A model generated the notes under the pieces. That model searched no databases, was not told the DNA's origin, and saw nothing but the letters and a program-made list of their open reading frames with translations. Both the position numbers and the translations under genes were made by a program. Positions 1 to 64,000 of a stretch of 64,000 nt of DNA are shown here, one piece after another. Each line of letters opens with the position of its first letter. Position 1 is the stretch's first letter. Source of the stretch: Pontiella desulfatans (GTDB lineage: Bacteria > Verrucomicrobiota > Kiritimatiellia > Kiritimatiellales > Pontiellaceae); assembly GCF_900890425.1 (NCBI RefSeq), contig NZ_CAAHFG010000001.1:1798001-1862000 (forward strand), written 5' to 3'.

Positions 1-1284
1 CTGATCGTGGTGGACGACCTGCGCGACCACGAATCGTTCTCGCTCAACAACATCGTGCAGATGCCGAACCTGGATCGTTTTGCGGCCAAGGGGGTCAAGT
101 TCAACAATGCCTTCTGCCAGGCGACCTACTGCAACCCGAGCCGCGCCTCGTTCCTGACCGGCCTGCGGCCGGAGTCCACCGGCATCCTGAACAACGAGGA
201 CTATTTCCGGGATAGTTCCGATCCTGCGGTGGCGGATGCGGTTACATTGCCTCAGTGTTTCCGCGGCAACGGATATTATACGGCCAGCCTCGGAAAGATC
301 CTGCACGGCTCCCAGCTCGATCCACTTTCGTGGGATCTGCAAATCAACACGTTTGCGGCAACCCCCGCAGGCAACAGCGGCGAGTGGGTGAACATGACCG
401 CCGATGCGGCATCGCCCCTTTCGTGGTGCAAGTGGCGCGCGCCCGACTGCGCCGACAACGACCTCGGCGACGGCATCATGGCCGAAAAGGCCATTGAAAT
501 CCTGAACACCAAACGTACCGATCCCTTCTTCCTGGCGCTGGGTTTCAAGAAGCCGCACGACCCGTTCGATGCGCCCAAGCGCTACTTCGACCTCTATCCG
601 CTCACCCATCTGGTTTTGCATGCCGACCCGGTTGATGCATCGCCGCTGCCGCCGCAGGCGCTCGCCGTTACGGGGGGCTCGATGATCGCCTTCAATGCCA
701 TGGACGAGCAGGATCGCCTCGAATTCCTTCGTTGCTATGCGGCCTGCTCAACGTATGTCGATGCGCAGATCGGCAGGGTGTTCGATGCCATGGATGAGCT
801 GGGGCTGTGGCAGAATACCGTCGTCATGCTCTGGACGGACCATGGCTACCACCAGGGCGAACGCGGTTGGTGGAACAAAACCCTGCTGGATACCTACGAT
901 GCCAAGGTGCCGTTCATGGCCTATGTGCCCGAGATGCCCGAATGCGGTGTGGTGAACACGGGCGTGGTGGAGCTGGTCGATGTCTACCCGACGCTCGCCG
1001 ACCTGGCGGGGGTTGCACCGCCGGCCAGCCTCGAAGGCGACAGCTTTGCGCCCTTGTTGCAATCCCCGGGGATCCCGTGGGGCGAAGTGGCCATTACCCA
1101 GCGGACATCGGGCAGCGCGATTGTCGGCACCAGCGTCTTCGATGGCCGCTACCGTTACACCGAATGGACGGACGGCAACAAACAGCTGTTCGACCACGCC
1201 AGCGACCCCGGCGAGTGGTACAACCTCGCCGACGATCCGGCCCATGCCGGTCTCATGCTGAGCCTGAGCCAGCATCTTCAATGA
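1..1284 (+). CDS. Sulfatase (iduronate-2-sulfatase type), 5' end outside window
   Basis: The frame is open from base 1, so the N-terminus and any signal peptide lie upstream. The reading starts in the metal site (VVDDL). The sulfatase signature CNPSR has its cysteine at bases 130-132; this is the residue family members convert to formylglycine. The downstream motif WTDHGYHQGE with a lysine in WWNKTLLDTYDAKVPF is typical of iduronate-2-sulfatase-like (S1) enzymes. A C-terminal subdomain with QLFDHASDPGEWYNLADD is also standard. Hydrolysis of sulfate esters on a polysaccharide is family knowledge; the substrate is unknown. The stop overlaps the next start (ATGA, 1281-1284), so it was probably translationally coupled to the GH92 remnant. 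Confidence 0.93.
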   Translation: MIVVDDLRDHESFSLNNIVQMPNLDRFAAKGVKFNNAFCQATYCNPSRASFLTGLRPESTGILNNEDYFRDSSDPAVADAVTLPQCFRGNGYYTASLGKILHGSQLDPLSWDLQINTFAATPAGNSGEWVNMTADAASPLSWCKWRAPDCADNDLGDGIMAEKAIEILNTKRTDPFFLALGFKKPHDPFDAPKRYFDLYPLTHLVLHADPVDASPLPPQALAVTGGSMIAFNAMDEQDRLEFLRCYAACSTYVDAQIGRVFDAMDELGLWQNTVVMLWTDHGYHQGERGWWNKTLLDTYDAKVPFMAYVPEMPECGVVNTGVVELVDVYPTLADLAGVAPPASLEGDSFAPLLQSPGIPWGEVAITQRTSGSAIVGTSVFDGRYRYTEWTDGNKQLFDHASDPGEWYNLADDPAHAGLMLSLSQHLQ

Positions 1285-1478
1285 AATCGATGGCTAGACT
1301 GATCCTAACAGCGTCCGTTGTGTTGCTGGCCGCTTGCGGCAATGCCATGCAACCGGTAGATTATGTCAACCCATTGATCGGGACGGCACCGCTGGAGGAT
1401 CCGATTGTGGGCTTTAATGTGTTGCGGAATGAGGGCCGGCTCCGGTTCCTGATGGGATCCGAACCGAGAATTGAATAA
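1281..1478 (+). pseudogene. GH92 alpha-mannosidase-like lipoprotein, N-terminal remnant
   Basis: The 65-codon frame begins with a lipoprotein signal (hydrophobic stretch ending LAAC, lipobox cysteine about residue 19), followed by VDYVNPLIGTAPLEDP. YVNPLIGT is the hallmark N-terminal motif of GH92 exo-alpha-mannosidases, which are normally over 700 residues. After about residue 42 the similarity stops and the frame ends at 1478, so nearly all of the catalytic domain is missing. It overlaps the upstream sulfatase by ATGA, suggesting a former sulfatase-mannosidase operon. It is followed at once by a terminator-like hairpin and repeat DNA. The alternative, a genuine small lipoprotein, is less likely. 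Confidence 0.7.
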
Positions 1479-1490
1479 GCATGAAATGAG

Positions 1491-1530
1491 CCTCTTGCAA
1501 AACTCTTCGAGTTTGCGAGGCGGTTTTTTG
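1491..1530 (+). terminator. Rho-independent terminator-like hairpin
   Basis: CCTC-ttGCAAAACT pairs with AGTTTGC-GAGG around a short TTCG-containing loop, with small bulges, and is followed by CGGTTTTTTG. It lies just after the GH92 remnant and closes the upstream transcription unit. Confidence 0.6.
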
Positions 1531-1541
1531 TTAAAAGTTAT

Positions 1542-1635
1542 TGGTTATTGGGCTAAACCGATGGTTGCGTATGACTTGTCCTGATAACCAATAACCAGCA
1601 CCTGATAACTGGAACGGCAAAACCAGAGGTTTTGC
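1542..1635. repeat. Intergenic inverted repeats
   Basis: TGGTTATTGG (1542-1551) is the exact inverse of CCAATAACCA (1588-1597), and a related arm CTGATAACTGG follows at 1602-1612. A second perfect 8-bp hairpin GCAAAACC-aga-GGTTTTGC lies at 1617-1635, just before the ThuA start, without a T-tract. Arrays of GGTTATTGG-type arms are a familiar kind of bacterial intergenic repeat; the function is unknown. Confidence 0.55.
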
Positions 1636-1658
1636 AAGTTCCTCAAATGGAGACGAGT

Positions 1659-2633
1659 ATGAAACACCGTGTGTTGAGTCTGGGATTGGTTGCCGTTGCG
1701 CTGGCCGGCATCGCCGATGCAAAACCAAAGCTTAAAGCGTTGATTGTGGATGGCCAGAACAACCATGTCGTCTGGCCGAAGTCGACGATCATGATGAAGC
1801 AGTACCTGGAGGACACGGGACTGTTTGAGGTCGATGTCGACCGCACGGCATACACCTGGCGAGGCGAAACGCGCGAAGGCCGCTGGCTTCCGCTGGCCGG
1901 CGTTGGCGAAACGCAGGATCTGGAAAAGCCGAAACACGACCCGGAGTTCACTCCAGGCTTCAAGAACTATGATGTGGTGGTTTCCAACTTTGGCAACAGC
2001 GCGGCGGACTGGCCGGAGGCGACCCAGCGTGCGCTGGAAACCTACATGGAAAACGGCGGCGGCTTTGTTTCGGTGCATGCGGCCGACAATGCCTTCGGAA
2101 AATGGGACGAGTATAACAAGATGATCGGCCTCGGGGGCTGGGGCGGTCGCAGCCCGGCCTCGGGGCCCTATGTTTTCTACACCAACGAAGGGGAGCTGAA
2201 GCAGGACCACGACGACAAGGGCGGCTGCGGCAAGCACGGGCCTCAGCACAACGTTCCGATCACGTTGCGCGTGAAGGACCACCCGATCACCAAGGGGCTT
2301 CCGGAGCAGTGGCTGACCGCCAAGGATGAATGCTATGCGCTGTTGCGCGGGCCGGCCGAAAACATGACGATCCTGGCGACCGGCAAGGACGAATCCGGCA
2401 AGGCGCCCACCGACCGCCATGAACCCATGCTGATGGTTGTCGACTACGGAAAAGGCCGGACGTTCCATACCACCCTGGGGCACGACAGCTATTCGCTCGA
2501 GGGCGTGGATTTCATCATCACCTTCACGCGCGGTTGCGAATGGGCGGCCACCGGCAAGGTGACCCAGAACGTCCCGTCGGATTTCCCAACGGCGGAAAAT
2601 GCATCGAGCCGGAACTTCGAACTCAACAAATAG
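1659..2633 (+). CDS. ThuA-like domain protein, secreted
   Basis: A 324-residue protein with an N-terminal signal peptide ending near ADA (residues 1-21). The start at 1659 is chosen because it gives a clean signal peptide and has GGAG upstream; an in-frame ATG at 1632 would add nine unlikely residues. ThuA-like glutamine-amidotransferase-fold features include LKALIVDGQNNH, an active-site-region YDVVVSNFGNSA, GGGFVSVHAADNAF and a late GRTFHTTLGHD. ThuA-like proteins occur in sugar gene clusters with 3-keto-glycoside metabolism; the reaction of this secreted form is not established. It forms an operon with the DUF1080 gene 36 bp downstream. Confidence 0.85.
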   Translation: MKHRVLSLGLVAVALAGIADAKPKLKALIVDGQNNHVVWPKSTIMMKQYLEDTGLFEVDVDRTAYTWRGETREGRWLPLAGVGETQDLEKPKHDPEFTPGFKNYDVVVSNFGNSAADWPEATQRALETYMENGGGFVSVHAADNAFGKWDEYNKMIGLGGWGGRSPASGPYVFYTNEGELKQDHDDKGGCGKHGPQHNVPITLRVKDHPITKGLPEQWLTAKDECYALLRGPAENMTILATGKDESGKAPTDRHEPMLMVVDYGKGRTFHTTLGHDSYSLEGVDFIITFTRGCEWAATGKVTQNVPSDFPTAENASSRNFELNK

Positions 2634-2669
2634 AATGCGGCGCGGGGCGCCCTGAACAAGGATTCCACC

Positions 2670-3575
2670 ATGAAAAAACTGATCACAACCTGTGTTGTTG
2701 CAACCGTGCTGCACACGGCCCATGCCGTGGAAAACCTGTCGGTCGCTGGGGATGGGGGCGCTGTTACGGAGTTGCTGGATATGGAACTGGGCAACTTCGA
2801 GGTTTGGATGGGGATTCCCCATTCCTCGGTGAAGGGCTTGCCGGAGGGCACGTTCCAGTCGGACAAGGTGACGCAGGGCGTTCCGATGGGGTTGGATGCC
2901 GATGTGAAAAACGTCTTTTCCATGATCGAGCAAGCCGGCCAGCCGGTGCTGCATGTGAGCGGCGAAATCTATGGCGCGCTGACCACGAAAAAGGAATACG
3001 GCAACTATCACCTCAGCCTATGGCACAAGTGGGGCGACAAAAAATGGCCGCCGCGCGAAACCGTGAAGCGCGACAGCGGCATCCTGTACCATTGCTACGG
3101 CGAACACGGCCGGTTCTGGAACGTTTGGAAAACCTGCCTGGAATACCAGGTGCAGGAGACCGACCTCGGCGACTTCATTCCGCTGGGCGGCAATGCCGCC
3201 ACGCCGAAGGTGCCCGGCCCGCAGGCGGAGATCCGGGGTGACTTTGACGATAAAAAGGAAAAACGCTTCGACCCCGCAAGCGAGGTTTATTCCAGCAAGC
3301 TCGGATACGTCCATGCCTGCTCCGAGCACGATGCGCCGCACGGCGAATGGAACCATCTGGAATTATATGTGGTTGGCAACGATGCCGTGCATGTGGTGAA
3401 CGGCCATGTGGTGATGGTGGTGGAAAACGCGCGCAAGCCCGATGGCTCGCCGCTGGTCAAGGGCCAGATCCAGCTCCAGAGCGAAGCGGCCGAATGCTAT
3501 TACAAGGACATCGTACTCACCCCGATCCGCGGGTTTCCCGCTGGCATCCGTGAAAAGGTCAGGTTGAAGGAATGA
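2670..3575 (+). CDS. DUF1080 / 3-keto-disaccharide hydrolase-like secreted protein
   Basis: A 301-residue protein with a signal peptide (residues 1-19, ending AHA). The remainder is a concanavalin-like beta-sandwich typical of the 3-keto-disaccharide hydrolase (DUF1080) family: [14 protein letters not shown], a glycine/histidine-rich [46 protein letters not shown] and a closing [20 protein letters not shown]. Family members cleave 3-keto glycosides or bind sugars. The position directly after ThuA and overlapping the next sulfatase start by ATGA (3572-3575) argues for one operon acting on the same glycan. Confidence 0.88.
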
Positions 3576-6500
3576 AGAAAGAGCTGCTGTTTGCCTTGCT
3601 GTCGGTTGCAATCGGGGCGGGCGCTTCGGTTCAGGTGGACTTGTCCCACGCCTACGTCGGCCCGGCGGCGGTGGCCCAGAACACGGGCGATCTTCAGCTG
3701 TCGTTTTCGGTCAATGCAACCGGAGGGGTTGCGCTGGCGGCCACGTCGGCGGATCCCGACCCCGCCGTTTATGTGGCCGGGTTTTCGGCATGGGGTGCGG
3801 TTTCGAATCCCGCCCTTTGGAACGGTTCCTTTTCGATCCATGTTTCCAGTGTCGGGAACCTGCGCATCGACAATGGCGGGTTGGGCCTCTGCATCCAGGG
3901 GGGGGATGCCCAGAAGATTGATTGGTCGAACGAGGTGGTGGTTGCAACCATCGACGTGCCGGATGGCACCTTCGGCCTGCTGGGGGTGGATTATGCCAAT
4001 GCGTCGACTTCGGCGGGCACGTTGCTGGACGTGAACGGAACGTCCCATGCGCTTTCGGGGGCGGCGGGATCGGTTGCGGTTTCGGGCGAGGGCGGCTTTT
4101 CCATTTCCTCGGCTTCCGATGGGCAGGGGCAGGGGTTCGTGCTGGCGGGATTTTCGTTCGATGTTTTTCCCGCATCGAATCATTCCATGGCCCTCGGAAC
4201 CGACCTGACCGATGAAGTGGTCGTGACGCTGGCCGGCTCCTCCACCAACTTTGCCTTCCCCGGTTCCACGGGGGATGTGCTCACCGTGGGGTCGGCGGCC
4301 ACGCTGATCACCATCCCCGATGATGGCGGAACGAGCCCGGTCGAGCTGAACGGGGGCGGGCTGGCCCTGGAGCCGGGATCGCAATGGATGCTGGATGGAG
4401 CAAACTATTCCAACGCCTTTGCGGTGGGCGAACGCTTTGTGCTGGCGAACTATGGTTCCTTCAGCGGAGGAACCCTGGGCGTCGGCTTCCGCAACTTCAA
4501 TCTTCCGGCCGACCGCGACCTTGCGCTGGTCCAGGCCTCGACTTCGCTCTACTTCGAGGTTGTTTCGCAATCGCCGGCAACAGGGCCGAATATCATTATC
4601 GTGAACGTGGACGACATGGTGGGCGGCCAGCACTTTGGCTTCGAGGGGCGCGATTGCCTGACGCCGACGCTCGATTCCATGGCGGCCAACGGCATCAACT
4701 TCCGGGAGGCCTTCGCGGCGTCGACCGTCTGCGGCCCCTCGCGCTATTCGTTGATGACCGGGCGCTGGGCATCGCGGAACACGAGCGAAAACTATATGTC
4801 CAAATACCCGCCTGGGACGCTGGGGCGCTTCGGCGTTTCGGATACCGAGCTGGAAGACGACGGCGAAAACGTGGGTGCCTGGCTGCAGCGGGCGGGATAC
4901 CGCACCGGGTTTGTCGGCAAGGCCCATTTGATCGATGACGAGCTGGGCCGAACCAACGACTGGCCATCGGTCGGAATGATACCCTATCCCCAGGCCGCCG
5001 ACCCGGCCACCGATGCCGGGGTGAATGGGGCCATGCGGCATAACCACCGCATACTCACCCAACGCATGCGCCCCTATGGCTTCGATTTTGTGGGCGGCCT
5101 CTACCGGGCGAACCTGCTTGAACTGCGCAACGACGCGCTCAATGTGCACAACCAGGAATGGATCACTAAAAACGCCCTGGACTTCATTGACCAAAACCAC
5201 CGCCAACGCTTTTTCCTCTACATGGCGCCAACCATCAACCACGGCCCCGTGAGGAACGACCTCACCAAGTCGCTCCGGGCGGATCCGCGCTACACCGGCG
5301 CCGGCTTCCTGCCGGATCAGGACTATTCCTTCATGCCGCCGCGCCAGGCGATCATCGCTGAGGTGGAAAATGCGGGCAAGGAGCTGATCTCGGCCCGGGA
5401 AACCTGGATCGATTATTCGCTCGCGGCCATCACCAACCGGCTCGCGGCCCATGGCATAGAAAACGACACGCTGATCATTTTCACCGCCGACCACGGCGAA
5501 AAGACGCTCACGAACAGTCCGGCCATCTGGGGCAAGTCGTCGCTCTACGATCTCGGGATGCGCGTGCCGCTGGTCATGCGCTGGCCGAACGGCATCGCGG
5601 CGCCGGGGCGGGTATACGATGAAAGCGTATCGCACATCGATTTTGTGCCGACGCTCCTCGAGCTGGCCGGGGCGGCCGGCCTGCCGACCCGCGAAATCGA
5701 CGGCGAAAGCCTGGTGCCGGTGCTGGACGGAAGTACTGCCGCGCTGCGCAGCGAGGTCTTTTGCGAAATCGGCTATGCCCGTGCCGTGCGCTCCAGGGAA
5801 TGGAAATATATTGCCGTGCGCTACACGCCTTCGGTCTACGCGCAGATTGAAAGCGGCTATCTTTGGAAGAACTATATCACCGGGTTGTTTACGGAACCGC
5901 GACCCTACTATGTCAATAACAGCGGACTTGGCTATTACACCCAGAACACCCATCCGGGCTATTTCGATGATGACCAGCTCTATGACCTGGCCAACGACCC
6001 GATGGAGCAGACCAATCTATATGGGAAACTGCCGGCCATCACCTACGACCTGAAAAAACGATTGGCCGTTTATATGGGCGATATCCCGAACCGACCCTTC
6101 CGCCAGTCTTCGGATTCCTCGGTCGAATTCTCGCCTTCGCCGCCGGGAATGCCGGAGGCTCCGGATGCGATCCAAGTGCAGTGCCTGGACTCGAACCGCA
6201 TCAGGCTGGGCTGGAACGATGTTTCAGCCAGCGAACTCGGCTATATTGTTGAACAGTCGACCCATGGCGCAGGCTTTGGAATGGTGGCCGAGCTGCCTGC
6301 GGGAAGCACTTCCGCAACGGTTTTCGTGAGTGCCGACATCGAAGATGCCATGCTGCGGGTATCGGCCTACAACGCCCTCGGCGATTCCGCCGCATCCTCC
6401 GATGTTGATTTGCTGGCCCCCGACTGCTGGCGCCACCGCACCTTCGGAAGCACCACCAGCTCCAATAGCCAGTGGACGGCCGATCCGGATGGCGATGGGC

Positions 6501-6790
6501 TCGAAACCATCTGGGAATATGCCTTTGCCACCGATCCGCTCAATCCGGCCTCCAGCGCCTCGATGGGCGGTGGGGTGTCGAACCAATGGCTTCAGCTCGT
6601 TGTTCCCCGCAACCAACGGCGCATGGTGGCCATCCAGGCGCGGGTATCGACCAACCTGCACGACTGGGCGGTTGGCGAGCCGGCGGCTACGGTGGTGGCA
6701 TCCTCGGAATCCAACCTCGTTTTTCAAAGTTCAACCCCGGTTGGAGGCGCTTCATCGCAATTTATCGGGGCGGATATAACGATTCCATAA
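3572..6790 (+). CDS. Large secreted sulfatase with N-terminal beta-modules and FnIII tail
   Basis: A 1072-residue protein starting inside the previous stop (ATGA). Signal peptide about residues 1-19. Residues 20-335 are a beta-rich module ([14 protein letters not shown]) related to the adjacent PEP-CTERM protein. The sulfatase domain spans about 343-840, with the metal site IIIVNVDDM and the CGPSR signature (C387 as formylglycine precursor), plus TADHGEKT and [21 protein letters not shown] fibronectin type III-like domain follows (about 860-950), then an Asp-rich segment [15 protein letters not shown] (about 967-985) and a beta-sandwich tail shared with several other proteins here. It would be exported and act on a sulfated polysaccharide. 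No operon partner follows closely (83-bp gap). Confidence 0.92.
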
Positions 6791-6873
6791 GAACTCGTAA
6801 AAAATGGATTAAACTCCGTTTGACAAAGCAACATAATCGTGAGAAAACGTTTATCCATAAATAAGGAGAACAC

Positions 6874-7668
6874 ATGAATGGAAGCATGAAATGGATGGTG
6901 GCAATTCTCGCGTCGGGTGCCTCGGTGGCCATGGCGTCGATCTCGTTGGATTTCAATGTGGCGTCAACGTATACCGGAGCGAGCCGTTTGCGGGTGAGCA
7001 GCGACGTCATTACCTACAACTTCAGTGTGGATGGCACGGGTAACGTTACGCTCGACGCATCGGCTACCTCGACCGATGGGAATGCCGTTACTACGGTGGA
7101 CAGCTGGGATGGAGCCGTGGGAACGGTTTCGGATGCGGCTCTCTATGGCACCTCCTTCACGCTCTCGGCGCAGGGATACCGGCGCATCAACGATGGTTCG
7201 TCGTATGCGAGCACGGATCTTTCGATGGACGGAGAGGATGGCGGCGGGATTGGTGTTTTTGGCCAGAATGGCAGTCTGATTGATGGCTCGACCTTGGCCA
7301 CTACCAACCTTGAACAGATTGTGTGGACACTCAGCGGCAATGTGGTTCTTGATTTCGATTCGTTCGACTACAGCGATTGGGGCGGCAGTCCCGACATCGA
7401 GCTGAGCGATGGCACCACATCCGAGATCTATCTGAACATGACCACGACGGAACCCACCGATGTTGCTTTGACCAAGGATATTTCCTCCGCTGGTTTTTCG
7501 ATTGGTAACGGAGAATCCTTTACTTTTGCAGCCCCCGTGGATGGGTCGAATGGTATTGCTATCGCAGGATTGAACTTCACGGCTTCCATCCCCGAACCGG
7601 CCACGCTCGGTCTGGTGACGGCATTCGGGGCCGGTGTTCTGTTTGTCCGCCGCCGGTTCATGCTGTAG
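6874..7668 (+). CDS. PEP-CTERM sorting-domain protein, free-standing beta-module
   Basis: A 264-residue protein with a signal peptide (about residues 1-21), good ribosome site AAGGAG, and a C-terminal PEP-CTERM signal: IPEPATLGL, a hydrophobic helix, then RRR near the end. Such tails are recognised by an exosortase, which is not in this window. The body (residues 22-235) carries the pattern YNFSVDGTGNVTLDAS...VDSWDGAVGTV, which is also found once or twice at the N-termini of the neighbouring sulfatases at 3572 and 7747. It is probably a surface-displayed module. A strong terminator follows at 7693. Confidence 0.88.
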   Translation: MNGSMKWMVAILASGASVAMASISLDFNVASTYTGASRLRVSSDVITYNFSVDGTGNVTLDASATSTDGNAVTTVDSWDGAVGTVSDAALYGTSFTLSAQGYRRINDGSSYASTDLSMDGEDGGGIGVFGQNGSLIDGSTLATTNLEQIVWTLSGNVVLDFDSFDYSDWGGSPDIELSDGTTSEIYLNMTTTEPTDVALTKDISSAGFSIGNGESFTFAAPVDGSNGIAIAGLNFTASIPEPATLGLVTAFGAGVLFVRRRFML

Positions 7669-7692
7669 CGGTTTGGATTCCATCTTCTGTTG

Positions 7693-7719
7693 GGCCGGCC
7701 GAGTGCCGGCCATTTTTTT
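7693..7719 (+). terminator. Rho-independent terminator
   Basis: GGCCGGC (7693-7699) pairs perfectly with GCCGGCC (7705-7711) around a 5-base loop, followed by a run of seven T. It lies 24 bp after the PEP-CTERM stop. Confidence 0.85.
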
Positions 7720-7746
7720 AGGCTTCTGAAAATTGAGGAGTGAACA

Positions 7747-10700
7747 ATGACCAAGTTTTCTGGAATGGCGGCAATGCTGCTTTGCGTTTCGTTTGCATCG
7801 GCGGAAATTACTCTGGAATTTCCGGTGGAACCCCTCAACACCGGGGCAACGCGGCTGAACGCTGGCTCAAGTTTGGTTTTTGATTTTGCGGTCGATGGTT
7901 CCGGCAACGTGACCGTGGATGCAACCACCGCGTCGGGCGATCCCTTGGCAATTGCAACGGTCAATGGCTGGGATGGCGTTGTGGGGTCGGTGGCGAATGA
8001 GTCGCTGTTCAATTCATCGTTCCAGTTGACGGCATCGGGATATCGGCTGGGTTCATCCAACAACATTTCATTAGATGGCTACCAGGGCGGTCAGTTGGGT
8101 ATTTATGGCCGCAATGCAAGTCGCATTGACGGGGCGAACTATGCTGAAACCGAGGAGTTGAAGTGGGAAATCACCGACGGAAATCCTGAGCTCCAATTTA
8201 CCGGTTGGGTCTATACTTCGGACAACGGTATTGGGGACTCAATTATCGCTGATGCCGACTCCGCCATCACGAATTTTAACCTGGCTGGGCGGCTGGGGAC
8301 AAATACACTGCCAGGCATTACGCTGGACAGCGGTGAGTTTCTGTCTTTCATGCAGCCGACCAACGGCTCGCACGGTTTCGGGCTGGCCGGTTTTTCGTTC
8401 GATCTTGTCGGCGCACCGGTGCCGCTCCAACTGACGACCGGTATTGTCGAAGTGGCCTTTTCCAACACGCTGACCAACCGGCTGCTGGATGTTCCGATAC
8501 GGCTTGATTATTCGGTGGACGGGAGCGGTATTGTTTCGTTGGATGCCTCGACCAGCTCGTCCGATCCCGAAGCCATTGCGGTGGTCGACGGCTGGGACGG
8601 TGCCACGGCGTTGTTCACCAATCCGGTGGTGTTCAATTCAACCTTCAGCCTAACCCTCGATGCCATAACCGAAACCGGCGGCGGGCGGGTGGCGCTGGCC
8701 GAAACCGCACCCGGCGGGCTGGGCATCCAGGGGCAGAATTCGAGCCGCATCGATGGCGGCGGACTCGCCACGCCCAATGTGGAAACGCTGCGCATCGCCA
8801 CCGCGACGGGCGCGGCCAGGGTCGGCTTCAAGGGCGTCGGCTGGAACAACTCCGCCAACGGCGTGCAGATGACCGCCTCGCTTGGGAACCACGCCGCGAC
8901 GAATGCGGTCGGCGGGGTTTCCGGCGAATGGTTGCTCGAAGGGTTCACCGCCGCATCGGGCGAGACGCTGGCGCTTTCGACCGCTTCCGCGCAAGGCTTT
9001 GCCCTGACCGGATTTTCGTTCGAGCTGGTGGTTCCGGAAGTGCAGCCGCGCACCAATGCGTTGCCCAACATTATCGTGATCCTGGCCGACGACCTCGGCT
9101 ACTCCGACATCAGCCACAATCCCTATTCCGCGCCGGAGGTTTCGACGCCGAACATCGACAACCTGATTAGCAACGGCGTCTGGTTTTCCGATGCCTATGC
9201 TTCGGGTAACATCTGTGCACCTTCGCGCACGGGCTTCCTTTCGGGTTGCTACCAGCACCGCATCGGCGTCCACCACGAGGGCGACGTTAACGCGTCGAGC
9301 TTCAGCGCAACCTTCCCGTATTTCCCGCAGCACCTGAAGCAGCAGTTCGACGGGGTGGAGGACTACGCCACGCAGTTCGTCGGCAAGTGGCACCAGGGGC
9401 GCGACCGCACCGCGACCGTGAGCGTTGATGGCAACAACAACGGCAGTTTTACGGAAGATGAATTCGACTATGGTTTAGCGGAAGAAGCGACCTTGAAATA
9501 CAATCCGCTCAAGCGCGGGTTCGACCAAGTCTATGGCTTTGTCGATCTCGGTGGTTCCAGTTATTGGAACTATGGACGCGGTTTCTTCGATCAGCTCTAC
9601 CGCCACGAATTTGAGGCGCCGATCGATGGCATCGACGACGGCGATGCGCTCGAAACCTACATGACCACACGCTTTACCGAGGAGGCCTGCGGCTTCATCG
9701 AAACGCAGGCCGCCGCGGACAAGCCGTTCTTCGTCTACCTCTCCTACAACGCGGTGCACACGCCGATGGAGGCGCCATCCACTCCGGCGGGTTTGAGCGA
9801 AGGCGATCCCGGTTGGTTCCCCGATGCGGAATACTACAACACCAACTTCCCGAACATGGGGCAGACGCCGTCCTACGTCTACGACAACATGTCCGATGCC
9901 GATAAGCAGGCCAACCGCGCCATCCTCATGGCCATGCTCTACCACATGGATCAGGGCATCGGACAGGTGGTCGACTGCCTGACGACCAATGGGGTGCTGG
10001 ACAATACCATCGTCGTCTTTTGGTCGGACAACGGGGGCTCGCAGGCCAGCGTGGCCGCAAACGATCCGCTCCGCGAGCGTAAGCATTTCAACTACGAAGG
10101 CGGCGTGCGGGTGCCCATGACCATCAGCTGGCCGGACGGCCTCGGCGCCTACCACGGAACCACGGTCGATGCGCCCGTCATGAGCATCGACATCCTGCCG
10201 ACCGCACTAGATGCTGCGGAGATAGAGCCGATAAACGGTTTCAGTGCTCTTGATGGTAAGAGCCTGCTTCCGCTCATTCGCGGGGAAGTGGATGCCGTTC
10301 ATGATTCTCTGTGCTGGAGCGAGGGGGTCGATACCGGCGAATACTCGATTCGTCAGGGGGACTGGAAGCTCTATATCGATCAGGATGTCTACGAGTTGTA
10401 TCACCTGCGTGATGATGTTGGAGAATCCAATGATCTTTCCCTGGTTCATCCGGAGCGTGTTCGTTCCATGCGCCAGACCTTTTATGCCTGGATGGATGAA
10501 ATGACCGCAGTAGCAGGAGAGGCTGTTGATGAGCGTTTGTGGAGCACCGTAACCCCTTCCGGCATTCCGGCTGAACCGGCTGTTATTTTTCAACGGGTGG
10601 AAGCCGCTGATGGTTCGTTTGTGGTGGAATACGATGAAATGGCCGGCTGGCTGACCAACAGGGTCTTTGAAGCCACAGACTCTCTAACCAATGGCTGGGC

Positions 10701-10815
10701 ACCTGTTTATCCTGAATCTCTGGAACAGGTAGACCGCTTTCTGGACAGGAGCACCTTCCATGCGGTTTTCCCGGCCACCTCATCTCAGCAGTTTTTCCGG
10801 GTTATTGCTGAATAG
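7747..10815 (+). CDS. Large secreted arylsulfatase-type sulfatase, copy 1 (intact)
   Basis: A 1022-residue protein with signal peptide (1-18) and ribosome site GAGGAG. Two tandem beta-modules (about 20-225 and 226-430) share FDFAVDGSGNVTVDA / YSVDGSGIVSLDAS with the adjacent PEP-CTERM protein. The sulfatase domain runs about 437-930: NIIVILADDLGYSDIS (metal ligands), ICAPSR with C490 as formylglycine precursor, GKWHQG, and VVFWSDNGG. A C-terminal tail (about 945-1022) ends QQFFRVIAE like other secreted proteins here. Bases 8452-10477 are nearly identical to 42033-44057. From about 10205 the codon style changes to lower GC and stays so into the next gene, suggesting a recombination joint inside this gene. 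Confidence 0.93.
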   Translation: MTKFSGMAAMLLCVSFASAEITLEFPVEPLNTGATRLNAGSSLVFDFAVDGSGNVTVDATTASGDPLAIATVNGWDGVVGSVANESLFNSSFQLTASGYRLGSSNNISLDGYQGGQLGIYGRNASRIDGANYAETEELKWEITDGNPELQFTGWVYTSDNGIGDSIIADADSAITNFNLAGRLGTNTLPGITLDSGEFLSFMQPTNGSHGFGLAGFSFDLVGAPVPLQLTTGIVEVAFSNTLTNRLLDVPIRLDYSVDGSGIVSLDASTSSSDPEAIAVVDGWDGATALFTNPVVFNSTFSLTLDAITETGGGRVALAETAPGGLGIQGQNSSRIDGGGLATPNVETLRIATATGAARVGFKGVGWNNSANGVQMTASLGNHAATNAVGGVSGEWLLEGFTAASGETLALSTASAQGFALTGFSFELVVPEVQPRTNALPNIIVILADDLGYSDISHNPYSAPEVSTPNIDNLISNGVWFSDAYASGNICAPSRTGFLSGCYQHRIGVHHEGDVNASSFSATFPYFPQHLKQQFDGVEDYATQFVGKWHQGRDRTATVSVDGNNNGSFTEDEFDYGLAEEATLKYNPLKRGFDQVYGFVDLGGSSYWNYGRGFFDQLYRHEFEAPIDGIDDGDALETYMTTRFTEEACGFIETQAAADKPFFVYLSYNAVHTPMEAPSTPAGLSEGDPGWFPDAEYYNTNFPNMGQTPSYVYDNMSDADKQANRAILMAMLYHMDQGIGQVVDCLTTNGVLDNTIVVFWSDNGGSQASVAANDPLRERKHFNYEGGVRVPMTISWPDGLGAYHGTTVDAPVMSIDILPTALDAAEIEPINGFSALDGKSLLPLIRGEVDAVHDSLCWSEGVDTGEYSIRQGDWKLYIDQDVYELYHLRDDVGESNDLSLVHPERVRSMRQTFYAWMDEMTAVAGEAVDERLWSTVTPSGIPAEPAVIFQRVEAADGSFVVEYDEMAGWLTNRVFEATDSLTNGWAPVYPESLEQVDRFLDRSTFHAVFPATSSQQFFRVIAE
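8452..10477 (+). repeat. 2-kb direct repeat, left copy
   Basis: 2026 bp nearly identical to 42033-44057 (2025 bp) in the same orientation. About 30 differences were noticed by eye, unevenly spread, with a long identical run from about 9215 to 9635. The right end is sharp: both copies read CGCCAGA and then diverge. The left end is at GTGGCC, which is also the junction in copy 2. Confidence 0.93.
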
Positions 10816-10861
10816 GAACAGAACTTTTTTTTCCTGTTTCTTCATGATATCCTGCGTTCAA

Positions 10862-13800
10862 ATGAGACGATGTATATTTTTTTCTGCAGTGGCGTGGGTG
10901 CTGTCTTCTGCTCCGTTGTCGGGGTGGGCCGTTACACCGTATGAGCCGGCTCAGGGCGATCCGATACTGGAACCCTGGCGCTGGCGATATGAGGAGGCGC
11001 TGGAGGGGGTTGGAGCAATATGCATGGATGAAGCTCCGGATGGTACGCTTTGGTTCGGCGCAACAGGATGCATTGCATCGTATGACGGACATCAGGTAGA
11101 GCGGATTCCTTTCGACGAAGACCTGTTATCAAAGATTTCCCACGACCGGGCAATTCCCTGGGCAAAAGCGTTGTTGTTAATGGAGGATGGAAGCCCGCTC
11201 GCGCTTATTGGCGAGAGTCTGGTGCTTTGGAAGAACAGGGAGTGGCGTGTCATTGTACAGGATGTCGGCCGTTCCGTGTTTTCCTGCCGGTTGGCCCGTG
11301 CTGAAGACGGCGCCATCTGGGTGCTGGTTCCGCAGGCGCTTTGGAGAGTCGAGCCCGATCTTTCCGGGGCCACCAGGATTGCACAGGTTTCCGATCAGCA
11401 GGAATTGGCGGCATTCTGTTTGGATCGGTCGGGAGATGTGTGGGCGGTTGAGCGAACAAAGGATCCGTTCCCGCAGCTTATTCATATCCCGATGCAGGAT
11501 GGACGTGCCGTCGGACGGAATGAATGGGAGCGGTTCAGAATTCCTTCTGAACATGATATGAATGACACGCATCTGGTGTACAGCGGCGATGGCCGGCTTT
11601 GGTATGCTGATTCCGCACGGAAGTCCGGTTTGCTGGTTTTTGATCCGGAGAGCGGAGAATGGATAAAAAAAACAGATGAAAGCCAGTATCTGGGGATTAC
11701 TTCTCTTTTTCAGGGACAGGATGGATCGATATGGGGAGGAATGGAAGGGGGGCTTGTTCGCTGTTTAACCAGCGAGGAGTTGAGGGTTTATCCACGCGGT
11801 ACACTGGGTCTGCCTTTGGTGCCCATATCGCTTTTCGAGGTCTCGGATAACCGCATGTGGGTGATCGGCCGGGTCGGTTATGTCTATTCAGTCGACCTGG
11901 GTACCCGGGAGTGGATGTCGCTGGAGGGTCTCCAGTACCAGTGTGAGACGCCGGATGGAAAACGGTGGTACATATCGCTCGAGGTTTCCATTGTTTCTCA
12001 TGATCCCGGCACCGGGGAGTGGCTGGAGTATTCAGCCCAAGAGGTTAATCTTAACCGGATTTTTTCCCTGGTTGCCTCCTCGCACGGACTGCTGTGGGCA
12101 ACGGGGCGCCATCAAGGCATGGCCGCTCTTTCCGTTTTTGACGGTACCCGCTGGAGCCTTCACGGCCATGCGGATTTTGCACGCTGGATTGAGCCCCGCG
12201 GAGTAATCGAGGCATCGGATGCAACCATGTGGTTCGGGGCTGGCGGCCGCCTTTTGAATGATGAGCCGGATGCTGGTGGTATTCTGCAGTATGGGGTGGA
12301 TGGAAGAACCGGGCAGGTGAACCTGCTCGGACGGTTTACTCCCCCGGATTTTCCCTACTATTCAACCGCATTCGCCCAAACGCCGGATGGTGCCCTTTGG
12401 GTGGGGTCGACATTGATTTTCCGGGTGGACAAGGGCGGGGAGGGTTCTGCTCCTGTTCCTGTCCGGGGCCTGGGAGGGGAGAATACCGTAAGCATGGCCG
12501 TCGATCATGAAGGATCTTTGTGGGTGGCCAAGGAGCATTTCGGGGTGTCCCGCCGGCTCGGTGATGAGTGGGAAGTCTTTTCCACGGAGGACGGCGTTGC
12601 CAGCCTGCTGCTTTCAGACCTGCTGGTGCTGGACGACGGATCGCTGCTGGCCTCTTCTGATGGAGGAATCAGCCGGTTCGATGGGAAGAGCTGGACAACG
12701 CACGCCTATCCCGAACGGTTCGGCATGGTCAAACGCTGGAGCGGAATGAAGCTTTCGCCGGATGGCTCAATCTGGTTGAACTACAGCGATGATGAACTGC
12801 AATCGCCCTTGCTGCTTCAGGGAAAGAACCAGCGCTATGGTACCGTACGGCATATGCCCGAAACAATTCCTCCGGAAACGCGGATTGTCGAATGCCTTGC
12901 AAAAGTCGCCCAGCCGGGCAATACCCACATTACCTGGGAAGGCCGGGATCCATGGGGGGAGACGGCGAGGGAAAACCTGCAATATTCCTGGCGTTTGGAT
13001 GGGGGGGAATGGTCGCCTTTCACGCTGGGAACCGGGAATACATTTCTGAACCTTGAACACGGGAGGCATGTGCTGGAGGTGCGCGCACGTGATCAGGCCT
13101 TCAATATAGACCCAACGCCGGATCGATCCGTGTTCGTGGTGATTGCTCCGCTTTGGCTGCAGTTCTGGTTTATCGCCATGATTGCGGTGATGGCCGGAGG
13201 GGCGGTGCTGCTGATTTGGACCATGGTCTATTTTCATGAAAAAGGATTAAAGGATCGGCAGCGTCATCTCGTCGAAGTTGATCAGATGAAGACCAGTTTC
13301 TTTACCAATATTTCTCATGAACTGAATACGCCGCTCTCCTTGATCAGCGAACCGCTTAAACGCGTACTTGCAGAATCTGAGCTGTCGGATAAAAATAAGA
13401 AACGGATTTCGATGGCTTTACGGAATGCCAACCGGGTTTCTGTTCTGGTTTCCCAGATACTGGATTTGAGAAAGCTTGAGCTGGGCAGGATGAAAATGGA
13501 GCCTTTGGAGGGCAATATTTCCTCGGCTGTTTACGAAAGTGTTGAACTGCTGCAACCGCTTGCCCGGATGCATGGTGTAACTTTTCTGTTTAAGGCCGAA
13601 GATTCAGTGCGCGGATGGTTCGATGCAGATAAACTTAAAAAAATTGTCCAGAATCTGGCCGGGAATGCGATCAAGTTTACCTCTCCTGGCGGAGAGGTGT
13701 CCATTACGCTCAGAGCGTTAAGTGCTCAGCATAAAGGTCGGAAGCTGGAGCTCATTTTTGAGGATACCGGAAGCGGAATTGAGCCGGAGCATTTGAGGCA

Positions 13801-13993
13801 TGTATTTGATCGGTTTTATCGTATTCCTGAAAAATCTGTTGTAGACGGTTCCGGGATTGGCCTGAATCTGGTTAAGGAACTGGTGGGTCTTTGGGGCGGA
13901 ACCGTCGCGGTTGAGAGTCCGATCCATGAGAATGAAGCGTGTCCGGGAACACGCTTTACCGTGGTGCTTCCGCTCGACAGAGATGAAGTTTAA
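10862..13993 (+). CDS. Periplasmic-sensing histidine kinase (Reg_prop/Y_Y_Y type)
   Basis: About 1043 residues; the start at 10862 gives a good signal sequence (RRCIFFSAVAWVLSSAPLSGWA), and ATG 10844 is an alternative. The N-terminal ~690 residues form repeated propeller blades of two-component-regulator type (GTLWFGATGCIASYDG, GAIWVLVPQALWRV, GALWVGST). A Y_Y_Y-type domain follows (LQYSWRLDGGEWSPF), then one transmembrane helix (about 765-785). The cytoplasmic kinase has an H-box FFTNISHELNTPL (H819), N-box NLAGNAIKFTSPGG, and G-boxes EDTGSGIEPEH and DGSGIGLNLVKELV. This is the architecture of hybrid two-component glycan sensors, but the receiver and AraC domains are on a separate gene downstream. 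It likely senses an oligosaccharide in the periplasm. Confidence 0.92.
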   Translation: MRRCIFFSAVAWVLSSAPLSGWAVTPYEPAQGDPILEPWRWRYEEALEGVGAICMDEAPDGTLWFGATGCIASYDGHQVERIPFDEDLLSKISHDRAIPWAKALLLMEDGSPLALIGESLVLWKNREWRVIVQDVGRSVFSCRLARAEDGAIWVLVPQALWRVEPDLSGATRIAQVSDQQELAAFCLDRSGDVWAVERTKDPFPQLIHIPMQDGRAVGRNEWERFRIPSEHDMNDTHLVYSGDGRLWYADSARKSGLLVFDPESGEWIKKTDESQYLGITSLFQGQDGSIWGGMEGGLVRCLTSEELRVYPRGTLGLPLVPISLFEVSDNRMWVIGRVGYVYSVDLGTREWMSLEGLQYQCETPDGKRWYISLEVSIVSHDPGTGEWLEYSAQEVNLNRIFSLVASSHGLLWATGRHQGMAALSVFDGTRWSLHGHADFARWIEPRGVIEASDATMWFGAGGRLLNDEPDAGGILQYGVDGRTGQVNLLGRFTPPDFPYYSTAFAQTPDGALWVGSTLIFRVDKGGEGSAPVPVRGLGGENTVSMAVDHEGSLWVAKEHFGVSRRLGDEWEVFSTEDGVASLLLSDLLVLDDGSLLASSDGGISRFDGKSWTTHAYPERFGMVKRWSGMKLSPDGSIWLNYSDDELQSPLLLQGKNQRYGTVRHMPETIPPETRIVECLAKVAQPGNTHITWEGRDPWGETARENLQYSWRLDGGEWSPFTLGTGNTFLNLEHGRHVLEVRARDQAFNIDPTPDRSVFVVIAPLWLQFWFIAMIAVMAGGAVLLIWTMVYFHEKGLKDRQRHLVEVDQMKTSFFTNISHELNTPLSLISEPLKRVLAESELSDKNKKRISMALRNANRVSVLVSQILDLRKLELGRMKMEPLEGNISSAVYESVELLQPLARMHGVTFLFKAEDSVRGWFDADKLKKIVQNLAGNAIKFTSPGGEVSITLRALSAQHKGRKLELIFEDTGSGIEPEHLRHVFDRFYRIPEKSVVDGSGIGLNLVKELVGLWGGTVAVESPIHENEACPGTRFTVVLPLDRDEV

Positions 13994-14021
13994 AAAGTTG
14001 GAAATGGTGATAGGTGAGGCA

Positions 14022-14807
14022 ATGCAAAACGCTGAAGAACAACCCAAACTTCTGATTGTTGAAGATGACCTTGATTTGATGACCTTTCTGGTGGATGAGC
14101 TGGAAGAGGAATATCTGGTGTGTTCCGCGACCAATGGCCGGGAAGGCATGGAGCTGGCATGCGAGCAGATGCCTGACCTGATCGTGACCGATCTGATGAT
14201 GCCGGTCATGAGTGGTTCAGAATTATGCAGGGAGCTCAAGAGCCGTTCCGAAACCTCGCACATTCCTGTCATTATGCTCACGGCAAAGTCGGCAGTTGAA
14301 GATCAGGTGGAAGGGCTTCAGGTAGGGGCCGATGACTATATCACTAAACCGTTTGTGCTGGAGCTGCTTCAGGCACGAATTAAGAACCTGCTGAATTCCC
14401 GGGCCAGACTTCGGGAGCGCTTTCGGAGCGAGCTGCTCGAGGATGTGCCCACTCGGCTGGACGCGCTGCCGGATCATGATTTTATGATCCGTTCGTTCAG
14501 AGTGCTTGAGGAACATTCTGCTGATCCCGAATTTTCTGCAGATGACCTGGCAAAGCTTTTGGCCATGAGCATGAGTACGCTTCATCGTAAACTCAAATCG
14601 CTGACCGGTGAAACACCTGCCAAGCTGATTTGGAACGTACGCCTGAAGCGTGCCGCAAAACTGCTGAAAGAATCGGATCTTCGGGTAACGGAAATTGCTT
14701 TCATGGTGGGCTATGCCGACTCCAATCATTTCAGCCGTCAATTTAAGCAGCAATACGGTAAAACGCCCTCAAAATTCAGATCCGGTGATTCAACGCCGGA
14801 CGACTGA
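14022..14807 (+). CDS. Response regulator, receiver plus AraC DNA-binding domain
   Basis: About 261 residues. The start at 14022 has AGGTGAGG upstream; in-frame ATGs at 13983 and 14004 are possible but less well placed. Receiver domain (about 5-125): acidic pocket IVEDDLDL, phosphoacceptor D57 in VTDLMMPVMSG, and KPF motif. The C-terminal AraC domain (about 160-255) has two helix-turn-helix units: AKLLAMSMSTLHRKLKSLTG and VTEIAFMVGYADSNHFSRQF. It lies 28 bp after the kinase gene and is its obvious partner. It probably activates surface-protein or enzyme genes downstream, and possibly its own operon. Confidence 0.93.
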   Translation: MQNAEEQPKLLIVEDDLDLMTFLVDELEEEYLVCSATNGREGMELACEQMPDLIVTDLMMPVMSGSELCRELKSRSETSHIPVIMLTAKSAVEDQVEGLQVGADDYITKPFVLELLQARIKNLLNSRARLRERFRSELLEDVPTRLDALPDHDFMIRSFRVLEEHSADPEFSADDLAKLLAMSMSTLHRKLKSLTGETPAKLIWNVRLKRAAKLLKESDLRVTEIAFMVGYADSNHFSRQFKQQYGKTPSKFRSGDSTPDD

Positions 14808-14850
14808 TCCCCCGTTCAAAAACATACAGGTCCAAACTAAGTGAGTCATT

Positions 14851-14922
14851 CCTCGCAGAGCCGCAGAGATCACAGAGCAGTTGAAGAGGGTATTTCTCTG
14901 CGTCCTCCGCGCCTCTGCGAGG
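14851..14922. repeat. CGCAGAG-type intergenic inverted repeat
   Basis: Left arm CCTCGCAGAGCCGCAGAG (from 14851) faces right arm CGCGCCTCTGCGAGG (to 14922). Over 27 bases about 21 pair. This looks like the widespread CGCAGAG-rich intergenic repeats of environmental bacteria. No coding sequence is apparent in it. Confidence 0.55.
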
Positions 14923-15024
14923 GAAAGATTTTATACCGCAAAGTATTCGCGAATGGTATTGTTGACTCTGTCAGTGCGGCAGCACTTTATACCACAAAAT
15001 AATGAGGGTTGGTATGAGTCATCA

Positions 15025-15072
15025 TTCCAACCATTGGACGTTCCTATCGTTGTGTTTTTCCAGCCTCTGGAA
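15025..15072. repeat. Two TTCCAnnnnnTGGAA palindromes
   Basis: TTCCAaccatTGGAc (15025-15039, one mismatch) and TTCCAgcctcTGGAA (15058-15072, perfect) lie in the 490-bp gap before the 15298 gene. The same palindrome recurs through the window, inside and outside genes. Confidence 0.6.
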
Positions 15073-15156
15073 ATTGCCAGCCAGTTTCATTTATCTACGA
15101 AACGCTTAAACGTTTTTATCACATAAAAACTTAGTATTTATTCCTTTTTCATTCGT

Positions 15157-15185
15157 TTGACAAATCTGTGCGGTTTTTTGATAAG
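15157..15185 (+). promoter_or_regulatory. Candidate sigma-70-like promoter of the surface-protein cluster
   Basis: TTGACA (15157-15162), a 17-base spacer and GATAAG (4 of 6 matches to TATAAT) lie about 113 bp upstream of the ATG at 15298. An AAACGTTT word sits upstream at 15108-15115. This is a consensus match only. Confidence 0.35.
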
Positions 15186-15297
15186 CCTGTGCGAGCGTTT
15201 TTTTCCGTAAGTGATACGTTTTACCACATAGAAAACGGAGGAATTGCGAGCGACCGCTTCAACCTCACAACATGTGGAAGAACTGGAGGATAGACGA

Positions 15298-17358
15298 ATG
15301 AGAAGAACAGGTACGTGTTTAGTAGTATTTTCACTGATTGCCGGCGCGGCGATGGGTGCCGATCTAAGATACAAGTCGAACGGGGATTGGTTCGACACAA
15401 CGAATTCAACCGCTAACGCAAACGGTTGGCAAACAACAGGGGCTCTACCCGGTACCAATGACCAGGCTCGCCTGAACTGGGGGGGGAATACGGTAACGCT
15501 TACGAATGTGGCACCCGCGGTTAAGAATTTTATGGCCGGTGTTAATGAAAACGGAAATCTGACTATTAACGATGGCGGCGTACTGTCTGCTGTTTCGTGG
15601 TCGTCGGTCGGTAACAACGGCGGCGGTGTCGGCACTTTGACCGTCAATGACGGCGGTCTGGCTGATTTCACGAGCCATCTCTGGGTTGGTTTCCAGAATC
15701 CTTCCACAGGATATGTAACCATCAATGACGGTGGCGTGGTGAAAATCGCGGGAATGCTGGGCGCAGGATGGAACGGTGGTGTCGGTTACATCACGGTTAA
15801 TAAAGGTGGCCTACTCGATCTTCAGCAGCTGCACAGCGGCGGGGATTCGTTCAAAAACGGTTCCTGGCTGAATATAGTCAGCACGGGTCAGGTCAAGTTG
15901 CCGGGAGACTTCACAGACACCATAAATGTTTATACCAACGATGCCATCCGCGGAAATGGCGTGGCTGGTAACATTCAGCTCAATTATGAGACAGAACTAT
16001 CGACTAATGGGGTGGATACCATTACGAACAGTACGATCATCGTGGCGGTGGCCTCCGTTCCGGATGTGGTCGGGACCACGTTGGAAGCTGCAACGGTCGC
16101 GATCAATGATTTAGGATATACGCTCGGAACCATAACAACCGGTTATGTCTATGGGGTCATCTCCGGCAGTGTGCTTTCCCAGACTCCGGCGCCTGGAAGT
16201 TCGCTGGGTTCCGGTTCGCCGATCAATGTTGAGATTCAGGAAGCTTTTCTGCCGCAGCCGGATCCCTTGACGGTTGATTGGAACTCTGGACCTTCTCCTG
16301 CCGACTGGTTCGGGGCCTCAAACTGGAAGTCGAACGGAGTGCCGAACACCGGTATTGTACCCTTCAAGGAAACCCAGAACTTCAAAACCCGTACTTTCAA
16401 CGACCGCGAGCTCATTCTTACCAACTTTGCTGCAGTATCCTGGCTGGTACAGGGGGATGGCGGAACTACGAACGGCAATGTCATCACCGTTGGCGACGGC
16501 GGCCACATGGTTGCAGGCGGATCTTCCCTGGGGTCTTCGACCTGGACGGCCATTGGGTACAGCGTGAAGTCTACGGTTAATGTGCTTTCCGGCGGGATTT
16601 TCGAAACCAAAAACCGTGTACTTTTCGGCTGGGGTGCAGGTGCTGCAAGCAGCACTAACTACACCTGTGCAATCAACGTGGATGGCGGCACCTTCATCTG
16701 TAATGGCTGGATGACGTTGGGCAGCAAAGATAAAGAGGTCTGGGCGGAAGTCACGGTTGATAACGGCGGCGTGTTCAACATCGAGCGCTTCAACTACACC
16801 GACCGCGTGACCAACGGCGTGATCAATATGATCGAAGGAACCATGATCATGGACGGCAGTCGCTCCAACGAGTTTGTGAACCTCATTGATGCAGGCACCA
16901 TCCAGATCGCTTCCGGAGCCAACTATGTGATCGATAAAGATGTTTCCAATGAAGGCAAAACCACGCTGACGGTATTCCTGCCCGGCTATGCTTCCTGGGC
17001 TGGTCTTTGGGGCGAGGACATCGGCGATGAAAACAACGATCACGACAGCGATGGAGCGAACAATCTCTATGAATACGCTCTTAACGGCAATCCGATCGAT
17101 GATCAGAATCCGGGTCAGGAACCGGTCTTTGTGAAAAACGGTGGTGTTTTCGAATACACCCACCTGTTCCGCAATGATGACACCAACCTGGTTTACACCG
17201 TTCAAACCCGTCAAAGCCTTGTTATCGGTGACTGGCTGGATGTGGGATCAACGATTGGAGGAACGAATGTAACCGGCGGCGACTATAATGTGCTAACCAA
17301 CATTATCTCGACTGTGGAAGATGCTGCATTCATTCGCCTGAAAGTCGAAAATCCGTAA
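15298..17358 (+). CDS. Secreted beta-repeat surface protein with PASTA domain
   Basis: 686 residues; start at 15298 chosen for GGAGGA eight bases upstream and a clean signal peptide (1-19). It begins with a module LRYKSNGDWFDTTNSTANA...NWGGNTVTL that recurs in the next genes, then short beta-strand repeats (LTINDGGVL, LTVNDGGLADF, VTINDGGVVKI, ITVNKGGLLDL) resembling passenger or PEP-CTERM-associated repeats. A PASTA-like unit VPDVVGTTLEAATVAINDLG occupies about residues 253-315. A second beta-repeat block follows. The C-terminus (about 561-686) has DHDSDGANNLYEYALNGNP and a beta-sandwich tail shared with the 20656 and 44640 proteins. It is probably surface-located; a role in binding is an inference. 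Confidence 0.85.
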   Translation: MRRTGTCLVVFSLIAGAAMGADLRYKSNGDWFDTTNSTANANGWQTTGALPGTNDQARLNWGGNTVTLTNVAPAVKNFMAGVNENGNLTINDGGVLSAVSWSSVGNNGGGVGTLTVNDGGLADFTSHLWVGFQNPSTGYVTINDGGVVKIAGMLGAGWNGGVGYITVNKGGLLDLQQLHSGGDSFKNGSWLNIVSTGQVKLPGDFTDTINVYTNDAIRGNGVAGNIQLNYETELSTNGVDTITNSTIIVAVASVPDVVGTTLEAATVAINDLGYTLGTITTGYVYGVISGSVLSQTPAPGSSLGSGSPINVEIQEAFLPQPDPLTVDWNSGPSPADWFGASNWKSNGVPNTGIVPFKETQNFKTRTFNDRELILTNFAAVSWLVQGDGGTTNGNVITVGDGGHMVAGGSSLGSSTWTAIGYSVKSTVNVLSGGIFETKNRVLFGWGAGAASSTNYTCAINVDGGTFICNGWMTLGSKDKEVWAEVTVDNGGVFNIERFNYTDRVTNGVINMIEGTMIMDGSRSNEFVNLIDAGTIQIASGANYVIDKDVSNEGKTTLTVFLPGYASWAGLWGEDIGDENNDHDSDGANNLYEYALNGNPIDDQNPGQEPVFVKNGGVFEYTHLFRNDDTNLVYTVQTRQSLVIGDWLDVGSTIGGTNVTGGDYNVLTNIISTVEDAAFIRLKVENP

Positions 17359-17374
17359 ACAGTGATTATCCAAA

Positions 17375-17429
17375 CAACCTGCAGGTAAAATCCTGCGGGT
17401 TGACTGATTTCCGGATGGACTTCATCCGG
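17375..17429 (+). other. Two intergenic hairpins
   Basis: CAACCTGCAGG-taaaat-CCTGCGGGTTG (17375-17402, one mismatch) is followed by CCGGATG-gactt-CATCCGG (17411-17429, perfect). They separate two surface-protein genes and lack T-tracts, so they may be RNA-processing or stability elements rather than terminators. Confidence 0.55.
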
Positions 17430-17448
17430 TTGAAAACAAGGAGAAAAA

Positions 17449-18381
17449 ATGAAACGAAAAATAATTACAGGGCTTGCTGTAGCGGGGATGGTCGTTTTGT
17501 GTGCTGACGCGGCAACCATTCGATACAAGCAGAGTGGTAACTGGACGTTCACCACCAACGATACCGCCAACGCCTATGGATGGCAGCTTCCAGGCACGTT
17601 GCCGACATCAGCAGATACGGTGCGGGCAAACTGGGGCGGAAATACAATTGTGCTGGATTCCACCCAGACGGTTGGAAAGTTCGAACTGGGTGTGGATGAC
17701 TCAGGAACACTGCATGTTCAAAACGGGGGCAATCTGACCAATACCCTTACCAATGTGACCATTGGTAATAACCTTCCCAGCTCCGATGTCAGGGACGTAA
17801 CCGGAACTTTAAATATAGATTCTGGTGGTGTGGTTTATGCCGCCGGTGTCCTGAAAATGGCTTCCGGTGCCTCGGCGACAAAAACGAAGACTCTGACCGG
17901 CATTGCTTCAATCAGCGGAACGCTGGATATTGCCAGTCATCTATGGATGGGATCCGGAGATTCGGTCCGTTCCATTGCGATTATGGATATCAACAACGGC
18001 GGAGTGGTCAACGTTGGTGGAAATATCGGGCTGGGCACGGGCAACGCATCGACAGCCAGCGGTGGCGTTGCGACGCTGAATGTGAATAATGGCGGCACAC
18101 TTAACCTGTTCCAGTGGAGTACCACGACCTCGATTCAGGACGGGTCCGTCCTGAATATCAACGAAGGTGGAACTGTGATTGTTGGTGGAAATCGGGTGAG
18201 TCAGGCGAACGCTTATTTTGCACTGGGTAAAATCGCGACTGATTTGGACGGTATTGAGGCTGTATTTGATTCCGACCTGAATCAGACCACCATCGTGGCC
18301 ATTCCTGAACCGGCGACTATCGGTCTGCTTGCGGCATTCGGTGGCGGCTTGCTCCTTATCCGCCGGCGGTTCATGATCTGA
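17449..18381 (+). CDS. PEP-CTERM surface protein with beta-repeats
   Basis: 310 residues; ribosome site AAGGAG; signal peptide about 1-22. The N-terminal module TIRYKQSGNWTFTTNDTANA and NWGGNTIVLDS closely match the preceding protein. Strand repeats follow (LNIDSGGVVYA, MDINNGGVVNVGG, LNVNNGGTLNLFQ). The C-terminus is a PEP-CTERM signal: IPEPATIGLL, hydrophobic helix, RRRFMI. It would be anchored or sorted by an exosortase encoded elsewhere. A strong terminator follows 31 bp later, so this may end the first transcription unit of the cluster. Confidence 0.9.
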   Translation: MKRKIITGLAVAGMVVLCADAATIRYKQSGNWTFTTNDTANAYGWQLPGTLPTSADTVRANWGGNTIVLDSTQTVGKFELGVDDSGTLHVQNGGNLTNTLTNVTIGNNLPSSDVRDVTGTLNIDSGGVVYAAGVLKMASGASATKTKTLTGIASISGTLDIASHLWMGSGDSVRSIAIMDINNGGVVNVGGNIGLGTGNASTASGGVATLNVNNGGTLNLFQWSTTTSIQDGSVLNINEGGTVIVGGNRVSQANAYFALGKIATDLDGIEAVFDSDLNQTTIVAIPEPATIGLLAAFGGGLLLIRRRFMI

Positions 18382-18411
18382 TTCCGTTGATTCGATGATG
18401 AATGATGAATT

Positions 18412-18440
18412 GGGGCAGGGGGAACCCTGCCCCTTTTTTT
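18412..18440 (+). terminator. Rho-independent terminator
   Basis: GGGGCAGGG (18412-18420) pairs with CCCTGCCCC (18425-18433) around a short loop, followed by seven T. Confidence 0.88.
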
Positions 18441-18478
18441 AAACAGATGCTAAATCGTTTTTTTTTTAGAGAAAGCTC

Positions 18479-19288
18479 ATGAACCCTTATTGCAGCAAAA
18501 AAACATCAGTCATTGTGGGAGTCATTATCTTCTTGATGGGTTCTCTTGCTGCCAAGGCTGAAGTGTTTCGCTTTGACAACAAGTCGCCGAACGGCAACCG
18601 CTGGATGGATGGCCAAAACTGGCGCATTCAGTCCGCAGGCGATGAAAAGGGTCAATTGCCCGGTGCCGGGGATACCGTGCGTTTTAATTATGGCGGAGCG
18701 GTAGGTTCTCTTTCAGTGGATGCCGGAACGATCAGTAAGTTACAGATCGGAGTGGATGATCGCGGCGGCATGCTTGCCCTGAATCCTGGAGCAAAGCTGG
18801 TCGTCACCGATAATGAGAATTATATCGGACGGATGGGGCGTGAAGAAGGCGGAACACTGATCGTCAATGGCGGAAACCTGAATTACAAAGGGTGGGTATC
18901 GGTGGCCAATACAGGGAAAGGCACGTTTATTCTTAATGACGGCGAAGTCCGGGTGGAGGATGTGTTCTATCATAACCTGCGTATGGGTGGAGGCGCTGCC
19001 TCGACCGAAATCCGTGCGGGGCTTCTGGATGTAAACTCGATGAAGCTGAATTCAGGTACAGTGGATATTTCCGGCGGAATAATAAGGATTCGGGCTGGCT
19101 GTACAGAGGAAGAGCTTAATAACTGGATTCTCAATGGTTTGCTGACGGTGAATAATTCAAGGCAGGCTATAAGGGATCGGGACTATTCTATTCACTTCTG
19201 GGGATCTAAAGGCATGGAGATCAGGGTGCCGGCTGAGGTCGATGGTACTTTGCAAAGCGTTGAGGAAACGTTGGGATTTTTGTTTTAA
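18479..19288 (+). CDS. Secreted beta-repeat protein without PEP-CTERM tail
   Basis: 269 residues; signal peptide about 1-27. The module FDNKSPNGNRWMDGQNW...DTVRFNYGGAVGSLSV parallels that of the two preceding genes, as do the strand repeats LIVNGGNLNYKG, FILNDGEVRVED and VDISGGIIRI. Unlike its neighbour it lacks both the PEP-CTERM signal and the shared Asp-rich tail, ending in a charged segment. It may be a periplasmic or released partner. It lies 14 bp before the TonB/VWA-like gene and is probably co-transcribed with it. No enzymatic motif was seen. Confidence 0.82.
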   Translation: MNPYCSKKTSVIVGVIIFLMGSLAAKAEVFRFDNKSPNGNRWMDGQNWRIQSAGDEKGQLPGAGDTVRFNYGGAVGSLSVDAGTISKLQIGVDDRGGMLALNPGAKLVVTDNENYIGRMGREEGGTLIVNGGNLNYKGWVSVANTGKGTFILNDGEVRVEDVFYHNLRMGGGAASTEIRAGLLDVNSMKLNSGTVDISGGIIRIRAGCTEEELNNWILNGLLTVNNSRQAIRDRDYSIHFWGSKGMEIRVPAEVDGTLQSVEETLGFLF

Positions 19289-19302
19289 GAAGGCTCTGAA
19301 TT

Positions 19303-20643
19303 ATGGCGAAAAAAAAGACAGGATATTTTACGAATCATGCTAAATCCAGCGCGGCACTGGTAAGCTTGGGTATTCACGCGGCGCTCGTTGTAATTGCCTT
19401 ATCCTTTGTGGCGGTAACGGTGATTCAGAAAGAAGACAATCAGTTTGAGGCAAAGCCGGTCAATCGCCCTAAAATGCAGCTTAAAAAACTGCAAGTGCCG
19501 GTGAATATTAAAAAGAAGCAGACTCAGAAGCCGAAGTTGCGAAAGCGCATTGTGGTCCAGCCCAAGGTACAGCAGAACATGCCGGATATCAAGATGCCGG
19601 AGATTACCGGGGTAAAGGGCGGTCTGGGCAACGCGGGCGGTACCGGTCTGGGCGGGGGTGGTGGACTCGGCTTTACGATGCCGGAAATTAATGTGTTCGG
19701 GGTAAAGGGCAAAGGCGAGAAGGTTTTCATCATGCTCGATGCTTCCGATGAGATGATGTATGACGAAATGGGTGGTATCCCGGCTTATACCATTATTAAA
19801 GATGAGCTCGTAAAAATTATCGATGGTCTGCCTGCAACCGCATTATTCAATGTCTGTGTATTTGATAAATGGAATACCTACCTGCTCTTTCCGAAGCTGG
19901 TGCCGGCGAACTCGGTGAGTGTTGCTAAAGTGGATGAATGGTTGAAACCCTTGAATGCTGTAAAACCGGGAATGGGAATCAATGAATGGGGCACCCGTAC
20001 TCTGGGCAGTGGCGGAATGCAGAATCAGTCGGACCTTCAGACGGGAAGTTTCCAGGGGATGGAATCCTGGCATCGGCCGGCTATGCTGTCCATGGAGCAA
20101 CAGTCGGATGCTGTCTTTCTCCTTACCTCATGGTGGGGGTATCAGCGCTACGCTAAAACAGAGCGCGATCAGGGATGGTTCGAAACTTCGGCCGGGCAAC
20201 GGTTTCTTCAGAAATATGACGAGGCGTTGAAGGTATATGATGACGAGTGCAAAAAACGTGTAGCCAATGGCGATGCACCGCGCGTGCTGAATCGTAATGA
20301 TAAACGGTTGATGGTTGTCACCTATTTCGAGGGCACGCCGCTACCGCCGGAACCTGAATTTTTCTACTATAAGCCGGATGAATATATCAAGGGCATGCTG
20401 GAGATTCGCAGTCGAAGCGGACAGAACGACGTGCAGACCAGCAGCGGAATTCGCCGGAATAAAAACAGTAAGTCCGAATTTACATTCAATGTCATCCGGT
20501 TCATCCGAACCGGTGAAGAGCGTACGGAGTGGCGCGATGGCCGTTCAGTCGATAGTTTCAAAAAGATGACCGGATATTTTAATGGGGCTTATCGCGAGCT
20601 CGAAGGGCTTGAGGCCATCAAGAGCAGTATTTCGTCAAATTAA
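19303..20643 (+). CDS. TonB-like membrane-anchored protein with VWA-like domain
   Basis: 446 residues. One N-terminal transmembrane helix (about 17-40) is followed by a Lys/Pro-rich periplasmic linker (LKKLQVPVNIKKKQTQKPKLRKR) as in TonB-type proteins, a Gly-rich hinge (about 105-125), then a folded domain starting KVFIMLDASDEMMYDE. This resembles the first strand and MIDAS motif of a von Willebrand A domain, but the usual DxSxS is DASDE, so metal binding may be altered. The C-terminal half is uncharacterised and rich in Tyr/Arg. It is embedded among genes for paralogous surface proteins, suggesting a role in their assembly, sensing or energised transport; this role is inference. Confidence 0.75.
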   Translation: MAKKKTGYFTNHAKSSAALVSLGIHAALVVIALSFVAVTVIQKEDNQFEAKPVNRPKMQLKKLQVPVNIKKKQTQKPKLRKRIVVQPKVQQNMPDIKMPEITGVKGGLGNAGGTGLGGGGGLGFTMPEINVFGVKGKGEKVFIMLDASDEMMYDEMGGIPAYTIIKDELVKIIDGLPATALFNVCVFDKWNTYLLFPKLVPANSVSVAKVDEWLKPLNAVKPGMGINEWGTRTLGSGGMQNQSDLQTGSFQGMESWHRPAMLSMEQQSDAVFLLTSWWGYQRYAKTERDQGWFETSAGQRFLQKYDEALKVYDDECKKRVANGDAPRVLNRNDKRLMVVTYFEGTPLPPEPEFFYYKPDEYIKGMLEIRSRSGQNDVQTSSGIRRNKNSKSEFTFNVIRFIRTGEERTEWRDGRSVDSFKKMTGYFNGAYRELEGLEAIKSSISSN

Positions 20644-20655
20644 AAGAGGGACAGG

Positions 20656-23600
20656 ATGAACAAATACAAAGTAATCGTAGCGGCCCTGCTGGGCGCAATA
20701 TCTGTTCAGGCCGTGGACTATACGGTATCCAACTCCGGTGCCTGGGATAATGCAGCGAACTGGAAAACCGCCACGGCTCCGGTCAATGATTCAACGGCCA
20801 AGATTTTCAGCAAATCAGGGGAAACCATAACGCTTTATAATTCGGCAACAATCGGGTTTCTTGCTTTGAACGATGGCGATGCATCCTTGCTGTCGGTTGT
20901 AATTGATGGGGGAAGTCTTCGCAGCGATAACGACGGGAACGGGGCCTGGAACGCGATCGGATATAATAAATCGTCATCGATCGAGATAAAGAACGGTGGA
21001 AGCTGGATTTGTGATGGACGCGTGGATGTGGGGCTGTTTGACAATGTTTCAGGTCAGGTGAACGCCTTTACGATGACAGCCAACAGCGGTGATGTGATCG
21101 TTTCAAACGATTTTTCCATCGGTCGATCATTTGATGGCTCGCACAGTGCAACAGCGACGGCCGATATTCTCGGAGGAACGCTGAATATCGGAGGCTCTCT
21201 AAGCTTTGCAGGTTGGGGCACTTGTACCATGAATATTGCCGGAAATGGCACGGTGATCATCGATGGAGATATGGCCTCCGAGGTTCAAAACTTTATCCAG
21301 GATGGAAAGATTATTGCCAACAGCGGAAGCGGAACTCCGCTTGTGGATTATAACGCAACCACGCCGGGCAAGACTACGATACGGGCCATCGCAGGAATCG
21401 TAAGTCCAAATTGGTATGTGGCCGACGCGCTTTATACGACCAATGAATATATCATCACGCCCTTCGATGCGCTGGCCGACTTCGGTATTGTGGGTGATGG
21501 CACAACCGATGTGACCGACGAAATTCAGGATGCCATGATTGTGATCGCCAATCTCGGTGGCGGTGCGCTGTATCTTCCGGAAGGGCATTACAAAGTGACC
21601 GGCAACCTGACCATCCCATCGGGCGTTACGCTGCGCGGAGATTGGAAAAAACCGGAGCCCGGACTTCCAATCGTTGGAACGGTGTTGATGGCGTATGCCG
21701 GGCGTGATGATGCCGATGGCCAATACTTTATCACCCTCAGCGGCAGCGGCGGAGTGAATGGTGTGTCGGTCTGGTATCCGGAACAGTTGGCCACTGATGT
21801 TCGCCCGTATCCGATCACCTTCGGCAACGGAGGCGCGGCGACGATTGAAAATATCACACTGGTGAATGCATACTTTGGTTTTTCCTCTTATCGGGATGGA
21901 ACAACGGGGCGGCCGTTCGTGCGTAATATTTACGGAACACCGCTGGGCACGGGTATTGAGTTTGACAGCATTGCCGATATCGGCCGGATCGAATCGGTCC
22001 ACTTTTCTCCGGACTATTGGGAAGGATCCGACCTGAGCAATGCGCCTGCAGGGGGTGAACACCGCGACTGGCTGTATAACAATGCGACGGGGATAGTGCT
22101 CCGCCGTCTGGATTGGTCCTATTCCAGCTATGTGACCGTTGAAGGGTATCATATCGGTTTGGCCATGCGTCCGTCACGCTGGGATGGAAAAGCTCCGAAT
22201 GGTCAGGCCTATGATTACCATCTGATCGATTGTAAAACGGGAATCTATATTGAAAAGAATCTCTACAATGGGGAGCAGTTTACCCGCTTCTCCATTACCG
22301 GTGCAGAGACCGGGGTATACATGGGGCCGGATAATGAAGAAACCAGCATGTTCCACTCCTGCGATATCGAAGCAACCGGAGCGGCATTCTATTGCGAAGG
22401 GTCAACCGCCCGCGCCATGATTATGAGCTGCGAGTTTGATGGTCTGGTTCAGTTCGATGGCGGCTATCTTTCCGTGATCAATTCTGATTTCACCAATGAT
22501 GGTGCGCACCTGGTGCTGGGTCCCGGTTGCGATGGCGCATCGATTCTGGGAAATACCTTCACGGGCGATCCACGAATTGTAGACAATACCGATTATCCGG
22601 TGGAGATTGATCATACCGCCATGGCGGTTGCGGACCTTCCGGATTATGACTTTAAAAAACCCGAGAAAGCCTACATGCCGGGAACCTCGAATCTCTACGT
22701 CGTAACTGAAGCACCATTTAATGCGGCGGCCGATGGAACAACGGATGACACCGCAGCATTCGCCAGTGCGCTTGCGGCTGCACAGTCGGCCGGTGGTGGA
22801 ACGGTGTTTGTTCCGGGCGGTAACTATCGCCTGGATGGAACGCTCACGGTTCCAACGGGTGTTGAGCTGCGTGGCATTTTTGATATTCCGCACGGAACAG
22901 CAACGAAGGGGAGTTTGCTGAATATTTATTTCGGCCACAACGACGCCAATGGAACCCCCTTTATTCAGGTGTCAGCCGATGCCGGGGTAAAAGGTCTGAA
23001 CTTCCATTGGCCCAATCAGATCTATGATGCCGCAGATACCAATTGGTTCGGTTTCGTGCCTTATCCCTTCATGGTGCAGGGGCGGGGAGCGGACGTTTAT
23101 GTGGTGAATATATCTGCCACCATCCCTTACCAGTTGCTGGATTTGAAGACGTATACATGCGACAACCACTATGTGGACTACATTTTCTCCACCTGCCTGA
23201 AGACGGGGATCACCATCGGTAACGGATCGAACGGGGGGCAGCTGCATAATGTACAGTTCAACCCGAACTCCTATACCTTCCGCTATAACGAGTACGACAG
23301 CATTCCATCGGGAACGGCCAACGATGTTCATGACCTGCAATGGCGGTATGCGGATCCATATCTCTTCGGGCATGTGACCAATCAAGTGGTACACGAATGT
23401 TTTGTATTTGCCGGGGTTCGCGGGATTCATCTGTATGAAGAAAACGGGCAGGGACCATCGGGGCATTGCCTCGGCTTCGGAGCCGATGCCTGCACCACGG
23501 CCTTTCTCGTCGATGATGTCGGCGATGGCGGCTTTGAGCCGATCAATACGCAGATTGTTTCGACTAATCCGGACAACGGCCACTACTTTGAAACCGGGGC

Positions 23601-25455
23601 AGGGTTGGATGATGAGTTCCGCATGTTCAGCGGTGCGGCCTGGGGGGCACACGAATACAGTGCGGTGATTCGCGGCGGGGATGTGGAACTGCAGAACCTG
23701 TTGATTCAGCGCGATGGAACAAGTGGAACCTATCTTATTGAAAACAGTGCAACGGTTGAAACGTATGCCAGCAGTCTGGACAATAAGCAGAATAACATCT
23801 TCCTGACGATTGATCCAACGGCCTCCATCCTGTTTGCCGGAAATGTCCTCAATCTGGATCAAAGTCAGATGCCGAGTAATACCGTCAACACGACGTCCAT
23901 AGGCAATCTTCGATTTGGCGCCGGGACAACGGAAGCTTCCAATGATTGGAACAATAATTCCGGAGACCGTAATTGGAATAATGCTGCTAACTGGACGGCG
24001 GGAATTCCCGGTGCAAGTGAACATGCTGTGATCGGACTGACCGCTCCAATCATTGGAAACGGTATTTCTGCCGTGGCAGGTTCGGTGAGCCTGGACGATG
24101 CGCTTGAAATCACAGGTGGATCACTGGATGTGGCCGAGTGGATGGCGTTGGGCTATGAAGCAGCCGGTTCGGTGCTGCTTTCCGATGGAACCTTAAGCGT
24201 TGGCCAGTTGTTGATGGATGGAAACGGGCTGGTCGATGTCGAAGAAGGAATGCTGGTTGTGGATGGAAATGCCACGAACCTTCTGAATGCTTATGTTTCC
24301 AAGGGCTGGATCACAGCGTATGGCGGAGTGTTTATTCCGGAGGTTAATTTCGATAATACGAATACAACTGTTACGGCCACAGAACCACCTTTGACCACCA
24401 CGGTCTGGAATCCCGGTGCGGGTTCCAATGATTGGGCAACAGATGCCAGTTGGACGGGTGGGGTTGCTCCGGTGGACCAGATGGCGAATTTCAAAGCAGT
24501 GTTTAATGTCGAAGGTGCACAGGAGTGTTTGCTGGGCTCGACTGTCACGGTTGCTCATCTGGTCATTGGTGATAATGGCACAACGAATGGCGCGTTTGTT
24601 CGTCTTGCATCCGGTGCCAGTCTGACATCCGGAATTTCGGCCGGGGGAACGCTGAGCTGGAGCGGTATTGGATACAATCGAAATGCCACAATGACCGTTG
24701 AGGCCGGGGCCGTGCTGAATTCGGCCAGTCATCTTTGGATTGGGTTGCTATCTCCCGGAGTGGGTACGTTGAATATTGAAGGCGGAACCGTGAATGTGAG
24801 CGGTCAGCTTGGACTGGGTTGGCAGACGGGTTCCGGCTATATCAATCTGAAGAGCGGTTTGCTGAATCTGGCACAGATGGATCCGGTGAAATCCATCAAT
24901 GGTTCCTCCATCATCAATATTGAGGAGGGAACGATGGCGATTCCCGGAGATCAGACCGCTATGATCAGCAACTATGTTGCCGCAGATAAAATTATGGCCT
25001 ATGGCGATACAGGCACTGTGAATGTAAGCTACACCGGCGGTGTGACGGTGGTTACGGCATCGGTTCCGGAATATGGATACAACGCATGGTCGCAGGAATG
25101 GGGTGTGAATATCGGCAACGGTTCCTATGACTATGACAGTGACCAGAAAAATAATTTTTTCGAGTATGCATTCAACGGTGATCCGACCAATGCGCAGATC
25201 ATCGGTGTGCAACCGGAATTGATATCGGATAACGGCGAATTTTACTTCATTCATGTGCAACGGAATGATGATCCATCGTTGCTCTATCAGCTCGAAAATT
25301 CGATCAATCTGATTTCCAACAATTGGACCGTTTCAACGTATCCCGTTGTGGGTACCCATGTGATGGGAGCGGGAGCGAATTACGATATCGTGACGAACGG
25401 TATACCGGTTAATCATACAAACCTCTTTATCCGACTCACTGTCGAGCAGCAGTAA
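20656..25455 (+). CDS. Giant secreted beta-helix protein, two pectate-lyase-3-like domains
   Basis: 1599 residues; signal peptide about 1-18; ribosome site GAGGGA. Order: beta-repeat module (20-240, VSNSGAWDNAANWKTAT); pectate-lyase-3/GH28-like beta-helix (about 265-660, DFGIVGDGTTDVTDEIQDAM, GGALYLPEGHYKVTG); a second beta-helix (about 685-1075, AADGTTDDTAAFASAL, GGTVFVPGGNYRLDG); two further NW-type modules (about 1090-1470); and the shared Asp-rich/beta-sandwich tail (DYDSDQKNNFFEYAFNGDP). Both beta-helix domains resemble the protein at 61829-64000. It could be a polysaccharide lyase or hydrolase, or a binding scaffold; catalytic residues could not be assigned. Confidence 0.87.
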   Translation: MNKYKVIVAALLGAISVQAVDYTVSNSGAWDNAANWKTATAPVNDSTAKIFSKSGETITLYNSATIGFLALNDGDASLLSVVIDGGSLRSDNDGNGAWNAIGYNKSSSIEIKNGGSWICDGRVDVGLFDNVSGQVNAFTMTANSGDVIVSNDFSIGRSFDGSHSATATADILGGTLNIGGSLSFAGWGTCTMNIAGNGTVIIDGDMASEVQNFIQDGKIIANSGSGTPLVDYNATTPGKTTIRAIAGIVSPNWYVADALYTTNEYIITPFDALADFGIVGDGTTDVTDEIQDAMIVIANLGGGALYLPEGHYKVTGNLTIPSGVTLRGDWKKPEPGLPIVGTVLMAYAGRDDADGQYFITLSGSGGVNGVSVWYPEQLATDVRPYPITFGNGGAATIENITLVNAYFGFSSYRDGTTGRPFVRNIYGTPLGTGIEFDSIADIGRIESVHFSPDYWEGSDLSNAPAGGEHRDWLYNNATGIVLRRLDWSYSSYVTVEGYHIGLAMRPSRWDGKAPNGQAYDYHLIDCKTGIYIEKNLYNGEQFTRFSITGAETGVYMGPDNEETSMFHSCDIEATGAAFYCEGSTARAMIMSCEFDGLVQFDGGYLSVINSDFTNDGAHLVLGPGCDGASILGNTFTGDPRIVDNTDYPVEIDHTAMAVADLPDYDFKKPEKAYMPGTSNLYVVTEAPFNAAADGTTDDTAAFASALAAAQSAGGGTVFVPGGNYRLDGTLTVPTGVELRGIFDIPHGTATKGSLLNIYFGHNDANGTPFIQVSADAGVKGLNFHWPNQIYDAADTNWFGFVPYPFMVQGRGADVYVVNISATIPYQLLDLKTYTCDNHYVDYIFSTCLKTGITIGNGSNGGQLHNVQFNPNSYTFRYNEYDSIPSGTANDVHDLQWRYADPYLFGHVTNQVVHECFVFAGVRGIHLYEENGQGPSGHCLGFGADACTTAFLVDDVGDGGFEPINTQIVSTNPDNGHYFETGAGLDDEFRMFSGAAWGAHEYSAVIRGGDVELQNLLIQRDGTSGTYLIENSATVETYASSLDNKQNNIFLTIDPTASILFAGNVLNLDQSQMPSNTVNTTSIGNLRFGAGTTEASNDWNNNSGDRNWNNAANWTAGIPGASEHAVIGLTAPIIGNGISAVAGSVSLDDALEITGGSLDVAEWMALGYEAAGSVLLSDGTLSVGQLLMDGNGLVDVEEGMLVVDGNATNLLNAYVSKGWITAYGGVFIPEVNFDNTNTTVTATEPPLTTTVWNPGAGSNDWATDASWTGGVAPVDQMANFKAVFNVEGAQECLLGSTVTVAHLVIGDNGTTNGAFVRLASGASLTSGISAGGTLSWSGIGYNRNATMTVEAGAVLNSASHLWIGLLSPGVGTLNIEGGTVNVSGQLGLGWQTGSGYINLKSGLLNLAQMDPVKSINGSSIINIEEGTMAIPGDQTAMISNYVAADKIMAYGDTGTVNVSYTGGVTVVTASVPEYGYNAWSQEWGVNIGNGSYDYDSDQKNNFFEYAFNGDPTNAQIIGVQPELISDNGEFYFIHVQRNDDPSLLYQLENSINLISNNWTVSTYPVVGTHVMGAGANYDIVTNGIPVNHTNLFIRLTVEQQ

Positions 25456-25539
25456 AAAAAACGGATCTCCGGAACTATTGTGACACAAATCTTAATCAGC
25501 GGTTAGATGAAAAATCCGGACTCTGTTCGGTCGTGAGGT

Positions 25540-25797
25540 ATGGAAATGAAGCGCGGAATGAGTAGGCAAAAATTGGCACGTAAGGAGCAAAAATATGTGA
25601 GCAGCCCCGTGTTGCCGCTCTGTGAAAATTGCGGTCACTACCGGAGTGTTCAGGTTGAAAATGATTGGGGTGAAGTCGAGGAAAAGAAAAGGCGCTGTGC
25701 AAAGGGTGATTTTGCAGTGAAACGACACGGAAACTGTGCCGCTCATGTTTTTCGGGCTGAAGTGTTCGAAACGGAAGGTACGGAGTCACCGGAGTAA
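25540..25797 (+). CDS. Small four-cysteine protein, unknown function
   Basis: 85 residues, basic at the N-terminus and acidic at the C-terminus, with C28, C31, C53 and C66 (LCENCGHYRSV and RRCAKGDF). The CxxC...C...C spacing suggests a metal site, probably zinc. It has no signal peptide, unlike its neighbours. It lies 84 bp after the giant beta-helix gene and 22 bp before the GH2 gene. The family was not recognised; it could be a cytosolic regulator or a chance frame, but the cysteine pattern favours a gene. Confidence 0.5.
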   Translation: MEMKRGMSRQKLARKEQKYVSSPVLPLCENCGHYRSVQVENDWGEVEEKKRRCAKGDFAVKRHGNCAAHVFRAEVFETEGTESPE

Positions 25798-25819
25798 TCA
25801 GAAATAAATCGGGTAGCGG

Positions 25820-28800
25820 ATGTTTAGGTTAAATATATTTTTTGTGTTGGGTTTGTCGGGAGCAATTGCGTGTCAGGTCGGAGCGGCACCCGGTCTGCTC
25901 GACCGTTCAGAGATGAAGCAGGTCGGTCGGGGCAACGTGGTTTGGGGGAATGCATCGGTTTTAGTTGATGATGCGTATCTGGTGGTCAGTGAAGACGGCC
26001 TGCATAATGTTGAATTTTCCTTTGAAGGCCGTGCGCCGGAGAATGCCGGTGCTGATCAGGTTGGAATATGGGCCACGTTCAGGCAGTTCGACCGGAACCA
26101 CCGGTATGTGATCGGATTACGCGGAGCGCCGCACTCCGATCTCTATCTGGCCCGTTATGCACCTGATGGGAATGACCGTATGCTGGCCCTTCAGCCGGTG
26201 GAGACGGTTGCTCCAGGCGAGTGGGCTCACGTTAAAGTTGTTGCGAAAGATGCCGCCATAAAAATCTATCTGAACGGAATGGAGAAAATTTCGGTTGAGG
26301 ATGCGAAAGCGCCATTCAAAGTCGGCAATGTCGGTATAGGCGGCGGCTATCACCTGGCCGAATATCGAAATATTCAGGTTCATAAAACGGGTAAACCGGG
26401 TGACTCAGAAAAAACAGAGCCGGCCTTCGCCCGGGATGCAATTAAAATAAATTTTCAGCCCGGCGGTTTAGATGCGCCCGCCGGCTGGCTTGCAGATTCC
26501 GGCAAACCCTATTCAAAAGAACGGAGCTACGGTTGGGTCGGCTCAGTAGGCACGCGCGACCGCAAAAAAACGGGCGATGCGTTTAAGGATACACTGGCGA
26601 CCATCGCACACGACCAGACCGAAGCAACCTTCAAACTCGATCTTGAGCCGGGGGAATACCTGCTAACGCTGCACTCGGGCGACCAGCATCAGAGTGTGGT
26701 AAACGTGGATTGCTCGGCCGCCATAAAGCCGATCTGTGAAAAAACGGAGCCCGGAACGTTTGTGGTCAGTTGTTCACAGATTAGGGTGGATGCCGATGGG
26801 TTGGTGCTGGAGTTCAGCCGCAACGCTGATGGGGCAGGCACATCGCTGAACTGGCTGGTGATCGAGCCAAAGGAGCAGGTGCCGGACTCCCGGTGGGCCA
26901 AAGGTGCTCCCGTTGTGGTGATGTCGGCGGAAAAAGCCGCGCTGCGGAAGCAGCAGCGAGTTGCTTACCGTGCAGTAAAAGTTCCAGCCATTGGAAACGG
27001 GCGCTCGGAAGTATCACTGGACGGCGACTGGCTGTTTCTTCCGGATTATGAATTCAGTAACGTTGAATCTCCTCAGAATAATAATGCGGATGATTCCCGG
27101 TGGCACGTCATGCCGGTTCCGGCGATGTGGTCGCCCTATGCCGCCTGGTTGTTCGGGGAAACCTTTCCTGACATGCCCTATGATAAAGGGGCGAGCGACA
27201 GTTATTATGAATACCGGCATGCCCGGGTTGATGCCCTTACGTTTGATTGGAAAAAAACGAAATCCGCCTGGTACCGAAAACATATCGAACTGCCCGAAAT
27301 ACCGCAGGGAAAATGCTTCGAACTCTGTTTTGATGCCATTGCGAAGGTTTCTCACATCTATGTAAATGGAACCTTTGTCGGAAAAAATCTGGGTATGTTC
27401 GGTGAGATCAAACTCGATATCACCAGGCACCTCAAAGCGGGAACAAATGTGATCGCCGTTCGGGTGGATCAGGAAAGGGAATTTGATGAAGCGCAGGACG
27501 ACGATGAGGTGATCGGTGTTGCGATCAGTGTTGAGCTGACGCGTAAGATGCTGTCTGCACTGCCCTACGGAATGACCCGTCAGGATGCCCGCGGAATCTG
27601 GCAGCCGACTAAACTCGTTATAACCGATTCCGTGCGTCTAACCGATCTGTTTATTAAACCGCAACTCGATGGTGCTGCAGTCGATATTACATTGGAAAAT
27701 AAAGGGCATATTTCTGAAACGATCGTTCCATCCTTGAAGGTAATCAGTGAATCGGATGGTTCCATGCTGGTGCAGCTGGACGGCAAGCCTGAGGAGGTTA
27801 AGGCCGGTGAAAGCAAAGTGGTCACGTTGACGTTTACCGGGGTTCATCCTCGGTTGTGGTCGCCGGACAATCCCTCGCTCTACACCTTTACGGCCGGGCT
27901 GAAGTCGGAAAACGGATCAGCGGACTCGATGTCGGTGGTTTCGGGTTTCAAGACCTTCGAAACCCGCTGCAACCGTTTTTATCTCAATGGCAAGCCCTAT
28001 GCGCTGCGAGGTGCCAACCACTGTCCGAATATGCTGGCACCGAACGATGGCAGGCTGGCCGACCGCTTTCTTGAAATGATGCGGGAAAATAATCTGAACG
28101 CTACGCGTTTTCATGGCGTGCCTGGAACGGCAGCATGGATGGAAGCGGCCGATCGGAACGGTATTCTGATTTCCTATGAAGGCACCTGGCCGTGGTTGCT
28201 GCATGCGAAAGGGCCGATCCCATCGCAGGAGTCGATTGACATCTGGCAGGATGAATTTGCACGCGTGATTAAAAAATATCGGAACCATCCCTCGCTCATG
28301 CTCTGGACGGTGAACAATGAAATGAAGTTTCATATTTTCCATCGTCACACCCCGACGGAAAAGCGGACTGCTGAACAGTATGAAGACGTGCTGACCCGCT
28401 GGAAACATGTATCGAACGCGGTGAAGATGATCCGTGAAATCGATCCAATCCATCCGATCGTTGCCGATTCGTGTTATGCCCGAAATTACAGCTGGACGTT
28501 GGATCAGTCGCCGGAAGAGCTGGGGATTGACGATGGTGATGTGGATGACATCCATGAATACATAAACTGGTATCATCAAAGTTTCTTTCATCTGCTTGAT
28601 AAGGAAGATCCGGTTGGGCTTCCGACCCGCCCATATATCGGGCAGGAAATGTCGACCGGATATTATAACGGCGACAGCGGGCACCCGGTTCGTGCCTATC
28701 TGTTTGCGCATCAGACGCCGCAGAGCTGGGTGGGACAATATGCCTACGAGCATCAGGATCCATCCATTTTCATGACCCGGCATGCCATGCTGACCAAAGA

Positions 28801-29932
28801 ACTGGCCGAATATTATCGTAGAGACCGACGCGAGGACTGGGCCGGAACCCTGATTTTTGGATTGGTGACCTGGTTCCGGAATCCATGGCTGGCCGATGAA
28901 ATTAAACCGTATCCCGTTGTGACGGACGGTTTACGACAGGCCATGTCTCCGGTGCTCGTCAGTGCGCGTTTAACCGGACGGAATGTCTTTGCCGGCGAAA
29001 CATTTTCCATTCCGGTTTCGATCATTAACGATGCTGAGAACGGACAGGCTGTCCCCGACGGAACGCTTATGTGGAGTTTTGTGGTCGACGGGAAAACGAT
29101 GGCCAAAGGAGCGGTTGCTACTTCTGAGGTGGCCTACTACACCAATAAACAGTTCGACCTGAAACTTACAGCACCTTCAAACATTCCCGGAGGACGTGCA
29201 GATGCGCAACTCCGTTTTGAACTTGTTGCAAATGGAAAAACAGTCAGCCGTAATCATTATGCAATGTGTATTGGCGAAAAGGGCTGGGCACTGGAACCTG
29301 CCAACTCATCCAAAGGAAAGATTTTGGTCTACCAGCCATCGGATGCTGCACGAAAACTTTTCCAGACCCTGGAAGTCAAGCCGGATGCGATATCGACGTT
29401 GAACGGGGTCAAACTCGAACGCGACGATTGTCTGCTGATGGTTGGAGCCCTCTCCGATTCGGAAGTGGAACATTTTAAATCTCTTTTGACGGCAGGAAAC
29501 GGACGTGTGGTATGGATGCATCCCAAGGCACAGGCAAAAGAACTGTTTCCAAAACACATTTCCAACTATCGGAAACAGGATGGAGAAGTGGTCACCATGC
29601 TGGTAGCGGAATCCCCGGTCTTCGACGGAATTCAGGTTGGTGATCTTGCCTGGATGGGTGGGCCGAATGTCGCGCGCGTTCCCGTCTCGTCATTCGGCGG
29701 CTATCATGTGGATTGGAAGAATCCCTCGTTGACGGTGCTTGCCGAAGAGATGCGGGCGCATGGCTATCTGCAAAACCCGAGCGATAAGCTGAAGTCGTGG
29801 GTCACTCCGCTGGTCCAAATTCGGTCGGATGGAACAGCTCCGGTGCTGCTGTCTGAAATGTCCGCGGAAGCTGCTCTGACAGATCCGATTGCACTGCGCC
29901 TCTGGGCGAATGTGTTGAAAGGAAATTTCTAA
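25820..29932 (+). CDS. Secreted GH2-family glycoside hydrolase with N-terminal accessory domains
   Basis: 1370 residues; signal peptide about 1-22. Residues 25-190 form a laminin-G/DUF1080-like beta-sandwich (YLNGMEKISVEDAKAPFKVGNVGIGG). Residues 210-350 form a malectin-like domain (INFQPGGLDAPAGWL, YLLTLHSGD). The GH2 core begins near 395: sugar-binding jelly roll (VSLDGDWLFLPDYE), Ig-like domain, then a TIM barrel with FYLNGKPYALRGANHCP, general acid/base candidate E834 in WTVNNEM, and nucleophile candidate E943 in YIGQEMSTG. Total length is above a typical GH2 because of the additions. Beta-galactosidase, beta-glucuronidase or related specificity cannot be told apart from sequence alone. 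Confidence 0.9.
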   Translation: MFRLNIFFVLGLSGAIACQVGAAPGLLDRSEMKQVGRGNVVWGNASVLVDDAYLVVSEDGLHNVEFSFEGRAPENAGADQVGIWATFRQFDRNHRYVIGLRGAPHSDLYLARYAPDGNDRMLALQPVETVAPGEWAHVKVVAKDAAIKIYLNGMEKISVEDAKAPFKVGNVGIGGGYHLAEYRNIQVHKTGKPGDSEKTEPAFARDAIKINFQPGGLDAPAGWLADSGKPYSKERSYGWVGSVGTRDRKKTGDAFKDTLATIAHDQTEATFKLDLEPGEYLLTLHSGDQHQSVVNVDCSAAIKPICEKTEPGTFVVSCSQIRVDADGLVLEFSRNADGAGTSLNWLVIEPKEQVPDSRWAKGAPVVVMSAEKAALRKQQRVAYRAVKVPAIGNGRSEVSLDGDWLFLPDYEFSNVESPQNNNADDSRWHVMPVPAMWSPYAAWLFGETFPDMPYDKGASDSYYEYRHARVDALTFDWKKTKSAWYRKHIELPEIPQGKCFELCFDAIAKVSHIYVNGTFVGKNLGMFGEIKLDITRHLKAGTNVIAVRVDQEREFDEAQDDDEVIGVAISVELTRKMLSALPYGMTRQDARGIWQPTKLVITDSVRLTDLFIKPQLDGAAVDITLENKGHISETIVPSLKVISESDGSMLVQLDGKPEEVKAGESKVVTLTFTGVHPRLWSPDNPSLYTFTAGLKSENGSADSMSVVSGFKTFETRCNRFYLNGKPYALRGANHCPNMLAPNDGRLADRFLEMMRENNLNATRFHGVPGTAAWMEAADRNGILISYEGTWPWLLHAKGPIPSQESIDIWQDEFARVIKKYRNHPSLMLWTVNNEMKFHIFHRHTPTEKRTAEQYEDVLTRWKHVSNAVKMIREIDPIHPIVADSCYARNYSWTLDQSPEELGIDDGDVDDIHEYINWYHQSFFHLLDKEDPVGLPTRPYIGQEMSTGYYNGDSGHPVRAYLFAHQTPQSWVGQYAYEHQDPSIFMTRHAMLTKELAEYYRRDRREDWAGTLIFGLVTWFRNPWLADEIKPYPVVTDGLRQAMSPVLVSARLTGRNVFAGETFSIPVSIINDAENGQAVPDGTLMWSFVVDGKTMAKGAVATSEVAYYTNKQFDLKLTAPSNIPGGRADAQLRFELVANGKTVSRNHYAMCIGEKGWALEPANSSKGKILVYQPSDAARKLFQTLEVKPDAISTLNGVKLERDDCLLMVGALSDSEVEHFKSLLTAGNGRVVWMHPKAQAKELFPKHISNYRKQDGEVVTMLVAESPVFDGIQVGDLAWMGGPNVARVPVSSFGGYHVDWKNPSLTVLAEEMRAHGYLQNPSDKLKSWVTPLVQIRSDGTAPVLLSEMSAEAALTDPIALRLWANVLKGNF

Positions 29933-30059
29933 CATGATTGATGTCAAAAAAACAGCCGTGAATGCGGCTCCATGCAACTCGCCCGTAAAGAGATAATTGG
30001 ATTAAAGGGTTATTCTTATCTGTGAAGCTAAGAGTGTACTCGAATACGAAGGTGGAATA

Positions 30060-33000
30060 ATGACTCGCATTAAAACCAGAATATGTTTCTTGATAGCGAT
30101 GTCATGGGTGCTGTCCGCAGCGACTTATGCCGGCATGGAGATCAGCGAGTTCATGGCGAAAAACGATTCTACATTTGCCAATGCTGCCGGCGAGTATTCG
30201 GACTGGGTCGAAATTCATAACGCTTCAGGCGAAGCGGTGGATCTGGCCGGGTGGTATCTGACCGATGATATTACCGACTTACGGAAATGGCAGTTTCCAA
30301 GCACTGGAAGCACGTCATCCCTTGCCGACGATGGATATCTCCTCATTTTTATGGATGATTCGGTCGATTCCATTATCGGCAATGAGCTGCATGCCGGCTT
30401 TAAGCTGGGGGCCGGTGGTGAATATCTGGCTTTAATCGAACCGGATGGAGAAACGGTTGCCTATCAGTATGCTCCGACCTATCCGGATCAAAGCGCGGAG
30501 ATTTCATATGGTATTGATTCGGGAACCGGAGAACATGCCTATTTTTCTGCGCCGACGCCCGGTTCAGCCAATGGCCAGGCCATTGCTGATGTGGTGCAGT
30601 TTTCTGTCGAGAGCCATGCCTTCACCGATCCGTTCAGTCTGATCCTTTCAGTAGCGTCTCCTTCAGCAGATATCCGATATACTGTCGATGGGTCGATCCC
30701 GACGTCATCTTCGCTCCTTTACAACACACCCCTGACCATTAATTCAACCACACAAGTGCGTGCCCGCACCTTCGAATCCGGACTGGAGGACGGGGCCGTG
30801 GTCTGCGAAACCTATTATCATTTAGACGCGAGTATCGCCGGATTCTCCTCCGACCTTCCGTTGGTGGTGATTGATAATTTTGGAGCGGGCGAGGTTCCGC
30901 ATCCGGACAGTCCAATCCGTCAACCGGCTCAGGTGCTGTTTTTTGAACCAAACGCGGGGACTACATCGTTAACCAACGCACCTTCCATTTCCACCAGAGC
31001 AGGCATTCGCCGGAGGGGCGAGTCCTCGTTGCGAAATACCGGCAGTAAGCCGAACCTTTCTCTTGAAACCTGGGGAACGGTCGATGAAGACAGCCGTTCG
31101 ATCAAACCGTTTGGTATGCCCTCGGAGTCTGATTGGATTCTTACCGCGCCCTGGACGATCGATAAGGCAATGATGCGCAACTCGTTTATTTATGAAGTGA
31201 GTAATGAAGCCGGGCGCTATGCAGTCCGTACTCGTTTTGTGGAAGTGTTCCTCAACTATGGCGGCGGAAGTATTGCCGAGTCAGACTACTATGGCGTCTA
31301 TGAGTTCATGGAAAAGATTAAGGTCGGTAAAGACCGGGTGGATATTGCGGAGTTGACAGATGCCGATAACGCTGAGCCGGAGGTCTCGGGGGGCTATATA
31401 TGGAAACGTGACAAGGCGGAAAGCATCGATGATCCCAATAATTTTGCTGCCGCCGGACAAAACCTTCCAACGACGGCTGGAGATCGGGTGCTGCAATATG
31501 TGTCGCCTTCAGGGTCGGAGCTGACCGCGGTTCAAAAAGACTGGTTCACAAACCATCTCAATACCGTGGATGCCGCTATTCCTGACGGGAATTATGGGGC
31601 ATTCATCGATGAGGCTTCGTTTGCGGATCACCATATTATTAACGTTTTTGCCAATAATGCGGATGGCCTTTCGGCCAGTACTTTCTACCACAAGGATCGC
31701 AACGGTCTGCTGAATATGGGGCCCATCTGGGATTTTGATCGATCGATGGGCTGTGATAATGATCTTCGGGCGAGTGATCCGGAGACCTGGAGTCTGGCCA
31801 GCGATGCGATGTATTTTTTCCATAGTGGTGGACCCTTGTGGTTTCGCGAATTCGCATTGAATGATCCCGACTTCTGGATGGTGTGGGTCGATCGATGGCA
31901 GCTTATGCGTGAAGGGCCGTTGAGCGAGGCTGCCATGACCGAACGGATCGAGCGTTACCGTTCCGAGCTTTCGAACGCCGCCGTACGGAACTACAACCGC
32001 TGGTCGGGCGTGTTGAATGCCACGAATTGGTCAGATAAGGTGGATGTCTTTAAAAATCATGTACTGACCCGCGGGCAGTGGATCGATGAACAGTTGGTTG
32101 ATCCTCCAGTACTGAGTCATGATGGCGGGTTGGTTCCGTCGGGTTTCCAACTCAATATTTCGGGGCTTGATGCAAACTATTTCACGTTGGACGGTTCTGA
32201 TCCGCGAGCTGCAGGGGGAAGTCCGTCGGGGACATTGTATGGTGCTCCGATCACCATTACCGAGAACTCGCTGGTGAAAGCACGTGCCTGGAACGGGCAG
32301 AATTTTGTCAATGCGCCCAGCACGTGGCCGTGGAGCGCGAAGCGCGAAGCAATATTTGTTGTGGATCCTGCGCCGTTAGCCATTACGGAAATTATGTATC
32401 ATCCACGACCTCCGCTGGGAACAGCGGAACTGGCTTTTACAGCATCGGATTTTGAATTTATTGAAATTCAGAATATCAGTGCATCGGCCTGCAGTCTGGT
32501 CGGGGTACGGTTGCTGGACGGTGTGGAATTTGACTTTACCTATGGAAACAATGTTGTTCTTGGGGCAGGAGCTTACGGTTTGGTCGTCCGAAACCTTGAA
32601 GCCTTCAAAGTACGCTATGCCAACTGGGCTAGTCTGAATATTCTGGGGGAGTATGAAGGGCGCTTAAGCGATAGCACGGAGGAGGTCGAACTGGGCTATG
32701 TTCCAACCAATATGGCCAGATTGGCGATCTTCGATTATGAAGACGATTGGTACCCCTGTACCGATGGCGAAGGCTTTTCGCTGGTGTTGAAGGATGCACA
32801 ATCCGCTCCCTCTTCATGGGACGCCAAAACGGCGTGGCGGCATTCCTCCGGTATTGACGGTTCTCCCGGCGAGGCTGATCCGGCAAGTGCCTATGTTCCC
32901 GGAACCGTCGTAATTAACGAGGTGTTATCGCATCAGGACGCCGATAATCCCGACGACTGGATCGAACTGCATAACACCACAGACGGCCCGATCAATATTG

Positions 33001-34919
33001 GTGGGTGGTTTCTGAGCGACAGTCGGGGGAATCTACAGAAATATGAAATACCTGCAGGTACGATAATTCCCGCCAACGGATATACGGTCTTTACGGAGTA
33101 TAGTCATTTTGGTTCGGCCTTCGCCCTGAGCGAGCACGGCGACTCGGTTTACTTATCCTCAGGCAGTGGCGGTTCCCTGAGCGAACCGGCCTATCGCGAG
33201 AACGTCAGTTTCGGCGGGCAGGAGCGCGACGTTACCTTTGGCCGCCACGTCCGGTCAGACGGTTCCGTCACTTTTCCGACACAAGCGATGCCCAGTATGG
33301 GTGCAACTAATTCCGCGCCAGCTGTCGGGCCGATTGGTATTGAAGAGATTATGTACCATCCGCCGGTGGGGGGGCATGAATATATCAAACTCCGGAATGC
33401 ATCCGGTTCAACGGTGAATTTATACGATACTGCCAATCCTTCCAATGTTTGGAAGGTCTCCGGCATCGACTTCAAATTCCCGATGGGGACTCAGCTTGAT
33501 GCTGGAGAATCATTACTGTTGGTGCGTGACACGATCACCCCCGAATCGTTCAGGCCGGCTTTCGGAGTTCCGGCATCGATTTCTATTTTGAACTATGATG
33601 GAAAATTGGAAAATGATGCGGATACGCTGGTCCTTAAAAAACCGGGCAAACCGGAAACGGGCACAGGCTATGTACCGTACATCGTTGTTGAAGAGGTGAA
33701 ATATAACGACAGTGCCCCCTGGCCGCTGGAGGCGGATGGAACCGGAAAATCACTGGGGCGCATTGATCTGTTGGCCTATGCAAACGACGTCGCCAACTGG
33801 CAGGCGGTGGGCGCAGGATATATCCCGAAGTTGTATTCAGTGTCCGTGCACGATGGAAGCGGCAGCGGCACGTACACGCCCGGTACGCTGGTACCGCTTG
33901 TTACATCGCCCCAGGGTCAGACCTTCATTCGCTGGATTGGAAATGTTTCAGGGGTGGCTGATGTGCTGAATCCTTCAACCTTCCTGACTGTGCCGGAGCA
34001 GGACATTACCATAACCGCGCTGTATTCATTCCCGGTAACTCTGATTCCGGCAGGAACCCTTTGGAAATACCACGACCAGGGGAAGGATCTGGGAACAGCG
34101 TGGCGGATGCCCGGCTATGATGATTCCTCATGGACGGCTGGTGCGGCCAAGCTTGGATACAACAATCCAGATACCGTCACCGTTGTCGATTTTGGCCCTG
34201 ATCAGGACAATAAATATCCAACGACCTATTTTCGAAAACAATTCCATGTGGACGATGTGTCAACTATCGGGAGTCTGACACTCGACGTGTTACGCGATGA
34301 TGGCGTGGTGGTCTATCTTAACGGTGCGGAAGTCGTGCGCGACAATATGCCGGCTGGAAATGTTGATTACCTCACCTATGCCATCACAACGATAGGAGGG
34401 GCAGCGGAAAGCACCTTTTATCCATTTGAAATATCTCCGGATGCATTGATCAGTGGTACGAATGTATTGGCGGTGGAACTCCATCAGAAGTCAGCCACCA
34501 GCTCCGACCTTTCATTGGACGTGCGCCTGGTTGCTGTGCAAATGATCGATCGATCGGTACAGGATGGCGATGCCGACGGCCTGTATGATGCCTGGGAAAC
34601 GAATTATTTCGGTTCCACAGAAAATGCTCTTCCCGCTGTCGATCCGGATGGGGACGGCTTTGTGAATTCCAATGAGTTTATTGCGGGCACATTGCCGGAA
34701 GATGCAGAATCCTATTTCCGAATTGATGGATTTGATGGGGCCGACCTTTCATGGTCGATGGTATCCGGCCGGATATATTCCGTCGACTGGACCGGGCATC
34801 TCGGCGAACCGTTTGTGCCGGTTGCCGATCGGTTGGAAGAGGGGCATTATTCCACCGCCCGCGACGATACCCATTCGGCGGGATACTATCGGATAAACGT
34901 CAGGATAAAACAGGATTAG
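30060..34919 (+). CDS. CotH kinase-like protein with lamin-tail and chitobiase-C domains
   Basis: 1619 residues; signal peptide about 1-22. A lamin-tail domain (ISEFMAKNDSTFANAAGEYSDWVEIHN, from residue 24) leads into a chitobiase C-terminal-type domain (IRYTVDGSIPTSSSLLYNTPL). The CotH kinase-like domain (about 310-650) includes RRRGESSLRNTGSKPNLS and WDFDRSMG (D558, D560 as likely metal ligands). Another chitobiase-type repeat and three further lamin-tail units follow (VINEVLSHQDADNPDDWIELHN is one). An InlB-like repeat (about 1258-1325), a beta-sandwich and an Asp-rich tail (DGDADGLYDAWETNYFG) close the protein. CotH domains can phosphorylate proteins; here the protein is secreted, and its target is unknown. 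It is first in a tight five-gene run. Confidence 0.87.
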   Translation: MTRIKTRICFLIAMSWVLSAATYAGMEISEFMAKNDSTFANAAGEYSDWVEIHNASGEAVDLAGWYLTDDITDLRKWQFPSTGSTSSLADDGYLLIFMDDSVDSIIGNELHAGFKLGAGGEYLALIEPDGETVAYQYAPTYPDQSAEISYGIDSGTGEHAYFSAPTPGSANGQAIADVVQFSVESHAFTDPFSLILSVASPSADIRYTVDGSIPTSSSLLYNTPLTINSTTQVRARTFESGLEDGAVVCETYYHLDASIAGFSSDLPLVVIDNFGAGEVPHPDSPIRQPAQVLFFEPNAGTTSLTNAPSISTRAGIRRRGESSLRNTGSKPNLSLETWGTVDEDSRSIKPFGMPSESDWILTAPWTIDKAMMRNSFIYEVSNEAGRYAVRTRFVEVFLNYGGGSIAESDYYGVYEFMEKIKVGKDRVDIAELTDADNAEPEVSGGYIWKRDKAESIDDPNNFAAAGQNLPTTAGDRVLQYVSPSGSELTAVQKDWFTNHLNTVDAAIPDGNYGAFIDEASFADHHIINVFANNADGLSASTFYHKDRNGLLNMGPIWDFDRSMGCDNDLRASDPETWSLASDAMYFFHSGGPLWFREFALNDPDFWMVWVDRWQLMREGPLSEAAMTERIERYRSELSNAAVRNYNRWSGVLNATNWSDKVDVFKNHVLTRGQWIDEQLVDPPVLSHDGGLVPSGFQLNISGLDANYFTLDGSDPRAAGGSPSGTLYGAPITITENSLVKARAWNGQNFVNAPSTWPWSAKREAIFVVDPAPLAITEIMYHPRPPLGTAELAFTASDFEFIEIQNISASACSLVGVRLLDGVEFDFTYGNNVVLGAGAYGLVVRNLEAFKVRYANWASLNILGEYEGRLSDSTEEVELGYVPTNMARLAIFDYEDDWYPCTDGEGFSLVLKDAQSAPSSWDAKTAWRHSSGIDGSPGEADPASAYVPGTVVINEVLSHQDADNPDDWIELHNTTDGPINIGGWFLSDSRGNLQKYEIPAGTIIPANGYTVFTEYSHFGSAFALSEHGDSVYLSSGSGGSLSEPAYRENVSFGGQERDVTFGRHVRSDGSVTFPTQAMPSMGATNSAPAVGPIGIEEIMYHPPVGGHEYIKLRNASGSTVNLYDTANPSNVWKVSGIDFKFPMGTQLDAGESLLLVRDTITPESFRPAFGVPASISILNYDGKLENDADTLVLKKPGKPETGTGYVPYIVVEEVKYNDSAPWPLEADGTGKSLGRIDLLAYANDVANWQAVGAGYIPKLYSVSVHDGSGSGTYTPGTLVPLVTSPQGQTFIRWIGNVSGVADVLNPSTFLTVPEQDITITALYSFPVTLIPAGTLWKYHDQGKDLGTAWRMPGYDDSSWTAGAAKLGYNNPDTVTVVDFGPDQDNKYPTTYFRKQFHVDDVSTIGSLTLDVLRDDGVVVYLNGAEVVRDNMPAGNVDYLTYAITTIGGAAESTFYPFEISPDALISGTNVLAVELHQKSATSSDLSLDVRLVAVQMIDRSVQDGDADGLYDAWETNYFGSTENALPAVDPDGDGFVNSNEFIAGTLPEDAESYFRIDGFDGADLSWSMVSGRIYSVDWTGHLGEPFVPVADRLEEGHYSTARDDTHSAGYYRINVRIKQD

Positions 34920-34924
34920 CGAGA

Positions 34925-37585
34925 ATGAACATGTTTGGTAGATTACTTATCTTATTCTCTTTGACTGCGGCAGCAGCTGGCGCAGATATGAAGTTCTTCG
35001 TAAACGATAATGGGTTGAAGGATGTTGCCGGCTTCGAAGCCCAGGCTGAGCTCTTAAGTGAATTGGGTTATGCCGGTATCTGCACGCGCCCTCATAACCG
35101 CACTCCTGAAATGCTAAAGGCGTTTGATGCGCATGGGCTGAACGTGCCGGCCACCTATGTTACCCTCAAGCCCTCGGACGCGGACGTTCCGGAACAGGTA
35201 CTCAAGCAGTTCCAGGCCTTAGAAGGACGGGATACCATCGTATGGCTTATGCTGCTCGAACCCAAAGCCTCCGATGAACAAGCCGTTTCGATTATCCGCA
35301 AGGTTTGTGATGCATCAGAAAAATATAAGCTGCCCGTTGTGCTGTACCCGCACGTCGGTTGCCGTACGAGCACCATTGAAGAGTGTGTGCGGTTGATCGA
35401 GTTGGCTGAACGTCCCGGCCTGGGGGTGAGCTTTAATCTCTGCCATTTTCTGCGCCAGCATGACAATTCAACCATTGAGGCTTCGATCCGCGAATTTGCC
35501 CCTTATATCAAATTGGTACAGATCAATGGCGCAGACGATGTGCCGAAGACCGAATCCAACTGGGACTATCTGATCAAACCTCTGGGTGAGGGATCGCTCG
35601 ATGTCGGTCGCGTTATCCGAACCTTGGAAGAGATCGGTTATAACGGATATGTGAATCTCCAGTGCTACCGGGTTAATCCGCCGGCAGCGGAGCACCTCAA
35701 AGCCTCTATGGAGGCCTGGAAGCAGTATAGGGGTAAATTATCGATTACATTGAAGGCCGGAATCGATTTGTGGAAGCAGGACCACGTTGAGTATGTGAAT
35801 GGTCAGGAATTGCGGGCAGTGGTCGAAGATAAGCATGCGCCGCTTTATCTATCGCTGGATGTAACCGATGTGAAGTTTACGGATGGGAGAGCTCCTTTGG
35901 TCGAATTCAGCTTTGACTATTTTGACGAAGGAGGGGAAGAGCTTACATTCGATATCGACAGTTCCGATCCGCTGCACGGTCCGCTGGAAGTTCCGGGGCA
36001 ATGGCGTGGGGCGGGCGGGGTTCAGTTTTTGGATTCCAAGACCTGGAAAACCAAAACGATTGTTGTTACGGATGCGCGGTTCAGCAACCGTCTAAACGGG
36101 GCGGACATTCGCTTCCGCATGGTGAAACAACCGGAACTGAGACTACGCAATATATCCTTGAAAAAACTCGATGCGCTGCCGGCTGATAGCGGGCCGCTAA
36201 AACAGGGTGAAGTGCCGAATATTCTGATGGTGGTGTTTGATGATCTGAATGATTATGTCGGCGCATTCGGAGATCCGAATGCCTTAACTCCGAATCTCGA
36301 TGTCTTTGCTGCCTCGGGAATGCGCTTTAACCGGGCCTATTGCCAGTATCCGGTTTGCGGGCCTTCCCGTGCGTCGTTTATGACCGGGCTTTATCCGGAG
36401 GCTTCCGGGGTGCTGGATAACAGCAAACATATTCGCTTTGAACAGCCCGATGCGGTCAACATGCTTGAATATTTTAAGGAAGCCGGTTACTGGACCGCCA
36501 GTGCGGGCAAGATCTTTCACAGCTTCCAGAATGTAGCTGAACGCGGTATTTCCACCTATGCATCGGACTGGTTTCAGAATGCAGAAGATCCCTGGAAGAA
36601 AAAACTGGAAAAGCAGTTCGTTGATGAAGTGGGACCGGTCAACGAACACCGCGAAGCCTACAACGTGTTCATGAACGAGCATTTTGTGAATCCGGAAAAA
36701 TACGTTCAGGCTATCGCTACAGATTTAAAAGATGAGGATCACAAGGATGGGCGGACGGCGACGCGAATTTCTTCATACCTCAAGGAGAAGCCCTTCGAAG
36801 GCCAACCGTTTTTCATAGCTTGCGGCATTGCCAAGCCGCACATTCCGTATTTTGCACCTTCAGCATATTTTGATCTGTATCCATTGGAAAATTTAATGTT
36901 TGAGGATGTTCCTTCCAATGACTGGAACGATAAGCCGGCGATCGCCGCCGACGCAAAATACAAAGGGTTCGGCGCTGAGTTCGGCAGGAATGATCGGGTT
37001 CTACGCGCAAAATGGCTTCAGGCCTATCTGGCCTGCGTGTCGTTTGCGGATTCGCAGTTCGGGCGGATTTTGCATGCGCTGGAAGAGAACGGGCATGCTG
37101 ATAATACCATTGTGATCGTATTCGGAGATCATGGGTACCACATCGGTGAACATTTTATGTATGGCAAGGTGACGCTCTTCGAAGAGAGTGCGCGCGTGCC
37201 GTTTGTGATGCGTGTCCCGGGGAAAAGCGATGCCGGAGTAACGACTGAAAGTTTTGCGGAACTGATCGATGTTTACCCCACGCTCACGGAGCTTTGCGGT
37301 CTTGAAACACCGGAGCAGGTGCAGGGAATCAGCCTGGTTCCAATCCTTGGAGATCCAGCTGCAGCAGTTCGCGATTCGGCCTACACAGTCGTTTCACGGC
37401 CGAGCATGCTGGGCCGGGCTATCCGTCATGAACAGTGGCGCTATGCCGAATGGGGCGGGGCGGATAAAGCCGAGCTGTATGATTTAGAGAAAGATCCGCG
37501 GGAGTACAACAACCTCGCGGCGAATCCGGAATATGCAGAAGTGGTTCAGCAGTTATCCGGAAAACTGAATGCACGGAAACCTTAA
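34925..37585 (+). CDS. Fusion: sugar-epimerase-type TIM barrel plus sulfatase
   Basis: 886 residues; start at 34925 gives a signal peptide (about 1-20) five bases after the previous stop. Residues 22-260 form a xylose-isomerase-like/AP-endonuclease-2-type TIM barrel (LLSELGYAGICTRP, VVLYPHVG, GVSFNLCHFL, IKLVQINGADD, PLGEGSLDVGRVI). Some usual metal ligands are changed, for example NLQC where a glutamate is expected. A beta-sandwich linker (about 270-415) follows. The iduronate-2-sulfatase-type domain begins near 427: ILMVVFDDLNDYVG, CGPSR with C478 as formylglycine precursor, and FGDHGYHIGEHFMYGK. The two activities in one exported chain suggest coupled desulfation and sugar handling. The spacing to neighbours indicates an operon. 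Confidence 0.9.
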   Translation: MNMFGRLLILFSLTAAAAGADMKFFVNDNGLKDVAGFEAQAELLSELGYAGICTRPHNRTPEMLKAFDAHGLNVPATYVTLKPSDADVPEQVLKQFQALEGRDTIVWLMLLEPKASDEQAVSIIRKVCDASEKYKLPVVLYPHVGCRTSTIEECVRLIELAERPGLGVSFNLCHFLRQHDNSTIEASIREFAPYIKLVQINGADDVPKTESNWDYLIKPLGEGSLDVGRVIRTLEEIGYNGYVNLQCYRVNPPAAEHLKASMEAWKQYRGKLSITLKAGIDLWKQDHVEYVNGQELRAVVEDKHAPLYLSLDVTDVKFTDGRAPLVEFSFDYFDEGGEELTFDIDSSDPLHGPLEVPGQWRGAGGVQFLDSKTWKTKTIVVTDARFSNRLNGADIRFRMVKQPELRLRNISLKKLDALPADSGPLKQGEVPNILMVVFDDLNDYVGAFGDPNALTPNLDVFAASGMRFNRAYCQYPVCGPSRASFMTGLYPEASGVLDNSKHIRFEQPDAVNMLEYFKEAGYWTASAGKIFHSFQNVAERGISTYASDWFQNAEDPWKKKLEKQFVDEVGPVNEHREAYNVFMNEHFVNPEKYVQAIATDLKDEDHKDGRTATRISSYLKEKPFEGQPFFIACGIAKPHIPYFAPSAYFDLYPLENLMFEDVPSNDWNDKPAIAADAKYKGFGAEFGRNDRVLRAKWLQAYLACVSFADSQFGRILHALEENGHADNTIVIVFGDHGYHIGEHFMYGKVTLFEESARVPFVMRVPGKSDAGVTTESFAELIDVYPTLTELCGLETPEQVQGISLVPILGDPAAAVRDSAYTVVSRPSMLGRAIRHEQWRYAEWGGADKAELYDLEKDPREYNNLAANPEYAEVVQQLSGKLNARKP

Positions 37586-37596
37586 TGGGAGAGCGA

Positions 37597-38892
37597 ATGA
37601 AGTATCGATTGATAGTTGTGGCTGCAGGAATGGCTTTGGCTGTAAGCGCTGTAGAGCGGGAAGTGGTGCTGAAGCCGTATGACGGACCGAGTAAGGACGG
37701 TATCGATTCAAGCACGCTGACCGGAAAGGTTATTACGGGGTATCAGGGATGGTTCAATTGTCCGGGGGATGGATCCGGCCTGGGATGGGTTCATTGGGCC
37801 GCAGATAAATTCGAGCCCGGAGGTCACATCACGGTCGATGGCTGGCCGGATGTTTCTGAATATGACGACGATGAGCTTTACGACACCGGCTTTAAATATG
37901 AAGACGGTACGGTGGCGAAGGTCTTCAGCTCCCATAACCGGAAAACGGTGATGCGTCATGTGCAGTGGATGGCGGACTACGGAATCGATGGAACCTTTCT
38001 TCAACGTTTCTCCTGTGAGCTTCCGGATAAAAAGCTGTTCTATCACCGGAATAAAGTACTTTCCAGTGTCCGGGAAGGAGCCAACCGGTATGGGGTGACC
38101 TATGCGGTGATGTATGATCTGAGCGGTACGCCGGATGATCAACTGGTTTCCCGTGTGTTCGGCGATTGGCGCATGCTTCGTGAAAAAATGAAAATTACGA
38201 AAGATCCGGCTTATCAGCACCATAACGGCAAGCCGCTCGTTGCGGTCTGGGGTATCGGCTTTAACGGTCAGATCAAAAAACGACCCGATTTTGATGAATG
38301 CAAAAAGCTGATCAAAAAACTGAAGGACGATGGCTGCAGCATAATGATTGGCACGGCCACCGGTTGGCGGGCGCAGGATCGGGATGCCTCGCAGCGTGAA
38401 GATCTGCATGAACTGCTTTTAATGGCAGATGTGATCAGCCCCTGGAGTGTTGGCCGTTTCGGAACGATGGATGGGGCCCGGGAGCATGCAGATACCTACT
38501 GGAGCAAAGATATTGCCTGGTCACGGGAGCACGATATCGACTACATGCCGGTCGCATTTCCGGGCTTCAGTTGGTACAATCTCCGTCAAGGTAAAGCGCC
38601 ACTGGCTCATATCCCGCGCCAGCAGGGACAGTTTTTCTGGAAGCAGATTGTGGAAAATAAAAAGGCCGGTGCTGATATGATCTATCTGGCAATGTTTGAC
38701 GAGGTGGATGAATCCACATCGATCTTTAAACAGTCGGATAATCCGCCCATGGGCAATGGAGGAACCTTCCTCACCATGGAAGGGGTGCCAAGCGATTTTT
38801 ACCTTCGTATTGCCGGTAAGGCAGGCGAACTGTTTAGAGATGAGATTCCGGTGACGGATGAAGTGCCGGTGAAGCTGGATCAGGGTAACTAA
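37597..38892 (+). CDS. GH71/GH99-like secreted glycoside hydrolase
   Basis: 431 residues from ATG 37597 (GGGAGAG upstream); an ATG at 37585 in TAATG overlap is an alternative. Signal peptide ends near SAV. Diagnostic stretches are VITGYQGWFNCPGDGSGLGW, HVQWMADYGIDGTFLQRF, YAVMYDLSG, VAVWGIGFNG, DVISPWSVGRFG and YMPVAFPGFSWYNL. This TIM-barrel pattern is that of bacterial proteins annotated as GH71/99-like, whose relatives cleave alpha-glucan or alpha-mannan bonds. Catalytic acids could not be assigned with certainty. It lies between the sulfatase fusion and the oxidoreductase in one operon. Confidence 0.8.
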   Translation: MKYRLIVVAAGMALAVSAVEREVVLKPYDGPSKDGIDSSTLTGKVITGYQGWFNCPGDGSGLGWVHWAADKFEPGGHITVDGWPDVSEYDDDELYDTGFKYEDGTVAKVFSSHNRKTVMRHVQWMADYGIDGTFLQRFSCELPDKKLFYHRNKVLSSVREGANRYGVTYAVMYDLSGTPDDQLVSRVFGDWRMLREKMKITKDPAYQHHNGKPLVAVWGIGFNGQIKKRPDFDECKKLIKKLKDDGCSIMIGTATGWRAQDRDASQREDLHELLLMADVISPWSVGRFGTMDGAREHADTYWSKDIAWSREHDIDYMPVAFPGFSWYNLRQGKAPLAHIPRQQGQFFWKQIVENKKAGADMIYLAMFDEVDESTSIFKQSDNPPMGNGGTFLTMEGVPSDFYLRIAGKAGELFRDEIPVTDEVPVKLDQGN

Positions 38893-38902
38893 GGAGAATA
38901 CA

Positions 38903-40273
38903 ATGAAACTTTCAAGACGACAGATGACCAAAGCCGGACTGCTGGGCTCCGCGTTCACATTTATCCCGGGCTGCACAACAAGTAAGTCGGTTAAGTATGT
39001 CGGAGCCAACGAAAAGGTGAATCTGGCCTTTATCGGGATCGGCGGGCGTGGCGACAGCCTCAGTCAATCATTCGGTCAGATTGAAGCGGTAAACATGGTT
39101 GCGCTGTGTGATGTGGATATGGGCAGTGAATGGACCGCCAAGACCGAAGCCGCATTCCCCAACGCGCGCAAGTTTAAAGATTTTCGCGTGATGTTCGACA
39201 CGATGGAAAAGGACATCGATGCCGTTGTGGTCTGCACGCCGGACCATTCCCATTTCCCGATCACCATGGCGTCCATGGCGCTGGGAAAACATGTCTATTG
39301 TGAAAAACCGCTGGCACGTACCTTTAATGAAATTGAACTGATGATGGGCGCGGCGGATCGTTATGGCGTCGCCACCCAGATGGGCAATTACGGTCACTCG
39401 GGTGCAAACTATTTTCAGTTCAAGGCCTGGAAAGAAGCGGGAATCATCAAGGATGTGACCCATGTGGATGCCTATATGAACAAATGGCGTCGCTGGCATC
39501 CGTACGGCAATGTGAAGGGCTTTCCTACCGGCGAAAAGAAACCCGCAACGATGAATTGGGATGTCTGGCTGGGTACCGCGCAGTATCATGAATATAGTAA
39601 AGATCTGCACTACGGGAACTGGCGTGGCTGGTATGATTTCGGAACCGGCTGTTTCGGTGACTGGGGCGCGCACATGCTGGATACCATTCAACGGTTCCTT
39701 GAACTGGGCCTGCCGGAAAAGGTGACGGCCAAAACCCTCGAAGGCCAGAACGACTTTATTTATCCCATGGCATCCACGATCAACTTTGCTTTCCCCGCGC
39801 GCGGTGATATGCCGGCAATGGATATCGATTGGTATGATGGACAGGAAAACCTTCCGCCGTTACCGAAGGAGTGGGGCGGTAAGGAACTGGATAAGAATAC
39901 GCCCGGAAAATTTATATATTCCAAGGATCATGTTTTTTATGGAACCGCCCATGAAAATCCGCTGCAGATTATCCCGTACGAACAGATGCGGGAACTGCTG
40001 AAGGCTGGAAAGCTGCCGCGCGACTTCGGTAAAAATTCAGACCACTTCGATAACTTTATTCTGGCCTGTAAAGGACAGGAAGAAACGCGTACACCCTTTG
40101 CGGTTTCCGGATTGTTGTCCCAGTTGCTGTCACTCGGTTGCATCACGCAGCGTTTGGGCGGTGAGCTGGAGTTCGATCGTAAGACGAAAAAATTCACCAA
40201 CAGCAAGCGCGCCAACGAGCTGCTGGTGGATGCACCGCCGCGAAAAGGATGGGAGCAGTACTACAAACTATAG
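38903..40273 (+). CDS. Gfo/Idh/MocA-family oxidoreductase with Tat-type signal
   Basis: 456 residues; AAGGAG six bases before ATG. The N-terminus SRRQMTKAGLLGSAFTFIPGC shows a twin-arginine signal with a possible lipobox cysteine, so it is exported folded with its cofactor. Rossmann fold: VNLAFIGIGGRGDS, VALCDVDMG, VVVCTPDHSHFP. The family catalytic motif is CEKPLA (E134, K135, P136). Secreted Gfo/Idh/MocA proteins carry tightly bound NAD(P)(H) and oxidise or isomerise sugars, often with DUF1080 and TIM-barrel partners in 3-keto-glycoside pathways. This fits the neighbours, but the substrate is unknown. Confidence 0.92.
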   Translation: MKLSRRQMTKAGLLGSAFTFIPGCTTSKSVKYVGANEKVNLAFIGIGGRGDSLSQSFGQIEAVNMVALCDVDMGSEWTAKTEAAFPNARKFKDFRVMFDTMEKDIDAVVVCTPDHSHFPITMASMALGKHVYCEKPLARTFNEIELMMGAADRYGVATQMGNYGHSGANYFQFKAWKEAGIIKDVTHVDAYMNKWRRWHPYGNVKGFPTGEKKPATMNWDVWLGTAQYHEYSKDLHYGNWRGWYDFGTGCFGDWGAHMLDTIQRFLELGLPEKVTAKTLEGQNDFIYPMASTINFAFPARGDMPAMDIDWYDGQENLPPLPKEWGGKELDKNTPGKFIYSKDHVFYGTAHENPLQIIPYEQMRELLKAGKLPRDFGKNSDHFDNFILACKGQEETRTPFAVSGLLSQLLSLGCITQRLGGELEFDRKTKKFTNSKRANELLVDAPPRKGWEQYYKL

Positions 40274-40284
40274 GCCGCATCCCG

Positions 40285-41727
40285 ATGAAAATCACACGCA
40301 GGAATTTTTCAATAGTCACGGTGGCAGGGTGGGCGGGGACGTTCCTGCCTGCCCGGGCTCTGGAATTGGAGCTTAGCAGAGGCCGGATTATTGCCCCATG
40401 GCGCGCAACGACGGCGATCGTTAAACAGGGAAAATCTTTTGAGGTCTGGTTCGATGCCGTCAACGGCCAAAGTGTTGAGTCCATTGAACTGCGTAGTGAT
40501 TTTCTGAGCCTTCCTGTGAAGCATCGCACAACCCAAGGTAAATGGGTGTATGACGAAATTTCAGGCAACACCTATAACACCCAAATCGATGTGCAGGTTC
40601 CGGAGAATGTTCCGGCTGATCGATATGCACTGCATATCAAGACGTCCGTTGGAGAAGTGGTTTCCGGCGGTGCCGTTAAGGTGATTCGTGAATTCCGGAA
40701 TGAATATTATGTGCTGCAGTTTTCCGATGTCCACCGTTGGCAGGGCGGATACGATGGAAAGCACATCATGCGGAAGGTTTCCGAGATTCTTAAGATTTCC
40801 AATATCATCGATCCGGAGATCGTATTTGAAACCGGCGATAATATGTACAACGTGATCAAACATCCGGAACGGGAGCATGCCTATTATTACGGTTTTCCAC
40901 TGGATGGAATTCTCGGGATGAACCATGCCGCCGGAGCAACCTTCCTGGTGCCCGGAAACCATGATTCACCGAGCAACAGTTTCACAAAGGATAAAAACGT
41001 TCTGGAGACGGCCCGGTTTTACAATCGTTACTATGGACTGGGCACCTATAACTTTGCCTATGGAAACGGGCGCTATTGTGTGTTCAATAATGCCTGGGGC
41101 GTGGATGCTGTGGATGTTGATGGGCAGAGTAAACGAGCTTTCCAATGGTTGGAAAAAGCAGGGCCGGGCAACTTTGTACTCGGTGCCGCCCATATCCGCG
41201 GCGGGGAGTTTGAACGCTTTGACCGGATCACCCATGTTGATGTCGGCATCTGCGGGCATAACCATCATCTGGCGCCGGAAAATCCCCATCCGGTGAACGG
41301 AACGTCAAAGCTCTTCGTGGCCAACTCTGTCCGGGAACCGGAGCATTTTGAGTTCAACCTGTTCCGGGTGAACAACCAGACCGGCGAGTGTTTCCCGGTC
41401 TCTGGAAATAACGGACGCTGCAACGTGCTACAGGTCAGCTCCAGAGAAATCATTGCAGATTCCAATCAATGGAAAAGTAATCTGGAACTGGTCTACGAGG
41501 CAAAGAATGACGGCAAGGCGGAAAGCAACGTGGCCACGATCCTCAACCATTATGCGTTTCCGATAACGGACGCGAAAGTTCGGTTTGTGATGCCGAAGGG
41601 ACGGAAATATAATGTATTCGGAGGCAAAGTTGAGCAGGCCTTCGATGGTCACGACTATCACATCGTGGATGTGAAACTCGATGTTCCTGAGGATAGTATA
41701 AAGACTGTCGCTATAGAGTCCGTGTAA
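40285..41727 (+). CDS. Tat-exported calcineurin-like metallophosphoesterase
   Basis: 480 residues from ATG 40285, 11 bases after the previous stop. Twin-arginine signal TRRNFSIVTVAGWAGTFLPA. A beta-rich N-terminal region (about 28-140) precedes the metallophosphoesterase core: QFSDVH (D148, H150), ETGDN (D185), PGNHD (N225, H226, D227), AAHIRGG, and GHNHH (H325, H327). All standard metal ligands are present. A C-terminal beta-domain ends the protein. It is the last gene of the five-gene operon. It could act on sugar phosphates or on a phosphorylated product of the CotH-like protein of the same operon; that link is inference. Confidence 0.9.
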   Translation: MKITRRNFSIVTVAGWAGTFLPARALELELSRGRIIAPWRATTAIVKQGKSFEVWFDAVNGQSVESIELRSDFLSLPVKHRTTQGKWVYDEISGNTYNTQIDVQVPENVPADRYALHIKTSVGEVVSGGAVKVIREFRNEYYVLQFSDVHRWQGGYDGKHIMRKVSEILKISNIIDPEIVFETGDNMYNVIKHPEREHAYYYGFPLDGILGMNHAAGATFLVPGNHDSPSNSFTKDKNVLETARFYNRYYGLGTYNFAYGNGRYCVFNNAWGVDAVDVDGQSKRAFQWLEKAGPGNFVLGAAHIRGGEFERFDRITHVDVGICGHNHHLAPENPHPVNGTSKLFVANSVREPEHFEFNLFRVNNQTGECFPVSGNNGRCNVLQVSSREIIADSNQWKSNLELVYEAKNDGKAESNVATILNHYAFPITDAKVRFVMPKGRKYNVFGGKVEQAFDGHDYHIVDVKLDVPEDSIKTVAIESV

Positions 41728-41758
41728 TCTACTCTGATACTATTTACATACTGCCATC

Positions 41759-42038
41759 TTAACGCTCAATAATATGCGATGGCCGCTGCCGGCCTTCTAG
41801 TGGTTGGAAGGCACCCTTCGTGATGAATCCCGTCATATGAGCTTCGGCATCATTGGAGGTGCTGAGATGCCGGTCTTTCTGATTAAAGCTTAGGTTGAAG
41901 GCTCTCAGGGTGCCCTTGGATAATTTGAGGCCGTCGCCATGTCGGTTGGCGTGCAGGTTCTGGAGGGTGAGGGTGCCGTTGCCTACATCGGCCAGGATGT
42001 CGGGGTTGCCCCAAACCATGGTGTTGATCAGGGTGGCC
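41759..42038 (-). pseudogene. C-terminal remnant of beta-helix protein, copy A
   Basis: Read on the minus strand, about 91 codons end at TAA (41759-41761) and match the end of the 61829-64000 protein: INTMVWGNPDILADVGNG, LTLQNLHANRHGDG, FNLSFNQ and PSHIIER. There is no start and no upstream part. At GTGGCC (42033-42038) the sequence passes directly into the truncated sulfatase copy on the other strand. Its last residues (GAFQPLEGRQ) resemble the remnant at 59944 more than the intact gene. Confidence 0.88.
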
Positions 42039-44057
42039 TTTTCCAACACGCTGACCAACCGGCTGCTGGATGTTCCGATACGGCTTGATTATTCGGTGGA
42101 CGGGAGCGGTATTGTTTCCTGGATGCCTCGACCAGCTCGTCCGATCCCGAAGCCATTGCGGTGGTCGACGGCTGGGACGGTGCCACGGCGTTGTTCACCA
42201 ATCCGGTGGTGTTCAATTCAACCTTCAGCCTAACCCTCGATGCCATAACCGAAACAGGCGGCGGGCGGGTGGCGCTGGCCGAAACCGCAACCGGCGGGCT
42301 GGGCATCCAGGGGCAGAATTCGAGCCGCATCGATGGCGGCGGACTCGCCACGCCCAATGTGGAAACGCTGCGCATCGCCACCTCGACGGGCGCGGCCAGG
42401 ATCGGTTTCAAGGGCGTCGGCTGGAACAACTCCGCCAACGGCGTGCAGATGACCGCCTCGCTCAGGAACCACGCCGCGACGAATGCGGTCGGCGGGATTT
42501 CCGGCGAATGGTTGCTCGAAGGTTTCACCGCCGCATCGGGCGAGACGCTGGCGCTTTCGACCGCTTCCGCGCAAGGCTTTGCCCTGACCGGATTTTCGTT
42601 CGAGCTGGTGGTTCCGGAAGTGCAGCCGCGCACCAATGCGTTGCCCAACATTGTCGTGATCCTGGCCGACGACCTCGGCTATTCGGACATCAGCCACAAT
42701 CCCTATTCCGCGCCGGAGGTTTCGACGCCGAACATCGACAACCTGATTAGCAACGGCGTCTGGTTTTCCGATGCCTATGCCTCCGGCAACATCTGTGCAC
42801 CTTCGCGCACGGGCTTCCTTTCGGGTTGCTACCAGCACCGCATCGGCGTCCACCACGAGGGCGACGTTAACGCGTCGAGCTTCAGCGCAACCTTCCCGTA
42901 TTTCCCGCAGCACCTGAAGCAGCAGTTCGACGGGGTGGAGGACTACGCCACGCAGTTCGTCGGCAAGTGGCACCAGGGGCGCGACCGCACCGCGACCGTG
43001 AGCGTTGATGGCAACAACAACGGCAGTTTTACGGAAGATGAATTCGACTATGGTTTAGCGGAAGAAGCGACCTTGAAATACAATCCGCTCAAGCGCGGGT
43101 TCGACCAAGTCTATGGCTTTGTCGATCTCGGTGGTTCCAGTTATTGGAACTATGGACGCGGTTTCTTCGATCAGCTCTACCGCCACGAATTTGAGGCGCC
43201 GATCGATGGCATCGACGATGGCGATGCGCTCGAAACCTACATGACCACGCGCTTCACCGAGGAGGCCTGCGGCTTCATCGAAACGCAGGCCGCCGCGGAC
43301 AAGCCGTTCTTCGTCTACCTCTCCTACAACGCGGTGCACACGCCGATGGAGGCGCCATCCACTCCGGCGGGTTTGAGCGAAGGCGATCCCGGTTGGTTCC
43401 CCGATGCGGAATACTACAACACCAACTTCCCGAACATGGGGCAGACGCCGTCCTACGTCTACGACAACATGTCCGATGCCGATAAGCAGGCCAACCGCGC
43501 CATCCTCATGGCCATGCTCTACCACATGGATCAGGGCATCGGACAGGTGGTCGACTGCCTAACGACCAATGGGGTGCTGGACACTACCATCGTCGTCTTT
43601 TGGTCGGACAACGGGAGCTCGCAAGCCAGCGTGGCCGCAAACGATCCGCTCCGCGAGCGCAAGCACTTCAACTATGAAGGCGGCGTGCGGGTGCCCATGA
43701 CCATCAGCTGGCCGGACGGCCTCGGCGCCTACCACGGAACCACGGTCGATGAGCCCGTCATGAGCATCGACATCCTGCCGACCGCACTGGATGCTGCGGA
43801 GATAGAGCCGATAAACGGTTTCAGTGCTCTTGATGGTAAGAGTCTGCTTCCGCTCATTCGCGGGGAAGTGGATGCCGTTCATGATTCTCTGTGCTGGAGC
43901 GAGGGGGTCGATACCGGCGAATACTCGATTCGTCAGGGGGACTGGAAGCTCTATATCGATCAGGATGTCTACGAGTTGTATCACCTGCGTGATGATGTTG
44001 GAGAATCCAATGATCTTTCCCTGGTTCATCCGGAGCGTGTTCGTTCCATGCGCCAGA
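42033..44057 (+). repeat. 2-kb direct repeat, right copy
   Basis: 2025 bp, same orientation as 8452-10477, with a single-base length difference. Together the copies bracket 31.5 kb of lower-GC DNA. Recombination between them would restore one intact sulfatase reading frame with the 44058-44392 tail. Confidence 0.93.
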
Positions 44058-44392
44058 AGCTCTATGCCTGGATGGATGCAATGACCACCGCCGCCGGGGA
44101 CGACATCGACGAGCGCCTGTGGAGCACCACGTCCACGCCCGACGGATCGTCTCCGGTTGAACTGCAGGGATTCTCGGTTGCCGACGGAAACTTCGAAGTC
44201 GAGTTCGACGAAAAAGTGGGCTGGATATCCGGTGGCGCTGTGGTCGAAACGACCGACTCACTCACCAACGGCTGGACCACCGTCCCGGCGGAGTTGGTCG
44301 AGCAGATCGACCGCTTCCTCGATCAAGGCACTTACCGTGCAACCGTCCCGGCCGAGGATCCGCAGCGCTTCATGCGCATCCGGGCGGAGTAG
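42033..44392 (+). pseudogene. Sulfatase copy 2: 5'-truncated and frameshifted
   Basis: Nearly identical to copy 1 from its base 8452 on, so the signal peptide and first module are absent. A one-base loss near 42118-42120 (TTTCGTTGG in copy 1, TTTCCTGG here) breaks the frame. From 42161 (GTG) the frame is open for 743 codons and holds a full sulfatase domain with ICAPSR (cysteine codon at 42794). No secretion signal, ribosome site or promoter is visible. After 44057 the tail (GC-rich, ending RFMRIRAE) differs from copy 1. It is probably non-functional, but it could serve as a recombination donor or be expressed intracellularly. Confidence 0.85.
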
Positions 44393-44639
44393 TCCCCGGA
44401 CGGGCATGCGGCCAACCAGCCGCCGAAAGCGACTCCGCGCGCACCGGGCAATCCGGCGAGCGCTTGCCGGGGTAGGAAAGGGCAAAGCGGGACTATGGTG
44501 CTACTATATCGGAGTATAGTCCTTGCGGATTATTGACATCCATGAGACCATACTCAAACTAATTGGGAAAGGCTGTAGGGGTGTGCCGGGTTTCGCCAGG
44601 CATGGCAAAGAGAACAGTAACATAACTCAGGAGGGTAGC
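44393..44639. other. Intergenic region with inverted repeats
   Basis: 247 bp without a convincing gene. It holds CCGGC-gagcgctt-GCCGG (about 44451-44468) and a perfect 7-bp inverted repeat GGACTAT/ATAGTCC (44490-44496, 44516-44522). TTGACA at 44533 has no good -10 partner. A strong ribosome site (AGGAGGG) ends the region. Confidence 0.5.
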
Positions 44640-47606
44640 ATGGAAGCAAGATCCGGCAGGGGAATCCGCACATTGGCCGTTTTGGCCGCACTCGGCTTGA
44701 TGGCCGCAGCAATTCCGTCCAACGCGCAGGTCGTTGCGCATTGGTCGTTCGATTCGGATCTCTTGACGGACGTGTCGGGGAACGGGTTGGATACCAGCTC
44801 CACGAACGCTCCGGCGCACGACACGGTCGACATGGTGTTCGGCGCAGGCTCGGCGGATTTTGACCGCGACAACCAGGAATACCTGGAGTTGGTCAGCGGC
44901 ATTGATCTGGCGAACAAGAGCTTCACCATCAGTACATGGGTCAAGCGCGAGTCGTTGTATGGAAACCAGTTTATGTATTCGGCTGGTTCCCCGGTGGATG
45001 GAGGGGCAAATGCCCAAAAGTTCCTGCACGTAAGCTTTAATAACCAGAACAACATCAATGTGGACTACTACTATGATGGCTGGGCATCTTCAGCCAATCT
45101 TACCGACACCAACGGGTGGCACCATTATGTGTTGACCTATGATGCCGCGTCGCAGGAGCAGGCCGTTTGGCTGGATGGCTCCCAGGCCGATACGGATACG
45201 ACGGTGGGATTGGCTTCGGATGGTGTTTTCTACATTGGTAAGCGCAATGACCTGAACAACAACCTGAACGGGAAGTTGGACGAGCTGTGGGTGTTCGACG
45301 AAGCGCTCAACGCGGTTCAGATCGACGGCTTGTATGCATCGAACCATTTCACCGTCGGCACGCAGAGTCCGTATGCAACCTATAGTCTGCCTGGCCGCGT
45401 GGGCGCGGAGCTCTACGACAACGGTGGGCAGAACACCGCCTATTATGATTCGGATGCGGTGAACTCCGGCTCGGCCGGGTTCCGCGCCGGCGAAGCCGTG
45501 GACATCGGCACCGGCGATGGCGGCAGCAATGTGGTTACCGACGTCGTGGATGGCGAGTGGATCGAATTCACGACCGCCTCGATCGGTTCGGGGCTGGATA
45601 CCATCGCCCTGCGGGTGGCCTGCACCAATGCGGCGGCATCGGTCGATGTGATGGTGGATGGCGTCTTCCTTGGAAACATCCGCCTGCCGGACACCGGTGG
45701 CATGGGCGTTTGGGAAACGGTTGCCCGTTCGATGCTCGATATCCCGGCTGGATCGGGGCAAGTGGTCCGCCTCAAGTTCAATGGCGGCGGATTCGAACTC
45801 AACTGGTTCGAGGCCTATGCCGAAGTCCAGAGCCCGTACGCGACCTATTCGCTACCCGGCCTTGTCCAGGCAGAGGATTACGACACGGGCGGCGCCGTTA
45901 CGGCCTACCGCGACACGACCGCCGGTAACAGCGGGGATTCCACCTACCGTTCCGACGATGTCGATTTGAGCGTGGGCGACAGCGGTGTGGTGGTTAGCAG
46001 TATCGAGGACGGCGAGTGGCTGGAATTCACGATGGATAGCATTGCCGCTTCCATGAACTCCCTCTCCGTGCGCGTGGCCTCCGTGAACAGCAACGCGGCG
46101 GTGGCCGTATATGCCGATTGGGAATATATCGGAACACTGGAAATCCCGGATACGGGTTCGCTCTCCACGTGGCAGACCATTTCCGGAGCGGAAGCCTTCG
46201 AATTTCCGGCGGGTTCCGGCATCCAGATACGCCTGGAGTTCATTGGCGGCGGATTCAATGTCAACTGGTTCGAGATCTCCGCTTCTCGCGCGGCCTACGC
46301 GGTGCATTCCGTTCCCGGCACCATCGAGTTCGAGCATTATGACTATGGTGGGGAAGGCGAAGCCTATCACGATACGACCGTCGTTCATCACGGAGATGCC
46401 GGTTTCCGCACCACCGAGGCCGTTGATATTGTGAACGGAGGAACCGGAATGGCGGTGGGTTATACCGCTGCTGGCGAATGGCTTGAATTCACGGTTCCCT
46501 ACATTCCCGTAGGAATGAATATTATCGAGCTGGGGCTCTCCGCCCAAAATGCGGGAAAGAACGTCACGGTAAGTATCGACGGGACGGATCTGGGCACGGC
46601 CACCGCCGTTAATCAATCATATAATTCCTACCACGCGGTTCTGCTGAAGGGGCTGGATATCCCCTCCGGATCGAACAAGGTGGTGCGCATGACGTTCGAC
46701 AACGGCGGCATGAACGGCGACTACTTCAAGATCTACGCCGCGAGCGTGCCGTTTGTAACGAACTACCTGCCCGGACGCGTCGAGTTCGAGGACTACGACC
46801 TCGGTGGCGAAGGCGTTGGTTTCCACGACAAGGATCCGGATGTCAATAAAGGGAACAAGAAGGATTACCGAGCGGATGATGGCGCGGATATCCATGCCCC
46901 GGCGGAAGGCATTACCATGGAATACAACGATCTCATCGATCCCAACGAGTGGGCGGTGTACACCATCACAGAGGTGGCCGAAGGCGTGGATACCATGGAA
47001 TTCCGGGTGGCGGCTCCGCAGGCCAACAAGAATTTCAGCGTCTATGCGGATGGTGCATTCGTGTGCCAGGTGGATGTGCCCCGTACGTATGGTTGGCAGA
47101 TCTATACCAACGTGGTGGTTGAGGATATTGTGATTCCCGCTGGTTCCAATGTGGCCATTAAGATTGTGAAGAACACCGGGGGGTACAACCTCAACTGGTT
47201 CGAGGCCACGGGCGGCGAAGGCCCTCCGTCCTACGCAACCTGGGCCGACTCCTTCATGCCGGACGTGATCGGTACCGAAACCAACGACTACGACAGCGAT
47301 GGGTTCGACAACCTCTACGAATATGGACTGAACGGCGACCCGACAATCGACGACGGCGGTGGAACCGCTCCGGTCTTCACCTTTAACGGAACAGGATTCG
47401 ACTATATCCACCTGTTGCGCAACGACGACTCCAACCTGGTCTACAAGGTGCAGACCCGCCAGAGTTTGACCATCGGCAAGTGGCTCGATACCGGGTTCAC
47501 GATTGTCGGAACCAACCTGACGGGCACTGCGTATGACGAGGTGACCAACACGGTGGATGCCGTGGTGAATGAAAAATTCATCCGACTTGAGATTGAAAGC
47601 AATTAA
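44640..47606 (+). CDS. Secreted LamG plus four CBM6 carbohydrate-binding protein
   Basis: 988 residues; start at 44640 has AGGAGGG upstream and gives a signal peptide (about 1-30, ending NAQ). Residues 31-240 form a LamG/concanavalin domain (VAHWSFDSDLLTDVSGNG, WHHYVLTYDAASQEQ). Four CBM6-like units follow at about 242-395, 398-545, 550-700 and 703-860, each starting like YSLPGRVGAELYDNGG and ending FELNWFE or similar. The C-terminus (about 864-988) carries YDSDGFDNLYEYGLNGDP and the shared beta-sandwich tail (YKVQTRQSLTIGKWLD). No catalytic domain was seen, so it is probably a surface glycan-binding protein or scaffold. Confidence 0.9.
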   Translation: MEARSGRGIRTLAVLAALGLMAAAIPSNAQVVAHWSFDSDLLTDVSGNGLDTSSTNAPAHDTVDMVFGAGSADFDRDNQEYLELVSGIDLANKSFTISTWVKRESLYGNQFMYSAGSPVDGGANAQKFLHVSFNNQNNINVDYYYDGWASSANLTDTNGWHHYVLTYDAASQEQAVWLDGSQADTDTTVGLASDGVFYIGKRNDLNNNLNGKLDELWVFDEALNAVQIDGLYASNHFTVGTQSPYATYSLPGRVGAELYDNGGQNTAYYDSDAVNSGSAGFRAGEAVDIGTGDGGSNVVTDVVDGEWIEFTTASIGSGLDTIALRVACTNAAASVDVMVDGVFLGNIRLPDTGGMGVWETVARSMLDIPAGSGQVVRLKFNGGGFELNWFEAYAEVQSPYATYSLPGLVQAEDYDTGGAVTAYRDTTAGNSGDSTYRSDDVDLSVGDSGVVVSSIEDGEWLEFTMDSIAASMNSLSVRVASVNSNAAVAVYADWEYIGTLEIPDTGSLSTWQTISGAEAFEFPAGSGIQIRLEFIGGGFNVNWFEISASRAAYAVHSVPGTIEFEHYDYGGEGEAYHDTTVVHHGDAGFRTTEAVDIVNGGTGMAVGYTAAGEWLEFTVPYIPVGMNIIELGLSAQNAGKNVTVSIDGTDLGTATAVNQSYNSYHAVLLKGLDIPSGSNKVVRMTFDNGGMNGDYFKIYAASVPFVTNYLPGRVEFEDYDLGGEGVGFHDKDPDVNKGNKKDYRADDGADIHAPAEGITMEYNDLIDPNEWAVYTITEVAEGVDTMEFRVAAPQANKNFSVYADGAFVCQVDVPRTYGWQIYTNVVVEDIVIPAGSNVAIKIVKNTGGYNLNWFEATGGEGPPSYATWADSFMPDVIGTETNDYDSDGFDNLYEYGLNGDPTIDDGGGTAPVFTFNGTGFDYIHLLRNDDSNLVYKVQTRQSLTIGKWLDTGFTIVGTNLTGTAYDEVTNTVDAVVNEKFIRLEIESN

Positions 47607-47623
47607 CGTGAACTGAAGATGGG

Positions 47624-47655
47624 GCGGCGGGCTTGGTTCCCGCCGCTTTCTTTTT
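47624..47655 (+). terminator. Rho-independent terminator
   Basis: GCGGCGGG (47624-47631) pairs perfectly with CCCGCCGC (47639-47646) around a 7-base loop, followed by TTTCTTTTT. It separates the CBM6 protein from the cytochrome pair. Confidence 0.85.
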
Positions 47656-47670
47656 CAAGAGGGGTCAGCA

Positions 47671-50600
47671 ATGAAAAGGTTCGGGGCATGTATAGGGGCG
47701 GTGGGCCTGGTTGCCATGGCGGCCTGGGCGCTGGATGCCGACAACGACAAACTGTCCGATAAGGAGGAAGTGTGCCGCTATCTGACCAACCCCGCCATCG
47801 CCGACACCGATTCCGATGGGATGGTCGACAGCGATGAGGTGACCGCCGGAACCGATCCGCTCGATCCGGCTTCCCTCCTTGCGTTCTATTCCATCAAAAC
47901 CGTCGCACTTCCGGGCGGCGAGACCGCCGTTGAACTCATGTTTGAATCCAAGGCCGACCGGCGCTACACCATCTACCACTCGCCCGACCTGGTGAACAGC
48001 AACTGGGTGCCCGTGTTGGCCGACATTGCAGGAACGGGCGAAATGCTTTCCGTCGTCCGCGAGCTCTCCGGCGCGGAGTTGTCCGGCAGCTATCTACTCG
48101 CCACCTTTTCCGGCAACAGCGGCTACCTGACCCGCGAGGTGTGGGAGGGCCTTCCCGGCAACGCCGTGGCCGACCTCACCAGTTCTTCGAACTATCCCTT
48201 TTTCCCGGATCGGACCGAAACCCTATCATCGTTCAATGCACCGTCGAACGATGGCGACAACTATGGGCAGTGCATTTCCGGCTATATCCTTCCACCCGTC
48301 AGCGGAAATTATTCCTTTTTCATTACGGCCGATGAAAACGCCGAGCTGTGGTTGAGCCCCAACGCCGACCCCGCATTTAAAGCGCTCTCCACATCCGCAT
48401 ATCTTGAAGCGGGCGAGCCCTGCTATGTCGAGGTGTTGCATAAGGAGGGGAGCGGTGCCGACCATCTCTCCGTCGAATGGGAAACCGCCGGCCTTTCGCG
48501 CCGCCTGATCGACTCCGCCTATATCCGCCACGTCATCCCGTTGCCGCCATCGGTCGCGAACGATACCTATTCGGTGAACGAGGATGAAACGTTGGTGGTT
48601 GCCCCATACGGCGTGCTGCGCAACGACTCCGATCCCGACAACGACACGCTAGAAGCCATTCTTCAAACAGGAACCATGCACGGTTCCCTCGCGCTGGATC
48701 GCGAAGGCGGATTCGCCTATGTGCCCGATCCCGATTTCAATGGAACCGACTCCTTCACCTACACCGCGTTCGACGGCATCTATTCCAGCTCCAACTCCGC
48801 CACCGTCACGCTGACCGTCCATGCCGTCGCCGATTCGACGCTCACCGCCGTCAACGATTTCCACGCCCGTACGGTCGGAAGCAAATGCGTCGTCACCGCC
48901 CCCGGCGTGCTGGGCAACGATATCGACCCCGATGGCATCGGCATCCAGGCCGAACTGGTCTCCAATGTGGGCCACGGAACGCTTTCGCTCAATGCCGACG
49001 GATCATTCACCTACACCCCCGACGCGGAGTTCGATGGGATTGACTCGTTCACCTACCGCGCCAGGAACGGCGCGATGGAAAGCGCCCCGGCAACCGTTAC
49101 GCTCGACATGGGCGTGCTTGAGGTGTCGGACACCTCCTCAACCGTTGTTCTCCGCGCGAGCGACCCCGGCATGGAGATCGTCCCGGATATCGGCAGCGCC
49201 CTGTGGTATGAAAACCGCAACGGCTATGAAAACCTCGGCAGCTGGAACAAGGGCACTCCGATCGATGTCTACGAAGGGCCACAGTGGACGGGCGTCTACA
49301 CCCCGGCGGGCATCTACAAGGCGGAGGCGCTCATCTCGTGCGCCTCGGGGCAGGGCGGAACCTACCGGTTGGTGGTTGATGGCGTACCGCTACCCGAGCT
49401 GGCCATCAGCACAACCGGGGGCTGGGACGACTACGTGACCCAACCGCTGGTCGCCATTGTCACCCTCAGCGAGGGTCTGCACACGTTCAAGGTCGAGCCG
49501 GTTACCTTCAACGCCACCTATCTGTGCAACTTCATCAGTTGCATGCTCTCGGAACTCAGCCAGATTGGGCTGACGGCCGAGCAGGCCACGCTGCCGCCCA
49601 GCGGAATCCAACTGGAAGACCAGTATGCTCCCCCCAACCTCGGCTACTGGAATAGCGTCGATGCCATGCCACTTTGGGATACGTCCAATGCAGCGATCAA
49701 TGTCTACTTCCCCGCGCGGCTCTACGACTGTTATGTCGAGGTGGCGTCGCCTTCTTCGACCAAGCCCTTCCGGTTGATCCTCGACGGAGTCCCGCAACCG
49801 GAACATACCTTGACGGCGACCGGCAGCTGGCACGACGACTATGAATTCCAACTGCTGGCCACCAATCTTTGGCTCGATGGAACCCACACCTTCGAGGTCG
49901 ATCCAACGGCTGCGTCGGGCGTCGGGTTCAACCTGCGGCAGTGCGTCTTGGTACCCGCCGGCGAAATTCCAATCTCTGGAACGCTGCAGGACGAAATCGA
50001 TCAAGCCGACTTCGTTTCCGGCACCTACGCCCTCGAAGGCGAAGCCACCAGCGAAGCTTGGCAAAACGCGATGTCGCGAGCATATGCGAGTAGCATCGAC
50101 GACACCGCCACGCTTGGCGAAAAAATGTGGACGGCCTTTCCGTTGCTCTCCGACTGGTTCATGCAGGATAACCCAGTCTATGCCGGGTTTGGCGTCAACG
50201 CCGGCTACGACGCGCGCGGCGACTTGGAGGCCTATATCGATCCGGCGCGCGACAGCACGCTGGAGAAAGGGCTGGTTGCATCGGTTTGCGCCGAATTGGG
50301 GCGCGTGCCCGATCCGGCCATGGATTGGCCGGCGGGCGACCCGCGCTGGCTGCGGCATTGGCTCGAGCTCTGCAAGGAGCGCCGCCTGCGCCGCCTTGAA
50401 TCGCTGCGGGCACAGACCGACAAGCTGGTATACTCGACGCGCATGCACACCGAGGGCATCTATCTCGCCACCGAAACCTCCTCGTGCAACGCGGGCTCCG
50501 AACTGCGCGAGATTGATCTGACGCAACAACCGTTGGTGGACTCGCTGTTGTTCGATTCCAACGACGGCATTGTGCGCGATCCCGAGGTCTCGTTCGATGC

Positions 50601-52596
50601 CACCAAAATGCTCTTCGCCTGGCGCAAGGAGCGCAACGGCTACAGCACCATCGGCAGCATCGCAAAAGAAGACGGCCATTTTAAAATCCATGAAATGAAC
50701 CTGGCCGACCGCTCCATCCGGCAACTGACCTTTGACGAAAACGACCCAACCCATACGGGCACGTATGGCGCCGACTTCGAACCGTGCTACCTGCCCAACG
50801 GCAACATTCTCTTTTCCTCCGCGCGCATCGTGCAGGAAGTCACCTGCGGCTGGGGCGACTGCTCCAACCTGTTCATTATGGACAAGGACGGCAACTTTGC
50901 GCGGCGCGTCGGCTTCGACCAAACCCAGACCGCCTTCCAGCACCTGCTCGAAGACGGCCGCGTGGTCTTCACCCGGCGCGACTACAACGACCGCGGCCAA
51001 ACCTATGCCCACGCACTCTTCGTCATGAATCCCGACGGTACCCAGCAAACCGAATACTACGGCAACAACACCTTCGAACCCACCTCCCTCCAGCACACCC
51101 GCCCGATCCCCGGAACCGGCATGACCCTCTCCATCGCCGGTGGCTACCACACCACCCAGGGCGGCAAGCTGGTGCGCATCGACCTCCGCGAGGGCCGCCA
51201 GGACTACACCGGACTCGAATTCTTCAACTGGGACCACACCCAAAAGAACCGATACGGCGACAAGTATGGCCGCGAGGGCGAGCAGTTCAGCGATCCCTAT
51301 CCCATCACCAAGAGTGCCTTCCTCGTGAGCTACTCCCCGTTTGGCGGCTACCTTTCCAGCGCCAACGGCAACGTGAACGAGGCGGATGAAAAGTCGGCAT
51401 ACATGCGCTACAAGCTCTATTTCATGACGTGGGACGGCAAACGCGAACTACTCGCCGCGCACCCCGGCCTCTCCTGCCTGCAGGCCGTTCCGATCATGGA
51501 ACGCACCCTGCCGCCGCAACGCATCTCGACCGTGAACCATGCGAAGACCAATGCCAGCATGTATGTCGAGAATGTCTATTTCGGCGAAGCCGCCGGGGGC
51601 ATCGAACCGGGGTCGATCGACCGTATCCGCGTGAGCGAAATCTACTACAAGCCCATCACCATCGGTGCGTCGCGCTGGGGGCCGCCGGGCGACGAGATCG
51701 GCTCCGGCAAGGCCTACGCATCGGTCGGCCAGCACTCCGTGTTGCCCACGGGCGTGGGCACGGCATCGTTCGATGCCAAGGGCATCCTTGGCGAGGCCGA
51801 GGTGCACGCCGACGGTTCGGCCATGTTCACCGTGCCCGCGCGCACGCCGATCTATTTGCAGCTGATCAACACCAACGGCATCGCCGTGCAGACCATGCGC
51901 AGTTGGGCAACGCTACAGCCCAACGAGTTCTTCGCCTGCGTCGGCTGCCACGAGGAAAACGACACCGCACCGCTCAACCATGGCATGACCGAGGCGATGC
52001 TCGCACCGCCCCAGCAGCTCTTGCCCTTCGCCGGTCGGCCGATGGACGAGTCGTTCAGCTATGCGCGGCTGGTGCAGCCGATCTGGAACACCCACTGCAT
52101 GCCGTGCCACGCCCCCGGCGGTTCCGCCGCATCGTTCGACCTCTCCGACACCCTCGTCAACGACCGCCTCGACTATGGCGGCACCACCTCCACGCTGCGG
52201 CAATACTACCAGTCCTACCTGACCCTGCTCGATGCCGAGCACGACCGCGGCGACGGCACCATCGGCACCGGCATGACCAATGAATGGGTGAACTATTTCA
52301 CCCGCCTCCGCACCGTCGAGATCACGCAACCCTACGAATTCGGTTCGGCCCAAAGCGGCATCATCGCCCAGATCCGTTCCGGCCACCAGGGTGTGGCGCT
52401 CTCGCAGGACGAAATCGAAATCGTCTGCGCGTGGATCGACCTCAACGTCCCGTTCATCGGCGACTACGATGAAATGACCACATGGGATGCCGCGTTGCAA
52501 ACCAAGTATGACGACAAGCTCCAGAAGCGGATCGATATGGAAGCGATCGAACAAGCCAACATCGAAGCATTCATCCAAGCGGGGCAACCACAATGA
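47671..52596 (+). CDS. Giant HzsA-related diheme surface protein
   Basis: 1641 residues; signal peptide about 1-20. Asp-rich TSP3-like motifs (DADNDKLSDKEE, DTDSDGMVDSDE) and a short beta domain lead to a PA14-like domain (about 150-285). Two cadherin-like/VCBS repeats follow (about 290-485, SFTYTAFDG and SFTYRARNG), then two carbohydrate-binding-like beta-sandwiches (about 490-760). The C-terminal half (about 890-1410) is a TolB-like propeller resembling HzsA-related proteins, followed by two c-type haem motifs, CVGCH (C1423-H1427) and CMPCH (C1476-H1480). True hydrazine synthase is not implied; related proteins are common in Planctomycetes and Verrucomicrobia. It overlaps the next gene by ATGA, so the two cytochromes are coupled. 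Confidence 0.87.
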   Translation: MKRFGACIGAVGLVAMAAWALDADNDKLSDKEEVCRYLTNPAIADTDSDGMVDSDEVTAGTDPLDPASLLAFYSIKTVALPGGETAVELMFESKADRRYTIYHSPDLVNSNWVPVLADIAGTGEMLSVVRELSGAELSGSYLLATFSGNSGYLTREVWEGLPGNAVADLTSSSNYPFFPDRTETLSSFNAPSNDGDNYGQCISGYILPPVSGNYSFFITADENAELWLSPNADPAFKALSTSAYLEAGEPCYVEVLHKEGSGADHLSVEWETAGLSRRLIDSAYIRHVIPLPPSVANDTYSVNEDETLVVAPYGVLRNDSDPDNDTLEAILQTGTMHGSLALDREGGFAYVPDPDFNGTDSFTYTAFDGIYSSSNSATVTLTVHAVADSTLTAVNDFHARTVGSKCVVTAPGVLGNDIDPDGIGIQAELVSNVGHGTLSLNADGSFTYTPDAEFDGIDSFTYRARNGAMESAPATVTLDMGVLEVSDTSSTVVLRASDPGMEIVPDIGSALWYENRNGYENLGSWNKGTPIDVYEGPQWTGVYTPAGIYKAEALISCASGQGGTYRLVVDGVPLPELAISTTGGWDDYVTQPLVAIVTLSEGLHTFKVEPVTFNATYLCNFISCMLSELSQIGLTAEQATLPPSGIQLEDQYAPPNLGYWNSVDAMPLWDTSNAAINVYFPARLYDCYVEVASPSSTKPFRLILDGVPQPEHTLTATGSWHDDYEFQLLATNLWLDGTHTFEVDPTAASGVGFNLRQCVLVPAGEIPISGTLQDEIDQADFVSGTYALEGEATSEAWQNAMSRAYASSIDDTATLGEKMWTAFPLLSDWFMQDNPVYAGFGVNAGYDARGDLEAYIDPARDSTLEKGLVASVCAELGRVPDPAMDWPAGDPRWLRHWLELCKERRLRRLESLRAQTDKLVYSTRMHTEGIYLATETSSCNAGSELREIDLTQQPLVDSLLFDSNDGIVRDPEVSFDATKMLFAWRKERNGYSTIGSIAKEDGHFKIHEMNLADRSIRQLTFDENDPTHTGTYGADFEPCYLPNGNILFSSARIVQEVTCGWGDCSNLFIMDKDGNFARRVGFDQTQTAFQHLLEDGRVVFTRRDYNDRGQTYAHALFVMNPDGTQQTEYYGNNTFEPTSLQHTRPIPGTGMTLSIAGGYHTTQGGKLVRIDLREGRQDYTGLEFFNWDHTQKNRYGDKYGREGEQFSDPYPITKSAFLVSYSPFGGYLSSANGNVNEADEKSAYMRYKLYFMTWDGKRELLAAHPGLSCLQAVPIMERTLPPQRISTVNHAKTNASMYVENVYFGEAAGGIEPGSIDRIRVSEIYYKPITIGASRWGPPGDEIGSGKAYASVGQHSVLPTGVGTASFDAKGILGEAEVHADGSAMFTVPARTPIYLQLINTNGIAVQTMRSWATLQPNEFFACVGCHEENDTAPLNHGMTEAMLAPPQQLLPFAGRPMDESFSYARLVQPIWNTHCMPCHAPGGSAASFDLSDTLVNDRLDYGGTTSTLRQYYQSYLTLLDAEHDRGDGTIGTGMTNEWVNYFTRLRTVEITQPYEFGSAQSGIIAQIRSGHQGVALSQDEIEIVCAWIDLNVPFIGDYDEMTTWDAALQTKYDDKLQKRIDMEAIEQANIEAFIQAGQPQ

Positions 52597-55397
52597 AACT
52601 AATCCATACTATTTCCATGCTACGGATGAATGGCCACGAAGAAGCGCAAAAGGCACGAAGACCGAGCCGACCGGGGCGATGCGCTGAAGGCGCAACACAA
52701 TTTAGCCTTGGGCAACGCCCAAGGTCTCTAGACCGCACATCCATTTTGTCCTGTAGGGACAACACAAGCGGACGATTGTGTCGCCCCTTCAGGGCGAATG
52801 GACGTGGGCATGTGGTTCACGGGGCGTTGCCCCGTGCTAAATTGTCTAGTGCCGTTGGCACATTGTTGCTTGTGGTTTGTTTAGGATTTGGGTGTTTCGG
52901 AATTGGGATTTCCCTGGCGGCGCCCGTGGCTCCGGTTGCGGTGGCGGCGGATCCGATCGAGGGTTATATTTTCATTGCCAATTCGACGGGGCGCGAGGTT
53001 TTGACCTACGACACATGGCTGGATAGCTTCGTTGAAATGGAACTTCCTTTTCCTGCGGACGTTTCCGGCATCGTACTCTCGGCCGACCGCACGAAGCTTT
53101 TTGCTACGACAACCGGGGCGGAGGGAAGCCTCTATGTGATCGATCGCTACAAAGGCGGCTTCCTGGCAACGGTTCCCGTCGGGCATTATCCCTCCGCGCC
53201 GGTGGCCAGCTCGATTGCGCCGGAGGTGTTTGTCTGCAACCAGTTCGCCAACCAGGTGACGGTGGTGAACGTGGAGTCGAACAGCGTGGTTGCCGAAATT
53301 TCGACACGCTACCAGCCGTTCTGCATGGCGCTCACGCCCGACTCGACCAAGCTGGTGGTGGGGCACTTGATTCCCGACATGCCCGCGAACGGGGCGGCAA
53401 CCTTTCCGTATGTATCCATGTTCGATGCGGCAACGCGCGCGCTGCTGCACGAGTTTGCGCTGCCGGACGGTTCGTCGGGCGTGCGCGGCATCTGCGTTTC
53501 GCCGGACGGGCAGTATGCCTATGTGACGCACCTGCTCGGCCGCTACCGCCTGCCGACCACGCACATCGAGCGCGGTTGGATCTGGACGAACGCCATCACC
53601 ATCCTCGACCTGCTGGGCAACACGGTGGTCAACACCGTACTGCTCGACGAGGTTGACCTGGGCGCGGGCAACCCGTGGCCGGTTGCCTGCACGCAGGACG
53701 GCGCATACCTCTGCGTCGCGACGGCCGGAAGCGAGGAGCTGATCGTGATCGACCGCATGGGCATGCACGACCTGCTCGCGATCTCCGAGCCGGAGTCGGT
53801 GCCGTACGATCTTGGCTTCCTGACCGGGCTGCGCCAGTATGTTTCGCTGCCCGGCAAGGGGGCGCGCTCGATGGTGGTGTTCGACCGCATGGCGTTCATT
53901 CCCGAATATTTTTCCGACGCGGTCGATGTGGTTCCATCCATCGGCGAGTCGGTGGGCGAGGCCTACTCCGTTGCGCTTTCCGAATATGCCTTCATCGATC
54001 CCTACCAGTTCAACTCGTTCGACCTGCCCGCCAGCAACGCGGTGCTGTTCGGCACCGGCATCCAGCTGGAAAACGGCGGCGCAAACCTGGGCTTCTGGAA
54101 CAACACCAACTCCTGGCCTCAATGGACGTTCGACGTTCCGAAGGATGGAATCTATTCGTTCTACCTTTCGGCCTCCGCGCAAGGCACGGCGGGCGGCACC
54201 TTCGAGGTGCTCGTCGACGGCGAAACCTGCGCCTATCCCGATGGTGTCGTTCAAACCACCGGGTCGTGGAACGACTACCACGACTACCTCGTCGCCGAAG
54301 GCGCGGTGCTGACGCAGGGAACACACGTCGTCGAGGTGCGGCCGCTGGCCATCGACAACACCTTCCTGATGAACCTGCAGAAGCTGAGCGTCGTCTATTC
54401 CGAAGACGACCTCGAACGGGTGGGGGAGATCATCTTCAACGACGCCACCGTCTGCTACCAGCAATGGTTGAGCTGCGCAAGCTGCCACCCGGACGCGCGC
54501 GCCGACGGTCTTAACTGGGATCTGGGCAACGACGGCCTCGGCGGAAGCCCGCGCAATGTCAAGAGCATGCTGCATGCGCACTATACGCCGCCGACCACCT
54601 ACACGGCCGTTCGTCCGCACGCCTATTCCTCGGTGCGTTCCGGCTTTAAATTCATCGAGTTCGTGGTGGTGCCCGAAACCTATAGCATCGCCACCGACGC
54701 CTACCTGAAGTCGCTGGAGCCTTTGCCGTCGCCCTACCTGGAAAACGGAGGCCTTTCCGTGGCCGCGCTGCGCGGCGAAACGCTGTTTTCCGCCAAATGC
54801 GCCGGTTGCCATGGCGGCGAATACTTTACCTCGTCGGCCGGTACCGGGCTGATGTGGGATGTCGGGACGGGGGGCGCAATGGATGTGCCGTCGCTGCTCG
54901 AAAGCTGGCGCACCGCGCCCTATTTCAACCACGGCGGCGCGGCCACCATGCGCGAGGTGGTTGAATATTTTGTCCAGGGTTCGTTGACGGAGCAGGAGAT
55001 CGACGATCTCACCGAATATGTGCTCAGTCTAGGTTCGATGGAGGACGAATCCTCGGAATACGCCGCCTGGCAATGGGTCGCCAACGCCGCGTCGATCCTG
55101 CCCGACGACGCCGACCTCGATGGCGACGGCGTTCCGCAGATCGTGGAATATTTCCACGGCACCGATCCGTATGAAACGAACGCCGTTCCCGTGCAACGCC
55201 TCGTCAACAACAGCGGCCATCTGCGCTGGCGCTATCCACCACGCGCATCCGAGGGCGTTGAAGCCATCCTGCAATGCTCCACCAACCTGTTCCATTGGGT
55301 GGATCTGCAAACCCTGCCGTATACCCTCGACCAGGAATTTGTCATTCCCATCGAAGACGATGGCCGACAAAACTTCTACCGCGTCATCTTCCGGTAA
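52593..55397 (+). CDS. YVTN-propeller/MauG-like diheme protein
   Basis: Up to 934 residues. The ATG at 52593 overlaps the previous stop (ATGA), but residues about 10-85 are encoded by repeat DNA. The hydrophobic signal (TLLLVVCLGFGCFGIGISLAA) only appears at residues 90-110, so the true start may be a GTG at 52812 or the signal sequence was split by the insertion. Residues 118-410 form a YVTN-type beta-propeller. A carbohydrate-binding-like sandwich covers about 480-610. A cytochrome c peroxidase/MauG-like region has CASCH (C628-H632) and CAGCH (C736-H740), with RNVKSMLHAHYTPP between them. An Asp-rich segment DADLDGDGVPQIVEYFHGTDP and beta tail end it. Electron transfer or oxidation at the cell surface is inferred. 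Confidence 0.85.
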   Translation: MKLIHTISMLRMNGHEEAQKARRPSRPGRCAEGATQFSLGQRPRSLDRTSILSCRDNTSGRLCRPFRANGRGHVVHGALPRAKLSSAVGTLLLVVCLGFGCFGIGISLAAPVAPVAVAADPIEGYIFIANSTGREVLTYDTWLDSFVEMELPFPADVSGIVLSADRTKLFATTTGAEGSLYVIDRYKGGFLATVPVGHYPSAPVASSIAPEVFVCNQFANQVTVVNVESNSVVAEISTRYQPFCMALTPDSTKLVVGHLIPDMPANGAATFPYVSMFDAATRALLHEFALPDGSSGVRGICVSPDGQYAYVTHLLGRYRLPTTHIERGWIWTNAITILDLLGNTVVNTVLLDEVDLGAGNPWPVACTQDGAYLCVATAGSEELIVIDRMGMHDLLAISEPESVPYDLGFLTGLRQYVSLPGKGARSMVVFDRMAFIPEYFSDAVDVVPSIGESVGEAYSVALSEYAFIDPYQFNSFDLPASNAVLFGTGIQLENGGANLGFWNNTNSWPQWTFDVPKDGIYSFYLSASAQGTAGGTFEVLVDGETCAYPDGVVQTTGSWNDYHDYLVAEGAVLTQGTHVVEVRPLAIDNTFLMNLQKLSVVYSEDDLERVGEIIFNDATVCYQQWLSCASCHPDARADGLNWDLGNDGLGGSPRNVKSMLHAHYTPPTTYTAVRPHAYSSVRSGFKFIEFVVVPETYSIATDAYLKSLEPLPSPYLENGGLSVAALRGETLFSAKCAGCHGGEYFTSSAGTGLMWDVGTGGAMDVPSLLESWRTAPYFNHGGAATMREVVEYFVQGSLTEQEIDDLTEYVLSLGSMEDESSEYAAWQWVANAASILPDDADLDGDGVPQIVEYFHGTDPYETNAVPVQRLVNNSGHLRWRYPPRASEGVEAILQCSTNLFHWVDLQTLPYTLDQEFVIPIEDDGRQNFYRVIFR
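52642..52668 (+). repeat. CACGAAG-type repeat scrap
   Basis: GCCACGAAGAAGCGCAAAAGGCACGAAG-like sequence near the start of the 52593 frame resembles the CACGAAG-rich intergenic repeats seen in many environmental bacteria. It directly precedes the hairpin elements. Confidence 0.4.
52680..52762 (-). repeat. Three-hairpin repeat element, copy 1 (minus)
   Basis: Read on the minus strand: hairpin C (TTGTCC..GGACAA, 52762-52746), hairpin A (CCTTGGGC-GTT-GCCCAAGG, 52724-52706), linker GGCTAAATTGTG, hairpin B (TGCGC-cttca-GCGCA, 52694-52680). It has the same order and linker as the other two copies, with different but fully paired stems. It is head-to-head with copy 2. Confidence 0.8.
52781..52861 (+). 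repeat. Three-hairpin repeat element, copy 2 (plus)
   Basis: Hairpin C TCGCCC-cttca-GGGCGA (52781-52797, mismatched near the loop), hairpin A CACGGGGC-GTT-GCCCCGTG (52818-52836), linker GCTAAATTGTCTA, hairpin B GTGCC-GTT-GGCAC (52849-52861). It is inverted relative to copy 1 across a CACAA/TTGTG centre (52763-52780). Confidence 0.8.
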
Positions 55398-55398
55398 A

Positions 55399-55520
55399 TC
55401 ACCAGTACAATCTCGGCGTCAGCGCCCCGGGCAGGGGATTGGGTGGCGGGGGTTGCCCTTCGCGCATGGCGTTGCGCGTCTGGCTGGGGGAATGGCCGAA
55501 GGTTTTGGAAAACGCTTAGG
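55399..55520 (-). pseudogene. AraC-family regulator, C-terminal remnant
   Basis: On the minus strand a frame ending at TGA (55399-55401) reads AFSKTFGHSPSQTRNAMREG followed by a Pro-rich end. FS+xF(K)xxFGxSPSxxR is the conserved end of AraC/XylS regulators. Nothing upstream of this segment remains; it abuts the palindrome at 55529. Confidence 0.6.
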
Positions 55521-55528
55521 GAAATCAC

Positions 55529-55543
55529 TTCCAACCATTGGAA
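55529..55543. repeat. TTCCAaccatTGGAA palindrome at a remnant junction
   Basis: A perfect member of the window-wide palindrome lies exactly between the AraC remnant (minus) and the HipA remnant (plus). Confidence 0.7.
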
Positions 55544-55547
55544 AAAA

Positions 55548-55724
55548 ATGGCGGAGCAAACCGGCCTCGGCTGGCCGATGATCCGCGAGCGCATGGAGTC
55601 TCTTTGCGGCAGGACTCTGCAACACCTCGATGGGATTGCGACTCCACTTGAAGAACTCAATCCTGAAATGGTAGCAACGGTTCGTGATACGATTAACGAT
55701 CAGGTGAAACGCTGCGGGAACCGA
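55548..55724 (+). pseudogene. HipA-like kinase, C-terminal remnant
   Basis: The reading MAEQTGLGWPMIRERMESL, then ELNPEMVATVRDTINDQVKR, resembles the last ~60 residues of HipA toxins (serine/threonine kinases of the HipBA toxin-antitoxin system). The kinase core is absent. The frame runs out shortly after. A second short frame (REGFDEVNKRTAEAYKNMK, ending at 55796) of unknown origin follows. Confidence 0.55.
55704..55718 (+). repeat. 15-bp direct repeat flanking the STAND gene, left
   Basis: GTGAAACGCTGCGGG, matched with one change at 59916-59930 (GTGAAACGTTGCGGG). Both encode VKRCG in the HipA-type frame, so the repeat is hipA 3'-end sequence. Confidence 0.6.
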
Positions 55725-55911
55725 CCGCAGCCCAGAACGCGAAGGGTTTGATGAAGTCAACAAGCGCACCGCCGAGGCCTACAAGAATATGAAATAATTT
55801 CCTTCAGTCCCGTCCCCATTAAGCTGTTCTTGTTGGGTTTTCCTCCTCTTTTCCTGACCGACAGCGGGGGAGGGATGTTTTTGAGAAGGGGGAGTTCGGG
55901 TGAGGATAACG

Positions 55912-55959
55912 ATGAAGGATATCGCATTAGGGTTCCATTGTGTCTGGAAACGTTTTTAG
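55912..55959 (+). CDS. Possible 15-codon leader peptide
   Basis: ATG 55912 has GTGAGGA seven bases upstream, a better ribosome site than the STAND gene itself has. It encodes MKDIALGFHCVWKRF and stops at TAG after GTTTTTAG. It overlaps the STAND GTG start in another frame. It may couple translation, or be chance. Confidence 0.25.
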   Translation: MKDIALGFHCVWKRF

Positions 55960-58900
55960 TGTTTTGAATACAGATGAAATTCGGCACAGTATTCCTATGG
56001 GGAACATATTCGAAATAGATAAGGAACTGATCAAATCAGTCGATGATGAAACGGCTCGCGAATTGGTTGCGCGTCTTTGTCGGGCAGAGTTAAGGTCACA
56101 AGGACTTCCCGAATCTGCCGTGATGTGGGGAGGGGATCAGCGGGCAACGGATGGAGGCGTTGATGTCTTTATCGATTGCCCGAGGGCATTGAATGCTCCC
56201 GACTTCGTTCCGAAGCAGCAAACCGTTATTCAGGTCAAGGCTGAAAAGTTTCCTCCGTCAAAGATAACGCCAGAAATGGCGCCGACAGGTAATATTCGTC
56301 CAGCGATTGTGGAAGTGTCCCTGTCAGGGGGAGCATATTTAATTATTTCGACTAAAGATGATGTTTCATATAAAGCCCTCAAAGCACGAACAGATGCAGT
56401 TCGTGACTGTCTTGCTGAGCATAAAATTGGAGCGAATGTTCAATCAGGCTTTTATGACAGCCGCCGCTTAGCAGATTGGGTGGAGAAACATCCATCAGTA
56501 GCAACTTGGCTCAGAGCCCAGGTAGGCCAGCCTCTAAAGGGGTGGAGGCCATACGAACCATGGGCATATAAAGAGCAGGACGTTGATGCGGAATATCTAA
56601 TTGATGATGAGGTTCGGGCTTTCGTCCCTGAAGGAGATGAAGAGGTCGGTATCTCTCAGGCAATTGAGCAGCTAAGATCTGATTTGGCAAATCCTGGTTC
56701 CGTTAGACTGGTTGGATTATCTGGCGTAGGCAAGACGAGGTTGGTACAGGCTCTGTTTGATTTCCGTGTTTGCCCCGAAACGACTGCTCTTTCTAAAAAC
56801 AATGTGATTTATGCAGATCTTGCGGGCGAGCCAGTTCCCAGTCCCAACTCAATGCTGGAAACCCTTCTGTCTCAACAATCGGACACAGTTGTGGTTGTCG
56901 ATAATTGTGGGTCAGAAACGCATAACAAGTTGACAGAACTCATTACGAAGCGGGGGGACAATCTCCTTAAACTGATAACAATTGAATATGATATTCGTGA
57001 CGAACTGCCCGAGGATACTCGTTGCTATCGGTTGGAAGGGGTATCGTGGGAAGTTCTTAGAAAAATGTTAGCGTTGCGATACCCAAGGTTGTCTCATAAC
57101 GATATTGACTGCATTGCAAGTTTTTCGGATGGCAATGCACGAGTGGCCTACGCTCTTGCCTCAACTGCTGAGTCTGGTGGTGAATTGTCACGATTGGGCG
57201 ACGGGGAACTTTTCGAACGCCTCTTTCGACAGAAGAAGACGGCTAGTGAAGAACTTCTTCGATGTGCTGAGGCGGCAAGTCTACTTTATTCCTTTGATTG
57301 GAGTGATTCGGCATCAAATGGGGAGTTGGCATTATTGGCCGGGTTTGCAGATGTCTCGGTTCGTACATTTAGAAGAAATATGAACGAATTGTCGCGGCGA
57401 GGTCTTTTGCAAGCACGTGGTCAATGGCGTGCAATATTGCCCCATGCCATTGCAAACGGCTTGGCAAAACGAATTGTCGAAACCGAGATCGGAGACGATT
57501 TGCTAGAGGCCTTCGTTATTCACGGAACTGAACGGGTCGCCCGTTCGTTTTGTCGGCGACTCGGATATTTGCACGATTGTCCTGAGGCCATAGCTATTGC
57601 TTCCGCGATGTTTTCCGTAAATGGAAAGATGAGCGACTTAGCAACGTTGACGAGGTTTGAACTGCAGATGTTTGATAACTTGGCTCCTCTAGATCCTGCG
57701 GGGGCACTAAGTGCGATCAGCAGAGAGGTGGAGACGGGAAACTATAAGAATCATATGCTTTCCTTTAAAGATCACTTCGCTCGTACGGCACGGCTTATTG
57801 CATATGAGCCAGCCTATTTTGAGCGAGCAGCTCTTATTCTACAGAAAGTTGCTCTGAAAGAGCCTGATAATGGCAACAGGAATTCTATCCGAGAGATGTT
57901 GGTCTCATTGTTCTATTGCCATTTATCAGGAACCCACGCCTCTTTAGATCAGCGCCATAAGTTCGCTGAAAACCTTCTATCAAGCGATAAACAAGGAGAG
58001 CGAGACCTCGGATTCGAGTTGGTCGAAGCCGGGTTGAAAACAAGTAATTTCATATCCATGCATGGGTGTGAATTTGGTGCGCACCGGCGGAATTATGGAT
58101 GGTGGCCGCGGTCTGTTGAGGATATCAAAGGATGGTATATCCCATGGATAGACCTGTTGATCGATTTAGGGAAGAGGGGAGATTCGGATGGGGCTCGTAG
58201 CCGCTTGCTTCTAGCAGAGTCATTGCGCGGTCTATGGGAACTGGACAGTTATGGCATTGGTGAAAAACTTATGGAAGCGGCAAAGTGCTTCCATCCGATA
58301 GATGGCTGGATAGAAGGCTGGCTCGGTGTACGCAGAACATTGCGCTATGATGCTGAGGATCATCCTCCAGAAACTGTTAGTAAACTCAGGCGGATGGAAG
58401 ACTTCTTAAAACCGTCAGGGTTGGAGGGCAAAATCCGGGCATGCGTTTTAGCGCGAGGTGATTTTGCTTATGACATTGAAGATGAAGAAAACCTTGCTGC
58501 GAAGTCCGACGAAAAGCTTTCCTCTTCTGATAGACATCGCCGTGCAAGTATGAATGCTGAAAAATTGGGGGAGCAAGCTACTGCCGAAATGGAATTGTTA
58601 GTGTCGTTGCTTCCTGCTCTATGCTCAAGGAATGGTGGACACCATTTTGAGTTCGGTCGTGGTGTTGGCTTACATTGCGATGATCCAGAAAGCCTACTGA
58701 AAGAGGTGAAAACTGTAGTTCAGGTGGTTGGTAGTGATAAATTCAATCCCTTATGGCTTCGCGGTTTTATGAATGGATGGAATGATTCAACCGCTGAAGC
58801 TGTATCGAAATTTCTCGATGAAGCCCTTGAAGATGAGGTTTGGCGAAATTGGTTTGTTGAACTCCAGTTGCAAGCGGGGATTGGAGGAAAGGCATTTCAG

Positions 58901-59863
58901 CGTCTTATGACCGCCCTTGAACCTGATATGTGTCCAACTCGGCAATTCGGTTATCTTGCTCATGGCCGTGCGACGGAGAAGTTTGCGGTGCCCCAGCTAA
59001 TGGAGCTAATGAACAAGTTGGCTCAAAGAGACGATGGCGGCCTTGTTCGTTCGTTGGATGTGTTAAGTATGGCTGTTTATGGCGCTCAAGATATGAGTGA
59101 CGATTACAAATCGGAACTAGGATGCGGCATAAGGGAATTCCTTTTACGAATAGACTGGTTAAAACTCAGCGATGATACGAATGGGCAGATATCCCATGAC
59201 ATAGAAAAAACGATGGGATTTGTTGTGGAAACCGCAGATGTGCCGTCAGTTCTAGATTCTGTTGTTAAACGGGTTTTGTGGGAGGAGGATGAGAGTTATA
59301 TCCGCTATGATGATCTTCGAAAAAGAGCATTAAAGCCGATATTCAAACGTTTCCCTCGTTATGCATTAGACATGGTTTGCGCTCCAGAGAACCCGAAGGC
59401 GTTGGAAAGAATGGAGGCGTTGCTGTCAGATTCTTTCACGAGACTACGAAACGAGACCATACTAGATCATGTGCCGAAGAACGTACTCATTGAATGGTGT
59501 AATGAGGACTCAAATGCGCGCTATCCCTTTGCAGCAGAAATTTGCAAGCTGTTTGAGACTCAGGGTGAGAATCAATTGCCGGACTCGCTAACTGAAGTGG
59601 CATTGGAATTAGTGTGGAGGACACCGAACCCGACTGAGGTTGTGAGGATATTCGTTCGTCGTTTTTATCCGCACTCATGGTCGGGGTCTCTATCAAAAAC
59701 TTTGGAAGCGCGATTACCTTTGTTTGATCAACTGATTCCTGAAGGACATGATGAGATTCGTTCCATTGTTGAAGCTGAGAAGGCAAGTTTTGAAGTTGCA
59801 ATAGCCTCAGAAAAAGAGCGCGAGAAAAACAGGGAGCGTAGTCGCGACTCTAGCTTCGAGTGA
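55940..59863 (+). CDS. Candidate antiviral STAND NTPase with N-terminal Mrr-like nuclease
   Basis: 1307 residues from GTG 55940 (a TAG lies 10 bases upstream in frame; ATG 55997 is the other option). Residues 30-190 resemble a PD-(D/E)xK/Mrr nuclease: ELVARLCRAELRSQGL, GGDQRATDGGVDVFID (D75) and VIQVKAEKF (Q98, K100), followed by a YLIISTKDD strand. The NTPase core has Walker A GLSGVGKTRL (K265), Walker B TVVVVDNCG (D321) and a winged-helix-like segment near 470-500. The remaining ~800 residues are helical with no recognised repeat, a plausible sensor. This order matches Avs/STAND anti-phage proteins. GC is clearly lower than the neighbours, it stands alone, has no signal peptide, and is flanked by hipA scraps; it was probably acquired by transfer. 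Confidence 0.8.
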   Translation: MSGNVFSVLNTDEIRHSIPMGNIFEIDKELIKSVDDETARELVARLCRAELRSQGLPESAVMWGGDQRATDGGVDVFIDCPRALNAPDFVPKQQTVIQVKAEKFPPSKITPEMAPTGNIRPAIVEVSLSGGAYLIISTKDDVSYKALKARTDAVRDCLAEHKIGANVQSGFYDSRRLADWVEKHPSVATWLRAQVGQPLKGWRPYEPWAYKEQDVDAEYLIDDEVRAFVPEGDEEVGISQAIEQLRSDLANPGSVRLVGLSGVGKTRLVQALFDFRVCPETTALSKNNVIYADLAGEPVPSPNSMLETLLSQQSDTVVVVDNCGSETHNKLTELITKRGDNLLKLITIEYDIRDELPEDTRCYRLEGVSWEVLRKMLALRYPRLSHNDIDCIASFSDGNARVAYALASTAESGGELSRLGDGELFERLFRQKKTASEELLRCAEAASLLYSFDWSDSASNGELALLAGFADVSVRTFRRNMNELSRRGLLQARGQWRAILPHAIANGLAKRIVETEIGDDLLEAFVIHGTERVARSFCRRLGYLHDCPEAIAIASAMFSVNGKMSDLATLTRFELQMFDNLAPLDPAGALSAISREVETGNYKNHMLSFKDHFARTARLIAYEPAYFERAALILQKVALKEPDNGNRNSIREMLVSLFYCHLSGTHASLDQRHKFAENLLSSDKQGERDLGFELVEAGLKTSNFISMHGCEFGAHRRNYGWWPRSVEDIKGWYIPWIDLLIDLGKRGDSDGARSRLLLAESLRGLWELDSYGIGEKLMEAAKCFHPIDGWIEGWLGVRRTLRYDAEDHPPETVSKLRRMEDFLKPSGLEGKIRACVLARGDFAYDIEDEENLAAKSDEKLSSSDRHRRASMNAEKLGEQATAEMELLVSLLPALCSRNGGHHFEFGRGVGLHCDDPESLLKEVKTVVQVVGSDKFNPLWLRGFMNGWNDSTAEAVSKFLDEALEDEVWRNWFVELQLQAGIGGKAFQRLMTALEPDMCPTRQFGYLAHGRATEKFAVPQLMELMNKLAQRDDGGLVRSLDVLSMAVYGAQDMSDDYKSELGCGIREFLLRIDWLKLSDDTNGQISHDIEKTMGFVVETADVPSVLDSVVKRVLWEEDESYIRYDDLRKRALKPIFKRFPRYALDMVCAPENPKALERMEALLSDSFTRLRNETILDHVPKNVLIEWCNEDSNARYPFAAEICKLFETQGENQLPDSLTEVALELVWRTPNPTEVVRIFVRRFYPHSWSGSLSKTLEARLPLFDQLIPEGHDEIRSIVEAEKASFEVAIASEKEREKNRERSRDSSFE

Positions 59864-59909
59864 ATGCGTTTCGTTTGCATTGAGGAAAACTATTTTGAAG
59901 TATGTTTGC

Positions 59910-59939
59910 TACTGGGTGAAACGTTGCGGGCAGGCGTAG
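59910..59939 (+). pseudogene. HipA-like 3' tail scrap
   Basis: Ten codons YWVKRCGQA-stop just after the STAND gene. VKRCG matches the HipA remnant at 55704-55718. It may be the original end of the hipA into which the island moved. It is short, so the call is tentative. Confidence 0.35.
59916..59930 (+). repeat. 15-bp direct repeat flanking the STAND gene, right
   Basis: GTGAAACGTTGCGGG, 14 of 15 identical to 55704-55718, same orientation, 4.2 kb apart. Confidence 0.6.
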
Positions 59940-59943
59940 CCCT

Positions 59944-60150
59944 TCAGCGCTCGATGATGTGTGATGGTTTCTGGCGGCCTTTCAATGATTGGAATGCGCC
60001 CTTGGTGATGAACCCGGTCATGTGGGCTTCCGCTTGATCGGATGTGCTGAGGTGGCTTCCGCTTTGGTTGAGGCTGAGATTAAAAGCTTTGAGGGTTCCA
60101 TTGGAAAGCTTGAGTCCCTGGCCGTGACGGTTGTTGTGAAGATTCTGAAG
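59944..60150 (-). pseudogene. C-terminal remnant of beta-helix protein, copy B
   Basis: Minus-strand frame ending at TGA (59944-59946): LQNLHNNRHGQGLKLSNGT, LKAFNLSLNQSGSHLSTSD, then GFITKGAFQSLKGRQ and PSHIIER. About 68 codons match the end of the 61829-64000 gene and the remnant at 41759. There is no upstream part; it joins a HipA fragment at about 60155. Confidence 0.85.
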
Positions 60151-60158
60151 GAAGAGGG

Positions 60159-60266
60159 ATGCACATCATCAAGCCGGAACCGGCTCACTTTCCCGGTCTT
60201 GCGGTCAACGAACCGTTCTGCATGCGGCTGGCCAAGGCGGTGGGGCTGGATTCGAATACGGAGGTG
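60159..60266 (+). pseudogene. HipA-like kinase, middle remnant
   Basis: The frame reads HIIKPEPAHFPGLAVNEPFC then MRLAKAVGLDSNTEV. The pattern (H)I(I/L)KP...NE.FCMRLA..VGL is typical of the HipA kinase N-lobe/P-loop region. It is cut off by the hairpin repeat element that starts at 60272. It is on the same strand as the other HipA scraps but is a part of the gene that should precede them. Confidence 0.65.
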
Positions 60267-60271
60267 TTGTG

Positions 60272-60353
60272 TTGCCCCTACAGGGCAAAAAATTCCTGGC
60301 CTGCCAATCCTATGGCGTTGCCATAGGCTAAATTGTCTTGTGCTTTCAGCACA
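60272..60353 (+). repeat. Three-hairpin repeat element, copy 3 (plus)
   Basis: Hairpin C TTGCCC-ctaca-GGGCAA (60272-60288), hairpin A CCTATGGC-GTT-GCCATAGG (60309-60327), linker GGCTAAATTGTCT, hairpin B TGTGCT-TTC-AGCACA (60339-60353). Stems differ from copies 1 and 2 but pair fully; loops and linker are conserved. Confidence 0.85.
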
Positions 60354-60374
60354 ATGATTGATCTGGGCGATTGA

Positions 60375-61796
60375 CTAGATCCCCGCCTTGAGCGCGAAGA
60401 GTCGTTTTTGGGTGGGGAGGTAGAGCGTGCCGCCCGCCGCCATCGGGGTGATGGGGGTGGAGTTGAAGCGGATTTTTTCAAGCTGCTGTTTTTTCTTTCC
60501 GGCCTGGAGGATCCACATCGTGTTTTTTTCGGTTCCGGCGTAGACCTTGCCGTTGGCAACCATCGGCGAAGCGCACCAGCTTCCGGCTTCCAGGTCGTGC
60601 TGCCAGTAGAGTTCGCCGGTGCGGGCGTCGAGGCAGCTGAGCCGGCCGGAATAATCGCTGGCGTAGACGAGCCCGTCTTTCACGCAGGGCTGCGCAGTGG
60701 TGCGGTCCACCCGGTCGGATTCCCAAATCTTTTTTCCGGAGGCGACGTCGATGCAGGTGAGCAGGCCCTGACCGGGGCCGTGGTTCGGGCTTTGCCCGAT
60801 CGGCACATAGACGCGGCCGTCGGCCACCGTGGGGATGGCGATGATTTCGCTGGGGCCTTCGGGGGTGCGTTTGTTGTGCCGGGAATAGGTTTGCGCGCGG
60901 TAGGCTTCGGGGTTGCAGTCGTATTTCCAGCGGAGCTTCAGCGGGCCGGGTTTTTTGAGGGCTTCGAAGGCGTAGAGGAAGCCATCGCCCCCGCCGAACA
61001 GCACGAGGGTTTCGCCGTTCACCGTGGCGGCGACCGGCGACGACCAGTTGCAGTGGAACGTGCGTTGGCAGATCCCTTCCTGCTCGGTTGCCGCCAGCTT
61101 GCCGCTTTTTTTATCGAGCACGATCAGCGCCGGGGCCTCGGGGTTGACGATGTAGCGGTGCTTGGCGTCCTGCCCGTTGGAGGTGCAGGCGTAGAGGAAG
61201 TCGCCGACGAGCAACGGGGAGCTGCCGCAGACATCGTGCGGAACCACCTTGAGTTCCTCCACGAGGTTGTAGGCCCAGACCAGGTCGCCGTCGGTGGGCT
61301 GGAGCGTGTAGTCGGGCGGGAGTTCCATATAGGCGGCCTCGTCCCTGAACGGGCCATCGTTGCCATCGGTTTGCCCCTTCCGGTCAAGGCAGAGGATGTC
61401 GCCGCGCGGCCCGACGATATAGAGCCGCTCGTTGTCGAGCGCCGGGCGGGAGCAGACGCCGCATTTCCAGCGGTTGTAGTGCGAGGGGGCAATATCGCCC
61501 TCCACGCGCCGGGGAATCACCATTTGCCAAGCCAGCTTTCCCGTCCTGGGGTCGCGGCACTGCAGGATTCCGCCGCCGGAGGGTTGCTGGGTGTGTTCCA
61601 GGTATTGGTCGTTGATGCCGAGGAAGAGCTGCCCGTTGTCCAGCGTGGGGATGGTGTATTGGTGCGATGCCAGTTTCAGTTCCCACAACAGGTTTTCCTG
61701 TCCGAAGGCTTCCGGCAAAGCCGACTCTGCCGGGGCCGCCATGGCGACGAGGCTCGTGGCGCCAAGCAACGTCAAGGCAACTAATGATCTCTTCAT
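60375..61796 (-). CDS. Secreted PQQ-binding-like beta-propeller protein
   Basis: 473 residues; AAGGAAGG ribosome site on the minus strand; signal peptide about 1-21 (ends AMA). Repeated propeller blades carry the W-docking style of PQQ/BamB-like proteins: LLWELKLASHQYTIPTLDNG, RDPRTGKLAWQM, LDKKSGKLAATEQ, CIDVASGKKIWESD and LDARTGELYWQHDLEAGSW. No dehydrogenase active-site segment was seen, so it may be a structural or substrate-recognition propeller. Several cysteines (about six) are unusual for BamB. It is 32 bp downstream of the beta-helix gene stop in the same direction, so they are likely co-transcribed. Confidence 0.85.
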   Translation of the reverse strand: MKRSLVALTLLGATSLVAMAAPAESALPEAFGQENLLWELKLASHQYTIPTLDNGQLFLGINDQYLEHTQQPSGGGILQCRDPRTGKLAWQMVIPRRVEGDIAPSHYNRWKCGVCSRPALDNERLYIVGPRGDILCLDRKGQTDGNDGPFRDEAAYMELPPDYTLQPTDGDLVWAYNLVEELKVVPHDVCGSSPLLVGDFLYACTSNGQDAKHRYIVNPEAPALIVLDKKSGKLAATEQEGICQRTFHCNWSSPVAATVNGETLVLFGGGDGFLYAFEALKKPGPLKLRWKYDCNPEAYRAQTYSRHNKRTPEGPSEIIAIPTVADGRVYVPIGQSPNHGPGQGLLTCIDVASGKKIWESDRVDRTTAQPCVKDGLVYASDYSGRLSCLDARTGELYWQHDLEAGSWCASPMVANGKVYAGTEKNTMWILQAGKKKQQLEKIRFNSTPITPMAAGGTLYLPTQKRLFALKAGI

Positions 61797-61828
61797 GAAA
61801 ACCTTCCTTTGGGATTGGATGGAGGTTT

Positions 61829-64000
61829 CTACCTTTTTTTTGCGCTGCGTTCAATCACGTGTGGGGGGAAAGCTCCGCTGGCTTTCAGCGGGCCGGTGGT
61901 GATGAATCCGCCCATTTCCGTCGTGGTGCCGTCCGATGCGCTCAGGTGGGAACCTTGTTGATTGAAGCTGAGGTTGAACGCCTTGAGGGTTCCCCTCGTG
62001 AGGAGCAACCCTTGCCCGTGGTGGTTGGCGTGGAGGTTCTGCAGGGTGAGGGTGCCGTTGCCGACATCGGCCAGGATGTCGGGGTTGCCCCAAACCATGG
62101 TGTTGATCAGGGTGGCCTCGGAATCGAAACCGTCGGAAATGAGGATGGCCGTTTTGTTTTGCGACGACATGGCCACGAGCTCGGTGTTGACCATCGAGAT
62201 TTCGCCGTGTCCGTATTCAAAATAGCAGCTGATTTTGGAACCGTCGGTGCCGTGGCCATGGCTGACGCAGTTGATTGCCCCCTCGCCGTTCTGCTGGGTG
62301 AAATGGATGCCGTAGAGCGAACCGAAGACAAAGTTTTGGTAGAGGAACTGGTTTTCGGTATGGCCGACCACCAAGGCATCGAGGTTTTCCTTCTGGTACG
62401 TCCAGAACCGGGCTCCAGTCCCACTGGAAACACCGCCGTCGGTCTTGTTGGCATAGAGCGGGTTTCGGCGTGGTGCGCGCGACCAATAGTGCGGGTTGAA
62501 CTGCATGTTTTGCACGATTCCGTTCCGGCTTCCGCCGCCGACGGCAACGCCCACCTTGAAGGGGGCGCCGGAGGGATAGTCGATGAAGTGGCGGTCGCAC
62601 CGGTGCGACATGAAGTCGATGAACTTGAACGGATTGGCGGCGTTGACGTTGATGACATAGATGTTTTCACCGCGCCCCTGGATGAGGAAGGGATATTCCT
62701 TCACCTCCTCGATCCGCTGTTCCGGATAGTTGAACGAAAGCCCGCGCATGCCGCTGTTGGCCTCCATGGCAATGGTTGGTTCGTCATCCGGGGGATAGAT
62801 GTGGAGCACGCTTCCGCCGCCCATGGTGTGGTGCGGCACGTCGTGAACACCGCGCAATTCCACGCCCCCCGGAATGCTAAGGCGGCCTTTGATCAGATAG
62901 TCCTGCCCCGGCAGCAGCACCATGCCGCCTCCATTGCGGGCGCTGTTGTCCAGTGCTTGCTGGATGGCGGCGGCATCGTCGGAGCCGGAGGGATGGACGA
63001 CCTCCAACGCAGGCTTGGCCGGGACATATTGCGTTCGCGTTGTTTTATGAAAGTCGGGAATGGGGTTCAGGCCCGGAGGTGCGTCCGATTGCTGGACGAT
63101 GCCGTCCGGGGCTTCGCTTTGCACCATGGGCAATGGGTTGGGGTATTGGTTGCCGGCCAGCACCACGCCGATGACCTTTTCCCCAATCCGGATCCGGCTG
63201 TTCTTGTCCTTGAGCGCGGAACCGAGGATCGAGTGCGCACCTTTGTCGAGTACGACATTGCCGCTCAGCACGCGGCACTGCTCCATCAGGATGTTGCCGC
63301 TTCCGTTCGAACGCAAGGCTTCCTTCCCGCTGAAGATGCAGGTCGAAAAAAGTAGGGCGGAGTCGAATTTTTCATCAACCAGCACGCCGTGCTGCGCGCC
63401 GTCGAAATAGCATTCCGTGAACACCATGCCGAAGGGGTTGGTTTTTTCCACCTCCATGGCGGTGGCGCAGTTGCGGATGATCAGATGGTAGAACTGTGCA
63501 TTGGCCGCACCGCGCACGCCTTCGGAAATCATGAAGCCTCGGGCATAGCCCTCGATCTCCACGTCGGCGACATATTCCCAGTCGGAGCGCAGCATGTGGA
63601 TGGCCGTACCGTTTTCCATGGTCCAGTCCAGATTCCTGGGCGATTTGGGCAGGCCGCCCAGGCACCACCAACGCGGGGAAAAGCGGATTTTTTCCAGGCG
63701 GCCGATATCGGTGGTGGAGTCGTATTGGATCCCCGTTTTAAGCGGGGTTCCATAGACGTTGCGCACCAGGTGCAGCTCGTTGCCGCCGGGCCCGATGCGG
63801 ATGCCCTGGTAGGGGTTCACCAGGGTCAGGTTTTCGAAGGTGGCGTTGTCGCCGCCCTTCTGGATCAGGCACCAGGGGTAGGGGTCGGGGTTCTGGTGGG
63901 ACTGCAGCGGATACCAAATATTCAGGTCTTTGATGCCCGCACAGTAATCGACCGTGATAAACGGAGTCCCGTCGGGATCGCCCTTGCCCGCCAGCGGCAT
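61829..64000 (-). CDS. Beta-helix (pectate-lyase-3-like) protein, 5' end outside window
   Basis: At least 723 codons, open to the window end, so the N-terminus is missing. The visible part has the end of one beta-helix domain and a second full one starting at about residue 340 (VVHPSGSDDAAAIQQALDNS, GGGMVLLPGQDYLIKGRLSI, PGGVELRGVHDVP). Conserved stretches such as FNPHYW and GSRNGIVQNMQ parallel the 20656 protein. The end INTMVWGNPDILADVGNG...FNLSFNQQGSHLS is the part duplicated as remnants at 41759 and 59944. A likely polysaccharide lyase, hydrolase or glycan binder; no catalytic residues assigned. The tail ends with basic SAKKR, unlike the remnants. Confidence 0.85.
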   Translation of the reverse strand: MPLAGKGDPDGTPFITVDYCAGIKDLNIWYPLQSHQNPDPYPWCLIQKGGDNATFENLTLVNPYQGIRIGPGGNELHLVRNVYGTPLKTGIQYDSTTDIGRLEKIRFSPRWWCLGGLPKSPRNLDWTMENGTAIHMLRSDWEYVADVEIEGYARGFMISEGVRGAANAQFYHLIIRNCATAMEVEKTNPFGMVFTECYFDGAQHGVLVDEKFDSALLFSTCIFSGKEALRSNGSGNILMEQCRVLSGNVVLDKGAHSILGSALKDKNSRIRIGEKVIGVVLAGNQYPNPLPMVQSEAPDGIVQQSDAPPGLNPIPDFHKTTRTQYVPAKPALEVVHPSGSDDAAAIQQALDNSARNGGGMVLLPGQDYLIKGRLSIPGGVELRGVHDVPHHTMGGGSVLHIYPPDDEPTIAMEANSGMRGLSFNYPEQRIEEVKEYPFLIQGRGENIYVINVNAANPFKFIDFMSHRCDRHFIDYPSGAPFKVGVAVGGGSRNGIVQNMQFNPHYWSRAPRRNPLYANKTDGGVSSGTGARFWTYQKENLDALVVGHTENQFLYQNFVFGSLYGIHFTQQNGEGAINCVSHGHGTDGSKISCYFEYGHGEISMVNTELVAMSSQNKTAILISDGFDSEATLINTMVWGNPDILADVGNGTLTLQNLHANHHGQGLLLTRGTLKAFNLSFNQQGSHLSASDGTTTEMGGFITTGPLKASGAFPPHVIERSAKKR

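Follow-up and report, generated by a model that had tools for sequence, protein, structure and literature searches.

The open reading frame at 55940..59863 (+) of the window, the 64,000-nucleotide stretch of Pontiella desulfatans DNA analysed here, probably encodes an anti-phage sensor of the PD-Lambda-4_A family that stands alone as a single-gene system. This assignment draws on the list of open reading frames, the PADLOC family model and the starts of homologues. The frame runs for 1307 codons from GTG 55940 without interruption, and the 8.66-Mb genome holds one copy of this STAND gene.

Family membership and start codon

The PADLOC model PD-Lambda-4_A (PDLC03991) matches with 839.6 bits over residues 23–1307, covering model positions 3–1283 of 1283. 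Component A of the PD-lambda-4 system of E. coli is a full-length homologue that aligns end to end (31% identity over 1275 columns) and shares the domain order, the motifs and the C-terminal Phe-Glu; it differs in being accompanied by a component B, which is found neither here nor in most relatives. PD-lambda-4 was discovered through experiments in E. coli (Vassallo et al. 2022, PMC9519451), and we equate the PADLOC A and B names with that operon by family name, the text of PMC9519451 giving no per-gene description of PD-lambda-4. The initial annotation had proposed a probable new system whose C-terminal part may be a new type of sensor; since the whole protein, sensor part included, falls within the full-length match to a catalogued family with an E. 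coli member, neither novelty claim holds. What is added to the catalogued family is that component B is missing and that effectors are exchanged, together with an assignment of domains and a fixed C-terminus. A domain review lists solely a P-loop NTPase for PD-lambda-4 (PMC10952713), and a search of the literature found no mechanism described for it; the present analysis places PD-lambda-4 among effector–STAND–sensor proteins and predicts residues to mutate.

The E. coli reference locus was reached with a DNA query, the coding sequence of a relative carried on an Enterobacter plasmid, which matched 175 of 5426 E. coli genomes; the window gene, used in the same way, matched none. The reference locus carries A (1283 aa, 2518 bits to the PADLOC A model) and then B (303 aa, 653 bits). 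Sequence searches of solved structures, with the single protein and with two profiles, returned nothing meaningful.

The frame, and the residues D75, Q98-x-K100, K265 and D321 picked out in it at the outset, were all found in place, the residues being invariant in 96 full-length homologues. The frame itself stands, and the GTG is probably not where translation begins: most homologues begin at or near window residues 20–23, so that ATG 55997 (1288 aa) is probably the true start. Residue numbers below count from the GTG.

Domain architecture

The centre of the protein is a STAND-type P-loop NTPase (residues ~215–420; 56582..57200, +) with a Walker A motif GLSGVGKT (K265), a Walker B motif VVVVDN (D321-N-C) and a sensor-like E349-Y-D. 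K265 and D321 are present in 96/96 homologues, and N322, C323, E349 and Y350 are likewise invariant. An AlphaFold2 model of residues 20–640 (61 sequences; mean pLDDT 91, pTM 0.86) places an AAA+-type NTPase ahead of a winged helix, and the first ten Foldseek matches to it include the STAND protein 6mfv, Avs4 (8dgf), SAMD9, NOD2 and Apaf-1. VIA-align mixes STAND-type matches to the core with generic AAA+ proteins at similar Z, as expected because the ATPase fold is shared. Pfam matches to the NTPase (AAA_16, AAA_22 and nSTAND6) are all sub-threshold, and the STAND assignment is therefore based on the fold match and not on a Pfam domain. Together, the invariant Walker motifs and the matches of the model support a STAND NTPase core, as originally proposed. 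The winged-helix-like segment that follows (residues ~435–510; 57242..57470, +) was delimited from the AlphaFold2 model and conservation and ends in an invariant W496-R-A-x-L-P; its helix–turn–helix matches are all sub-threshold.

Residues 20–202 (55997..56545, +) form a putative Mrr-like PD-(D/E)xK nuclease. The model of residues 20–200 is a well-packed α/β domain (pLDDT >90 for most residues) with the order helix–strand–strand–strand–helix–strand. D75 lies just ahead of the strand at model positions 57–60 (model numbering is window numbering minus 19) and Q98-x-K100 lies on the next strand, 75–81; this helix and strand order and the placement of both motifs fit a restriction-endonuclease-like core. 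A Pfam search of the segment gave no match. Comparison by hhalign with Mrr_cat proteins that we gathered within the same class gave a weak match (E 0.008, probability 4.8%) in which both motifs are collinear and in register, while six segments of the window protein run as controls gave E values of 0.08–0.25. The Mrr-type label of the initial annotation draws support from the motifs and from the topology of the model, and little from the profile; because that match is weak, we regard a Mrr-like nuclease as likely but not proven. The same weakness, together with the glutamine that occupies position 98 in place of an aspartate or glutamate, would suit a restriction-like fold that has lost catalysis, or is no nuclease at all, and binds only nucleic acid or protein. 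We consider such a fold quite unlikely, given that D75, Q98, K100 and E112 are invariant in 96/96 full-length homologues and that the collected Mrr_cat proteins also use Q-x-K.

The remainder of the protein is an all-α superhelix, the presumed sensor (residues ~511–1307; 57471..59860, +). The AlphaFold2 model of residues 490–1307 is almost entirely helical (pLDDT 88.5), and a search for Pfam repeat domains in the C-terminal ~800 residues found no match, which bears out the early description of a long helical region lacking a recognised repeat. Searching solved structures for this fold gave, among the matches listed, generic HEAT/ARM-like solenoids with large rmsd; these weak matches, with their poor superposition, indicate little more than a helical solenoid and point to no specific relative of the C-terminal part. 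Across the 96 homologues conservation drops from the core towards this region, a pattern that would suit a sensor. The superhelix closes with a long helix, and its very end is fixed, with F1306 in 96/96 homologues and E1307 in 95/96, either exactly at the protein terminus or no more than one residue away.

This architecture resembles that of the Avs (AVAST) STAND proteins, which also join an N-terminal effector to a STAND NTPase and a large helical C-terminal part. The comparison with Avs1–Avs5 raised by the initial annotation came out divided: Avs4 is the second-ranked Foldseek match for residues 20–640, in line with a resemblance of the fold, whereas no PADLOC Avs model matches the protein (matches up to E 1 considered) and the C-terminal superhelix differs in finding the generic solenoids noted above among the matches listed. 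The best Foldseek match of the core, 6mfv (E 9.2e-9), is a STAND protein with a TPR sensor, unlike the superhelix here, and its title names no N-terminal nuclease.

Effector exchange in plasmid relatives

Three relatives from plasmids of Enterobacter, Lelliottia and Vibrio (L009:5206-9327, L010:5215-9342 and L011:5200-9330) match the window protein only from residue ~188 onwards, at 27–29% identity. They share the STAND core and the helical part, but in place of the nuclease their N-terminus is an α/β hydrolase, with the motif GHSLGG in L009 and L010 and CHSLGG in L011. This hydrolase is probably a lipase or esterase, and the three proteins apparently constitute a separate effector variant within the PD-Lambda-4_A family. 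The swap of nuclease for hydrolase with core and sensor kept makes an effector–switch–sensor arrangement the best explanation of the protein. One of the three plasmids is an mcr-10 plasmid.

In the mechanism that we propose, the C-terminal superhelix would hold an ADP-bound STAND core inactive in the uninfected cell. A phage component would bind the superhelix, and ATP binding would drive oligomerization by way of the NTPase. The Mrr-like nuclease at the N-terminus, once activated, would cut DNA, so that infection is stopped or the infected cell is killed; in the plasmid relatives the α/β hydrolase would act as effector instead.

Absence of component B

Searching the window genome with PDLC03992 and with the E. 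coli B protein found no component B, and no B-like open reading frame lies downstream of the gene in the window. As B follows A in the E. coli locus, this absence could mark the gene as a remnant of a two-gene PD-lambda-4 that has lost B and is now non-functional or in need of an unrelated partner. A tblastn search with E. coli B across 113 loci, 111 of them with an A match, located B in only three (L016, L017 and L103; 3/111), all of E. coli type, and none adjoins the gene of the Enterobacter relative. With B so rare, a single gene seems to be the usual form of PD-Lambda-4_A, and component B is more readily understood as an addition made in E. coli. The intact frame and the invariant catalytic residues also speak against decay, and we judge a remnant unlikely; the pattern suggests instead that the A gene works alone, although B, present in the E. 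coli locus, might be required. The E. coli B protein (L017:12898-13809) has no Pfam match and carries a cysteine pair, CWGC, near its N-terminus.

For the family at large we lean towards the view that in most bacteria PD-Lambda-4_A proteins are self-sufficient single-gene sensors, that their effector can be swapped between nuclease and hydrolase, that they require the C-terminal Phe-Glu in order to function, and that the two-gene arrangement of E. coli is a local exception. The 2022 survey counted only loci encoding all components (PMC9519451), and the A-only form, dominant among the loci examined here, would be passed over by that rule. If the view is right, a survey that requires every component overlooks most members of the PD-Lambda-4_A family.

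Distribution and mobility

A family model search of 289 genomes of the phylum matched three, two of them weakly, and the seven other genomes of the same genus in that sample gave no match. The gene has a GC content of 0.47 and a GC3 of 0.43, against GC3 values of 0.76–0.83 in the four nearest large genes, and by composition and distribution it looks acquired. Homologues occur across Pseudomonadota, Bacillota, Chloroflexota, Cyanobacteriota, Verrucomicrobiota and other phyla, and in the tree the window sequence falls in a subclade with members of Cyanobacteriota, Verrucomicrobiota and Pseudomonadota, a grouping that is in line with horizontal transfer and, according to the tree tool, no proof of it. 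Plasmid records with a relative number 41, a little over half of which were typed as mobilizable or conjugative, and relatives also lie on 16 viral contigs; a search of phage records found no match to the gene. Terminal repeats that would mark an inserted element were sought around the gene, and none was convincing.

No constant partner gene was found at ~100 loci, the few recurring neighbour families being scattered in position. GajA, AbiD and further defence families are encoded directly beside some homologues, which is a record of occurrence only. The loci show no constant housekeeping operon. Within the window the six flanking frames tested have no PADLOC match, in keeping with the description of the gene as isolated.

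Many STAND proteins are regulators. This, and the winged-helix-like segment of the family, would fit a cellular role in transcriptional or stress signalling, or in plasmid competition, in place of defence. We hold a role of that kind to be very improbable in view of the patchy distribution within the phylum, the mobile contexts of relatives, the nuclease or hydrolase effectors and the experimental selection of the E. coli relative (PMC9519451). The reading with which the analysis began, a Mrr-like nuclease, a STAND core and a helical sensor with a presumed anti-phage role, is supported, neither a non-STAND core nor a constant housekeeping operon having been found. On a Leptospira plasmid, a second, unrelated STAND-like protein (L004:1498-5226; weak nSTAND3/nSTAND5) lies directly upstream of a family member.

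Flanking sequence

An interspersed repeat of ~88 bp lies on either side of the gene, at 52680–52767 and 60267–60353; the genome carries over 20 copies of it. The upstream copy is within the 5′ part of the frame 52593–55397, whose residues 27–90 recur elsewhere with stops, so that its real start is probably further downstream. Downstream of the STAND gene, 60038–60158 is 69% identical to 61932–62052, which sits in a pectate-lyase-like frame, and is probably a relic duplication. Two large proteins encoded in 47671–55397 contain carbohydrate-binding modules; cytochrome c domains are present in one of them and a hydrazine-synthase-alpha-like domain in the other.
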